Assembly: GCF_001625215.2 (NCBI RefSeq)
Contig: NC_030386.2
Span: 37,327,296 to 37,391,295, forward strand
Length of the DNA: 64,000 nt
Source of the DNA: Daucus carota subsp. sativus
Lineage: Eukaryota > Streptophyta > Magnoliopsida > Apiales > Apiaceae
Direction: 5' to 3'
A model generated the notes under the pieces. That model was not told where the DNA came from. It saw only the letters and a program-made list of their open reading frames with translations, and ran no database searches. The first letter of the stretch is position 1. Each line of letters opens with the position of its first letter. Both the position numbers and the translations under genes were made by a program. Shown here piece after piece: positions 1 through 64,000 of this stretch.

Positions 1-3000
1 GCTTCGGTTCTCACACTAAAAACTCGTATTATAGCCAAAATAAGGGAAAATCCAAGCAGTGCAATAGCAGACGAGTAGTCTAGTTTCTCTGTTATATCAA
101 CATCTCTGCAAATAGGGGGCAGATACAGTATGTTACTTACATAGAGTAAAGATTGTAAGTTGCAAAAAGCCAGAACAGCGCCTATAAAACATATAAAACA
201 ATCAGGTTTGCTTTATTAACTTAATATATATATATATATATATAAGTATATATATAGAGAGAGAGAAGATGAGCTAATCCCTGTAACTACCAATAGGCTA
301 CAGCCTATAACTTCTAAGACAACAATGACAAGCGTATTACACCCTCCCTTGACTATGATTTCAAAATGGTTATTCAATTAGTTAATATATTAGATTACAT
401 ACTAAATATGTAGGGTAATGCAGTGGCAACATCATAAATCAATAAATGGAGGAAAGAATATTAGTAAATATTATTGTCCACTAATATTATATGCTCGGAG
501 TTGCTTAAATCTAAAGGAAATATGCCCATATTTATTTAAACTGCAGAAATGCAGATCAAGGTACCCTGAAAAAAGAAAAGACTCGCCACTAGCATAGACA
601 GACATTAACAGCCTATAAGCTGAATAACCCGATTGTTGCAACCAATCAGTTCTGAATGAGTTGACATATCAGACGATATGGAAAATATTAAAAAGTTCTC
701 ACCCGGAATATTCTACATAAAAAAAAAATGGTCTTTGGTACGATATGACACCATATCTTTATTTTTCTGCATCTAAAATTAAAATTTGGTACTGGTAAAC
801 TGCGGTGGTGCTTATTGTTAGAGAGCTTCACTCTTTGAATTCTGTTTCGTGTAACAAATTCAGCCTGGTGGCAATGATATAGGTCGTGAAACTTGCAACA
901 CTGTTTGAACAGAGCAACTTTCACCCTGAATTTTTCGGAACAAACTCCTCGTTTTAGGAGCAATTTTCATCCTCTTGAGCGAGGATTTTCAATGCTTTTA
1001 AGGTGAGATCAGTTAGGTACCTCTGTCTCTTTTCCCAATATAAGTAAAAAATAAATATATCATTCTACTACCCCTTATGTTTAACTATCTTGCATCTAGT
1101 TTAACTGTTTAAAACCACACTTTGTCATTTCATCTAATACTTTGGTTGCCTTGACACTTCTTGTTGATGCAAAACACTCCCCCAATATAAATTGTGTATT
1201 TATCATCTAATTTACAATTCTTGCATACTATGGGGACTTTAACTCAAATATTTAATATTCATGGAAAAGATGGTGTTATTGTTAAAAAAATATGAAACAG
1301 TCTGAAATATCCTTCTAAAAGCTACAGCTAAAGAATTCAATCTAAAATGTCTCGATGGTGCAAATTATTCACTTCAAAAGCATATGCATGTTACTTGCCA
1401 CAGTCAAACCATAGCTACAGAATGAAGATTAAGTTAGAGGTTTGGGGATGCAACGTAATAACTACTCTTACAACTGTAAGTAAAGAATTAATATGATGCT
1501 GGTGGGTTTGGTAGAAACACTGTAACTTTCTTTGACTTTAAAGTGGCCTCTTATGTCACTGCTATGTTATAAGAATTTTCAGAAATTCTTAAATCAGTAT
1601 ATAGTAGTTGGTTGTCAATAAAGATAACATTAACAAATTAATAGTTGTTGAAAAAAGAGTAATGCCACAGCGTCAACAATTTTTCCCATATATACATGTA
1701 AATTCAACAAAGAATCAATATGTTTGATTAGGTTTTTTTCTTTCAAATTTTGGAAAAACTTCGCATGTTCACGTGTACTGCTAAATAAAGCAGTTAAGTG
1801 GATGGAGAAGCAGAAAGGAAGGTGGGGTGAGGAAGGCGACTGCTTACCGACTGTGAAAAACAGAACTCCAGAACCAGGCGTTCATTGATAAGATAGCATA
1901 GACATGCCACAAACCAGTGTATTCATAGTACGTCTTCCTGTCTGGCTTAAGAGGTAATTTGTAGTTCACAAGGATAAAAAAGGACACCCAACCTTGAAAC
2001 TGCATAGCAAGATTAAGCCCAGAAAGAGCTACAGACACAGGTTCCTGCAGAAACAAATGGTTCCAGCTCAACATAGGCAAATCTCATGTAACTGGGCATC
2101 AATTAACATGCATTGATTTTGTGCAAGAAAACCGACCTGAATCCCAAAAACACGTCGAAATGGCCATTTTCCGTGATACTTATTAGGTTTTTCACCAAGT
2201 TTTTCTCTCTCTTCCTCCCTAACGAGCATACAGTGGTATCTACAGTCACTACGACAATCCCATTGTTTCCACTGTAGATAGAGTGGTTCTTGTAAATACC
2301 ATGGACCGTCTATAGACTTTCCATCAGATGAAAATTTGCAGTGTTGGAAACACTTGGCTGCCACACATCCAGTCTTCTCGCATTCATCAACACAAGCTCT
2401 GTCAAAAAAATGCAATACCATGACGAAGATGATAGCTTAGGAAAAAAAAAAGAATAATGTTACCAATAGGAAATATAAATGTTTATGTTGACAACAATCA
2501 GGGAATCCATCAGAAACTAAGAACTTCAAAAGCAAAATATTATTAGCAGAATATTCTTAATTTCTCTATAAAGTAGTAATCATGCTAGTGAGGAATATAA
2601 TAGTGGTTGCTGACATAAAAGCACATCTTAAATTTACTAGTGACGGTTTAGGTAACAGTATTGTCGCAATACCATTGGAGTGAGTTAGGTAAACCCACAC
2701 TCCTGACAGTAACTACTTTAAGTGCTTCTCAATCTGCCCACTCAATTATGAAGGCAAGAATAATTGTGCTATTCATTTACAAAGTTGTTGACAAAGATGA
2801 AAACAAAAAGTTCTCGGCAGACAATTTATCTAAAAGAAATTCTAGCTCTTCAGCACAAAGCAGCAAGCAGTGACAGATTTAAAGTGGAACCAATAAGGAG
2901 TGAAATGTAACACGATACAAGCAGCACCCCTGCCCTAAAGTATATAGCATTTCATGTCGAATTTCCTTCCAGGAATTGAGGTTTTTATTTCCAACCATCA

Positions 3001-4578
3001 ATTGAATTTGACATACTCGCGTCTATCAAGTTAATGGGCAAGCAAACACATGAAAACAACTACTGCATCTATACAAATCAAGAAACTCCAGCATTAACTT
3101 GCTTTTCAGTCTGAGAGATTAGACTGAAAAAAACTTTTATATGCTCGAAAAGGTCAGTATTTATTGGATACGAACACATAACAGATACAAGCCCACGTAA
3201 CATAGGCTAATACAAACTGAGCACTTTCACATGAATCATTGTTACTTGATGCATACACCAACACTGTTGCATATGCGTAAAAAAGAAAAGAATATACCAA
3301 ATTGATTCTCTGGTGCATGCAATACACAGCAGCATTATGCTAGGTTAGATATTATATGTTATCAATATTATCATATTGCCGGGCAAAATCCAGTTAAACT
3401 GGTCTATACTTGGTACGAGTAGCTAGCTCTACAAGTCCTTGTAATTGTAAAGATCGAACTGCTCTTGAAACCATGTTAAATAGTTTGCATCTGCATCCAC
3501 CATAGTGAACCTCAGAAGATGCAGTTTGCGCCATATTAACCAGTTTGGCATGTAAAGAGAAGAATACTATTGATTCAGTTGACCATGTAGACAATAAATA
3601 TTTAACATTTTGCACAACTGTACAAGTTCAAGATAATCCAATTTTTCCGAATGGGCAAATCAAGCACTCCCAGAAAGTTCTGCGTCCATATGCTAGGAAA
3701 AGACTCAACTCTGGATATCACATTTTATCTGACAATGGAAGATAGTTATAATTCAATCAACACTGAGAACTTTAGCATCATCATAAACATGTGACGCGTC
3801 TTTACTCTGTTTATGCATAAAGTTTAGCAATTGCAACTACCGCATGATGTAAACCTCAACAATTCGAATATGCATCAAGTCATTACATCAAAATCTATAT
3901 AACAATATATGATCGTTCCACTATACCCACACACAAGCGGCCAAACTTTTACTAGATTCCAACCCTGCTTCTTAACTTCAATTTAGACTGCAGCCTTCTA
4001 TCGGAGTAGACTAGCTGATGAGAAAGCAATCAAATAAACATCTGACTTCTTTCTTATGAACCCTTAAAAAGTGACATGAATACAGACTCCATTATCCTAA
4101 ATAGTGCTGATCAAAAAAGTCAAACTTTTTCACACCCACAAAAACAAAAATGGCAAATCATTACTAGGTATCAAATACAATCAGATTTGGTACACCTTGA
4201 ATTAAAACATTGGTGGACCCTTCTTCTCAAAATTCCACAAACTGATAACATGGGCTCTTAGTTGAGAAATCAATGTAACAAATTACTGCACACTTTAAGC
4301 AACATAAAACACAACATATATAGAATTCTCAACACTTCCAATTATTAGACAAACCCCACATAAACAATAACTAAAAAACACCTAAAACAACATTCAAGAA
4401 ACTTACTAAAAATTCTTCAAATTTCAATAACAAAGCAAACAAATAATTCGATATAGATAAAGAGGAGTTGAAAAGGGTACATGTAATTGGGATCAGAATC
4501 CCCAGAAGTTGCAGCAAGAACAGTAGCGAGAGAGATGATTGTAGCAGTGAAGAAAACAACAAAACTGCATTGACCCAT
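1..4578 (-). CDS. PGAP3/Per1-like GPI-anchor remodelling protein, partial (5' four exons)
   Basis: Exons read on the minus strand: 4578-4481, 2398-2137, 2044-1848 and 105-1, continuing off the left edge. Phases join cleanly (98 + 262 + 197 nt, then in frame). The start MGQCSFVVFFTATIIS opens a signal peptide. The second exon carries a Cys-rich lumenal segment (ACVDECEKTGCV, then KCFQHCKFSSDG), and the third and fourth carry EPVSVALSGLNLAMQFQGW, YYEYTGLWHVYAILSMNAWF and DVDITEKLDYSSA. These are the hallmarks of the Per1/PGAP3 family of multi-pass ER/Golgi proteins that remodel GPI-anchor lipids. The histidine in FHSRD and the following DxxxxxxDY segment belong to the conserved core. Introns 1 (about 2.1 kb) and 3 (about 1.7 kb) are long and hold only AT repeats. 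The C-terminal membrane half is outside the window. The family call is firm; the exact paralogue is unknown. Confidence 0.9.
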
Positions 4579-5310
4579 CTGATAAAATCCAAGTAAAAAT
4601 AGCTAAAAGTCAAACTTTACAGAGAAAGAAAGAACAAGAACGAGATTGGTGTGTAGTTAGAGGAATCAAGGGTGGTGATTTGCTTGGTATACTTCCATCG
4701 GAAAATCTCACTGGAGAGGGGGGAGAGAGAGAGAGAGAGATGAAGCTAGGAATGATTGATGCAGTCGTGTCCAAGCATAATCGATCTGTATATATAAAAT
4801 ATTAGTACATGTATTATGTGGGTGTGTTATTATATTATTACTAAAAGTATAGGTGTGAATAGGAAATTGGTGGCAGAGAGAGCGAGCGAGAGAGAGATTG
4901 GGAGAGAGCGGGGGGGGGGGTAAAACTAAAAGTTAGTGAATGAGAGTGTGTGTGTGTGTGTGTGAGGGGAGGGTGAAGTGAGAACCAGAATCTCGTGACG
5001 CTGAGGCCATGTGGAACCACCGGATTGCCCTCCCACTTGTTCCTTTACTGTTTCATCATTGTCTTTTCTCGATGTTTAAATGACACTATCTTTCTTGGGT
5101 ACTCACCCAGCTCAACACAATAATATCTTCCTTAAATATACTTAATCGGATTTGACACGGTTTATAAATCTTGTGTTGTTATTTCTATAATCGGCTGACT
5201 GAGCCGAATAGACACAAATATTATGAGTTTTAGATGTAGCTCGAGCCGAGTCGAATCTTAAAATGCTATCGTATCGTTTATTAAAAAAATTAAACTCGAT
5301 TTCGAGCTTC
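4579..5310 (-). promoter_or_regulatory. Promoter/5'UTR region of the PGAP3-like gene with simple repeats
   Basis: No gene is seen. The stretch holds a GA tract (about 4720-4741), a G run (about 4911-4920) and a TG tract (about 4947-4965). GA tracts just upstream of the start are common in plant core promoters, so this is probably promoter and leader sequence. At 5190-5300 lies a fragment with GCTCGAGCCGAGTCG, a dispersed-repeat flavour also seen near 47.8 kb. Confidence 0.45.
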
Positions 5311-5311
5311 A

Positions 5312-5774
5312 GAGGGGTGTATTGGATTGGGATTTTAAAGCATTTTTTTGCATTCATGAAATCCGAGGGTATTCGATTGGGATTGTTTGAAATCCATTAA
5401 AATCTTGAGGTATTCAATTGGGATTTTAAACTATGCTACAAAATCTAGTGGTATTCAATTGGGATTTTAAATTATGCTTTAAAATCCGATGGTATTCAAT
5501 TGAGATTGTTTAAAATCCATTAAAATCTGATGGTATTCAAATGCTGATGGATTTTTTTCATTTCATAAAATGATGGATTTTGTGACATTCTTCAGTGTAT
5601 TCTAAGTTTTTTGAGATCCCACCAAATTCAATGAGATTTTGAAGCATTGTACCTAAATCCTATCAACTCTGCGACATTTCATCAATAATCCGCAAAAAAT
5701 CGAAATCCCATACAATTCATTAAAATCCATAGACTAAAAACAATGCATTAAAATCCCAATCGAATACACCCCCG
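5312..5774. mobile_element. MITE with about 30-bp terminal inverted repeats
   Basis: The left end (GGGTGTATTGGATTGGGATT, 5315 onward) is mirrored by the right end (AATCCCAATCGAATACACCC, ending about 5772). Inside, the subterminal motif GGTATTCAATTGGGATT recurs three to four times. About 460 bp, no coding capacity. No convincing target duplication was found, so the superfamily is open. Confidence 0.75.
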
Positions 5775-5786
5775 TCAATTTCAGTC

Positions 5787-6318
5787 TAATAAAAAATTTG
5801 CTAAATAGACAAGACAAAACCCTAAATTTCTCTCAACTTGAAGTAGCCGCCGTCTCTTTTTATCTGAGGGGCTTCCATCGGCTTTCACCGGTGGAAAGCC
5901 CCAATCTTGTCTTCTTTTCTTACTATTAGTTAATCTCTTGTTTTCTTCAATAAGTTCCCAATTTATTTGGGTTTTGTTTGATCTCTCCTTCTGTGAGAGT
6001 TTGGTTTTTGTTTGGATTTTGTGTGTTCATCATGTTCGGGATTGCGGATCTGCGGGATTTTCATGATGCTGATTCAGTGATAAAAGTTTGTATGGTGATG
6101 CATTTATGGTCGATTGCTCAAAACAACATTGAAAGTATTACAGCATGTACATATCTCTCCAAAAAATCGCTTGGTTGCCTACCGAAGAAGGAAGGATTCA
6201 ACGGCGGTATGATTCTGCGTTTGTTCAATCTCGATTATATCTGTAGATGCCGTATGACTTTTCATTATTGAATTATTTTCCTTTTTCAAAAAAATAAAAA
6301 AATAATAAAAAATTTGCT
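5787..6318 (+). mobile_element. Retroposed sequence with 16-bp target-site duplication and A-rich tail
   Basis: The 16-bp direct repeat TAATAAAAAATTTGCT stands at 5787-5802 and again at 6303-6318. The 500 bp between them begins like a plant mRNA leader (AAAACCCTAAATTTC), contains short open stretches, and ends in an A-rich tail just before the second repeat. This is the signature of LINE-driven retroposition: a processed transcript or a SINE-like copy. A 97-codon open stretch (5978-6271) is not recognisable as any protein. Source transcript unknown. Confidence 0.65.
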
Positions 6319-7647
6319 TAAATTTGGTTTATTAACAAATTTGTTTGCAGAAGATTCGCGTATAGCTCATGAAGGGGTGGTTTAGATTAATTTGAAATAA
6401 GTATTTCTTTGGTTAAAGTAAAAAAATAAGGTGAAGTTATAAGCAACCTAAAACCTATAACTTATTAACCTGTTTAAGAAATAAGTAGAAGTTGTGAAAT
6501 AAAAGCTAGTAATCCTAAATTTTTTTAAGTACTTCTTGAGTTTTTACACAAACGACACAGTTGTTTGGGAACAGCCAGAAGTACTTCTTTTTTAAATAAG
6601 TTGGCTTCTGCTTTTCTTGACCCGTTTGTGTAAAAAAACATAAGCACTTTTAAAAGTCACAAATGCTGACTTTTCTGTCAGAGTTTTTTTTTTCCCAAAC
6701 ACTTTAATTTCACTTTAATCAAAAAACATTTATTTTAAAATTACCTAAGCGGCACCAGTCACCACAAATAAGTGCTTCTAACCCCTGAAGTCGGGCTTAA
6801 ACATTGCCAAACACCACGCATGTGGCATGATCTTTCCTCACAAGCTCTGTAAATAAATTATTAATATCATTCACGAGTTTTTTCGTTCACAATTTTATGC
6901 TCACAGATAAATAATAAATTAAATATATTATTTGTGAAATTGTGAGCACGGTGTCAAGTTCAATTGGTTACGAGTGTCTACAAGCATACATAATGCTAAA
7001 AATGAGAAATATAAAAATTTCTTATATATAAAAATCGGACACCAAAAACGAATTTTAAAATATTACAAATAAATATTCTCTCCGTCTCACTCATTTTATA
7101 TATAATTTTTTACATTACCTAATATGCATATTAAGTTTTTTTAAAATATATTATTTTTAATTTTAATGATCTTAAACATAAATTATAAATTAAAAAAGAA
7201 AAATACTGAAAAGAAAAAGTAAATATCGGGATCGGGGATGGATAAGAAGAAATATTAGATAAATTTAAAATAAAAGAAATTGGAAAAATAAAAGAGAATG
7301 ACAATTTTACTAAAATAAAACGAGTTTAATTGTATTTGTCTTTGTTAGTTACCTTATTGTTAGTTACTTCAAAAGAACGGCCTCTTAAATTTTGATGGTT
7401 TAACTTTTACAATAAGGTAATCTTAGCTGCCTTATTGTTAGTTTAAATTAAAAAATAATTTTAAATGTATAAATAATTCTATATAAATCATTCTCATTAT
7501 CACCAACACGCAAAAGTATCAAAAATATAATCCGTAATATCCAAAAAGATGAACACGACTAACAATCTTCATAAAACATACTCAACAAGATCTCAACCAA
7601 AAAATTAGATATAGATTTTATTAAAAATTGATATATATAACATATAA
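6319..7647. other. AT-rich intergenic DNA with decayed MITE remnants
   Basis: No gene is supported. Around 6400-6830 there are fragments of a foldback MITE (ACACAAACGACAC near 6545, CCGTTTGTGTAAAA near 6622). At 7078-7100 the string CTCTCCGTCTCACTCATTTT resembles a Stowaway-type end, but its partner near 7320 is too diverged to define the element. Confidence 0.4.
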
Positions 7648-7960
7648 GAGCATCTCCAAGGGTTGAGAGCTGTTAGGTAAAATATCTACGTGTCATCCCA
7701 TGTGTCATCTAAGTGGCACTTTTAGATGATATGTAAAAATAAATACTCTCCAACCATCACCCTTTAGCAAAAAAAATATAGATAATCATGTTTGATTCAA
7801 TAGATTTGTTGAACCAGGAAAACTATTATGTATAATTTTAGCTTGACATAATTATACATAACCCCATTGGAGTGTTTTTCTCTCCTGTTAGCAAAAAACT
7901 TGTATTATTAATTTACATAATCATTATAGCTAACAAATTTAGAAATCACCCTTGGAGATG
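7648..7960. mobile_element. Small MITE (GAGCATCTCCAAGGG type)
   Basis: Left end GAGCATCTCCAAGGGT and right end ACCCTTGGAGATG form an inverted repeat around about 310 bp of non-coding DNA. The GAGCATCTCCAA end is a very common plant MITE terminus. No clear target duplication. Confidence 0.65.
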
Positions 7961-8389
7961 GATGAACGAAGGATACTTAATTCGACGAGGTTAACAACTG
8001 AAATTCTAATTTGAGGAGTCGTCTTAAAACAGTTCTTTTGCTAGTTAAAATAATTTTAAATATATTTTAAGTTAAAAATAAGCTTGAAACCTGGCCCAAT
8101 TATCTGACCGATAAGAAACACGACTAATCAAAATTCTCGATGTCCAGCTTTAGCTGTCCATATAAACAGTAAAAATTAATAGAAATTATATTTTTTTGGT
8201 TAATACTCCTATCGCGTACTATGCAGGGTTACAAGTCAGTACAACTGTACAAGCATAGGCGACTTGTGTTCGATTACATATAAAAACGAGTGAAAAAAAC
8301 CATCAATGGCATTATTAATCTGCTGATCACCGACTGTATTCATCACAAGTTACTTGGAATCCCAACAGTACGTCATTCAACTAGCAAAG
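7961..8389 (+). promoter_or_regulatory. Upstream region of the SAP gene
   Basis: AT-rich, no ORF. It must hold the SAP promoter and leader. A TATA-like TATATAAAAA lies at about 8277-8286. No specific stress element is claimed. Confidence 0.3.
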
Positions 8390-8821
8390 ATGTCGTCGTT
8401 GGGTAGCGCTCCTGCACTCTGCGCAAAGGCTTGTGGCTTCTATGGATCTTCAGCAAAGCGCAACCTCTGCCTCTGCTCCAAGTGCTATCAAGTTGTTCTG
8501 AAACAAGAATTTGCATTGTGTGAGTCTTATACCAAGTCCATTGCCGCCTCTTTGCGTGAACTCTCTTTACGCAAGGAGAATCATCAGGATGGTGTTTCTG
8601 ATGATGGTTTCGTCGCGAAGAAGAAAGCTTGCCGCTGCTCGTGCTGCGACAAGAAGATCGGGTTGCTAGGGTTTGCGTGCAGGTGTGGAGGCAAGTTCTG
8701 CAACATGCATCGTTATCCAGAGACTCATATGTGCTTCTTTGATTACCAGGCGCTTGGACGTGCTAGTTTGGCCCGGGAAAATCCTTTTGTTGGTCGTGAT
8801 AAATTGGGAGAGAGAGTATGA
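8390..8821 (+). CDS. A20/AN1 zinc-finger stress-associated protein (SAP)
   Basis: Intronless, 143 aa, as is usual for plant SAP genes. The start chosen is the ATG at 8390 (MSSLGSAPALCAKACG). No earlier ATG lies in frame, and the upstream in-frame extension would need a non-ATG start. The N-terminal A20 finger has Cys11, 15, 27, 29 and 32. The C-terminal AN1 finger (about residues 80-120) has all its Cys/His ligands, through GLLGFACRCGGKFC and MHRYPETHMC, followed by the usual FDYQALGR and LARENP. SAPs are ubiquitin-binding or E3-like modulators of abiotic stress responses in cytosol and nucleus. Oddity: the A20 motif normally reads NLCSKCY but here is NLCLCSKCY, because the hexamer CTCTGC is tandemly duplicated (8465-8476). 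This shifts the Cys spacing. The next ORF downstream is a TBL pseudogene. Confidence 0.93.
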   Translation: MSSLGSAPALCAKACGFYGSSAKRNLCLCSKCYQVVLKQEFALCESYTKSIAASLRELSLRKENHQDGVSDDGFVAKKKACRCSCCDKKIGLLGFACRCGGKFCNMHRYPETHMCFFDYQALGRASLARENPFVGRDKLGERV

Positions 8822-8925
8822 TGATTTGCACGTAGCCTAGTTACAATGGTGCTGTTTAAATTCATGTTACTTTTACTATTAGCAAATACAAATGGTTTGT
8901 TGTCTTTAATTAATTTGAAAAAACC

Positions 8926-10657
8926 ATGAAATTATACTCTTCTAACAGATCTTTGACATTAGGCCATCCTGTAGTTTCAGTGTGGTTACTAGCTTTAGTC
9001 CTGATTTGCACTTCGATCCTTCTGATCTCACAATCGATCGGGTCTAGAGTTTATAAAATCGACAATGTTTATGCTTCGAAGAATTTTGATTTCATGTCAT
9101 TGGTTCACGAAAGACCAGTTAATCGATCACAACGAAAATGTTGCCCAGGATGTGAAGAAATCACAAGTATCAGATACGGGTTTAGGTCCTTTTCCTTTAT
9201 TTGATGACAACAGAGTTGCCAGTGTTGCTCGTACTTTAGGCGGACAAGAAGATTAGAAGATATAAAACCCTTAGGTCCTCCGTTAGATGACGGCAATGCT
9301 GAATCTGTTTCATCGGTTTTGAATGAACCTGTCTCGGCTGAATCTACAGGTACAACTCACATTTATCTTGGTTTTTGATATTGTCAGTCCTTCTCTGCTA
9401 TGACATTTTTGTAGGTTTTTCAATTTGACCATTGAAAGTCAAAACTGGACAACTAAAAAAGGATGAGGGAGTACTGAATAATGGCAACCGTGTAGTTAAA
9501 ATTATTATTTAGATAGTGATAAATTATATGAATAGTATTTCGACCAAACCTGACAACTGATTATTGCTTCTTTGTTGGCGACTTGTAAGAGTGTGATCTG
9601 TACCATGGAAAATGGGTGTATAACTCGACTGGACCCTTGTACTCGAACAATTCATGCCCTGTTCTATCACAGATGCAGAATTGCCAGGGAAATGGTAGAC
9701 CGGACAAGGAATATGAAAATTGGCGTTGGACACCTACACATTGTGATGTCCCCAGGTTCGACGCCACAAAATTTCTGGAGCTGATGAGAGGGAAGACAAT
9801 AGCTTACATCGGTGACTCTGTTGCTTGGAACCAAATGGAATCTTTGTTGTGTATCCTTTGGCAGGCAAGTAATCTGACTTTCTCTAATGACTTGAGCATG
9901 TTGATCTTGCTTTTTAGACTTTTGATTGGTTGTGATGGAGCCTATTTGGCTCAAATTATTTTGTATTTATTCGTTGATTTTGTGAATGTCAGGTTGAAGT
10001 TCCCCAAAACCGCGGAAGCAGAAGAATGCAACGTTATATCTTTAGAACAACATCTACAAAAAAAATCATTCGAATATGGTCCTGGTGCCTTGTTCACAAG
10101 ACATCAGACCCTTTTGAGTACGCTCCCAAGGGGTTGACAAGCTTCACCTCGACGTTCCTAGTAAAAGTTTTATGGATTTGATGCCGAACTTGATGTAATT
10201 GTCATTTCCTCTGGCCATTGGTTTACAAAAAGATCAGCATATATTTTGAACAATGAAATTGTGGGGGGACAATTATGGATTTATGGTGGCCTAACAAATC
10301 TCGGATAAAAAAGATTAACAATACCGAAGCTTATGGAATTTCAGTCGAAACTATTCTCACATCCCTGGCCACCCATCCGAATTACACAGGCCTCACCATT
10401 CTTCGCTCCTACTCACCTGATCATTACGAGAATTGAGACTGATGGACGTCACACAAGCCTTTGGCTATCGATCTGACGGGCATCCAGGCCCCTACAGGAG
10501 CCCGGACCCGTTCAAGATTACTGAAAGAGGTTCAAGTGGGAGGCCTCCGCCGCAAGATTGTCTGCATTGGTGCATGCCAGGACCAATCGATACATGGAAT
10601 GAGCTGATGTTTGAAGAAATACGAAAGGAATTTGAGGGTGCCAAAGAAGTGTCATAG
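8926..10657 (+). pseudogene. Trichome-birefringence-like (TBL) O-acetyltransferase pseudogene
   Basis: Family signatures run in order but in changing frames. First is a signal anchor (VVSVWLLALVLICTSILLI, 8962-9030), then a variable stem, then the TBL segment WVYNSTGPLYSNNSCPV (from 9616) and the GDS block GKTIAYIGDSVAWNQMESLL. A GC-AG-type intron follows (about 9865-9992), then MQRYIFRTTS and VIVISSGHWFTKRSAY. The end is DVTQAFGYRSDGHPGPYRSP with PPPQDCLHWCMPG, the DxxH block. Family members acetylate wall polysaccharides in the Golgi. Damage seen: two compensating frame changes in exon 1 (between 9100 and 9255), frame changes near 10130, 10185 and 10280, and a loss of roughly 45-50 codons near 10434 where DHYE is joined to LRLMDVTQ. 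The GDS and DxxH motifs survive as relics. Closest type appears to be the TBL19/YLS7 group. Confidence 0.88.
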
Positions 10658-11340
10658 ATAAAGCACATCAGTCATGATTTTTATTTACTCTAAAACTTGG
10701 CTCGAGTGAGGATCGGTTAGGGGCTGAGACTCTGCATCACTGCGTGTGACACAGGGAGATGGAACAAGAACAAGAGATCCAGAGCGATAACAGCTTCATT
10801 GCTTCGACAAAATTCAAAAGTTTCAAGCACAACCCTTTCTAAGCAGCGAGGTTCAGCAATGGTTTCAGCCTTTCAGGGGCATCTTGTAGAGCAACGAACG
10901 TAAATAATTAAAAATTGCTATTATTTTTTAGTAAGTTTGAAAAGAGAAAAACTAGCCTAGTTTCATAATTTATGTGACAACAGACAATAAATGTGAATAA
11001 TACCGTCAACATTCAAATAAATAGTTTTGTGACAACTAATCACAAAAAGAAGATCATGAGATACAATTTTTTTAAAAATAATTACTTACTTGACATGACC
11101 GCTCACTTCACTTATTTTCCGAGTGTTTGGGAAAGTTTCAGCAGTGCTTAATATAAGCTGGAAGCGCCCAGAAAAAAAGCTATGAAAGGCGGCTTCTTTT
11201 TTTTCCCTCCAACTTATTGCAACACATTGTCCCTTTGGGGTGCCTATCTATTATTTTTGTATTTAAGGTTTCTTGTCTCCACCGTTCATTTATAACTTCT
11301 TATATATATAGGTTGCACTTTATATATATGCAATATATAT
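10658..11340. other. Intergenic, no gene seen
   Basis: Probably the old 3' flank of the TBL pseudogene followed by AT-rich DNA. Around 11115-11230 is a decayed foldback-type repeat fragment (GAGTGTTTGGGAAAG). Nothing codes. Confidence 0.3.
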
Positions 11341-11867
11341 AGGTTGCACTTTATTGCATACCTTCTTATATTGAATTTCGTAATATACCCCTCTATATAT
11401 ATATATATAGAGTTAAGTTCATATATAGAGTTAAGTGTTAAGTTCATATATAGAGTTAAGTTCTATGGAGTACAAAAAAATATTGGAGTATTGGAGTACA
11501 AGTCTTAATTTTTTAGTTTAATCATAAATAATATATTTGATTATACAAATTTATATACAATCTATCATTTATAAGTTGTCTTGCATATAATTGTCTATCA
11601 ATCTTTAATATCTTTCAACTTTAACAAGTATTAACATTATTTTTCTGCTTATTAGTTATATTGCAGAACATATAGTCCTGTAATTTATAAAAATCATTAT
11701 TCTACCTTTTGATTACAATGTTTATGTTGTGTAGAACATAATGTGCAGGTTATTAAATGTTTACGAATATTACTGAACAAAAAAATTGAAATTTAGATGA
11801 ATAGATTACATTTTATCCAACTTTGTACTCCGATACTCCAATATATTGTGTACTCCATTGAACTTTA

Positions 11868-11898
<31 letters not shown>

Positions 11899-12160
11899 AT
11901 ATTATATTTCTATATTTTTTGTGAAATATAATTACAAAAATTAATTATTTTATCGAAAATACTAACCGAAAATAATAATATATAATTTTTTTAGTTTCAA
12001 AATCACGAAAATTATGCAATATTCTAACATAATTCTACAACAGAATAATAATAATGCAGGACTATTCTATAGCAGAATCAATTTCAAAAGTCAACTTTTT
12101 TGTTTTACATTTTGAATCTATAAAATATTTCGTGTATATAATAATAAAAGATCTAATATT
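11341..12160. mobile_element. Truncated copy of a MITE-like family, interrupted by a second MITE
   Basis: The left end (GGTTGCACTTTATTGCATACC) and the interior at 11900-12080 (AAAATTATGCAATATTCTAACA, then ATTCTACAACAGAATAATAA) match the element at 30503-30930 segment by segment. Here the copy is split by the inserted MITE at 11453-11870 and lacks its right terminus, which lies next to the Helitron end at 12168. The local GGTTGCACTTTA repeat at 11311 and 11343 suggests further small duplications at the left edge. Confidence 0.6.
11453..11870. mobile_element. MITE with about 45-bp imperfect inverted ends
   Basis: Left end GAGTTAAGTTCTATGGAGTAC followed by a second block TATTGGAGTATTGGAGTAC; right end TACTCCGATACTCCAATA followed by GTACTCCATTGAACTTTACTC. 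The arms pair over about 45 bp. It sits inside the element at 11341-12160 and is therefore younger than it. Non-coding. Confidence 0.75.
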
Positions 12161-12167
12161 ATTATAA

Positions 12168-12606
12168 CTAGCTTCTTAACCCATGCAAAGCATGGGTTGC
12201 TTTAAAGTATTCTTTTGAAATATTGTTATATCTTTTCTTCATTTTTTTTTGAAAATTGGGATTATTTGTATTATAAAAATAATTTAAATTTTATATATGC
12301 TTCTATTTTAAATCATATTATCTTGATGTCTAAATGTACATATATCCTCACTGTGATGATATTTATTAAAATATAAATATAAAAAACATATACACTATTT
12401 AAATTGTATTATATAATTATTGTATATTAATGCTTAGACATTAATGTATAATAAATACATTGCTTAGACATTAATGTATAATAAATACGTTAGTATTAAA
12501 AATCAATAATAACCTTTGTATATATTAAAATATGAGTAATAAAAAAAGGGTATATTAGTCATATTGAATTAATTTACTCAAGGTTGTTCTATTATATATA
12601 TAAAGA
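12168..12606 (-). mobile_element. Short non-autonomous Helitron
   Basis: On the minus strand the element starts TCTTTATATATATAATAGAAC (12606 downward), preceded by a host A. It ends with a perfect 9-bp-stem hairpin (AACCCATGC, loop TTT, GCATGGGTT, 12198-12178), then AAGAAG and CTAG (12171-12168) followed by a host T. A-TC...CTAG-T with a 3' hairpin is the Helitron signature. 439 bp, no coding. Confidence 0.65.
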
Positions 12607-13110
12607 TAAATTTATTTTTAAATAAAATAATTTATATATTACAAAATTATAAAATTATACTAACTAATAAGTTAAGTTATCCAAACACTTTAAAACTTAT
12701 AAGCCACAGCATCCAAACACTTCTGGTAGCTTATAAGTCCAAATCAACTTCTCACTTATAATCAACTTCTTTATTTTAAGAAATAAGTCAATTTTTTTAA
12801 TCCCAGCCAAACGGCCCCATTGTTTAAAAAACAAATTCATATACTTTTATTTTAAGATCTCATAAAATTAGGTATTATTATAATCATGTTGAAAATAAGA
12901 ACAAATATATGTTTGATTAATCTTATTTCTTAACACTAAATAAAGTAATTAAAGAAAATTCCCGATCTAATCTCCGGATAAAAAAAACTGACCCAAAGAA
13001 TAAATGCAAGTAACACAAGAGTAAATACAAAACACTCCGGGTCCCACATAAACTGTCCGTTACACAACTTCGGCATTCAAATTTCAAATTGATTTCCTTT
13101 TTACACAAAC
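12607..13110 (+). promoter_or_regulatory. MAP65-3-like upstream region with a MITE remnant
   Basis: 12660-12830 holds one end of a foldback MITE (AACTTATAAGCCACAGCATCC, then AGCCAAACGGCCCC), a very common plant type. The rest up to 13110 is the likely promoter. From 13115 the CT-rich TCTCTCTC leader begins. Confidence 0.4.
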
Positions 13111-14425
13111 CCCCCATTGGTCTCTCTCTCAAACCAACAAAACCCTATCTCTCTCTACAGCACACATCTCTCCACCCCTCTCTCTCTCTTCAACGGTCGA
13201 ATTCTTGAATCAATCTTTTTCCCCTCAATTCAGATCCATCTCATCTGTTCCCATCTCTTCTCAATTCGACTCGTCTTGATTCGTTACGAACTATCGATTT
13301 CAGGTAATTTTTTTCAGATCCATTTGATATATGCACACACATACATTTAAATGTTTGTATGTGTTTATCTGTTTATCATCTGTGGTTAGCTTAAGTATAT
13401 ACTGTTTTGAATTAAACTAGATTTTAATTTGAGCTAAGTTGATTTGGATTTGTTTTCGTATTACCTTTTTAGTAATTCGTTGTGTGGGGCCAAGTTATTT
13501 TAAGGGGAATATAATCAGATTTACTTAAGTTAGCTATTAAGCTGCGAATTAGGTTAATTTTATGTGTGCACTATGTGCAGCACTAGATTAGTGTGAAGTT
13601 TATATGGAAATATCGTTATTATAATCTCTCAGTTTTCGTAGCTAGTGGATGGAGATTTAGTTCTTTTGGTTTGAAATTAGAGGCACTAGAACTAGTTTTA
13701 CATTTTGGTTTGTCCGTAAAATTAGAGTTGAATTTAAAATCAGGCGAGTTATAGAAATGGTGTACAATTTTGCTATGTGGACCTGATTTGTTTGAAATTT
13801 GTAATAGTCAGTTTCTCATCATTTGATGTTTGAAGAGTCATATTTAGTTTCCAAGTAAAATGAGGAAATAATTGTGGAGTTAGTAGTTGCTTTTTGGATC
13901 TAAGAGTCTCGGTGTTTTGGCGGATTTTTATTAGTAAGCAGATAATTGAGTTAGGCTAAGACTTTACAAAGAAAGGACTCCCTAGTTCCCTCATAGGGTG
14001 ACATATTAGATTTTTGTTGTGGAATATAAAATTCAATTTTGATCCTTTTTGTCAGTTTTTAAAATAGCTCTTCTTTTTCCTTAATGGGAAGGCATATTAA
14101 ATTCTTTTATAAAATATAATGTACAGCTTTAATTGTTTTGTCACTTTTCCTTTGGTAATTTACTAAATTTTTCATGCTAAGCTACTACCGGCTTCTGTTT
14201 TTGGCACTTTTAAATGCTGTGACTATATTTCATTTTATTTTTTGTTTCTCTTATATTCAATGCACTGTATAGGGTCTTTGCAAGTTCATGTGATAAGAGT
14301 GTGCGAAAAGAAAATTAGTACGTTGGCTGATACCCATTAAAATGTGGATTTATATGAAAATCCATACTCCATAAAGCTTGGCGTCTCATATATTTGTTGT
14401 TATTAACAGGTTGTAATTCTCAAGA
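13110..14425 (+). other. 5'UTR with leader intron of the MAP65-3-like gene
   Basis: A CT-rich leader (tracts at 13118-13126, 13148-13155, 13180-13190) ends at CAG|GTAATT (13303). The matching acceptor TTAACAG is at 14409, 16 bases before the ATG at 14426. The roughly 1.1-kb intron is T-rich with no ORF. First introns in leaders are common in plant cytoskeletal genes and often raise expression. Confidence 0.65.
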
Positions 14426-17400
14426 ATGTCTGTCCCTCAAATTGATCCACTCATGCAAGTAGAAACGACGTGTGGCTCTCTTCTCTATGAACTTCAGGTT
14501 TGACCCCTTAAAAGCATTGATACATTTTTGTCTTAGCATTTAAGCTGCATTATGAAGTTTTCATGTTGTGGTCATAAGTTAATAGCAGCTAAGCATCTTC
14601 TATGAACTTGTTGGTGACACCAGATAATATGGGATGAAGTTGGGGAGTCTGATATTGAAAGAGACAAAATGCTGCTGGAGCTTGAAAGAGAGTGCCTAGA
14701 GGTTTACAGAAGAAAAGTTGATACAGCGAACAAGTGCAGAGCCCAGCTAAGACAGGCAATTGCTGATGCTGAAGCAGAGCTTGCGGCCATCTGCTCCGCA
14801 ATGGGGGAGAGACCAGTACATATTAGGCAGGTAAAGAAGAAAGATCCGAAACTGTGTATTTGAATTTAACTTTGAAATATCTATGTTCTGTTGCTCATGT
14901 TACCATGAGTAGACTTTTTGACTCTGTTGGTTGTATTTTTCTCAACTAACTATATGTACTGTATGATATCGAACATGATAACACCCTCATGAACTGGTTA
15001 TCCTCGGCTTCTAGCCCCTTGATAAAATTCTGATGTATGTCAGGAATATAGTTTAATGTGCTTCTAGATTTAATTATTACTGTTTGTTTTTTTAGAATTG
15101 CAGACTAATGTTTTCCATTTAACAAGTTTCTCTATGTCTATAAAGCATCTGATGTTTTCCCCCAGCATACACATTAGTCAATATAAATTAACAGTGTTGT
15201 CATAAATTCAGGCTGATCAAACTCACGGAAGTCTAAAAGAAGAGCTCAGAACTATTCTTCCGCAACTAGAGGAGATGCAGAAGAGGAAATTGGAGCGGAG
15301 AAATCAATTTTCTGACGTCGTACAACAAATACAGAAGATAAGAAGTGAAATTTACGCGTCCAATAAGATTCATCACACTAGCCCTGTTGTTGATGAAACT
15401 GATTTATCTTTGAGAAAGCTTGAAGAATTGCAGAAAGAGCTTCAGGCCCTTCAAAGAGAAAAGGTAGCCTATAAACAACCTCTAAGTTCTAAATACTCTG
15501 TCGCTAGACATAATTGCATTCTTTCATATTTGTTAATGTAATTGTTTATGTATATGCAGAGTGATCGCCTGAAGCAGGTCCTGGAACACCTAAGTACCTT
15601 GAACTCACTATGCTTGGTTCTGGGAATAGATTTCCAACAAACTGTTAATGAGGTTCATCCCAGTTTAGGCGATTCTGATGGAACAAAAAGCATAAGTAAT
15701 GATACTATAGACAGTTTGGCAACAGCAATTAAAAGGTTGCTAGAATTAAAGATACAAAGGATGCAGCGGGTAATAATGATTGCACAGAATGCCAATTGTT
15801 TTGAGAGATCTTAAATACTTTGCTTAACTTATTACCTGTTATATTGTGCCAGCTGCAAGACCTTGCTACATCCATGCTGGAGCTATGGAATTTAATGGAT
15901 ACTCCAGTTGAAGAGCAGCAGATGTTTCAGAATGTTACTTGCAACATAGCTGCTTCAGAACATGAATTAACAGAGCCTAACATGCTTTCTGAAGAATTCA
16001 TTAATTATGTAAGTAAAGTTTTTAAATTTTTTGTTTAGGGGTCCACTTCCATTATCAAGTATAATATAATATGAACTATTGTGCAGGTCGAGGCTGAAGT
16101 GTATCGGCTGGAAGCATTAAAAGCAAGCAAAATGAAAGAGCTTGTTTTTAAGAAGAGGTCTGAGTTAGAGGATTTATGCAGGAAGACGCGCATGATTCCG
16201 GAAACAGACAGTGGACTGGAATTTGCTATAGAAGCCATAGAAACTGGTAAGTGGAGCTTATAAATAAGATATCTGTCACATTTCCTATGCCAAACAAAAC
16301 AAGTGACTCAGTTTTACTTGTATTATGTATTAAAGGAGCTGTGGACCCTTCTCATATCCTTGAGCAAATAGAGCTTCAAATTGGTAATGTGAAAGAGGAA
16401 GCTCTTAGCAGAAAAGAAATACTTGAAAGGGTTGAAAAATGGATGGCTGCTTGTGAAGAGGAGTGTTGGCTTGAAGAGTACAACAGGGTGCAGTGTTTTC
16501 TCTCTCTATGTCTTGGTTGTTAATGATATTTTACTTTGCACAGATCTTCTAGCTGGATTGCCACTTACCTTATTTTTCTTCAGGATGAAAATCGATACAA
16601 TGCTGGGAGAGGTGCACATCTCACTCTAAAACGTGCTGAGAAAGCTCGAGCCTTGGTTAATAAACTTCCAGGTAAATTTTAGCGGTAACACCACTGCCGA
16701 AGTACATTAGAGCTATGTTTACCAATATCACAAATCAGGCTAGTGGAATTTGGGTTTTGATGGTACTACTGTGCCCATTTGTACACATCAATCTGGACAC
16801 TTAAACAAAGTATTATGTCCATATTACATTTTTGTATGCATAAAAATTACACTTATTGGACATTAAGAACGCAATTGTCTAACATATGCATCCTTTGCAA
16901 CAGGAATGGTAGAAACATTAGCTTTAAAAACTGATGCATGGGAAAAGGAGAGGGGAATTGAGTTCACTTATGATGGAGTGAGTTTTACTTCCCTTCTAAT
17001 AAGTATGCCCTGCATGAGAAAACCATATAAACATGAATTACTAATTGTTATTGGCTGTCATTCAGATACGACTTCTTTCCATGCTTGAAGAGTATAATAT
17101 TCTACGGCAAGAAAAGGAGCAAGAACGCAAGAGGCAAAGGGTATAGACCATCTTTTCACTGGGAATAGTATAGTTTTGCATGAGCCTGTATCTGTGTCTT
17201 AATTATGACTTACGCGTGTATTCATTTATACCAGGACCAGAAGAAACTGGAAGGACAATTGATAGCAGAACAGGAAGTACTCTTCGGATCAAAGCCAAGC
17301 CCTATGAAAACCCAGAATGCTAAAAAAGGTTCTAGACTGTCATGTGGGGGTACAAGCAATAGAAGACTTTCACTTGGGGGAGCAATGCTACAAACTCCTA

Positions 17401-18268
17401 AAACTGACCAACTTCACTCCTTCAAAGGGACTCCTAATACACGTCAAACCAAAAAGAATGAGCGACCACACCAAAATGGCCAGTTGAATTCTCGAAAAGA
17501 CGGTGGCATCTCGGCTTTATCAGCTGGTATTACTTTTATGAACACATATTTTTTCTCCATCTTTGCATTATTTTGCAGAATATGACCTCATGTTTTCATG
17601 TGTTTGTGAAATTCAGAGTAAAGGTTTACATCCGAAGCTTCTATGTGATCGTTTATTCATCAGCTTCTATGTGATCGTTTATTCGTTTTCTTTGTATCCG
17701 AAGTTTACACAAACTTGAGATAGATTTTGTTGAATTCCTTGGATTTGTTATTGCCTCATTGCCACAGTTTCTAACTTTTATCCTTCTCATCGTTTTAGGT
17801 AGGAGAGGCTTGGACATTGCTGGTCTTCCCGTGAAAAAACACTCATTCAATGCTCATGAAGTCGAATCATCGCCTGTGAAACGCAAGCCTTTCTCGCCTA
17901 TATCATCCAGAGATTCTTCAACAAAGACTAATGCAACAAACATATTGGAAGACCTGAATCGGAAACGAAATGAGACAGCACAGAAAACAATCTCAGGTAA
18001 CACTACGCCATTTTCTACTCCCTCCAAGACAGTTTTTGCTGCAGCTGAAGAAGAGAACATGACTCCCAAGACGATGCATGTACCCTTTACACCATCAACA
18101 CCATCAATTCCAATGCAGACAGGCATGACTCCAGCTCCTCATGCACTTGCTTATACTGCCACTACTCCCATTAAAGAGGTTCCCGAAGAGATTGAATATT
18201 CTTTCGAGGAACGAAGAGCAGGGTTTGTGCTTCCTGGAACTCGTCCTAAGAGTCAGTTACTAGTGTAA
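14426..18268 (+). CDS. MAP65-3: MAP65-3-like microtubule-associated protein (PRC1/Ase1 family)
   Basis: Twelve coding exons: 14426-14497, 14624-14830, 15212-15463, 15560-15769, 15853-16008, 16087-16246, 16336-16487, 16584-16671, 16904-16977, 17066-17140, 17235-17526, 17799-18268. They total 2208 nt and code 735 aa. The protein begins with [20 protein letters not shown] and continues through a long coiled-coil dimerisation region with the plant hallmark [13 protein letters not shown]. The spectrin-like microtubule-binding domain carries [20 protein letters not shown] and [14 protein letters not shown]. The tail is basic and Ser/Thr-Pro-rich, with [13 protein letters not shown] and RKPFSPIS and many TP sites of the kind phosphorylated by CDK/MAPK. 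It ends in [18 protein letters not shown]65-3 (PLEIADE) bundles antiparallel microtubules at the phragmoplast midzone. The long tail and overall similarity favour the MAP65-3 branch. All exon phases agree. Confidence 0.93.
17638..17682 (+). repeat. Short tandem duplication in MAP65-3 intron 11
   Basis: The string CTTCTATGTGATCGTTTATT occurs twice in a row (about 17638 and 17662), joined by CATCAG. It lies in the intron between exons 11 and 12 and does not touch a splice site. Confidence 0.7.
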
Positions 18269-18786
18269 ATGTTCCTTCGGCTATTATCAGAATTGTCTCT
18301 GATACTTGAGTTTGGTTAAAAGTCAATTTTAAATTGGCTTCTCTATTCTATGCAAGCACCTATAACATTGACAGGATTTTATAAGTATGAGAAAAGACTA
18401 GTTATATGAAGAATGTAATAATTCAATTAATTGTCCAATCTGCCTATGAGCAAAATTGGTCTCTATCTTCGGGTTGCATTATTTGTTCTTAAGGAGCATA
18501 CTTAAATTGTGCAACTCCAAGTCCATGGCATATTGGCTACTAACTTACCATCATATTTTATTTTATTTAATAAATAATGTACATATTATTTTTCTTGAAA
18601 ACGAGTAATTTACTTGACACAGTTTGAAACAGAAACACAAGTTAAAATATTTAATAAAAAAGGAAAAAAATATAAAACACGAGTTAAAAGAAATAAAAAA
18701 GGGAAAACAATTTAAAAGAAAAAGATGACGTCAAAGTCCCGAAGCTTTGTTTTAGTCAGGACTCAGGATCGAAGACTAAATTTAAA
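18269..18786. other. 3' flank of MAP65-3-like, no other gene
   Basis: 3'UTR-like sequence up to about 18480, then AT-rich spacer to the Helitron start. No ORF or repeat family was recognised. Confidence 0.35.
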
Positions 18787-21425
18787 TCAATATACTTATA
18801 TAAAGGAGAAGCGAGGGGCGTGTATGTGGCGCCTCTCCCATCGCTCCGTTCTATTTTTCTAATTTTTTGAAATTTTTGGATGAAAAATATCAAAAATTAG
18901 AACTACCTTTTTTAGTTTCGGGTATATTAGAAGCAAGTTTCAGAATTTAATTTTGTTTCAGATTATTTATGGAATATAATATTTTGAAAGTTCTAATCTG
19001 ATTTTGTTTCAGATTATTTAATTATGGGAAAGAGTAGCACACAAGTTTCTTTGCACCTATAAATACCCCTCTAGATCGTAGGGTTTTGGATCATCTAAAC
19101 ACAACCTCCTCTCTCTCAATGCCACAACTCCACCTCTCTCTGGTGATAGTTCTCTTGCTTGATTTCTAACTCAGTAGTGCCATTCTTCTGCAATGATAAG
19201 TGAAGACTGTTTATATAGTATTAAAAAAATAAAGGTTGTTACAAACAAGGCAGTTATAGATCGCTATGTGGGAGTCGACAAATTCAAACAGGGGAAAGAA
19301 TATAGTCTTGACATGATATTGATGGATGATATCCATAAATTAACTATTAGTGATGTATGTTTGTTGGTTATTCTTTTATAATAATATTTGTTTGTTAATC
19401 GGACATGTTTGTTGTTAATTTTTATATGATTTATTTTGTATACAGGAAAATATGGTCGAGAAGCGAGGGGCGTGTAGGTGGCGCCTCTCACATCGCTCCG
19501 TTCTATTTTTTTTAATTTTCTGGAATTTTTGGATGAAAAATATCAAAAATTAGAACTACTTTTTTTAGTTTCGGGTATATTAGAAGTAAATTTCAGAATC
19601 TGATTTTGTTTCAGATTGTGTACGGAATTCAGATTATTTAATTATGGGAAAGAGTAGCACACAAGTCTCTTTGTACTTATAAATACCCCTATAGATCGTA
19701 AGGTTTTGGGTCATTTATACACAACCTCCTATCTCTCAATACTACAACCTCACGGATTTAAGTTAGATATTTTTATGCACAATAAAGCCAAAAAAATTGG
19801 CGGAAGGTGGCAATGTAAGAACATGATTACTTTTCAAAAAAAAAAACACAAATAAAATTAAGATTCGTCGTGCTTTAAATTGTTAATTACATGTATAAAT
19901 TTATTTTCATTTTTTCACCATGAATTATAGTCCAATTTTGCAATTTTATATATTAATATTGGTGTTACATCAAAATTTTTATAATATAAAATTTATTTTA
20001 TCCTACAAATATTAATTTTAATACGTTAATATAATTCTTATAGACAGTCACAAAATTATTTTATGATACAAATATTAATATTGAGTCATTAATATAATTT
20101 TTACAGACCGCCGCAACGCGCAGAAGCGAGGGGCGTGTAGGTGGCGCCTCTCATAACGCTCCGTTCTATTTTTCTAATTTTCTGGAATTTTTGGAAGAAA
20201 AATATCAAAAATTAGAATTACCTATTTTAGTTTCGGGTATATTTGAAGCAAGTTTCAGAACCTGATTTTGTTTCAAATTATTAATGGAATATGGCAGCTT
20301 GAACGTTTTAATCTGTTTTTGTTTCAAATTATTTAATTATGGGAAAGACAAATTATTTATGGAATATAGTAGTTTGAAAATTTTAATCTGATTTTGTTTC
20401 AGATTATTTAATTATGTGAAAGAGTAACCCACAAGTCTCTCTGCACCTATAAATACCCCTATAGATTGTAGGGTTTAGATCATTAAACACAACCTCTTCT
20501 CTCTCATTACCACAAACCTACCTAGCAAAGGTAGTTAGTTATAATCTGATTCTTGAAAGTTTTAATATGATTTTGTTTCGAATTATTTAATTATGGAAAA
20601 GAGTTGCACACAAGTCTCTCTGCACCTATATAACTTTGTAGATTGTAGGGTTTTGGATCATCTAAACACAACCTCTTCTCTCTCAATACCACAAACCTAC
20701 CTCTCACCTTTGCAATCAAGGTAGTTATAGACCGTTATATTGGAGTCGACAAATCCAAATATGGGAAAAAAAATATAGTCTTGACATGATATTGATGGTT
20801 GATATCAATAACTTAACTATTAGTGATGTATGTTTGTTGGTTATTCTTTTATAATATTTGTTTTGTTCATCGGACATTTTTGTTGTTGTTAATTTTTATA
20901 TGATTTACTTTGTGTACAAGAAAAAATTATAGATGCATTATCTGTTTGCTCCGTTCAAGCAACTTTTAAGTAAAGGTTGTTTATACAGTATTAAAAAATA
21001 AAGGTTGTTACAAGTAAGGGTAGTTATAAACCGATATCTCACAGATATGAGTTAGATGTTTTTGTGCACAATCAATCCAAAAAAAATTGGAGGAAGGTGA
21101 CAATGTAAGAACATGATTACTTTTCAAAAAAAAAAAACCCAAAGAAAATGAAGATTCGTCATGCTTTAAATTGTCAATTACATGTATAAATTTATTTTCA
21201 TTTTTTCACTATAAATTATAGTCCAATTTTACAATTTTATATATTAGTATTGGTATTACATCAAGATTTTTATAATATAAATTTATTTTATCCTGCAAAG
21301 ATTAATTTTAAAACATTAATATACTTTTTATAGACAGCCACAAAATTATTTTATTATACAAATATTAATATTAAATCATTAATATAATTTTTGTAGGCCG
21401 CCGCAACGCGCGGCTTCTCAACTAG
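18787..21425 (+). mobile_element. Non-autonomous Helitron made of repeated head-to-tail units
   Basis: The 5' end TCAATATACTTATATAAAGG follows a host A (18786). The 3' end has a GC-rich hairpin (GCCGCCGCAACGCGCGGC, 21397-21414), then CTAG (21422-21425) and a host T. These are canonical Helitron termini. Inside, the head motif GAAGCGAGGGGCGTGT appears three times (about 18808, 19457, 20123). The tail hairpin core CCGCAACGCGC appears at about 20109 joined directly to a new head motif. A block beginning CAATGTAAGAACATGATTAC is present at about 19811 and 21102. The pattern is a concatemer of nearly full copies. A short open stretch (19193-19381, with KEYSLDMILMDD) faintly resembles an OB-fold of RPA1-type proteins; too weak to call. 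Confidence 0.75.
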
Positions 21426-22276
21426 TTTATTCAAAGAAATAATGGTCAAATCGAGATTTGATTTTTTTAAAAACTTGATTTATAGAAATCTGAACTAAAA
21501 TAAACTTCTCATTAAACTGAATTTAATATACGCACAACTAATACTGACCACGTTAATTTTACCTACAAAGACAAAAAACTGGTCAAAGCATATAAAAATA
21601 GCACGGCTCCAACGCTACTTTACAGCTTTAAAGTAATTAATTTACAATTAAATATAAAGAATTCACATTTTCAAAATATCTTGCTCTGTACACAATCATT
21701 TCCCATAAATTTTCTTTAATTTTTTATTACAATTTCGAGACGGACTTGAAAGCATTATATACCAGAATCAATAACTTTGAATTTGGCCAATTAAATATAA
21801 ATAAATAATAAGTATCCCAAATATTTAAATCACATTTATTATATATTTATCATTGATTTTCTCAACTTTATTTCTGCTCTCCTTTTTCCAGCAAAACCCT
21901 AATTATATTTTCTCTGCACAAATTCAAATCCATCAGTAATTTATATTTATAAGGTATTTCTCAATCAAGCTTAGTAATTCTAGCTGTGTATACTCTGCAG
22001 AGGAAATTATTTCAAATTTCAAATTTTTAATTAATATATAATACATATATACTCTGTCTAAATTTGATTCTGATCTTTGTAGATTCCAGGTTCAGTATCT
22101 TTAATCTTGCTCTGTTTAAAGTTTACTTGTCTTTATTTGCTCTGTTCTTTATAAAGATGCTATCTCTTTGCAGTTCCTGAATTGTTGTGGTTTTGTTGAG
22201 TGCTTTAAGTGCTAAAGATCTGAGCTTTAATATATTGGGGTTTGTATTTATTTATTTGTAGTTGAAAGATTTCTTT
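21426..22276 (+). promoter_or_regulatory. AHL gene upstream region with telo-box and leader intron
   Basis: A telo-box AAACCCTAA is at 21894-21902. A probable leader exon ends at AAG|GTATTT (21953) and the matching acceptor TTGTAG ends at 22261, giving a leader intron of about 308 bp, 15 bases before the ATG. The segment 21426-21880 is AT-rich with no gene. Confidence 0.5.
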
Positions 22277-25053
22277 ATGACAATGGAGGTGAAAATTGAT
22301 TTGGAAAGCCCTGGAATTTTATATGGGGATGAAGTTCCTGGTAGTTATAATGTGGAAGCAAGGGCTGAAGGGAAGGCAGAGAACCAGTTTAGTGATTCTG
22401 TGGGTCCCGGTGTAGGGCCTGTGGTGGGGGCAGAGCAGGGGGTGGGGCCTGATGAGTCGGTGCCACCAGCAATGGGATTAGAACAGGGAGGGGGACCTGT
22501 TGTGTCGGCGCCACCGGGAATGGCAGTAGAGCAGGCAGTTGGAGTAATGGCAGGGGCTAATGCAGCGGGTCCTGGCACGGAATTGAAGAAAAAGAGGGGA
22601 AGGCCAAGGAAGTATGGACCGGATGGAAAGCCCTTGGCATTGTCTCCTATGCCAATTTCAGCTTCTATTCCGCTGGCTGGAGACACATGGAACCCTAGTA
22701 AAGGAGTGTCGGCGGACTTGTTTAAGAAGAAGAAGAAGCAGAAGTTGGAATTTGGGAGCCCAGGTAATAGGTTAATTCTGATTCGGTAATTAAGACTTGT
22801 TTATATTTTCTTGTGGTTAATGGAAACCCGAAACCTGATTTAGTGATAAGCTAGTAGAACTGTAGAAGTATAACTATAATCTGTAAGTATGTTGTGTTTG
22901 CTGGAGATTGTTATGTGCTGTATATAATGAATGAAATGTGTTTGTGGATAGTAGAATTGGAGTAATGTTGTACTAGTCAACATTGGTAGATATTATAAAT
23001 GGATTGCTGTGTGAGTTGGCTGAATTGGGCCCTCAGATTCTTTTGAACTTAGAGATCTGATATATGGAAGAAGCTATTAAAATAAATCACAAATAAAGGG
23101 AATCTATCTACTGTGTTATGTACTTTTGTTCAAGCCACTACAAGGAATTGAGTGCAATTTTGAAATATGAGTTTTCTATCTTTAAGTGACATCTGACTAT
23201 CGTATACTAGTATGCATGGAAATTAGAATGTGTTACCTGTGTTTAGATGGCAGGTGAATTTTTTTACCATTGAGTGACTGAGATTGGAAGCATATGTTAT
23301 GCTGCATAGCATACGCAATGTAGTCAGCTTTTTGATTTTGTATAAGTAGATTAATATTTTCTCTGAGAAGTTATTTAGCAAAAAAAAAAAAAAAAAAATT
23401 TCTCTGAGAAGTTGAATTTTTTTTTTTTCTGGATTACTGATCACTTGAATTAATTATTATTACAGGTTCGCAGGTGCCCTATTCTGTTGGTGGAAATTTC
23501 ACTCCACACATGATCACTGTTAATGTAGGCGAGGTATCTCCTGTCATACATCACATGGATTCTTATTTTAATTTTTGGTTATATTGCAAGAATGATTGCT
23601 AAACATAGCAAGTAAATCGTTACTGAGAATTGGAGGATGCCTAAAATAAGAGCATCCTTTTGACTTCTTTTCATCACGTAGGAGGATATTGTAATTAATG
23701 ACTATAAAGGACTTCATCGTGTATTTAGAAAACAAGAGACCATAAATATGAAGGTCTCTGTCCTCTAAGAGCAAGTCCAATGGAGGTGCTAAAATACATA
23801 TAGCTATTGCTATATTATGAAATCAAAAAAGTGATTTTTGATGTTAAAATATAACTTATACTACAATTATAGCTATAAAATAGCACCAAACTATCTAGAT
23901 ATAGCTATATTTCACTCACCAAAACTTTAAATGCACTATTTTATTTGTCAACATTACTTTAAACGTTGATTTTCCCACTTGCATGCTTATGTGGCAATTA
24001 TAGCAACATCTATACTTGATTCTATATTTAGCACCAAGTATAGCATTTTGCTATTTTGCATCCGTGTTTAGCACCTCATTGGAGTGAGGTTTTTTGCTTG
24101 GGTGCTATATTATAGATATAGCATCACTTCTAGCACCTCCATTGGACTTACTCTTAGTAACAAGAGGATGAGGGTTTAAGCTGTGTGTGTATCTCAGTAT
24201 TAGAATTTCTGCAAGTAGTTATTTCCAGCAACAAAAAACATGTGCAGTTCTATACATCTTCAATTCATGTTTGTATTGAGCTTTTGATTATCAACTTCTT
24301 ATGTGCTTGATAAAAAATATATTTTTTATCTAGCATCAATATAATGTGGTCAGCGACTTGTTATATAACTACACCGAGCTAGCTTACCTCTAAAAGTACA
24401 TTTTTGTTTATTAAGTAATGTACTATGTGTAATTGACATATTTTAGAAATTTGTCATTTTTAATACACCTGATTATGAATGAAGTAGTATCTGTTATGTG
24501 AACCAAATGGTCCTGCAGGGTGGGTTTATTTGTCACAGGTAGCAGGGGCAGGCATCAAATTATCTAGGTTGTGTGTAGTGTTTAGGTAAAGAATTTAGAA
24601 CTGCACTAACTGTTTCAGTGTCTTACGGCACTCAAGCAGGAGCAGCATGGGGATGTCATGTGATTTCTATGTATATGACTTTTGGTTAAATGGTTTAGAT
24701 ACATGAATAGATGGGTTATTAACAATTGCTATTATACATAATGAAAGTTCATGGACTTTGGACAGTGGTATTATAGATTTCAATGATAATGTGATTCATT
24801 GTTTCTAGAAGAAAGCTCTGGATTTTGTTATTGTTACAGATAAAGGATTGTTTCTTTCTTGTTTGTTCAGGATGTTTCGATGAAGATCATATCATTTTCA
24901 CAACAGGGGTCTAGAGTAATATGTATTCTTGCTGCAAATGGTTCTGTTTCAAATGTTACACTTCATCAGCCTAACTCTTCTGGGGGTACTTTGACCTATG
25001 AGGTGTGATGTTTTTTGTTTTTGACTGACAATTTTTCTCAGATTTTTTTTTTT

Positions 25054-25084
<31 letters not shown>

Positions 25085-26873
25085 GGGCATATGTAGAGTT
25101 CTGTTTCATAAGTTTATGCTAAAATCAAATGTACTTGTATTAGTATATAACATACTTAGTGCATTAAAACTCTGTGTACTATGTTTTTCAAAAGTAATAT
25201 GTACTTGTCTTTTTTGCAGATTATGTGAAAAAATTGTTGTACACTTAAGGAATTTAGAGATTTATGAGGATTAGAACGCATTAAAATTTTAGATAATAAA
25301 CGTGTGTAACTCATGGATATATAATCCCTTCACTACCTTTAAGTTTACGCTAGTCAGTGGTGGAGCTAGAGCTATACTTGAGAGGACCAACTTGCACTGT
25401 ATTTTTTTCCTCTCAAAGTGCATATAAGCAGTGAATCAATTGAATAGCAACCACTTCCACCATAGATATGCTATAAATACAGCCTGCAAAGAATCCTCTG
25501 CCGAGCTCTGCCCTGCCCGCATTTTCTTTAGAAGGGGCCAAAGAAATGCCTCCACCTGCATTTTTTTCAATCTTGATACTAGTTCAACGTCTTCCTCTTT
25601 TCAGTTACAAATTACTATTTTTTGTCCTTATTTACTCTCTATGCCACAAAACGTTATTATTGGTTCCTAGAAAAATTTGCCCACTCTGCATTGATCTTGA
25701 AGTGGTTTAGTGTTTAATTCTTCAGTTTAGGGGCAGTAAATCACAGTAAAATAGTCTTTTGTTTGTAGTAGATCTCATAAAATTTTAAGATATTCCAAAT
25801 TCAGAGATTATATTAAAGTTTTGCATCTTGCAGGGACATTTTGAGATTCTATCTCTATCTGGATCGTTCATGCCCACCGACAGTGGAGGAACGAAAAGCA
25901 GAGCTGGCGGGATGAGCGTCTCATTGGCAGGCCCAGATGGGCGTGTTCTAGGTGGTGGACTTGCTGGCATGTTAATAGCTGCTGGTCCTGTTCAGGTTAG
26001 ATATGGCTCCATAATTTAAACTGACAAAGCTGATTTTTTTTTATTTTTTTTTTGTATAAATGGTGGATATAGGAAATAGTTTCTGCCTACAGAGAGGCAG
26101 AGTTATTGCCAGGAATAGCTCTCTGCTAACATATGTCTGAAGTGTGAACACCATATGTAAATTTCATAAAATATGAGAACATTCGCTTTACCCATGGTAA
26201 TTTATTATGCCGATAGATGCTAAGAAACTAAGAAAGTGGAGCAAGGACATTCCATTATCTTCAATTATAGCCATAACTTCACACCCAGTGTATAATCCTT
26301 TAGTGTATGGAAGGCCCAAATTTGGTTTCTAATCCAACTCTAGCCATATGTGAAGAAATTGTTGGTGTAACATGTACACTGTCTAATGTCATACAGTGAT
26401 GACTTTTTCCGCTAGCAATGTACCAGTTGTTCAGTGCCACCAAATTAGATAGGTTAGAACAGAAAGTTTTTGGATACAATACAGAGTTAAAATATTTCAC
26501 AGTTCGCACAAAATTTCTGTTGCATCTTGTTTTTATACACGCGCACACAGTTCACAGTTGAATTTAATTTTGGTTGCATCAGGTTGTTATCGGAAGCTTT
26601 CTGTCAGGCCATCCGCAGGAGCATAAGCCGAAGAAGCATAAATCGGAGGTCGCAGCAGCTTTCTCGCCTTTCCCTGCCAATCATAATTCTGGACAGGGTA
26701 CTGAAATGATCTTTAATACACAACAAAGCCTCACGCCGCTACCATATAATGGTAATAACTTGAGCTTCGGAAACAATGTGCAAGGCTCAACAGCTTCAGG
26801 CTTCTCAAATGATATATCTTTGTCGGGGGGACCTACAGACCTCAGCCAAACAAAATTTATGGTTTCATGCTGA
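22277..26873 (+). CDS. AHL: AT-hook motif nuclear-localized (AHL) protein with PPC domain
   Basis: Five exons: 22277-22763, 23466-23533, 24871-25002, 25834-25995, 26583-26873; 1140 nt, 379 aa. The start is the first ATG after the leader acceptor (MTMEVKIDLESPG). The N-terminal third is low-complexity with repeated GPVVG / EQGVGP / PPAMG units. One type-2 AT-hook follows, KKKRGRPRKYGPDGKP. The PPC/DUF296 domain spans exons 2-5: FTPHMITVNVGE, MKIISFSQQGSRVICILAA, GHFEILSLSGSFMP, AGPDGRVLGGGLAGMLIAAG and VVIGSFLSG. Such proteins bind AT-rich minor grooves and form trimers that recruit chromatin factors. Where a second AT-hook often lies, only a Lys run (FKKKKKQKLEFG) without RGRP is seen, which fits a single-hook (type III) AHL. 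Intron 2 contains a MITE and intron 3 a long T/G homopolymer. Confidence 0.92.
23765..24157. mobile_element. MITE in AHL intron 2, near-perfect 27-bp inverted repeats
   Basis: The left end opens CTAAGAGCAAGTCCAATGG and the right end closes CCATTGGACTTACTCTTAG. The arms agree over 27 bp with one mismatch, around 393 bp of non-coding DNA. The high arm identity suggests a fairly recent insertion. It lies well away from both splice sites. Confidence 0.8.
25043..25087. repeat. Homopolymer junction: about 21 T followed by about 24 G
   Basis: Located in AHL intron 3, about 40 bases after the exon-3 donor. A long G run next to a T run is prone to slippage and to sequencing error, so the exact length is doubtful. 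Confidence 0.85.
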
Positions 26874-27454
26874 TTATATGCAGTCTATTACTGGCTGTTG
26901 TTGGACTCCAAATTTCTAGGTTCTTAATCTCTCTTAAGTTTCTGCGACTCAAGATTTGTAATGTCTTACAATACTAGGCTAGGACTTTCAGGTAGCAAGC
27001 TTACCTTGTAGCAGTTTTTAATTATATGTTGTATGATGCTTGTTGCATTTGCTGATTTAGAATTTGGAAGATGTATGAACTCTCGGCTTGTCATTTTATT
27101 GACTTGCCTATATAATTAGATCTCTGAATTTGGGTCATATTATGAGCCCATTTGGTTTATCAAAGTTCAAATGCACCTGTCAAGTTTTTCAAACAATAAA
27201 AACTTCTAATTTTCAGTCAATCTCACTAAAAAAATTCAAAAAAGACTGCACGAGTACTTCTTTTACAATTTATTCTTATATGTTATACAAATGAATGTAT
27301 ATTCTAATACTTTTTTGAGTGAGTTAGAGGTGAACCCAGGTGTCCAAAAATAAACCGAGCACTTGGGCTATCTGAGAAATAAATCTGACATTTGGGCTAT
27401 TGGAGTACTTTCTAGAAAGGGGAATAAAACTTTTGCAACCTCAAGATTAATATA
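26874..27454. other. AHL 3' flank, no other gene
   Basis: Probable AHL 3'UTR up to about 27120, then spacer. Nothing coding. Confidence 0.35.
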
Positions 27455-27790
27455 TCTCAGCCAAACTTAAAATATAAATACTAATATAAATTAAACCCAC
27501 TTGAAACGGAAATATGAAAATCTGGTGATCAGCAAGACATTTTACATGGACGCAAATAGTAAGGTATCTACTCATGAAAAAGGCATAATCGTCATGGGAA
27601 AATAAAACTTGAATGTTGCTGACATTGACAATAAACTACTACAGCAGAACTAACTGTCATTCTGCACCACATGAGTGACAATTCAAGGGTATATCTTTCC
27701 TAAACCTGCTACTGTTTCGGCCTTTTAGCATTCAGCAACGCTATCCGTTCAAGTCTTCTTTTTCTTGTTCTTGGAGAAACCTTTACTACA
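27455..27790 (-). pseudogene. Duplicate fragment of the EBP2 3' end
   Basis: 27455-27790 matches 28617-28895 over most of its length. Examples are CCACTTGAAAC and GATCAGCAA..ACATTTTACATGGA in the 3'UTR, and the last coding stretch TTCTTGTTCTTGGAGAAACC, the reverse complement of the GFSKNKKQK codons. It contains only the last dozen or so codons plus 3'UTR, with small indels, so it is not a gene. Confidence 0.75.
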
Positions 27791-28455
27791 ATTTTTCCTG
27801 CAAGAACACGAAGACAAGATTAGAAACGGGCAATGTAATAGGGACCCTAGAAAATGGTTAAAGAGATGACAAAATGCTACAATTTTTGGAATATCAATAT
27901 TTTAAGACATTTGGATTTCTTCAATGTGCGTTGTTCTTTCATACAAAGATTATAAAAGTTCATAGTTCATACTGTCTTACAGATAAGGTCTGTTTCCATT
28001 CTCCCTCCCCCTCCCCTTTCCAAGTGTTTGGTTATCAAACAGCTAATATAATGGAGTAGCAAATGATTAAACAAAACCTTTTCCCGACGTAACTATGTCG
28101 TTATATTCTGCGCTGTGATTCATTGGCATATCTGCGTTATGTGTCAATGTAGGTTTAAAGGTTATTTACTTAGTTGCTAGGAAGGGTTAGCTACTTCAAA
28201 ATTGCAAAAAACAAAAAACAGGTGCAGCAGCAGATACAAAAATAATAAACAGTTTATCATTTCTCTCTTTTCTGTTTCCCTAAAAAATAGGTCCTTATGA
28301 AACATATAAGGTTAATGTGTCATGCCCAGAGAGACAAATACCAACCTCAGTCTCTCCGCTACTTTCTGGGGGAAACCAGTGCATGAGAACCCCCAAATGC
28401 ACCATAGCTGGGACCAATTTGAACACTACAGGAGCTGTTACCTGTAGCTCATCAA
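27790..28455 (-). pseudogene. Duplicate fragment of the KEA antiporter last exon and 3' flank
   Basis: 27790-28455 matches 39580-40390 at high identity, e.g. GGGCAATGTAATAGGGACCC and ACCAGTGCATGAGAACCCCC. Read on the minus strand, 28455-28317 repeats KEA exon 19 (VVFKLVPAMVHLGVLMHWF). A 170-bp segment present in the KEA locus (40089-40258) is absent here. No upstream exons are present, so it is a dead fragment about 11.9 kb from its source. Confidence 0.8.
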
Positions 28456-28854
28456 ATAAAAGATGTAAAACATGGACACTTATTTTAAACCAAAAACATG
28501 TAAAATTTTCAAATTATTGCCGAGTCCGACACTCCGACACGTATCCATGTTGGACACTTTTAGCCGAGTCCGGGCAACTTAGGGTAGAATACAACATATG
28601 GAACTTAAAAATTCATCTAGCTCAGCCAGAATTAAAATAGAACTATTATAAATTTGATCCACTTGAAACAGCGATATGAAAATCGGGGATCAGCAAAACA
28701 TTTTACATGGACAATTCAAATCATAAGGTTTCAACTTGTAAAAAGGCATAATATCATGGTAAAACAGAACTATAATGTTGCAGGTCTGACATTGACAAGA
28801 AAGCAGAACTAATTGTCATTCTACACCATATGAGTATTCAGCAATGCTATCCTT

Positions 28855-29817
28855 TCAAGTCTTCTGTTTCTTGTTCTTGGAGAAACCTTTACTGAAGTCC
28901 CGCATATCATTAGTTGTCTCGGCAGTATTTTGCTTCTTCATACCTTTTCTGCCTCCAAATCCATACTTTGACTCTTTGAACTCCCTACCCTTTCTCTTTT
29001 TGTCTGCTCCTGGTTTACCCCTGCCAGCGCCTTGTCGTGCCTTGCCTCCAGAACGATCACCAGGATGCACCCCTGGCCTCTTTTTATTTGACCTTTCAAA
29101 TGTATTTCCATCCTCAAACGATAAGCCAATGTCAAAAGCTTTTCCATTCCCAGGGAACCCACTTTGTTGCCTCTGCTTCCTCCACTTCTTAACAGATTCG
29201 ATCTCGTTCTTCTTCTCCTTAGCCCTCTCTTTCTGTTTCTGAGCCTGGACCGCTTTCGACATCTTTTTATTCTCCCTAGCCTTCCTCCTCTCCTCTGCTT
29301 CCTCAATCCTTCTCTTTTCCGCCAAAAGCCGTCCCCTAACCTTTTCCATGTGATGATCACTCTTCACCATTTCAGCATAATAATCCGTAGGCCTTAAAAA
29401 AGGAATATTCATCGATTCCAATTTCATAAACGCCTCCCTAGTGCTGTCAAGCGCTTGCGTATAAAACGATAGCTCTCGGTTCAAGTCATCATTCACATCC
29501 ACCTCTTTCTCTTGACTATAATCAAGAGTAAGCTTGTGTATCCAATCCACATTCTCCGGCCAGCTCACATTCCCGAGTTTATCAAGTAGGCCAGCTCTGT
29601 CATACACTGCCTTCTCCTGCGGTACACTTAGCTTTACATCACCATCATCTTCTCCAGATTCTTCAGCATCATCTTCAGATTCTTCGTCTTGGTCAGAAAC
29701 TTCAACGTCATCTTCAGATTCTTCGTCTTGGTCAGAAACTTCCACATCAAGATCTTCTACAACATCATTCTTCACTGCCTCCTTAACAGATGCCTTACGT
29801 CCTTTATGAACCACCAT
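28855..29817 (-). CDS. EBP2: rRNA-processing protein EBP2 homologue
   Basis: Single-exon CDS, 320 aa, start MVVHKGRKASV at 29817. The N-terminal acidic region contains a perfect internal duplication of VEVSDQDEESEDD. The family core follows: YDRAGLLDKLGNVSWPENVDW, FYTQALDSTREAF, FLRPTDYYAEMVKSDHHMEKV. After it come a long basic coiled coil (KRRIEEAEERRKARENKKMS) and a Gly/Lys/Arg-rich tail. EBP2 acts in the nucleolus in 60S subunit assembly and 27S pre-rRNA processing. A leader intron is likely: a donor CAG|GTAATTCC lies at 29949-29948 upstream of the ATG, and telo-boxes AAACCCTAG occur at 29876-29884 and 30020-30028. It is divergent from CBF5. Confidence 0.95.
   Translation of the reverse strand: MVVHKGRKASVKEAVKNDVVEDLDVEVSDQDEESEDDVEVSDQDEESEDDAEESGEDDGDVKLSVPQEKAVYDRAGLLDKLGNVSWPENVDWIHKLTLDYSQEKEVDVNDDLNRELSFYTQALDSTREAFMKLESMNIPFLRPTDYYAEMVKSDHHMEKVRGRLLAEKRRIEEAEERRKARENKKMSKAVQAQKQKERAKEKKNEIESVKKWRKQRQQSGFPGNGKAFDIGLSFEDGNTFERSNKKRPGVHPGDRSGGKARQGAGRGKPGADKKRKGREFKESKYGFGGRKGMKKQNTAETTNDMRDFSKGFSKNKKQKT
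29665..29750 (-). repeat. In-frame tandem duplication in the EBP2 acidic domain
   Basis: A unit of about 39 bp coding VEVSDQDEESEDD is present twice in a row with almost no change, adding 13 acidic residues. The near-identity suggests recent slippage; the acidic domain likely tolerates length change. Confidence 0.8.
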
Positions 29818-29875
29818 CGCTCAATAAACCTTTAAAACAATTAACGCAGTGAAAAAGATAACAGACATTGCAGAT

Positions 29876-30028
29876 AAACCCTAGCCTATACATACAATAA
29901 ACGAAAAATAGATACACGCAAAGATATGAAAGCGAATTGGGGAATTACCTGGAAACAGAAGCGGAGGATTAATTGGTGCGGCAGAGAAGCTGCGTAATTA
30001 TATGATGAGCCTGCTTCATAAACCCTAG
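29876..30028 (-). promoter_or_regulatory. Telo-boxes upstream of EBP2
   Basis: AAACCCTAG occurs at 29876-29884 and 30020-30028. Telo-boxes (AAACCCTA core) mark promoters or leaders of plant ribosomal and nucleolar genes. The first lies inside the probable leader intron. Confidence 0.5.
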
Positions 30029-30416
30029 TCCTGTGAATGACTATATTACCCCTAAAACCTCTTCTAGGCTCTAGCCATTTTCATCATAATTCTGATCAGA
30101 TTTTTTTTAATTTTACAGACTTACATTTATAATGTACACTTGCACAACATATTTTGTGGAACTAATATGGGGCATTAATGCATTATGGGTAATATAGAAT
30201 AATATAATAATAAAGTATTAAAATATGAAATAATATTTTATAATATATATAATTATTTGAACATTAAATTTTGAGTTTCTTCCCCTTCGATTCTGATTTT
30301 ATATTTTATCAAATTGAAAATTTTGTTTTGGGTATGATTAAATCAATTTTTAATTAAAAAAACAGAATCAAATTTTATATAACATACACATTAAATATGT
30401 ATTCATAATATTGAAT

Positions 30417-30420
<4 letters not shown>

Positions 30421-30502
<82 letters not shown>
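30421..30502. repeat. (TA)n microsatellite, about 80 bp
   Basis: An uninterrupted TA run directly abutting the MITE-like element that starts at about 30503. It lies in the EBP2-CBF5 intergenic space. Confidence 0.9.
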
Positions 30503-30508
<6 letters not shown>

Positions 30509-30930
30509 CACTCCATAGCATACCCTCTTATATGGAGTTACGTAGCACACCATTATAAATATATACATAATATATATTCTATTATATTTTTTATGAAACA
30601 TAATTGCACATATTGATTATTAAACCGAAAACGAAGTTATACAATTTTTTTATTCCAAAGATCATCTAAAATTATGCAATACCTCAACATGATTCTATAA
30701 CAGAATAATAATCATCCAGAATTATTCTGTTGTAGAATCAGTTTCGAAAATATACTTTTTTTAATCAAATTTTAAGTGTTAAATTACTTAAAATAGATAT
30801 ATTTTATAGTATTTTGTATTAAAATCACGTTTTATATGTATTCTATAACAGAATTTATAATAAAATTGATGATTTATAGTGGCGCACTATGTAACTCCAT
30901 ATAAGGAGTCCCTCTCTGGAATGTTGGCCT
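30503..30930. mobile_element. MITE-like element in the EBP2-CBF5 spacer (family of 11341-12160)
   Basis: Left arm GGGTAGCACTCCATAGCATA followed by CTCTTATATGGAGTTACGTA; the right arm carries TATGTAACTCCATATAAGGAG and TCCAGAGAGGGACTCC in complement. Both ends abut TA runs. The interior is shared with the truncated copy near 11.9 kb. Non-coding. Confidence 0.65.
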
Positions 30931-30941
30931 ATATATATATA

Positions 30942-31400
30942 GGGATAGGATCAAATAAAAACTTTTTTAAGTTACAAACTTACAAACTTTTTTTTATTCT
31001 CCCATCGTGTTAATCCTTAGTTATATAAAGTATCCATGTTGAAAATTCTTCAAAAAACATCACAATTTTTAAAAATAACGCATAAATAAATCTCGTTTTC
31101 AACACATTTATAACTGGGGTTCAACATCGGTTGTTGAACACTAATTATCATTGTGTTGAATATATCTAAAAAGATGTTTAAATTATACCTCTGGGGTTTG
31201 GGTAGCGTCTAGAAACATAAATATTAGTTATATGACATGTATACCTTAGTTCTTACATTTAAAAATTGGTTTATGTACTTCTCCACCACTATTTTAATCG
31301 ATGTTCAACAAAATATGTTTAAAAAATGTTGAACTCAAGTTATATATGTGTTGAACAAAAAAAGTTTGTAAGTTTGTAAGTTTGTACCAGAACCCTCCCC
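30942..31400. mobile_element. MITE with ACAAACTTACAAAC ends
   Basis: The left end reads GGGATAGGATC, then a poly-A/T stretch and ACAAACTTACAAACTTTTTT. The right end reads AAAAAAGTTTGTAAGTTTGT and finishes ACCAGAACCCTCCCC. TA runs flank both sides. About 460 bp, non-coding, immediately downstream of the previous element. Confidence 0.65.
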
Positions 31401-31679
31401 TATATATATATTATTTATTTATTTATTAATTTTTTTGTTGTATAGATATATATGTAATCATCTATGAGCCAAAATTCTTTTTTAAATAAAAATCATAATC
31501 TGACGGTGACAAATAAGTGACACACATCAATCCAACGGTCCAAAACAAAGACACAAGCATGAATTCACAATCACTCTAACCCTCACACAAAAGCCCTAAA
31601 CCCCTGATCATCTTCTTCACCCCCTTTCATCCTCAACATCATTTCCTCTGCACCCGATAATTTCGCCGGAGCCGCCGCC
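31401..31679 (+). promoter_or_regulatory. CBF5 promoter and leader with telo-box-like motif
   Basis: CCCTAAACCC at 31594-31603 is a telomere-repeat-type box about 80 bases upstream of the ATG, matching the class of element typical for nucleolar-protein genes. The start context GCCGCCGCCATGTC is a strong plant initiation context. Confidence 0.5.
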
Positions 31680-33527
31680 ATGTCTGACCTCGAGCTATCC
31701 ACCAAGAAGAAGAAATCCAAACCCAAAACCGAACCCGACTCCGACCCGGATTACCTAATCAAACCCCAAAGCTTCACGCCCCCAATCAACACCTCTGATT
31801 GGCCAATTCTTCTCAAGAATTACGATCGTCTCAATGTCCGTACAGGCCACTACACTCCTCTCCCATCTGGGTATTCGCCGCTTAAGAGACCCCTAATTGA
31901 GTACTTGAGATATGGTGTTATGAATCTTGATAAGCCTGCTAATCCCTCTAGTCATGAAGTTGTTGCCTGGATTAAAAGAATTCTCCGTGTCGAAAAGACG
32001 GGGCATTCGGGCACTCTGGACCCGAAAGTCACGGGGAATTTGATTGTGTGTATTGATAGAGCAACTAGGTTGGTTAAGTCACAACAGGGTGCTGGTAAAG
32101 AGTATGTTTGTATTGCCAGGTTGCATAGTGATGTAGGTGATAAGGCAAAGGTTGCGAGAGCGTTGGAGAGTTTGAGTGGCGCGGTGTTTCAGAGACCGCC
32201 TTTGATATCGGCTGTTAAGAGGCAATTGAGGATTAGGACTATTTATGGAAGTAAGATGCTTGAGTATGATGCGGAGAGGCATTTGGTTGTGTTTTGGATA
32301 TCGTGTGAGGCGGGGACGTATGTGAGGACAATGTGCGTGCATTTGGGATTGATTTTGGGTGTGGGAGCGCATATGCAGGAGTTGAGGAGGGTTAGGTCGG
32401 GGATTATGGGGGAGAATGATAATATGGTTACGATGCATGATGTGATGGATGCACAATGGGTGTATGATAATTTCAGGGATGAGAGTTATTTGAGGCGGGT
32501 GGTTATGCCGTTGGAGGTGCTTTTGACTAGTTATAAGAGGTTGGTTGTGAAGGATTCGGCTGTGAATGCGATTTGTTATGGGGCGAAGTTGATGATTCCA
32601 GGGTTGTTGAGGTTTGAGAATGATGTCGAGGTTGGGGAGGAGGTGGTCTTGATGACAACTAAAGGGGAGGCAATTGCGTTGGGGATTGCAGAGATGACGA
32701 CTGCTGTTATGGCTACTTGTGATCATGGGGTGGTTGCGAAGATTAAGAGGGTGGTGATGGATAGGGATACCTATCCCAGGAAATGGGGGTTGGGACCTAA
32801 GGCTTCTATGAAGAAGAAGTTGGTTTCAGAGGGGAAATTGGATAAGCATGGGAAACCGAATGAGAGTACACCGGCTGAATGGATGAGAAATGTTGTTTAT
32901 CCTACTGGGGGGGATTCGGTTGTTGCTAGCCTTGCAGCTGGAACTGAGAGTGTTAATGTGAAGGCAGAGATCCCTGTCGAGGAGGTTGAAAAAACAAAGA
33001 AGAAAAAAAACAAAGATAGGGAAAACGAGGAGGATGGACGTAAGAGGAAGCTGGAGGAGGCTGATGCTAGCCATGCTCCCGAACATACTAAGAAGCCAAA
33101 GGTGGAGGAAGCTGAGGAAACTTTGGATAGTGAGAAGAAAGATAAGAAAAAGAAGAAGAAGAAAAACCAAGATGATGAAATCAATGCTTCGGATGGGGAA
33201 ACAGCTAAAAAGGAGAAAAAGAAGAAGAGCAAGGTGAAGGAAGAAGTAGATGTTTCGGGCGAGGAGAAATCTGAGAAGAAGAAAAAGAAGAAGAGCAAGG
33301 TCAAGGAAGAAGTAGATGTTTCTGGTGAGGAGAAATTTGAGAAGAAGAGCAAGGTCAAGGAAGAAGTAGATGTTTCGGGGGAGGAGAAATCTGAGAAGAA
33401 GAAGAGCAAAGATGCTGAGAATCGTCATTCGCCTGCAGCTGCAGTTGGCAGTGACGATGAGGTAGACAAAAGCAAGAAAAAGGATAGAAAAGAGAAAAAG
33501 AAAAAGAAGAACAAAGATGGAGAGTAG
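31680..33527 (+). CDS. CBF5: H/ACA snoRNP pseudouridine synthase CBF5 (dyskerin/NAP57)
   Basis: Intronless, 615 aa. The dyskerin-like N-terminal segment ([21 protein letters not shown]) is followed by the TruB-type pseudouridine synthase domain. The catalytic aspartate is Asp114, in [13 protein letters not shown]. Further family blocks are [44 protein letters not shown] and [17 protein letters not shown] domain follows ([18 protein letters not shown], then [11 protein letters not shown]). The usual [14 protein letters not shown] segment ends the core at about residue 400. The last 170 or so residues are a Lys/Glu-rich tail with three imperfect units of [22 protein letters not shown]5 pseudouridylates rRNA within H/ACA snoRNPs in the nucleolus and is part of telomerase RNP. 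It stands divergently from EBP2, 1.9 kb away, with two MITEs between. The call is certain. Confidence 0.97.
33215..33420 (+). repeat. KKE-repeat array in the CBF5 tail
   Basis: Three imperfect in-frame repeats (units of about 57-66 bp) coding AAGAGCAAGGT(G/C)AAGGAAGAAG-type sequence, i.e. [15 protein letters not shown]. The middle unit lacks one Lys run. Such KKE tails promote nucleolar localisation and vary in length between species. Confidence 0.8.
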
Positions 33528-34824
33528 ATCGAAATATTACAAATGCAGCTTATCATCGATTTCGTGGTGCATATGTACCTCCATTGGCCGTGCATTTAAA
33601 GGTTTTTAGCTATTACATTTAGAATGATGTAGTTTCTGATCTACAAGCGAGACTTGTCCTCTTTTGTAGTGCCTTGCAGTTCTGAACCTATAATATTGTT
33701 CTGCTTTGGTGCTGATATTAATATACTTGAGTTGGTTTTCATGATAATTCGTTTTCCTTATTTTTATATATGAGAAAATGCATCATTAGTTTGTGAAACT
33801 TTGTTAGTATGAAACTTCTGACCAATGCTCCTGTCAAGAAAATTGTTCCAGTGTTCATAAGTTTGAATCTTCTTGGTTGAGAGTATGCCTGGTCAAGCGG
33901 CGGTAACTTTTTTGTAAGCTTTCTCCCCCCTTCCCGGTCCATTTCCTTGAGAAACCATTGTACAAGGCTCACTACAATAGTGTCCCTTGTCAGCTCTAAT
34001 ATATTTAGAGTCTGTTTCCGAGGGTTTTTTTTTCCTTCAAGTAGTGTAGCCTAGTTCCTTTAAAATTGCACAGCTAGATATTCAGATGTGTGGATACAAT
34101 ACAAATTGAAAGGGCTTTATAAATGTTTAACGGACTTGTTACACTTGCAAGTAATCTAAAAGGTTTATATAGATCAAAGTAAAGGACCACCTTCTTAAGT
34201 CCATATTGGTTTCTTCCCACTTCTTTGCTTCATAGCCTGTCCATGGATTTTAGCTGTTTAAAGTGCTTTAACATTTCAGTAAAGCGACACAACTTTATTA
34301 CGCTCCAAAACTTTGGTATGAATAACTGAAAAGGGATGGTTCCCAGTTTGAATGTCACAACATTAACGATTTCTCCATTCCAGAAATATTTCGACGACAA
34401 TACGACATGAACTATCAAGGGAAAGTAGTATACCCATAAATATAGATATTTGTTTCGAGACATTTGTGCTTTTGATTTATTTAGGTTTTAATATATGACA
34501 CATGATCGTATCACATGCCACATACACGTGTGCACACTTTTAAAATTTTGCACGCCCAAGCATGGGTTGGGTTGCAAATATATGATTTTAGGATAACAGA
34601 AGTCAAGTCTCATCACTCTTCTATGAGACTAACAAAGTTGACGACGTTCAGTTCATTCCATGATTTATGATTGGAGAAACACAACAAAGTTCTTGCACAA
34701 CAACTTAAGTCTAGCGATCTAGTCCCACAGTTACAGATATTAGCGCACATACATTAAAAGTTTCCATAATATAGATTGATGATGGGAGAAAAGAAGATTG
34801 ACTGTTTGCTGATAAATTACTTTC
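33528..34824. other. Intergenic between CBF5 and RAR1 (convergent 3' ends)
   Basis: The CBF5 3'UTR likely extends to about 33740. Nothing coding is recognised after that; RAR1 3'UTR probably starts near 34,600. Confidence 0.35.
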
Positions 34825-37800
34825 TCAAGCTGCATCCGCATTGTGCCACCCCTTTGAGCATGGAGGTATAGTCATGAACTCGTCAAATTCTTTCACATGA
34901 ATGTCACAACATTTCCACTGCAAAAGAAGAATCAGAAAGAATGTCATACAATTAAACTTGCTGAAAAATGACTGAAAACGATCTGGAATATTGGTGTTGT
35001 ATACATAAAGACAAACTTATAAGTTCACAAGCATGCAGTCTTGACATATATTTATGTAACAACAGGTGGTAGTTTTGTTGATAATCCATCTGAAAGAAAA
35101 GTACTGAAAAAAAAAGTTTTTTTTTGTACATACTGTTAAGTATCTTGATTACGTTAAGCAGGTCTACAAGATTTACATACTACAAATAATTTGAGTACGT
35201 TAAACACAAAATCATTCCTTTGACGGACTATTTTTATTGTTCTCCCAGTTCTATGATCTATTATTATTGGATAATTTTGAGAATTGAATTGTGTCTCTGC
35301 TTATCCTCTGCAATTTATCCTTTGTTATGACTTCCAACCAGGTTTTAAACATTTCCCACATCAAGCTGACAAGTTCTGCCAAATTTTCTAGCCTTAACCA
35401 TTAGTTCAAGTTCGACAATCAAGATCTGCAACATGAATGTTGTTAACCTCAAATCTACAAGTCCTCTTATATTGTTCCCGCAGTACTCAAGGTTCCGATT
35501 TTAGATTAATTACTTTGTCATCTTGAAGGCATGCTTACACAATCTCATCCACATGATTCTGATGATTGTGCAGCCATTGATTGAGACAAAGAATTAGAGA
35601 CAAGATGTCAACAATTGTACAAATAGGCCATGATTAAGAAGATAAGTATTCCAATGATTTATGCAGCAAGACTCTTGAAGCAAATCCGAATTCAGATGCA
35701 CAACTAAATGAAGAGCTTGTTTTTTTCTGAAACTGATTTTCTAGTTCTTCCGAAACATAAAGTGGCACAAGTTGATACAGAGATTGTTAAAGACCTCTGT
35801 TTAATTATCCTCACTGTCCATATGAACATCATGATACAAAAATGTTTTTATAGTCAGGTATGCAGATAATATATTTCAAGTCTCAATGACTTTCAATAGT
35901 TAAATGTCCAACATGTGTAGAGCCCTGTTCGAGTATTGTGGATTAATCCTTTTTACAGAACTCTTGGTTTGAGTTTGTTTAGCAGATAAGAAAATGATGC
36001 AAATAAATATTCAATAAAACAATTTTAATATAGTACATATTCTTCAAGAATTTATTAATTGTAACTATGTACTTTAGTTGTATGAAAAGTAGATTGCTAG
36101 AAATATTCTTGATAAAAGTAGAACTACAAAAAAAAATTGTTTCCTTGTATCTAGGATTTACTTGTTTTTTTAATTTTGTTTATATATAAACTCTTGCAAT
36201 ACATGTTATTAAGATAAATATTATCATTTGATGCTTATTGGGTAAATCTGAGGGTTTTAAACAACAAAATGTGTCTACTTAATAAGTGTCTTACCCCTCT
36301 CAGTCGGTCATGAAAGACAGCAGGTCCAGGGTGATAACTGCAAGCAGCATCATGATTATCCTTTTCTTTAAAAGTTTGGCCACACCCCTTATTTTTGCAA
36401 GTTTGAGGCTCATTTATACCAACAGTCTTCTTCACTGGAGCAGGAAGACTTTCCTGCAATTCTGATTTGCTTTCAGCTCCTGCAACTGTTACTTTTACTC
36501 CATTTGTCTGTTTTGGATTCATATCCTTCGCCGAGCCTGCAATTATTTGAATTGTATAAGCCTAAGATTGTAAATGCTAAACTACCCAAGTGAAAATTAG
36601 AGAAATACCATGGTCCGAGCAAAAGAACCCTTGTCGGCACCTCGAGCAACTGTCTCTTGAAGATGCATTAGCTAGAGACGAGGCATTAGCTACAGGAGTT
36701 GGTGCATTAGTTGATTTCGTTGTAGTATTAGTTACCTTTGCTAGCACCGGTTTTTCAGTGGTATGCTTTCCCGTCTTACATCTTGATTCATAAAGAAAGC
36801 ACATTTAGCAAAATCATAGGAAATACAACTGAACTATTAAATGACATTTATAAATGAAAGTTAAGACAGAAAGAGAAAGTGCCACATAAAAAAAAATGCT
36901 AAAACAAAAATAGGTCAAAAGGAACATACTTCAGCATTTAGCCATAAACTTTTCTGGGTATTATATTCTTAAAAAGTTCCATCAGAACTCATACCCATTA
37001 GGTCCAAACGTGATAACTAGTTTAGTAGGTCTTCTGTTCTCTGGGTACTATCTACAAGAATCCAACTTATTTCAACATCAACAATGCATGCTCAAAAATC
37101 ACTATTATTACTTAAAGGTATTACTAAATCACTCTATTGCTACGGTTGTTCAAACTCTGAAGTACTCTTTAATCTGCAACTAGAAGTATTTTCTTCTGTT
37201 TTTCAAGATTGAATTTATTCAAGGCATATCTATTGTAGTAAAACATAAAAATTTTATCTACAGAAAACGAAACACACCCTGGGATTTCCAAGAATAAGCT
37301 GAAATCATGGCTTCTTTTCTTGCAGCAACTCCATTCTTTCATTCCATCATGAAATAAAGGCTGCAAAGTAGGGGAACGATTACTTTTATGGTTGTGAATT
37401 TAGTAGGTAGCAATACGACTAAATTAAGTAGAACTTACTCCCTGATGATATAGATATCCGTAGTGCGTCAAATACAGCCCAGATATGCAAAATGGAGAGC
37501 TCAGTTAGTCAAGTTATTTTTACAATATATAATCGTAAATAGAAGAATAAAAAAACTAAAAAGCACCTGCAATTACAAATTACAATAGCATGGGGGTGTC
37601 AATGTAGATAATAACTGAACCAAGTTGCCCTCTTTTAGTGTTGTTAAAAGAAACAAACAATTACTTACAATTAAAATGTAAAATATCAAAATGCAGGGAA
37701 AAAACAACAAATACAAGAAACTATTATTGATTCACAATGTATTCATAGTCTCATCTAAATCGATATAATCTTTTCCCTATAAATGAGGCAAAACTTCTTT

Positions 37801-38369
37801 AAGGTAAACTGTTCCGTTGCTAAGAATGCCTAATAACATTAGCAATACTTTTTTTTCATTAAAATTAAATTCATATACAAACGGAAGGGGAATAGCACTC
37901 TTGTGCCATAATTTCTTTATTCTTCGTCTAAGAGCTGTTCGGAAGTGAAATATTTTCATACCTTTGTATGAATACATATGTAACACACACAAAAAAACCC
38001 AGCGATTTTCACTATTGTGACTGAGAGTCATAATGCTTAATCGGCAGCATATAAATTTAATTTAACTATGTTAGTCAGTACGACAACTAATTTAAGCATT
38101 GCTAACACACTGGTGCTCGAAATCATTTGTACAATTCACACCCACAAGCGCAAATATCAGCTTACTTCAATATAGATATATGTCATTAGTACAACTCTAT
38201 GTTTGATGTTTCAATTGGTATATCCTAAGCTATACAATCAAAACGAAAGAGCAAAAAGGGGAGAGAGAGAGAGAGAGACCGAAGCGTGATAAGTGCAAGA
38301 ATCTTCAGGATTATCGTCTTCAGTGAAAGTGGCATCACAGCCGATCCTCTGGCATCGAAGCTTAGACAT
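34825..38369 (-). CDS. RAR1: RAR1, CHORD-domain disease-resistance co-chaperone
   Basis: Five exons on the minus strand: 38369-38280, 37360-37278, 36781-36609, 36536-36295, 34917-34825; 681 nt, 226 aa. The start is [21 protein letters not shown] ([37 protein letters not shown]) fills exons 1-3. The plant-specific Cys/His motif [15 protein letters not shown] ends exon 3. CHORD-II ([46 protein letters not shown]) fills exons 4-5. RAR1 bridges HSP90 and SGT1 and stabilises NLR immune receptors. All zinc ligands appear intact. Intron 4 is unusually long (1377 bp) and holds coding-like but stop-riddled sequence near 35300-35800. A GA tract at 38258-38278 falls just inside intron 1, next to the exon-1 donor. 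Confidence 0.95.
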
Positions 38370-39579
38370 CTCTCTCTCGCTCGTTTTCTCTCTGTATTTT
38401 GCTTTTGGGGGGCAATGTAGCTGCTAGACTATAGGACTCTGTATATACTGGGAAATTTCCCAGGCCTTTTTTCTCCAAAAAATACTGTTATTCTGTATAA
38501 TAAATAATAAATAATAGTTTTTGGAAATATAATTATGTCTACATTTTTATTAAAAAAAATATTATTATAATAGTTTCAAAACAAATATTTTAACAATTGC
38601 AGTGTGAGGATTTTGAAACTGAAACACGTAATAACCGGTTTATTATTATCTAATTTAATTATGAGATAGAATTACACATTCTTATAAATATGGTGCTATA
38701 TCTATATTATAGTCCCAAAAGAAATTATATTCGATGACATTCATTTGATGATTTATAAAATATTATATTAAAAATAATACAATTATATAATCACTTTTAT
38801 ATTAAATAAATTAGAGTGAGAGGTTAGCGATAACATGGATACCAAAAAAGTTTTTTTTTATGATAGAATATAGTTGAATCTCTTTTAATTATAAATTGAA
38901 AAAATTATTTTTAACTTAACTAAATGTCACTTTTTAACAGAATTTGTAGTATAAATTAGAATAAAATAGTCAAATTTTAAACGAAACATATACTCTATAT
39001 TAACGTTAAAAATTATTATTTTAGAATTCAACACCAAAAATTACCTTTTAGTATTTAATACTAATATGTTGCAATTTACGGCATTCATTCTACAAGTCTA
39101 TAGTGTTGGCAGACAATAACACTAACCATCGAAAAAAACTGAAATGCATTCTGTATATCTCAAAACTTCTAAAAATCTACAATACATTGTCAACTAGAAA
39201 ATACACTCCCAATGAATGGCCATCCTCTTTATAAAGAAAACATACTATTGACATTTGGCTTTGAATTTTGATACTATTTTTTAATTTCAAAAACTATCCC
39301 TACACAATATAGTATGTGAGAGTGATGATGCCTATTTACAACTATCACAAGGACAATGGATAGATCTGTACACAATCTGAACCGAGCCAAGCTTTAGAGG
39401 TATGTCATGTCATATGTGTCTGGATGTTGCTGTTTGAGTAAAATGATACTCCGCAGTCTGCTTTCAAAATGGAGCTGTAGGTGTGAAATCCGACAACCTC
39501 ATCAATCAACATTATCATTTGTATAATTTGATATACAATTGTCACAACAATCTGTTATGTGCTTCAATTATTAAAACTT
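38370..39579. other. Intergenic AT-rich DNA between RAR1 and KEA 3' flank
   Basis: RAR1 leader and promoter, with CT-rich TCTCTCTCGCTCG just upstream of the start, then AT-rich spacer. No gene or repeat family is recognised. Confidence 0.35.
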
Positions 39580-40390
39580 TTTCCTGCAATAAAGAACATG
39601 AAGACAAGATTACGGAGACGGGCAATGTAATAGGGACCCTAGAAAATGGTTAAAGAGATGCAAAATGCTATACTTCTTGGAATATCAATATATTAAGACA
39701 TTTGGATTTCTTCAATATGCATTGTTCTCTAGTACAAAGATCATAACAGTTCATAGTTCATACTATCTTCCAGCTCCCTCCCCCATCCCTTTCCTAATGT
39801 TTGGTTATCAAACAGCTAATATAATGCAGTAGCAAATGATGAAACAAAACCTTTTTCCGTCATAGCTATGTCGTATTTTTTGCTTTGTGATTCGTTGGCA
39901 TATTTGCCATCAGTGCCAATGTAGGTTTAAAGGTTATTTACTGAGTTGCTAGGAAGGGTTAGCTACTTCAAAATTGCAAAAAACAAAAAACAGGTGCAGC
40001 AGCAGATACAAAAATAATAAACAGTTTATCATTTCTCTCTTTTCTGTTTCCCTCAAAAATAGGTCCGTATGAAACATATAAGGTTAATTATGATTTCTAT
40101 ACTCTTGTAGTCCATCCTGTCAGCTAACAAACATAGAAAAACATAGACCATAAAATAATTAAAGTAATCTACATTTTTACTTTCAATTAAAACAATAGTG
40201 GCAGCGCAGAACTTGCAAGTATAAAGGAGAAAGTAATATATGAAGTGCAACTGTTCATGTGTCATGCCCAGAGAGACAAATACCAACCTCAGTCTCTCCG
40301 CTACTTTCTGGGGGAAACCAGTGCATGAGAACCCCCAAATGCACCATAGCTGGGACCAATTTAAACACTACAGGAGTTGTTACCTGGAGC
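39580..40390. repeat. Source copy of the KEA 3' segment duplicated at 27790-28455
   Basis: Covers KEA exon 19 and about 680 bp of downstream flank. It matches the second copy in order and orientation, apart from the 170 bp at 40089-40258 present only here. Confidence 0.75.
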
Positions 40391-42099
40391 TCATCAAATA
40401 GAAATGTCAGTACTCATACATAACAACATTCATCAATAAATTATGTCGGAAACCCAAAAAAAAATAAAATTTTGTGGTTATATACTACCTATGACCGATA
40501 TCTCTTGCTATCAGCTAATAGATTTCTATAAGGAGAGATTCTTCTGTTCTCTTGACAGTGTTGTGTGTGTCTGTGTTTTGGTTTTGGGGGGTGGATGGAG
40601 GAAGAACAGCATTCTCAGATTAGCAACTTAAATGATCCACATAAACTTACCAGACTAAGGGCTGTTGTTCCAAGTAGAAGGAGGTACATTTTCCCCTAAA
40701 TGATTGAAGAAAACATAGTTAGATTGACTAAAAGCTCTTCCAGTGAATAATTATTGATATTAAATATTAATCATTTTTCACTTAACCACTTAACCAACAA
40801 CTCTAATCACTTTTGTGCTTGTGCAAACTTCAGTACACGCGCGCGCGGCACGCATACACACACACACACATACACATATATATATATATATTGGCATAAC
40901 TGGCATGAATAATGTACAAATATCTAAGAAGTTGACATGTGTGTGTGTGTAGAGAGAGAGAAACAGAACCTCGATAATTCCGAGATTTGAGGCACGACTC
41001 AAAAGAACAAAAGCGAATTCTCCAATTTGAGCAAGCATCACCCCAACCTGCAATACATTTAAAGAAAAGAAAACTTTGGTTATACTTGTTCTGGCATTGC
41101 GATGGAAACTTTAACCAGTGTGCTTACAAGAAAGGAAGTCCTGGTGCCATATCTAAAGGCCTTTGTGATCATAGCAGCAACAGTAGTCTTCACAATTATA
41201 ACCAAAATTACGGATGCTAGCAATATATCCACATGAGTCCACAAGAACTGCACATGTATGAGCATTCCAATACTAGAAAGGAAGAGAGCAGCAAATAAGT
41301 TTCGAATTGGCTCCACCTATAACATTGAATAAGACATGTTAAAAACTTTTGCTAGGCTGCAGATCAGAAAGCTACAAGTACAAGCAATATATCAAACTTT
41401 TTCAGTTATATGAACTTCAAACTGACTTTAAAAGTGTTTGCATTTGTTTGTTGTCCTTTTAGTTGCATATTTTATATCTTGACAATTTTTGGTAATCAGA
41501 ACCCAACAGTTTATATAAAATATCATGTGCTGCGATGTGAGCCTCTTCTACTCGTCTCCTCCACTGAATATATAATATGCCAGAGGTCACAGAAAGTGCA
41601 AATCTCAGACAGCAAGGAGAAAAGTGGTTTTCGCATTTATGCCTGTTGCCAAATAATTTGTTGACCGAAAGAGAATAATGAACAAATCCATTATTTCCCT
41701 TTATAAAAATTTATCAAAATCCATTATTTCCCTTTATAAAAATTTATCAAGTTACAACATCAAACATCACTACAACAGACGAATACTTTCTTACTTTTGT
41801 TATATATAGGATAATTAGTAAAAAATGCTAAGCATAAATTTTCTCAGAACTTTAAATACCCTTTATAAAAGAGTATAATATCCTTCATAGACTGTAGCAA
41901 GTCATTTGATTTACACAGAACACTAAATATAGTAGTAAAAAGCATGGAATGTTCATCCGATACTCCACTATCAGTCTAGAAATATGTACTATATCCATAA
42001 GATATGCAGAGGCAGCATATTTTCACAATAATGTTAAACAACTTGATAGATTACATATCAGACATGTGGGTGCAGATAATATGTATACATATTTTCTGT

Positions 42100-42147
<48 letters not shown>

Positions 42148-44056
42148 TAGTAAGTAGTAACATAACTTTAAGGCTGAAGCACATTAAGTCACAGAATCAC
42201 CTGATCTAAAGTATGTTGTGCAAATTCAGTGGTCGATATCATTACTCCAGCCACAAATGAACCCAATTCAAGACTTAACCCCAGCTTATCACTGCACTGA
42301 AATGTTAATAGGCATGACAGAGTATTAGCAATGACGTTTTTATATTGTTGAATTGAACAAAAGATAATTTTGATGAAGACCATTGGTGCTTTTTCTACAT
42401 AATTTCATGCAGTACATGCCAACAATTTTCAGTATGAAGAAGATTTTAGTATACATCAACTTTTTTCACCTATATTCTTCTCTCCCCACTCAAGAACACC
42501 ATAGTCTCAACATTAATTTTTTTTAATTTCTTGTACTTCCTCCTCCAACTCCATATTAACAACATAAAACAAAAGTGCTTTCCTATATGCAAGTTACAAC
42601 ATCTATACACATATTTATAAATATCCTAGAATTTAACTTTTTTGCTAGATAATTTTGTTTCGCTCTTTGAGTTTTAATGGCTACATATTATTATGCATCT
42701 ACCTGTGCAGAATCAATGTAAATTATCCTGTTCATATCTAGGTGAAAACAGAGTCAATTCATTCATGTGCAATAACATTTTTTGTTTGCATATCATGATT
42801 AAAAGTTCCACTCTTATATCTACCCTTTGTGTTGAGTCTCAGGTTTTTAAACCAAAAAAGAGCAACAATAATTAGGTAAATAGCAAGATGCACAAAGGAA
42901 ACCATCATCTTAAAGTTGAGTCAAACGAACACGATTTTATGATGCACCCACCGTAGCAGATAATAAGCAAAATGCCACCATTGCCAGCTGGTACAGCTCA
43001 TTTGTCTGACATTGTTAGAAGTTCAAATTGAGATGATCAGCCAAAATCAGGAAAACCAGATAAGTATCATAAGCAAGTTAAAAAGATTTTGCAGAAAAAT
43101 CAGAAGAGCAATCGGAACTGCCCAGATATGTAAAACTGTAACACATCAATCTTTTAGTACATTAAGTTCCTGGCATCAAACTATTATCGCAATCCCATGC
43201 AGTGACAGGATGCTAGTTCAGTAGGATGGGTGTGATCTTTAATTTGGAAGATTGAAGAGATAATAAAGCATAAAGCATATTTGCTAAGTTAATAAAAAAT
43301 TAATCCAACTTTTTGTCTTCTTCACTAGCTATATATAACTCGCACAGGTAAGGTCGTAAGCATGCTTATTAAGTCGACAAGTCGAGCCTCGGCGCCCGGA
43401 CACCTTGGAATCGACTAGTCGACAAGTCGCCCGACTAGTCGAAATAAGTCGACAAGTCGTGATATACATAAATAAATATATATATACATAAATAAATATA
43501 TATATACATACATATATATATATAGTAAAGATTATATAATATAGATATAGATAAAAACAAAAAAAAAAGTTGATTTTTTTAAATATTAAATATGAATAAA
43601 AAATAATTAAAAAATAATAATTAAAATATTTTTTATTTAAAAAGGCAGAATAGATAAAATCAATATCAAAATATTTTAAGTAAAACAAAATTAGAATGGA
43701 ATTTTTAAAAATAAAAGATGGAAAAAATAATTATAAATATGATTTAAAATAAATTAATATTAAAAATAAATAATTATTAGAAGTTTTTAAGTAAAATAAA
43801 AGTAGAATGTAATTTTAAAAATAAAAATAAATAAATAAACTAAAACTGGATAAAAAGAAAATATTAAAAGATTTTAAATAAAACTAAAATTTAGAATTAA
43901 TTTTTAAAAATAAAACAGAAAATATTCAAAACAGAAAATAAAAGTAGAATGCAAGTACATCAGTGCTGTCCATGTGCTGTGTATATACACACAAGACTGT
44001 GTATATACAGTCGCGAAATAAAAACGAAAAGCAGAGGAAAAAGAGAGAAAGAGAGG

Positions 44057-44099
<43 letters not shown>

Positions 44100-47000
44100 G
44101 AGATGAAGGAGAAGAGAGAGAGGAGAAAGGAGAAAGGAGAGATGAAGGAGAAGAGAGAGCGGAGAAGATGAAGCCGCTCCGTAGTGTATTATCCAAACAA
44201 ACAATAAAACATCCACATCCAGGTAAGTAGTCATCCACACCCACTGGACCGACTTGCCGACTAGTCGTCGACTAGTCGTCGACTCAATAACCATGGTCGT
44301 AAGGGTGAATAATAGATGCATCTCAATGGATGAAAAAGTAAAATGTGCACAGGACCTTCCAACTAACAAGTTGATCACATTGGCATTTAGAGAAGACATT
44401 TGAATTGTCTGGAATAAGAGAGCCCAACAAATCATAATTGGCGAATATGATATAAGGACAGACAGTAGCTCTTAAAAACCTAAAAGTAATACATTCCTGG
44501 GACAAGCTTGACAAATCTCAGGGCACTTCCTCAAGAAAAATCTGTAATACACCTGTGTAATATTCTTGGTTTGAACTTAGGTAGTTTTTTTCAAATATTA
44601 GGAGTAATTGTGACGAAATATCACTAGGAAGGATAACTGGACAATGTAAGCAAGAAGCTTCTGTTTTCCCTGGAACTTTGATTATAATGGTGCAACCCTA
44701 AAGGATGGTCGTAGAAACATAGAGTGGACTCCTTAAAGTTCAGTTAAGGGATTGAACTTTTGAGTCCTTCGGTAATGCTGGTCAAGCCAGCCAGTCAATA
44801 AATTTGAGAAACCAAACATATTTACTATTTAGACAACCATCTCGTCTCGAATTGCGATGTGTGAAGAAGGAATATTATAGAGAGTCAATTCCCATCTCTA
44901 ACACATACTCATAAAGTCATAAGTGATTATTTTATATAATGTATATTAACAAATAGTTAAAATTAATCTGATAGTATAATTAGGTTAGAATCAGATAATC
45001 ATTCACTTACCTAGTTTTGTTAATTAATAGTAAATTTTAGGAAGTACATATCAATTAGGAGTCTTTTCCTTTTGTTAAGGATTTTATTTAGTGGCTAACA
45101 TTTGGAATTTTTATTTAGGAAAATTGTAATATTTCGTCATTTGATAAATCAAATTATATATTCATTTGGTATTTACAATTAAGTTTGTGACTTTAGATGT
45201 GTTTCTAGCAATTTTGGCCGATATAGGGTGTCTATCCCTATTATCCAACATCTTCTAACCATCTTAAGTAATAGTGATCCATAAACTTGCAGCATAGTAT
45301 TTATACCAAGACAAACAAGAGCTTAAGGATCCATGTAACATTTTACAATATTTGCGAAGTAGAATAAAAGGATGCTTATCAGAGGGAAGCTTTTGACCTG
45401 AGAATGAGAGATGAAAATTGGCTATTCACATCCTAGTATGGTTTCAGTTGGCTGCAAAGAAGGGTGCCTGCAGTTCCCTTTGTGGTAGATATTCTAAAAA
45501 CTGGAAAGTCAGATCTATCCAAAAGAAAAAAGGATCCAATAACAAAAATTGGCAAGCCAAGTACCGTTGAAAGGAAAAGGAAGCAGCGACTGGTCCCTAA
45601 TTCATAGGTACTATACATATTAGAGGTGATAGAATGGATTGGGACCAAAACATTACTGTGTTTTTAAGTTTAACTGTTAGGCACTTGTGTTTAAATTATG
45701 TTGTTCAAGGAACATGACTAAATTCTACATAATTTACAATACTGAATTTTTTTTCTCAATTGTTCTACAATGCGGTCATATCAAGGACTGCTATGTATAC
45801 CAGGGTTATAATTTATAGGAGCTTAATCTTTGAGGAATAACCAACAAAGCTAACTATGAAAACATTATACTTGCACTCCATAAACCTCCCGAATAGGACA
45901 GGAGGGATAAAATTAAATTAATCAGATGCATTTCGAATTCATGCACAAAATTGAAAACATAAAAAAAGAAGATAGAGGACTTAATCACCTGAGATGATAG
46001 CTGTATCATTAGCTTCAGAAAGCGGGGAACAAATGACCAAGTTAATACAGATGCGGCAAATAGATATATGGACAAGGTCAGCAGCCTGAAGCCAAAGAAA
46101 GTTTTAAAAAAAAAGTTACAGGGACGCCTGTCAAAAAGTCCTATCTCGTGTGCCGGTAACCGTATGAGCACCCTGACTTTATATAACTATGATTTTTTTA
46201 TATAACTACTAAAATGCTTCCAGCTTGAACAGCATTGAACAGTGTCAATGCAAGAAGAAACATGTGTGTGAGCACGTGAATACAAAGATTGATAGATAAG
46301 AATAGATGAACTAACACTTTCCCCATCGAAGCAATTCCCTGCAAAATGCCACTGTTTCCACCCAGAACTGGGAGCAGTGCAAAAAGTAAACCAACGGCAC
46401 AATCCTGGAATATGCGATGGTGAAGGAACAAATAAAAGCACAAACAAATGTGTACAGGTATATATTTATTTGGGAGGCATATCATTACCTGAAAGATAAG
46501 AGTTCCAATTGTCACTTGACCATGAATAGCATTATTGCTATTCTTTTCAACTAGAAACTTCAGCACCTATGAAATGGAACAGATCATGTAAACTCAATGA
46601 TATAAAACCGAGCAAATAAATATTTATTGCAAATATGCTGTCTAAAGCTATACCACTGCTGTTGATGACATTGAAAGGAAGCACCCAACAAACACACCTT
46701 CTGATAGTTTTGCTCCACACAACTGTATCAAATTTCATACAATGCAACTCAGATGACTAGTAAATGAATAATTAAGATTTATAACACAATCAATTAATCA
46801 TACTTAATGAAGACACTGTATTTGTAATGCATATGAACTTTTAAAGGGTCATACCAAGGCAGTTATGCCACACAAGAACATAAATATAACTATCTGAAGC
46901 AACCCTCCAAGAACCGCAACAGTACCCACGGCCTTTAGCTGCATCAATAGCAGAAGTAAAAAAGTTATCTCAACATAAAACAAAAATTAATAGGATTACA

Positions 47001-49202
47001 ATATAAAGTTATTGTAGTAAAAAGGGAAGAAGAAATTGTCAAATGATAACATCATAAATATAGTAAACCTTTATCAATGAGAACTCCAGTCCCAAGGCAA
47101 ACAAAAGAAAGACAACACCAAATTGAGCAACTGTCTCAACCTGTAATTATCATAAAATATAATGGAAAATCATGTTCACATACAGTAACTCTGTAAGATA
47201 TCTGTCTTGTAGCAAAATATAGAATGCTTCAGATAATGGGTATACTTAAAACACATTGAAGTAGAAAGATAACTGAAAATAATTCAAAGAAAAAAGAAGA
47301 AAAAGAAAGCTATGTGTTGTATGCAAGAGCGTAGACAAAAGGATGAAAACATGACCATTAAGGATAGATTGTGATGAGGGTTCTAACTCTTGGCCAACAT
47401 CTAATAGAGAATACTCTAAAGAGAAAGAAAGACAAGTTAATTCCTACCTTCACCCAGTTGATAACTTGATTCATTATTCACACTTGGTGTTATAGTTGTA
47501 ACTTGTAAGGACCTTAGTCTCTAATACATTATTGAAGTCACAACAACACCATGATCTCAAATCAAGTAGCTTAGTTTATACACGTAGGCCACGTGAAAAA
47601 AATTTGGGAAGCGATGGTCGTACAGCTTGTAACGGCGAGCACGTATGTCGAGATATTGGGATTATAATTGTCAAATGGAGTTATCCTCAAGTTAAAGGAT
47701 CCCCACACCAAGTGAGACCACAGAAAGTTGTCACGACTTAAGAAACAGATACCTTGATTTAGCGATATAATGACTTCACAGGTATATCTATCTAGCTCCG
47801 GCCTCTAGCTTGCTTCTAGTTGGCAGTAGGGCTGTAAATGAGTCGATATGGACACGGGCAGTTCGATGCATGTTGTGAACAAGTCGAACATGAACATGAC
47901 TTTAAGGTTAAATCTCAAAATGAGCCGAACTCAAGCATAATAAACATAGTTAATACGTGCTCATGAACATATTTCTCAAACAAACTCGATAAGTAGATTC
48001 GTGAACATTCTAGATAAGTAGCTAATAATTATGTGTGTGTGTGTGTGTTTTGGGTATCACCGGCAGCCTGATGATGGGGTATTTAGAAACACATCAAGTA
48101 ATTTTTGTAAAACATAGGCCAAAACAAATTTAGCGAGAAAAAGTTAAAAGGAATTAGCATGTTCAACCATCAATGAACACTTTGATCATCTGTTTTTTTA
48201 ATGTTGTAAAGCAATCTACAAGATGAAAAATCTCTAGAACAGTTTTACAGTGACTTGTATGGAACAGTTCTACAGAAACATGCACAACCGATTCGCACAA
48301 AAATAGTGTGTATACACAACATTTCTGGGTTTTATTGAATTATAAAAATGCTTTTGGGTCAACACCATCAACTCATGTGCAATCATGTTAGTGTATATAA
48401 ACAATCACGCGAATCCAATACAGTAAAAGATAGGACAGAGCTGCATATTTCATGACACTGTACCTGTACCATTTCGCTGATGAACTTCAAACCACCAGGT
48501 CCAATAAGTGAACCTGCCAAAAGATATCCAACAATAACCTACCAAGAAGAGCTGTTAGAAACACCATCAATTTTTCATAAATCCTCAACATCAGTAACAA
48601 TGATGGTAGAGCTTAACACAAAGAAACTGAGGAACGAACAACTGAAATCAGGGTCTAAAGCACACACCGGCTGCCCTAAACAGGAGAAGATGATTCCACC
48701 AATGGCAGCAGAAACTATAACCACCACCAAGTCTGAAATCAGCCTACACAGCAGAAATTATATCTCAACTACATCAGATCAAAACATTAAAGATATGCAA
48801 TTATGTCAAGCTTGGTATATGTACGTGTTCGAAATGCGAGACCTTAGATCAACTTGAAGTACAGGATACTTTGACTTTTTATTTGACATCACAAAAGTAT
48901 TGTCCTGCCAGTAAAAGAAACAAAAAGAAGGATGACACTCTTCCTACTCTGAGCCAACTCAATGACAGTTTTAAATAAAAGTTCACCATAGCTACTATAT
49001 CACCTTGCTGTCGATAATGGTATCCATGTCATCAGAATTTTCCTTTTCCCCAGAAAAAACATCTTGAAAGAATGCTTTAGTACCACTGGGTAAATTGATA
49101 TTCAAAAATTGTAAGTACATTTAAATCACTACAGCTGTATGTAGGTGTTACATTATATTAGACTAATGTGTATCTATAATATCATGCATTAAGCCTCAAT
49201 GG

Positions 49203-49260
<58 letters not shown>

Positions 49261-51077
49261 CCCTTACTTTTTCTCTTGAGTATCATTCTTCTTCACCTTT
49301 TCATGGGTAATTTTGGCGACAGTCTCCAGTACAGCCTGCATCAAATGATCAGAAACTCAATTTGAAAAACAAAAACAGCTGCCATAAATAAGAAAGTTCA
49401 GGTTGCAACCATAAATTCTGTATCTGTTATCTTAGCTTCATATTTACTTCCTTCTGTAAGGATATAATTGAAACAGATTTGCTCCAGTCATTTTCTACCT
49501 TAAACTTTATAGCATTCACATGTACTTCCAATTGTTAATACGTGACTGATACAGTTAACAGCTCATTTCTGACAGAGCTGCTTAGCCAAGGAAGTAAGGA
49601 ACATAGCATAAGATCCTCTAGGCGGGTTTCAATATTAGCTCCAGCCATTTTCTACCTCCAGAGAAATGTATAACAATAACATCACTATATTTGCTAGGGG
49701 GGACAAATTAGGTCTTGTCAATTAAATATTTAGTGCAGGTCACTAGGAAGATCGCTTCCTTCTATAGGAAAGCATTGTGTGGGCCAACTTGATTAAATTC
49801 AATTAGTTCTAAATTCATGTGAAGCTGGTATTTACTATTTCATAGCTCTTGAGAATATACAGTGCCATTATTGGTTATTACTCCATTGCAATGTTTTGAG
49901 ATACTAGGTTCTAAATATATCCCTTATTGGAGTTCTGGTATACATCTTCCCAAAATACAGTGATTCAATGCAATAAATAGAGTTGCAGATCCTAGTTGTT
50001 TTCAGGGTAAGGAGAAGCATTCCCTGTTAGGTTTATCACTGCTACATTACTAAAAAATTCATCAAAATGTAAACTGTCGGGCAAAGGGACAAAAATAGAA
50101 ACCGATTGGGAATATACATAATCTAAAAAGTAATGTAAAAAAAAATCTGATGGTTTAGGCCCTGTTATGTTACAAGTACTCGAATACATGCACGTTAACA
50201 GACTAAAAGGGGTTGAAAACCTACTTCTTTGTCGGCAACGCTGCTGTTGAAACTGCTTTTGTCCTTGCCTAGTCAAAAGATAGCCACCATCAATCAAATA
50301 ACACATGGAAAATAGATACATCCGAAGTTCCTCGGTTTCAATGCAAACATATGCAGGATTGATGATTGAACATTAAGTGATAAAATCTAAAGAGCTAGTG
50401 ATACTCTTCGACCTGCTTTCCTGTTAACTATAAATAGGACGTCGGAAAAAGCCCGATTCAGATTTTAGGGAAAAAGCATATACAGTTCAACCTCAATGAC
50501 CAGAGTTATTCATTTATGGAGAGTATTAATTTCTCGCTGTTCTACTGTACTTATAAACCTGATTGTCCTTCTCATTGTATCGTTATTTGGAAATAAAGTT
50601 AACCGAAATACAATTAACCGTGCAACATAATTTAACTAATAACTACACAGTCCTGTGAATCATGATATACAAAATATACAGTACATACATGTATGTCCTT
50701 CTCCCTCTCCTGTCTCAACCTCCGCAATTAAACCCTAACACTTTCTAACTACATAAAATTTTAAACAAATTTAATTAGACAAAACTAACTAAATCTACCA
50801 ATAGTTCAAATTTTACGAGATTAATCAGGCAACAAGAACCCTAACCTTCAGGCTGATCGTTCTCGGAAAATTCTTTTTCAAGAACACGATCGAACATTTT
50901 AGCTATACTAGCGTCACCACTGTCAGGTGCAGACGAATTCACCAAATTACCATAAAATCTCTCTCGAATCTCTTTCTCAGATCTAATACACACCGAGGTT
51001 TGTGCACACAGAACGATCATCATAACAGAGCAAATCCACAGCCTACAGCTCTCTCGTTCAGCGCAAACTCTCGCCAT
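40255..51077 (-). CDS. KEA: K+/H+ efflux antiporter, KEA4/5/6 clade
   Basis: Nineteen exons on the minus strand: 51077-50846, 50268-50225, 49335-49268, 49085-49004, 48904-48843, 48743-48668, 48538-48464, 47140-47069, 46938-46855, 46722-46654, 46566-46489, 46404-46316, 46085-45989, 43005-42952, 42296-42201, 41316-41128, 41047-40970, 40695-40651, 40383-40255. They total 1719 nt and code 572 aa. A signal peptide is followed by REIRERFYGNLVN and SIAKMFDRVLEKEFSENDQPEG. The CPA2 Na+/H+-exchanger domain then carries VIVGYLLAGSLIGPGGLKF, QFGVVFLLFALGLEFS, DCAVGLLFALLPVLGGNSG, LGLSLELGSFVAGVMISTTE and AALFLSSIGMLIHVQFLW. There is no KTN domain, as in KEA4-6, which regulate endomembrane pH and K+. The C-terminus as modelled (SSGETEVGICLSGHDT) reads past a possible donor at GAG|GTTGGT; another terminal exon could exist. 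Exon 12 was extended by two bases to keep frame. Confidence 0.9.
41685..41750. repeat. 33-bp tandem duplication in KEA intron 15
   Basis: The unit beginning AAATCCATTATTTCCC is present twice in direct succession without change. It lies in the intron between exons 15 and 16. Confidence 0.85.
42113..42145. repeat. (TA)n microsatellite in a KEA intron
   Basis: Uninterrupted TA run close to the 3' side of exon 15 (minus-strand sense). Confidence 0.85.
43353..44303. mobile_element. Non-autonomous hAT element in KEA intron 13, with 8-bp target duplication
   Basis: The target duplication GTCGTAAG lies at 43353-43360 and 44296-44303. The element is 43361-44295, 935 bp. Its ends pair as CATGCTTATTAAGTCGAC and, in complement, CATGGTTATTGAGTCGAC (two mismatches in 18). 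Both subterminal zones carry repeated palindromes such as CGACTAGTCG and GTCGACAAGTCG, the likely transposase-binding sites. The 8-bp duplication and CA start are hAT features. The interior is AT-rich plus a GA tract (44060-44170) and codes nothing. Confidence 0.88.
47825..48010. repeat. Dispersed repeat fragment in a KEA intron
   Basis: Begins AGGGCTGTAAATGAGTCGA and continues with GTCGAACATGAACATGAC-type motifs, a widely dispersed plant repeat flavour. A related fragment with CTCGAGCCGAGTCG is at 5230. Family not identified. Confidence 0.35.
49205..49256. repeat. (TA)n microsatellite immediately after KEA exon 3
   Basis: Ends only about 11 bases from the exon-3 donor (49268, minus strand), so length change here could affect splicing context. 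Confidence 0.85.
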
Positions 51078-51707
51078 TGCGCAATTCCAGAGCTATCAAA
51101 CGCGATATTTTCGCAATTGAATCAAATCAAATCAAATCGCAGGATGTGTATGCGTGTATGTGAATCTATTTTCTGCTGTCACGAAAAGCGTTGCGTAGAT
51201 CGAAAGGAGAGGGAAAGGTTTGTTAGCTTTGTCAAATTGTTCAGGCGGGATTTGTAGTGATTATTATTAATAGATTAATTAAATATTTATAAAGGTTACA
51301 TAAATTAATGCAGCTCCTGTGTACATACATTAGATAAACGTTGGGAGCTCCAGAGCATTCATAACTTTACTCTTCTGGGACGTGTTTCAGTTCCACTTAA
51401 ATGACGCCACGCAAGCATACGATGGAACGTAACAACGAAACAAGTACAGAGCTGGACAGCTGGTGTAAAATAATCCTGTGTAATTCGTGTTCCAGAAAAA
51501 GATAAATTGTTTTGATTTTATGCAAACACAAAATTTTGAAGTGAATTATTATAAAATTGACGTGGAATACTTAAAGTATCTCCAGCAGAGTCCTAACGTG
51601 TTTCCTGAATATATAATAAAATATTCAATTTTTAAGGGATTATTACATTTTATTGAATGGGAACTCCAACAACATTCCCTGTTTCTATTCCTGTTATTAT
51701 TATAATA
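51078..51707 (-). promoter_or_regulatory. KEA upstream region
   Basis: About 190 bp of probable leader, then AT-rich DNA up to the Helitron end at 51708. No ORF of note; no specific element is claimed. Confidence 0.35.
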
Positions 51708-51735
51708 CTAGCCTATAACCCGTGCAAAGCACGGG
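51708..51735 (-). other. Helitron 3' terminus (hairpin and CTAG)
   Basis: Reading the minus strand: hairpin CCCGTGC TTT GCACGGG, spacer TTATAGG, then CTAG and host T (complement of the A at 51707). Directly visible; the Helitron reading follows the known CTRR rule. Confidence 0.75.
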
Positions 51736-52563
51736 CGACCAATTTTATTTTTATAATTAGTTATAAGTTTTAAATCATTGTATTAGTATTTTATTATTAA
51801 TGTAATAATTTAGAATGAAAGATCCTATAAATCATATTAAATAAATTGACATGAATGTAAGCAGAAGTGAAGCTTAGAAGTGAAGTTGAATTGAATTGTA
51901 ATGGTCAGGAAACAATTTGCTCATCATTCTTATCATAGTTACTTGTGTGTCATTGATTTTTGTTATGGAAATCCCTCCTACCCATCAAATTGTTAACATT
52001 GAAGACAAAAATGAAAATGTTTGGAATGTATTTTAATATTCTGATAGAATATAGTTTAATATATTATTTTAATTTTTTGTAAGTTGAATAAAGTTTTGAA
52101 CCTTGATATTAAAGAAGAAATCAAAAAGAAATTTTGAAAGTATACTTTATATCCACTTTACAATGCGTGACAGACAGTAGTAAATGATTATTATTTTTTT
52201 CTTAAATCAATTTTCCAATTTTGAAGGTCAAAAAACCGAAAACCATAACCCTGCCATTGAGTTTAATGATGAGCATGTTGAAGGGTGTGAGAACATGATC
52301 AATATCAATCTGAAGGGCTCGAGTGTTCTAGGAAGATGTTATATTGATTTTACGCCAGCACATATTACAGCTACAGGACTTGTTCCAAAATCTGTAAGAT
52401 GAGAAGATATATCCATAGCTGCACAGAAGTATCAAAAGGAAAGAAAAGTGATCATAAGAACTTGAGTTCTACGTGGTGTAGCGCAGTTTTCATTACAACA
52501 TTTTTTGTATGAATCACTCTGTTTAGTATAGAGTATGGTACTGCATATATGGTAATAGGCTGC

Positions 52564-52735
52564 AGGTTTTATGCAATCATCGCTTCAACTTTGGCAACAG
52601 GCTTTGTGGTTGGAGATGAAGGTGGCTGGAAAACCAATTTCGATTACAAAACATGGGCCGCTGGCAAGTGAAGGCAGAAAGTGGTACTCCTGCACCAGCA
52701 CCTGAAGTTTCTGCCGCTACTGGCTTCGGCTAGTG
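52564..52735 (+). pseudogene. Captured phytocyanin (blue copper protein) fragment
   Basis: One reading gives FYAIIASTLATGFVVGDEGG followed by WKTNFDYKTWAAGK, the signal peptide end and start of a plastocyanin-like domain (normally VVGDxxGW...YxxWAxGKxF). It then jumps to AESGTPAPAPEVSAATGFG and a stop, the Pro/Ala tail of such proteins. The whole copper-binding middle is absent, so two distant parts of one gene are joined. Opposite in sense to the Helitron. Just upstream (52184-52402) is an unrecognised 72-codon open stretch. Confidence 0.6.
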
Positions 52736-53062
52736 AAACTTCTCTTGCATAAGCCTTTGAATCTTAAAGCTATAGTAGAGGTAAAATCCAAAAATCCTCT
52801 CACAATATTTTACTACACAATTACAAGTCCCAGAGAGCCAAAACTTATATACTAATGAATGAAATCAAACATAGTTCTGATTGAAATGAAACAACCATAG
52901 CATATAATAACAATAAATCAAAGGATGAGCTGGATATTATTAAATAAACCAATATATAAAACTGGATAACTCCACTAAAACGACTCTTACCAATAACAAT
53001 AATTTTAAGTGTCTAAATCACTTGCATTATAAGTCTTACATAGAAAAGGAGTAAAAATAAAT

Positions 53063-54234
53063 TTAAAATAGATCTAGATAGAAGTCAATGGATGGTGTAA
53101 GATAAGCCGAAAGACATCCCATGAGTAGAGCAACTTTACACTGAAGACATGTAAAATCATCCATCTGATCTGGGTGCACGGGGTATCCATCTGGTGTATA
53201 ATGATTGTCCTCATTTGAAAATTGAGCATTGCAGATAGGGGATCCACTTAAATTGTCGAATATTGTATCCGGATATATGTGTCCGCCGATCTTTTTCAAA
53301 GCCAGTATCATGCCACTAATTTGTGGCCGTGTCGTTGGCGTAGTGATCATTTGGGCTATAGCAGTTACCGCGTGTCTCCTTTTTTTTGGGAAGAAATATA
53401 TATCCATCATGTTTTTGAATAGAGAGGAGAGCATGTGACCTCTGGTAGATAGATCTTGGATAATTTTGTATGATATGTCTAGAATATCATAACAAACGTG
53501 ATTTCTCAGGACCACACTTTTGCATACCCAGTAGAATTCTGCATCGTGATTGCCCAGGCGTTGTGCCATTGTCATAAAGTATGTAAACATGCTTTCATCA
53601 GGTCTGTTTATAACGTGTCCCCAATGATATAATTCATGTATGGGAATTTGTTCCAGTAAAGCTCTAACAGTTGCGTCATTCTGATATTTTATCCAAAAAA
53701 TTAGGAAATTGAAGAAGGGCTTAAACCTTTCAGTTGATGTCTTCATGAGTATAAGAGCAACGGTTCTTAACGGGATGTCATGTATTAAGTCAGTGGCTGA
53801 GTATCGAATAAAGTTCCAATTTTTGCATGTGGCACGCAAGCGAACTCTTTCTTGATAGTTCAGCCTGTCTATTACCAACCTCAATAAGTCTGCTGGGAGA
53901 TGGTTCCAGTACCTGAAATCAGCTTTGCGGGCAGCAATTGTTGTCTCTTTTTTGGCTTTGATGTTTGGAGCATGTGACTTCACTGTTGCAGTAGTTTTTG
54001 TACGATGCAATTGATAATCTCCACTTGTCTGTAATTCATATTGAAAAGTTTTCTTTTGTGAAAGACATCACAGATTAATCTGAAATTATTGATTGGGTAA
54101 ATATAAAAATATTTGTGTAGAGGTCTGACCTTAACATTATAGAGTTGCAGAGCATTAACATTTGACGCATCTTGTTTCATGGTTTCCCGAGATATTCCAG
54201 AGAGTTCATAATTGTCTGACCTTGGACGTTTCAT
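53063..54234 (-). CDS. F-box protein carried inside the Helitron
   Basis: Two exons: 54234-54130 and 54028-53063; 1071 nt, 356 aa, uninterrupted. Start MKRPRSDNYELSGISRETMK; donor AAG|GTCAGA and acceptor TTACAG fit. After a basic stretch (NIKAKKETTIAARKADFR) comes an F-box, YWNHLPADLLRLVIDRLNY then RVRLRATCKNW. The long C-terminal part (PIHELYHWGHVINRPD, AQRLGNHDAEFYWVCKSVVL) recalls the At1g67623/At2g35280-like F-box group, in which helical repeats follow the F-box. A Cys cluster FTCLQCKVALLMGC lies near the end. F-box proteins are SCF substrate adaptors, but the target is unknown. It may be a captured host gene or a gene maintained by the element; its intact frame argues for recent activity or selection. 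Confidence 0.75.
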
Positions 54235-55304
54235 GTTTATGTGTTTGTTTGGAGATCTGTATCAGGAGTTGTTATGTATTTGTGTATTTGTATGCTTGTG
54301 TTTTTTGGTTGATCAGAGTTTACATTGAGTTTATATTGAAATCATGTATTAGATATTTAGTTGGATTAGAATTTTGATCGTTGCATACCACCTGATTCAT
54401 TGTACACTTAGAAGTTCTGTATTTTTAATTTGTTTATAAATATAAATTTTAAAATATTAATATGTTTTCAAATTTAATAATTTATGTTTGTAAGTATATT
54501 CTGAATTTATATTTATAGCTCTTAAGTTTTATTTTTATTTAAGAAGATATGTTTTTGGTTTAGAATGGATGAGCATTACTGTGAATATATTTTGGTAGAA
54601 TTTACATTTTTTTTAAGTATTTGGCTGCAGAGAGCTGAATCTTGCGTGTTTTGGTACTGAAATAGCAATTGAGTTACAGTTCAGTGTTTCAGAAGCATCT
54701 TCAAGGGGAATAATGTTCTTTTATAGTTGGTGCTGCAGTTTGGCCTCACTTCTTGGCATGATAGAGTAGCACTACAAGGATTCCTTGTAGCTCCATGTAA
54801 CTTGAATGTGTCAGAGTCCTAGACCTCGATCGATTCTTCGAAAGAGTTTACAACAGAATTCCATAGCTATCTACCAAACATGATAGTGCTCAAGTGTTAT
54901 TTTCACTGGAGTAGTTGAAATTTTTGTCAGAGGATATAATACAGAGGCTCAGAGAACTGCTCAGAGAATTTTATTTTAAACATGGACGTTATTTGGTGTC
55001 TCATTTGACGTCCTAAATAAAAAAATTTAGGACAAGGATTAAAAAAATTTATATAATTCGTAATTTATTATTTATATTTTAAAGGTTACATCATGTAATT
55101 AATATGTTAACAGTAATTAATTGAATTTTAATTAAATTCTATTAACCAACAGATTATACTTAGATTTTATAATTTATTATGTATTTATAAATATTTTTTA
55201 GTTTATTTGTGTATTATATATTAAATTAAGAAATTAATAGTATTTTTCATTATAAAAGTCAAGTGTTTTTTGATAATAATAATAATTTTACAACGCGCTC
55301 TATA
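54235..55304. other. Helitron interior, no gene seen
   Basis: AT-rich. A segment at 54620-54990 is less AT-rich and could be captured DNA, but no protein or repeat was recognised. Confidence 0.3.
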
Positions 55305-56522
55305 AGACTTTTTTTAAACATCTCACAACTTTCTATCTGTTGGTATCAATAAAAATGATCTACGATTAGCAAGAATCACATATAATGCCAGCTCAATGTG
55401 TATAAACAGATGCAAATATGATTAATGGAAATAAAATTGTAAAGTTAACATTTTGATAAGAGGTGCTTATACATGAGAGTCGCAGAGGAAATATTATATA
55501 AGCAGAAGTGATATTTTTTTTATGGTAGGGGAGCTTAGAAAGCTTCAGAGCCTGCTGCTATGGCAAAACAATATAGTTGGCACAATCCCTTTTGGGCTCG
55601 GAAGCTGCACTCAGCTAACAGTTATTGATATCTCTGAAAATCTTTTGACAGGCAGCATTCCTACAAGGTTTAGAGCCTTATCAGGACTTCAAGAACTTCA
55701 GCTGAGTGTCAATCAGTTATCAGGTATCATACCAACTGAGATCATAAATTGCACAGCTCTTACTCATGTGGAAATTGATAACAATAATATTTCTGGGGAA
55801 ATTCCTTCTCTAATAGGCAAACTAAAGAGCATGACTCTTTTCTTTGCCTGGCAGAATAAGCTAACAGGCAATATTCCAGAGTCATTGTCCGAGTGTGAGA
55901 ATCTCGAAGCTCTTGATCTTTCTTATAACCATCTTTTTGGTCCTATACCAAGACAAATATTTGATCTAAAAAATATTTCCAAACTGTTGCTCATTTCCAA
56001 TGATTTATTGGGTTTTGTACCACCTGAGATTGGAAATTGCTCAAACTTGTACAGGTTTCGGGTAAGTGACAACAGATTGGCAGGTACTATTCCACCTGAA
56101 ATTGGAAATTTGAAAAGTCTCAATTTTCTTGACATGTGTAACAATAGAATTGTTGGTGGAATTCCTGCATCAATATCTGGCTGTAAAAATGTTGAGTTTC
56201 TTGATCTTCATTCCAATGCACTTACTGGTTCTCTACCTGATAGGCTTCCGAAAAGCTTACAACTTCTAGACATCTCAGACAACATGCTTACAGGTCCATT
56301 AGCTCCAAGTCTTGGTTCTTTGACTGAACTAACAAAGCTTAATCTTCGGAAGAATCAACTTTCTGGCAGGATTCCTGCACAGATCCTATACTGCAGTAAG
56401 CTTCAGTTGTTAGATCTTGGAAGCAACGGCTTTTCAGGGGAAATACCCAAAGAATTGGGTCAGATTCAGTCACTTGAGATCTCTCTCAATCTAAAAAGTT
56501 GTGAGATGTTTAAAAAAAGTCT
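55305..56522. repeat. 28-bp perfect inverted repeat bracketing the LRR fragment
   Basis: The left arm at 55305-55332 opens AGACTTTTTTTAAACATC; its exact reverse complement is at 56495-56522 and closes TTTAAAAAAAGTCT. The right arm begins within two or three bases of the end of the LRR homology. The bases outside the arms do not form an obvious target duplication, so it is unclear whether this is a TIR transposon (Pack-TIR type) or a by-product of the capture. Confidence 0.8.
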
Positions 56523-56538
56523 GAGAACATATACTTAA
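55522..56538 (+). pseudogene. Captured LRR receptor-like kinase fragment (RGI/SKM2 type), open reading frame
   Basis: 338 codons stay open; about 322 are LRR. Plant-type repeats of about 24 residues (LxxLxLxxNxLxGxIPxxI) run from GELRKLQSLLLWQNNIVGTI to LLDLGSNGFSGEIPKELGQI and SLEISLNL. Blocks such as LFFAWQNKLTGNIPESLSEC and LHSNALTGSLPDRLPKSLQL are typical of the RGI3/At4g26540 group of LRR-XI receptor kinases, which perceive root meristem peptides. Signal peptide, N-terminal repeats, transmembrane segment and kinase are absent. At its 3' side the LRR homology stops at the inverted-repeat arm and continues as unrelated KSCEMFKKSLRTYT to a stop. Opposite in sense to the Helitron. The intact frame suggests recent capture. 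If transcribed it could yield an LRR-only piece, but no start or signal peptide of its own is evident beyond a chance ATG. Confidence 0.8.
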
Positions 56539-57333
56539 ATGGATTGAAAATGGGATGTCATACATGCTGTTGCGAAACAAAGGCTGCATATACATTCACG
56601 GGAAGTCGGTAAATCAAATTGTTTCACAATATATAGTGTTACAGTTTTTCCTGAATTGTGAAATATATCAGCCTCAGTTCTGATAATTTCTTCCCAGGAC
56701 AACATATGTGGCGTGGCCTCTCATTAACATACATAAGTCTATCTGGTTTGTTTTAAGCAAATGAAGTATACGGAAACACAAAACAAACCATAGTCGTAGA
56801 TAACCTTGTAAAGAAAATGGCAATTCCAATGAAGTAAAAAAAATTAGCAGCTGGGAGTGCAACCATGTTATATAAAAAATCCATTTGAAAGATGCTGATG
56901 AATGAAAACAAAAAGAAAACATATTGCAAAACTGCTAAAACCTAATGGACAAAATTAAACATAGTATTGAGAAGTCGTTTCAGAAACCAACAATTCAAGT
57001 TTCAACCGGATAATCATGAAGAAGAAGCTAAATAACGGATGCACACACCTGAAATATACCTGCAACAGGCCATCAAGTGCTCTGGCATCAAGTGGTTTGT
57101 TAGATATAAGTCGAAGAAGAAAACAATAAAGCATCTATTTATCAGATAATACCAAAGTTAAATTTCATAAAACAATAAAAGGAAGTCTTACAAAAAAGTA
57201 AAAAGAACCGGAATGTTACTAAAAAGCAATTCTCATGAGATATCTTTGTAAAATAAAGAAGGTAATACCCCTAGCCAATTAAAGGCTCTACTGATACTAC
57301 TGTTACCAATAATAATAATAATATTATGCAAGC
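56523..57333. other. Helitron interior between LRR fragment and RPA1-like gene
   Basis: AT-rich, no gene. Probably includes the 3' flank of the RPA1-like gene. Confidence 0.3.
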
Positions 57334-59489
57334 TTAGGTATTTGTACGCTTAAGACTTTTGTTTCCAGGGCTTCCCTTTGTACCTGAATTTGGTGGTGGA
57401 ACCTGACCTCCATTTTTTGCATGTCTCTGAGCATCATGACCTTGTTCTACTTCTAAAGAGCCCTTTGATGTATTTTCTGGAGGAGGTTGTACTTGGTCTG
57501 AATATTTGTCATCATTTGGTTTTTTTCTCTTTTTCTGCAGATGATGTTCAGACGGTTCCGTGCTTTCGTGGTCCAAGTCATGTTCCGAGCTATCTTCACC
57601 GGAATCAATTTTAGAATTGGAAGTTGGTTTGTTGCTTTTCACGTCATCTACCTCCATCACCGTGAAGCCTTCTTTATGCTGAACTGTATTGTATTGATTC
57701 AGTTTGAGCCTAAATATGCAAGTCCTGCCGACCATATTATTTAAAATTGGTGGCATCATTTCTGGTGTTGCGTTCTGTTGCAGGGAAACCAACACATGTA
57801 ATAATTGTAAAGTGTAATGCAATTATATTAAGTCAAGCATTTGTATCATGTTGGAAAGGTGAATACCTGGTCACTGTTGAGTAGATGCTGTGCTGAGACC
57901 TTTATTAGTTTCATTACATGTCTATCAAATATGACAAAGGACGTATCGGCAGTTGAATCCTTGACTGCCAGCGTTACTTTATATATTGGTATTGGTTTTG
58001 TTTTATGAGAACATTTGATGCATTGCCCGAAGTCATTCATTTTTTTCCCACACTTGTTGCAGCCAATATAATACCAGCCTTCGTTCGGAAATAAACCAAT
58101 CACAGTTGCTTCGGAGTAAAATTCAATAAACTGCATAGTAATTTAATAGCAGACAAGGTGTATTATGGAAAAATTAGGTTTCTGTTGTAATCTGCATTAT
58201 AAGTGACTAAATTATGTTGTTTATTTCTTACATTTTTTCCATCCGGGAGTTGTGCCTCAAATAGTTGTGCTATTGTCACAGTTTCAATATTAGCCATATT
58301 TTGTTGCTCCTGGCTCTTCATAGATGGCACAAGTGTTGGGATTATACTATTTTCCAACTTAGTACTCTCACGCAGTGTTGTGACGGCCGAGTGGTCGATA
58401 TTGAAAAAGTATTGTGTTGAACTACTTGACCACAGCACAAATTCCCCTGCAAAGTTGTAAGATCACATTGATTAAGAAAGATTATATGAGTCATGATTAG
58501 TATAAGGTTGAAAATAATTGAATGCATACCTTTCACAAGTCTTGTGGAAGTACCAGTTATGATTACAATGACATTTGCCCGGGTGTACTCATTTTCAAGC
58601 TTTAGGAATTCAAATGCCTGATTCTCCCACAATGTGACCTTTATCTCATCTCTGAATGAAAGAGAGTAATATCCAAGGGTTGAAAAAGTAAAGCATAACT
58701 ATGTAATTTAAAGCAATGCTTATTTTTTGGTAAGAGATTATTGTAATTGTGTAACAGAAGCGCACCTTTTGTCTGCAAGGACAATATCTAATGACTTTTT
58801 TCCGCTTTTGGCAGTTTGTATATGAGTATAATCTTTCAACTTTCCCACGACATCTAAAAAATAATCTCTGTGCATTAGTATTATAGAGAAGTAAATGCTG
58901 GTTGAGTAGTTGGCTATATCAAAGTATGAAAAAAGCTGGTAGTTGTAATGGATGGATAAGTTATTACCTATAAGAGTCACAACATCTCCAAGTCTTGCCT
59001 TGGTTTCTTCGAAAGTCTTCAAATTAAATTGGAACATAGGGATAGCGGGCACATCACCAATTTTCTTGACAGAGGTCTTTCTATGAAAATTGACAGTGTA
59101 CTCTCCCGGCACAGGTCTGTACGTGTCGGGTGCAGCAGCTACATCGTAGTTTGAAATCAAGTATACACTTCCAAGTAGGAGCCTTTTAGAGAACTCTGCT
59201 ATTAAACCAAATTGCAGGGGTCCAGCCTGGACTTGGGTCCCCTGTACAGTTTGTTTGTTGTATTAAAAAGTTTTCGAAGTCAATTTTCTATATTGTTGGG
59301 GAGAAGAAACACACACACATATATGTAATAATCAACAAAGCATACCTCTTCATCAATAATGATATAGGTTTTGGTTGTGGCATGTGTTGCTCCTGGTTTT
59401 CTCCCTTCCCATTCCCTTGAAATCCGAACTTTGATGAAGCCTGTTCCCCTTCCCAGAGTTAAATCTTTCAATAATGTGTATGTCTCCAT
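57334..59489 (-). CDS. RPA1-like single-strand DNA-binding protein of a Helitron
   Basis: Seven exons: 59489-59346, 59241-58968, 58853-58766, 58651-58530, 58446-58232, 58130-57867, 57774-57334; 1548 nt, 515 aa, uninterrupted with agreeing phases. Start METYTLLKDLTLGRG. OB-fold 1 (FIKVRISREWEGRK, TYIIIDEEGTQVQ, VYLISNYDV), OB-fold 2 (DVVGKLKDY, SLDIVLADKRDEIKVTLWE), and OB-fold 3 with a zinc knuckle C-x2-C-x9-C-x2-C in YIGCNKCGKKMNDFGQCIKC. The tail is acidic then Lys-rich (SGEDSSEHDLDHES, KKRKKPNDD). This is the RPA70 DBD-A/B/C arrangement. Helitron RPA1-like proteins are thought to coat the single-stranded transposition intermediate. It is intact although the neighbouring RepHel is dead, so it may have been exapted, may act in trans, or may simply not yet have decayed. 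Confidence 0.85.
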
Positions 59490-61256
59490 GAATATGCTAT
59501 CGTTCGGGGATTTTGCTTGCTGAGTGATGGTTTTGTTTATAGAGTTGGAAGAATCCGTGCAGAAGTGAATTTATATACGTTGATAGTTGTAGTGAAAGAG
59601 AGATTTGATAATGATACGATTCTATCCTTTTGATTTTTAGTTAAATTATAATTTTGAGTAGTATAATTCTATTTGACTTGTAATATGATAGAAGTTGTGA
59701 AATATTATAATTAATTTCATGTTTTTTTATAATAATACATATAGATAGATATTAATAATATTATAAGAAAATAAAAAAAATAATTATATGTTTTTTAGAA
59801 AAGCAAATGTATAATAGATAATTCTATGTTTTTTTATAAAAACATATTCATATTAATATAGAAAAAGCATATAGAAATAGATAATAATTTTTTTTTATCA
59901 TTTATACTAACAATTTATAAAATATATAATATCATAAAAGCTAAATTTGAAGGAAAATAATTAAGTAGGTTAATATAATTTAATCAAAATTCAATTTATT
60001 AGGATTTAATTATAATTTAATTTTATTTGATGAATTTGACTTATATTAAAACTATCAGGATTATAACTTTGATTATAATTCTATTTAATGAATTTGAGTT
60101 TTAGTTGAAGTATAAATTTGGAACATATTAGAAAATTAAAGTAAAATTAAATTTTAAAGATATTAGGATTATAACTTTAATTATTTATTAATGTCGATAT
60201 TTTACTTCTTGTTGAAGAAGAAATTGTTATTTTTGACATTTTTGTTAAAGTTATAAAAAGTTATATGAAGTTTCTTGTTAAAAAAAGATATTTAAAATTA
60301 TATATTTAAAGGTTAATTTTTAATTTTAAGATTTAAAATTAAGAACTGGATTTTTGTCGGTGATTGGTTTGGAATTGGTGGTCAAATTTTCAAACAAAAG
60401 TCGAATGGGTGAGGTAGTCTGTTTTTAGTGTTATGTAATTTAATTAATATAAAATATGTAAGGTTTTGTGATTGGAAAGGTAATTAAAAAAAAAACTTAG
60501 GAAAGTCTAACATCCGAACAATGAAAATCACAGTTCACATCACTTGGACAGTGTTGGAACATGATGTCCCCAGGGCCAAATCTCTGACGCACGGCTCACA
60601 GCCTCGTTCATAATGCCATTATCCACAGTGCCATTAAAGTGTTCAACATTGTCATGCTCTAGAGTTGAGGTCATAAATTAACATCTACTATAACAATACA
60701 CCTGTTGCTTAAAACTGTCTTACATCTCCATAACAGTTCTTAGATTACTGAAGTCCACGGGTATTAGTCCAGTGAGATTGTTTTCCCCAAATTCCTATTG
60801 TGCTGCTGGTGCATGAGCAAGTGCTATTCCTATACCACACTTCTTCAGAAAAGGGGTATCATTGACACAATCTCTAGTCGCATCCCACAAATATGGTTCT
60901 TCTCCTGTAACTTATATACTATTTCATTGGTCACACTCAAAAAAGAATATAAGAATAGCTAGACCAGATGAAATAACAATACGAACCAACCCTCAACAGC
61001 TGCAGTACTCCATTAGTCCTCCAAAACAACAAAGAAAGAAAAAAAAAAAACAAAGACTGTATGTATTGTAGAAATCATAGGCTATCTTGAAGTTATTTCA
61101 ACTACTGGTGTAAAAGAATCCAACTGATATATATAATAATCTAATAATCTGATATTTGTAGTAGTCCTAATATTAATTCACATGAGTAGATAATATTAGC
61201 AAGACGTAATAATGAATCCGGGCAATCCCCAAGAAAATCAAGTTAATTTGTTTACA
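59490..61256. other. Helitron interior, AT-rich, with a possible gene scrap
   Basis: 59600-60480 is AT-rich and empty. At 60540-60900 on the minus strand scattered readings such as NNLTGLIPVDFSNLRT look like another LRR scrap, but they are short and broken; not called as a feature of its own. Confidence 0.3.
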
Positions 61257-61837
61257 TCATCCCAAGTTGGCAAAAACCTCATGGTAAACAACATTTTTTG
61301 TCATGCCAACAATTGGGTGGGTTTCATTTTCGCACACTATATGCAACCCCAATGGTGTTGTTACTCTCGATATCGCCACATAGAACTGTCCATGGCTGAA
61401 AACCGGTCTTGGCAAATATAAGCCAACATATTTTAGTGTTTGTCCTTGGCTTTTGTTTATCGTCATTGCATAACAGAGGGATACGGGAAATTGAACTCTT
61501 TTCAGTGTAAAAGGCAGTGTTGTGTCTGACGGCCTCATACAAATTCGTGGGATGAAAGCCTTCTCACCAATATGATTTCCGGTAACTATGACAGCTTCTA
61601 TAACTCGGGCACATAACTGAGTGACAATCAACCGTGTTCCGTTGCACAATCCCTTGCTAGGAGCCAAATTCCTTAACAGAACAATTGGAGCTCCAATTTT
61701 GAGCTCGAGTTGATGATTTGGTACTCCTGCAATTCTTAAAGAATTCAAATATTCTGGTGTGTACATGCTTTCCATTGATTCATAGTTAACTGTGCTTTTA
61801 CAAACTGAATCCACACTTCGATATATTTTGGACTGGC
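61257..61837 (-). pseudogene. Helitron helicase C-terminal exon (PIF1-like)
   Basis: The exon starts at acceptor TTTGCAG (61838) and reads QSKIYRSVDSVCKSTVN, then APIVLLRNLAPSKGLCNGTR. It continues with the PIF1-type motif V-VI region AMTINKSQGQTLKYVGLYLP and FYVAISRVTTPLGLHI, and ends at VFANLG. This is the last exon of plant RepHel genes. Walker A/B motifs and the Rep nuclease should lie upstream, but the next coding sequence upstream (62041-62318) is the far N-terminal region, only about 200 bp away. So roughly 1000 codons have been lost and the gene cannot make an active RepHel. Confidence 0.88.
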
Positions 61838-63028
61838 CTGCAAACAATTGAATTGAAGTTAAATTATAGTAGTCTAATATATATATGGAATAGCAGTGAA
61901 CAAAAATTTGAACAAACAAAAGGAATAATATAGAAAACTGGAACCACAGAGCAAGCCATGTTATGAATAAAGCTCTAAACTGGTTTTTTTAATAAAAAAA
62001 AATTTGACTCCAGGGCATTTTTGCTGGTACAACTCTAAGCTTATCTCAAAACATTTGACCCGAATGCGTTGTTGTACATCCGGATGTTATTTTGGAATAT
62101 AGTTCTTTTAGGATTACTCCGATCTAGTAATGTTTTCATCTCAAAGGGAGTCTCTCGTAATAGTGGCAAGCGTACCTTTCCATTGCCACAACACAAAGAA
62201 AACTTATCTGATTTCAACTGGCATTCCTTCTCTGTTTGCTCAAACCTCCACATCAAAGCCCCACAGTGACAACAGATTTTATCGGCACATCCTATATCAA
62301 GTATTGAATTGCTCGATGCTGCATTTATAAATATATTAAAATCAAAAACATGTTTGATGAACGTGTGAATTTATTGCATTTTTGAAACATGCCATAAGCA
62401 TTCTATTATATTAGAAATTAGTTAATGCTCAAATTTAAGATTACCGAATTTTTCCTTGTTTAATTTTATCTTGCTCCTCATCCTTTTACTCAATGTCGGT
62501 AAAGCTGCAATAAAATAGATATGCATCAAAAAACAAAAATTGCCGCATAATTATCATTTAAATATTAAGATTGCACAAACTACCTGCAAACTTTTCAGGA
62601 GTCCTGACAATTACTTTAGAAGCATCACATTTCATATTTTGTTCTTCATTTTCTGCATAGTTTATTAATGCTTGCATAAGAGCAATTTTCAAGATAATGA
62701 CATATGTTAACTAAAGAAATTTCAAGTAAACATTTCGATCATCAAAACTACTTGCTTGACATATAATATAACCTGAAGTGAAAAAGGAAAACAGAATTAT
62801 ACCATTGCGATACACCTGTTGTCGTTTGTTCCTACGTTCTTCTCTTTTCTCGGCATCACCTATATATTGCAATTGTAAAATCATTATCATGTTAGATAAT
62901 TTACATTTTTACTTACAAAACATCAATTACTCAACAATTACACGAAATTTATATTTTCTATAAACAAACAAATGTTCTAACAAAACATAACAACATGCAT
63001 TGCACCCTAAAACCCTCACAAATAAAGG

Positions 63029-63247
63029 TACTCCCTCCGTCTCAATTTATAGGTCCAGTTTGGAAAAAAAATTGTCCCAAAATACTTGTCCCTATCTTTT
63101 TTCAATACAAATTTATCTACATATTAATTGTGATTTTTTTGAAACTCAACATTATTCTCATTTCTCAATGCACTAAATCCCTATATTTATTGTGATTTTT
63201 TTGAAACTCAACTATAAATGGACCTATAAATTGAGACGGAGGGAGTA
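63029..63247. mobile_element. Stowaway-type MITE with TA target duplication
   Basis: Ends CTCCCTCCGTCTCAATTTAT and, in mirror, ATAAATTGAGACGGAGGGAG, flanked by TA on each side (63029-63030 and 63246-63247). Body 215 bp. The CTCCCTCCGT terminus and TA duplication define the Stowaway (Tc1/mariner) class. The arms match over about 28 bp with little or no change. It abuts the donor of the exon at 63360-63249. Confidence 0.92.
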
Positions 63248-63930
63248 CCATTTTGGTATCGTGAACGCCTTTTCTTCTTCTTCACTTCCAATCGCTTCTG
63301 GTTGAGGTGATCATGTTTCTCCTTAGCTTCTAACTCAATCTTTTTCAAAGTGGCCTCTTTCTAATCATAATGTAAAATTAAAAGGTCAGCATAATAGTAA
63401 GGAAAAAATTTCATGATTTAAGATTAAGGTACAGAGTATTTTATACCTGTGCTTTGTATCTGGCCCTTCGTTTCTGGTTGAGTTGATCCCGTTTCTCCCT
63501 AGCTTCAAAGTCCATATTCAAACCATCCTTTTTGCAAGCCTCTTTCTAATTATAATATAAAATCAAAAGGTTATCATCACGTAAAGGCAAAAATGTTAAT
63601 GTTTTAAGATGAAGGAACACAATATTTCATACTTGTGCTTTGTATTTCTCCCTTCGTTTGTTGTTGCGTTCATCCCGTTTCTCCCTAGCTTCAGCCTCAA
63701 TCTTTCTTAAAGCCTCAGAGTTTGACAAACTTGTGTCCAAATTCAAATCGTTTTCGGCAGCCTTTTTCTAATTATAATATAAAATCAAAAGGTTAGCATC
63801 ATGTAAAGGCAAAAATGCTCATCTTCTAAGATGAAGGAACAAAACATTTAATACTTGTCCTCTGTATCTTGCCCTTGGATTCTGGGTGTGCTGGTCCAGT
63901 TTCTTGCAAATTTCAAACTTATAGAAGTAT
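63247..63930 (-). repeat. Tandem array of exon-intron units coding a basic coiled-coil repeat
   Basis: Four units with donors at 63249, 63447, 63633 and 63855 (spacing 198, 186, 222 bp). Both the exon (ending RRxxYKAQ in the clearest units) and the intron with its TATAATTAG acceptor are repeated, so whole exon-intron units were duplicated. Confidence 0.75.
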
Positions 63931-64000
63931 TGGTTTTATAATTAAGATATATTTTTGATTTTACCTTTTATCAATACAAATTTTACACTTACATTTATTC

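Follow-up and report, generated by a model that had tools for sequence, protein, structure and literature searches.

Capture of gene fragments is common in Helitrons. Plant Helitrons carry RepHel and RPA1-like genes, and the added domains named in the accessible text of a review are RPA, OTU protease and AP endonuclease (PMC6431247). The mother element of DHH_Mothra in rice has an RPA gene and no RepHel, and its sister family has both; the term F-box does not occur in the accessible text of that paper (PMC4683698), nor in the accessible main text on the wheat Xuan-Feng/Feng8 elements (PMC13286980). An F-box gene fragment is listed for 221 rice Helitrons in Table 2 of a further paper, as far as its accessible part goes (PMC2575219).

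The window analysed here, a stretch of 64,000 nucleotides of carrot DNA, holds one Helitron copy (A), which was compared with other copies in the window's own genome (441 Mb). Our main reading, to which we give a probability of about 0.8, is that copy A is an internally deleted, 5'-truncated and very probably dead member of a three-gene family, in which the F-box gene is a standing gene whose product would act at an SCF step. The features of copy A and the sister loci are as follows:

51708..51735, minus strand: Helitron 3' terminus with a hairpin at 51735-51719, CTAG at 51711-51708 and T next to it at 51707 (sequence, folding, sister ends)
53063..54028, minus strand: second exon of the F-box gene, with the F-box and C-terminal domains (Pfam; whole or broken in six other loci)
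54130..54234, minus strand: first exon of the F-box gene, 35 codons (splice sites predicted from the reading frame)
55528..56512, plus strand: fragment of an LRR receptor gene, 985 bp against 37 bp in sister B (Pfam, comparison with B)
57334..59489, minus strand: RPA1-like gene, 7 exons, 515 aa, open (Pfam, PDB; reading frame and splice sites conserved in B, C and D)
61257..61837, minus strand: last exon of RepHel, 193 codons, covering the Pif1 2B region and the C-terminal part of the helicase (Pfam, sisters)
62044..62058, minus strand: deletion join, 5,867 bp of sister B replaced by about 15 nt of filler (comparison with B)
62059..64000, continuing to 65375 outside the window, minus strand: RepHel N-terminal region, repeated basic exons and a zinc-finger-like exon
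63024..63252, no strand: short MITE-like inverted-repeat element within the N-terminal region of RepHel, not present in sisters B and C
Sister loci: B, C1:38.28M; C, C7:22.6M; D, C7:18.9M; E, C7:15.08M; F, C7:11.85M
Second family, plus strand: RepHel C1:23144719; RPA C1:23154312; F-box C1:23156602

The 3' end of copy A lies on the minus strand with the element edge at 51708 (CTAG|T), and it has the form of a Helitron superfamily 3' end, i.e. CTRR with a hairpin upstream and insertion before T. The terminal 43 nt fold into one 7-bp hairpin (z -3.2; 2 of 200 shuffles were equally or more stable), and a near-identical end was found in sisters B, D and F and in a further copy, G. The hairpin and CTAG terminus described in the first-pass annotation is thus confirmed.

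The RPA1-like and F-box genes are linked, whole or broken and in the same order, in copy A and in the five sister loci. Since the accessory genes recur together in these five loci, the F-box and RepHel/RPA parts do not come from separate elements, and the description of one Helitron with RepHel, RPA1-like and F-box genes holds. Sister B measures 21,616 bp between its A|TC and CTAG|T ends and has an open RPA1-like gene. Its RepHel is open over all 1,428 codons compared, and that of D over all but the last; omega for the pair is 0.115. The RepHel of B has the Rep motifs GLPHAHIIVW and KYMFKYVNKG and matches Helitron_like_N (2.5e-48) and PIF1 (5.4e-89). In a second family, with 71% identity to B in a RepHel exon, all three genes are on the plus strand. 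The fuller members of the family encode predicted RepHel, RPA1-like and F-box proteins, in that order, and judged by omega all three predicted genes are constrained across the family. The synonymous distance between B and D differs by module (RPA 0.55, RepHel 0.11, F-box 0.07); as the module ages disagree, the copies are mosaics, and an omega value for any pair combines different histories.

The RPA1-like gene of copy A (exons 59489-57334, 1548 nt including the stop, GT/AG introns) lies downstream of RepHel, as in plant Helitrons. It matches Rep_fac-A_C (3.1e-12) and DUF223 (1.6e-7) in Pfam and RPA70 chains in PDB (8.5e-7). The gene is open in A, B, C and D, with omega 0.211 between A and D at dS 0.55, and the seven-exon, 515-aa model first proposed for it stands.

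The LRR stretch has a different standing. It lies on the strand opposite to the Helitron genes, is absent from sister B, and has with it a 31-nt inverted repeat with arms at 55305-55335 and 56492-56522. A 98% identical sequence is present at C5:11000811-11001775. The stretch was ruled out as a part of the Helitron family by its absence from B and by the near-identical sequence on C5, and it is a host-like fragment. The annotation had considered that F-box and LRR together might belong to an element separate from RepHel and RPA; the LRR fragment is foreign to the family, and the F-box gene belongs to the same element as RepHel and RPA.

The two-exon F-box gene of copy A proved to be open as first described (356 aa, exons 54234-54130 and 54028-53063). 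Its F-box domain scores 32.5 bits in Pfam (7e-8) against a cut-off of 20.5, and those of B and E score 35.2 and 26.7 bits, respectively. Exon 1 aligns in C, E and F; in B the alignment is poor, and in D an insertion sets the exon off. The C-terminal domain presumably resembles that of the At1g67623/At2g35280-like F-box family. An AlphaFold model of the protein made without an alignment had a pLDDT of 39.7, too low for use, and no relatives of the protein were found in viral contigs.

Relatives of the F-box protein gave 51 matches in the genome. Ten of these rows covered a second piece of a locus and were dropped in merging by hand, which left 41 loci; 12 of them, G included, were labelled fragments and were kept in the count. 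The four copies on C5 may represent one recent duplication. For at least 14 of the 41 loci a listed RepHel is no more than 30 kb away, and all 14 are downstream of it. The RepHel list held 150 of 168 matches to PF14214 (150 of 344 candidates scored), so this linkage is a lower bound. Random placing predicts 2.1%, or about 0.9 of 41 loci; the lengths of C3, C4 and C9 were guessed in this calculation, those of C3 and C4 too short, with little effect on the rate (150 places x 60 kb in 441 Mb = 2.0%). Among generic F-box genes used as a control (150 of 1306 candidates scored), 1 of 150 was near a listed RepHel, and this one was D, a family member. Seven of the 27 loci with no listed RepHel in 30 kb have other Helitron evidence and 11 are short pieces. 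Two more relatives end about 420-430 bp ahead of a Helitron-like hairpin end.

It could be argued that Helitrons have spread and multiplied a host F-box gene, with selection serving the host rather than the element. At 21-29% identity, six F-box loci are near a listed RepHel and six are not; the six relatives with no listed RepHel in 30 kb, at 23-29% identity, could be host genes. The close relatives, however, sit in Helitron copies, several of them broken, and the genome search gave no long, strongly similar match outside Helitron loci, making this explanation unlikely.

A single capture of an ordinary host gene followed by drift, as with the LRR fragment, is in our view a quite unlikely origin of the F-box gene. 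Helitrons often capture gene fragments, and an F-box fragment is tabulated for 221 rice Helitrons in the accessible part of one paper (PMC2575219). In the close pairs omega for exon 2 is 0.57 (A-E) and 0.82 (B-D), so that little constraint is visible in recent divergence. Frameshifts or stops disrupt the gene in F and G, and in C its last codons are lost; not every copy therefore needs it. The deeper pairs (A-B, A-D and C-D) nevertheless have omega of 0.19-0.22 in the F-box domain and 0.20-0.31 in the remainder, whereas in the linker (codons 1-36) the values are 0.64-1.31 across the five pairs examined. Drift after one capture also fits poorly with the recurrence of the gene together with RepHel in several families, always downstream among the listed matches, and with the other Helitron evidence present at all nine loci that match over more than 200 aa at more than 50% identity. 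For the LRR fragment, on the other hand, a near-identical sequence exists elsewhere in the genome. The first-pass annotation had asked whether the accessory genes are under selection: at the family level omega indicates this for both, though little of it shows in the close F-box pairs.

We therefore regard the F-box gene as a permanent third gene of such Helitrons, not a passing capture, and propose it as a putative SCF adaptor. Its product would most likely join an SCF ubiquitin ligase via the F-box, and the C-terminal domain would bind the target, which may be a transposition protein or a host factor of silencing or repair. More tentatively, and with rather less than even confidence, the F-box gene may be an old third core gene of the Helitrons in this plant that spans several RepHel families and two orientations and turns SCF on a host factor limiting rolling-circle transposition.

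In copy A the RepHel N-terminal region breaks off at about 62058 and the last exon, 61837-61257 (Pif1_2B, 9.2e-23), follows at about 200 bp, as had been described from the sequence. No match to the HUH/two-tyrosine Rep domain was found in copy A, and of the PIF1-type helicase only the last exon is kept. The join occurs in none of the five sisters: B to E retain sequence there and F is without the left side. As the RepHel loss is absent from B to E, it arose on copy A's own line; that it was recent, as the annotation asked, is probable.

The Helitron 5' end (TC, insertion after A) is present in B (A|TC), and tips were found also in D and G, but not in copy A. Family homology of copy A ends at position 65375, 1.4 kb beyond the window. 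Extension to the right, where a TC end had been expected, gave no family tip in the 23.5 kb further upstream of this point by blastn and a tip scan of both strands allowing up to 11 mismatches of 34. The 748 bp adjoining the break are another repeat, matched at five other loci which all end at the same base. Both results rule out a complete Helitron with its 5' end further right. A 5' end between 51708 and 57000, which would have spoken against one large element, was looked for and not found. Having no 5' tip, copy A is filed as a truncated copy and not as a complete Helitron.

A locus on C8 has the Rep exon and, 58 bp on, the 3' 453 bp of copy A at 96%; the searches with RPA and F-box gave no match there, and in sequence it is a partly complementary deletion relative to copy A. 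A role for copy A as a working non-autonomous element, mobilised in trans by the RepHel of its sisters and supplying RPA and F-box in return, appears very improbable: its 3' end is nearly that of B and D, sisters with open RepHel exist, its own two genes are open and the C8 locus has a partly complementary form, but the absence of a tip within 23.5 kb, the other repeat at the break and a join shared with none of the five sisters argue against it. Short derivatives retaining the 3' end could plausibly move in trans, copy A hardly, and the earlier picture of a mobile element whose accessory genes outlived its motor is not supported.

Copy A as a dead deletion derivative is very probable on this comparison. 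With no recognisable 5' tip and RepHel broken by a deletion with filler, it is very probably immobile. It would once have been a complete element, broken by double-strand-break repair which may have left the filler at the RepHel join and the host LRR fragment inserted elsewhere; the accessory genes may still be open because the breakage was recent.

If the conserved F-box gene is confirmed, a rolling-circle transposon exploits the protein-degradation machinery of its host, and control of Helitron activity could be tested via a single protein and its partner. One element would also contrast a passing capture, the LRR fragment, with a gene kept by selection.

What is unusual here is the F-box gene; the gutted copy A is in itself ordinary. 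A close precedent for copy A is rice Mothra, both being plant Helitrons with an RPA gene and without RepHel, although the Mothra mother element, as far as the accessible text describes it, has both termini and large non-autonomous progeny, whereas copy A is without the 5' tip (PMC4683698). The rice F-box fragment is likewise inside a Helitron, yet according to the accessible part of that paper it is a captured fragment in non-autonomous elements and not an open gene beside RepHel (PMC2575219). The family resembles Xuan-Feng/Feng8 of wheat, in its accessible description, in the HUH motif, two tyrosines four residues apart, and autonomous and non-autonomous members (PMC13286980). It is like the plant Helitrons covered by the accessible review text in the CTAG and hairpin, the HUH Rep, the PIF1-type helicase, the RPA1-like gene and, in B, the TC end, and differs from them in having a third gene, the F-box gene, placed after the RPA gene and before the 3' end (PMC6431247).

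The first-pass annotation placed on the minus strand of 51708-64000 a Helitron whose replicase-helicase gene (RepHel) is gutted while its RPA1-like (RPA) and F-box genes stay open, and all the features and lengths it listed there were confirmed. We consider, with a probability of about 0.8, that this copy (A, 51708 to 65375) is dead, gutted and truncated at its 5' end, and that Helitrons of its family encode RepHel, the RPA1-like protein and, as a standing third gene, the F-box protein.

Features of copy A
51735-51719, minus strand: hairpin of the Helitron 3' end, followed by CTAG and then T (sequence and hairpin folding)
Within 51708-64000, minus strand: F-box gene, two exons, 356 aa
Within 51708-64000, minus strand: RPA1-like gene, seven exons, 515 aa
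61837-61257, minus strand: last RepHel exon
Within 51708-64000, minus strand: RepHel N-terminal region

A short LRR-like peptide, NNLTGLIPVDFSNLRTVMEM, is encoded at 60700-60850 on the minus strand, where alignment with sister copy B is partial only; it is possibly a second captured LRR gene fragment. Elsewhere the window holds a second Helitron-like 3' end at 12171 (minus strand; 8-bp hairpin ACCCATGC-3 nt-GCATGGGT and CTAGT), clustered local repeats of 82-90% identity at 18806-21411, and a direct duplication of 0.5-0.7 kb (27783-28466 and 39568-40407, about 12 kb apart).

The carrot genome (441,086,747 bases in 11 contigs; window at C6:37327296-37391295) was searched for sister copies. The RPA DNA query found seven places, six of which cover most of the query at 79-100% identity; the 31 matches of the F-box DNA query included full or near-full ones at the same six loci and a seventh on C2.

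Copies of the family
A: the window
B: C1:38.28M
C: C7:22.6M
D: C7:18.9M (C7:18936981-18963001)
E: C7:15.08M
F: C7:11.85M
G: C2:52.76M

The order RepHel, RPA, F-box, 3' end was seen in A, B and D by alignment and ends, and copy F has the same order for whatever part of RepHel remains. Gene order is also kept in C and E, with large insertions or losses; the 3' end of C is a 79% match 17 kb past its F-box gene, and that of E was not found by alignment and end comparison. G retains remains of the F-box gene and both ends. In D and G the remainder of another family tip comes immediately after the CTAG (oriented positions 30024 and 15600, respectively); it seems that one element landed in the 5' tip of a second, or that the two lie end to end. 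Copy C repeats the final part of its Helitron_like_N exon: within C7:22653000-22661000 this part occurs in four places some 2.45 kb apart. One of these belongs to the full exon, and the other three match B at 95% identity over 0.5 kb.

Between about 62058 and 62044 copy A lacks 5,867 bases that are present in B; the join contains about 15 nt without counterpart in B, and a further difference of 269 bp lies nearer the last RepHel exon. Helitron_like_N is lost entirely, together with the HUH and tyrosine motifs and the Walker motifs of the helicase; 282 of the 1,428 compared codons remain in A. With exon borders inferred from frames, and with more N-terminal exons lying outside these codons, RepHel is open in B over all 1,428 and in D over all except the last; in C it contains three stops and an insertion of 16 nt, and E and F are partial.

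The 5' tip (A|TC), bearing TCTATACTATACTATAAAAAGCC or TCTATACTATACTATAATAAGCC, was located in B, D and G, giving lengths to CTAG|T of 21,616, 26,021 and 7,458 bp, respectively; those of C, E and F lay beyond the sequence examined or were not found. The stretch from tip to RepHel is poorly conserved (the 2.7 kb of B cannot be aligned with that of D except at the tip), and therefore effectively the tip alone could be searched for in A. The TC end proposed to lie right of the window did not appear in 23.5 kb scanned upstream on both strands with up to 11 mismatches of 34, nor by blastn. Family homology stops at 65375, and the adjoining 748 bp belong to another repeat, matched at five other loci (three wholly, two partly) that all end at the same base. 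A is therefore truncated besides being gutted.

Very probably A is immobile, and that it moves in trans is quite improbable. Five short F-box 3' pieces (C8:12.106M, C1:34.517M, C9:40.465M, C3:46.132M and C5:40.831M) were found 1.7-2.4 kb ahead of a family 3'-end match on the same strand, the arrangement expected if derivatives are moved in trans. At C8:1609275-1617489 lies a deletion derivative in which the HUH exon and N-terminal parts of RepHel are separated by 58 bp from a 96% match to the 3' 453 bp of A; neither the RPA DNA search nor the F-box DNA and protein searches gave a match in it.

The notable point is not the loss of the motor, RepHel, but the F-box gene as a selected and recurrent Helitron gene. 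A protein search gave 51 F-box matches, merged into 41 loci. Measured against 150 listed of 168 RepHel matches, which makes linkage a lower bound, at least 14 of the 41 lie within 30 kb of RepHel, all 14 downstream; the eight with at least 35% identity are on the RepHel strand and the six with 21-29% on the opposite one. A locus placed at random would be this near in 2.1% of cases. The binomial P is 6.7e-14; with fragments excluded and the four C5 copies counted once (11 of 26) it is 2.0e-12. Both values are overstated because the copies are related. Among the best 150 of 1306 generic F-box candidates, one, copy D, lies within 30 kb of a listed RepHel. Among the other 27 loci are seven that show Helitron evidence of another kind (A, C, F, G, C1:23.157M and a pair on C8), 11 short pieces, and six of 23-29% identity without a listed RepHel within 30 kb. 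Alignments of the 21-29% group start past the F-box motif; one of them, C4:15445801-15446500, read over part of its length, has an open frame and by eye looks similar to the C-terminal domain. A second family at C1:23.14-23.16M carries RepHel, RPA and F-box in the same order and all on one strand, with a RepHel exon 71% identical to B over 869 bp. The two C8 relatives (53% and 60% identity, with stops or frame breaks) stop about 420-430 bp ahead of a Helitron-like hairpin end.

RPA is without stops in A, B, C and D across 513-515 compared codons, with splice sites kept; it is truncated in E and a pseudogene in F. Its omega (dN/dS) was 0.21 for A-D, 0.33 for A-B and 0.42 for A-C, and that of RepHel 0.115 for B-D. 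F-box exon 2 (318 codons) is open in A, B, D and E, broken in F and G, and lacks its last codons in C; omega was 0.21-0.82 across 21 pairs. In five pairs it was 0.64-1.31 for codons 1-36 and 0.19-0.57 for the F-box domain; the rest of the protein gave 0.20-0.31 in the deep pairs A-B, A-D and C-D, and, from few changes, 0.43 for A-E and 0.88 for B-D. The gene content, ends and constraint of the family are established. On the branch of A, synonymous, nonsynonymous and undecided changes numbered 8, 12 and 3 for RPA with outgroup C, 5, 8 and 14 with C and D, and 13, 14 and 19 for F-box with B and D. Per site, by hand calculation, these correspond to about 0.4 for RPA and 0.3 for F-box, which is not proof of selection after the deletion, as the branch also spans time before it.

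Synonymous distance between B and D was 0.55 for RPA, 0.11 for RepHel and 0.07 for F-box; between A and E the F-box distance is small (0.10) and the RPA distance large (0.54). Modules seem to have been exchanged between copies; no single tree will fit them.

RepHel nicks and unwinds DNA and the RPA-like protein coats single strands; the F-box protein would recruit an SCF ligase. The portions available to us of PMC4683698, PMC6431247, PMC2575219, PMC12062965 and PMC13286980 do not describe F-box as a regular Helitron gene, and the term F-box is absent from the main text of the last. In the parts seen, the added Helitron domains named are RPA, OTU and AP-EN, and full-length host gene capture is called exceptionally rare (PMC6431247); an F-box gene fragment is listed in 221 rice Helitrons (PMC2575219), and nematode and zebrafish F-box genes are the subject of PMC12062965. 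The motor loss in A is that of an ordinary dead copy and has a precedent in Mothra, already reported with an RPA gene and without RepHel (PMC4683698, in part). The motifs of B fit the HUH and tyrosine spacing of wheat Helitrons, as given in the available part of PMC13286980.
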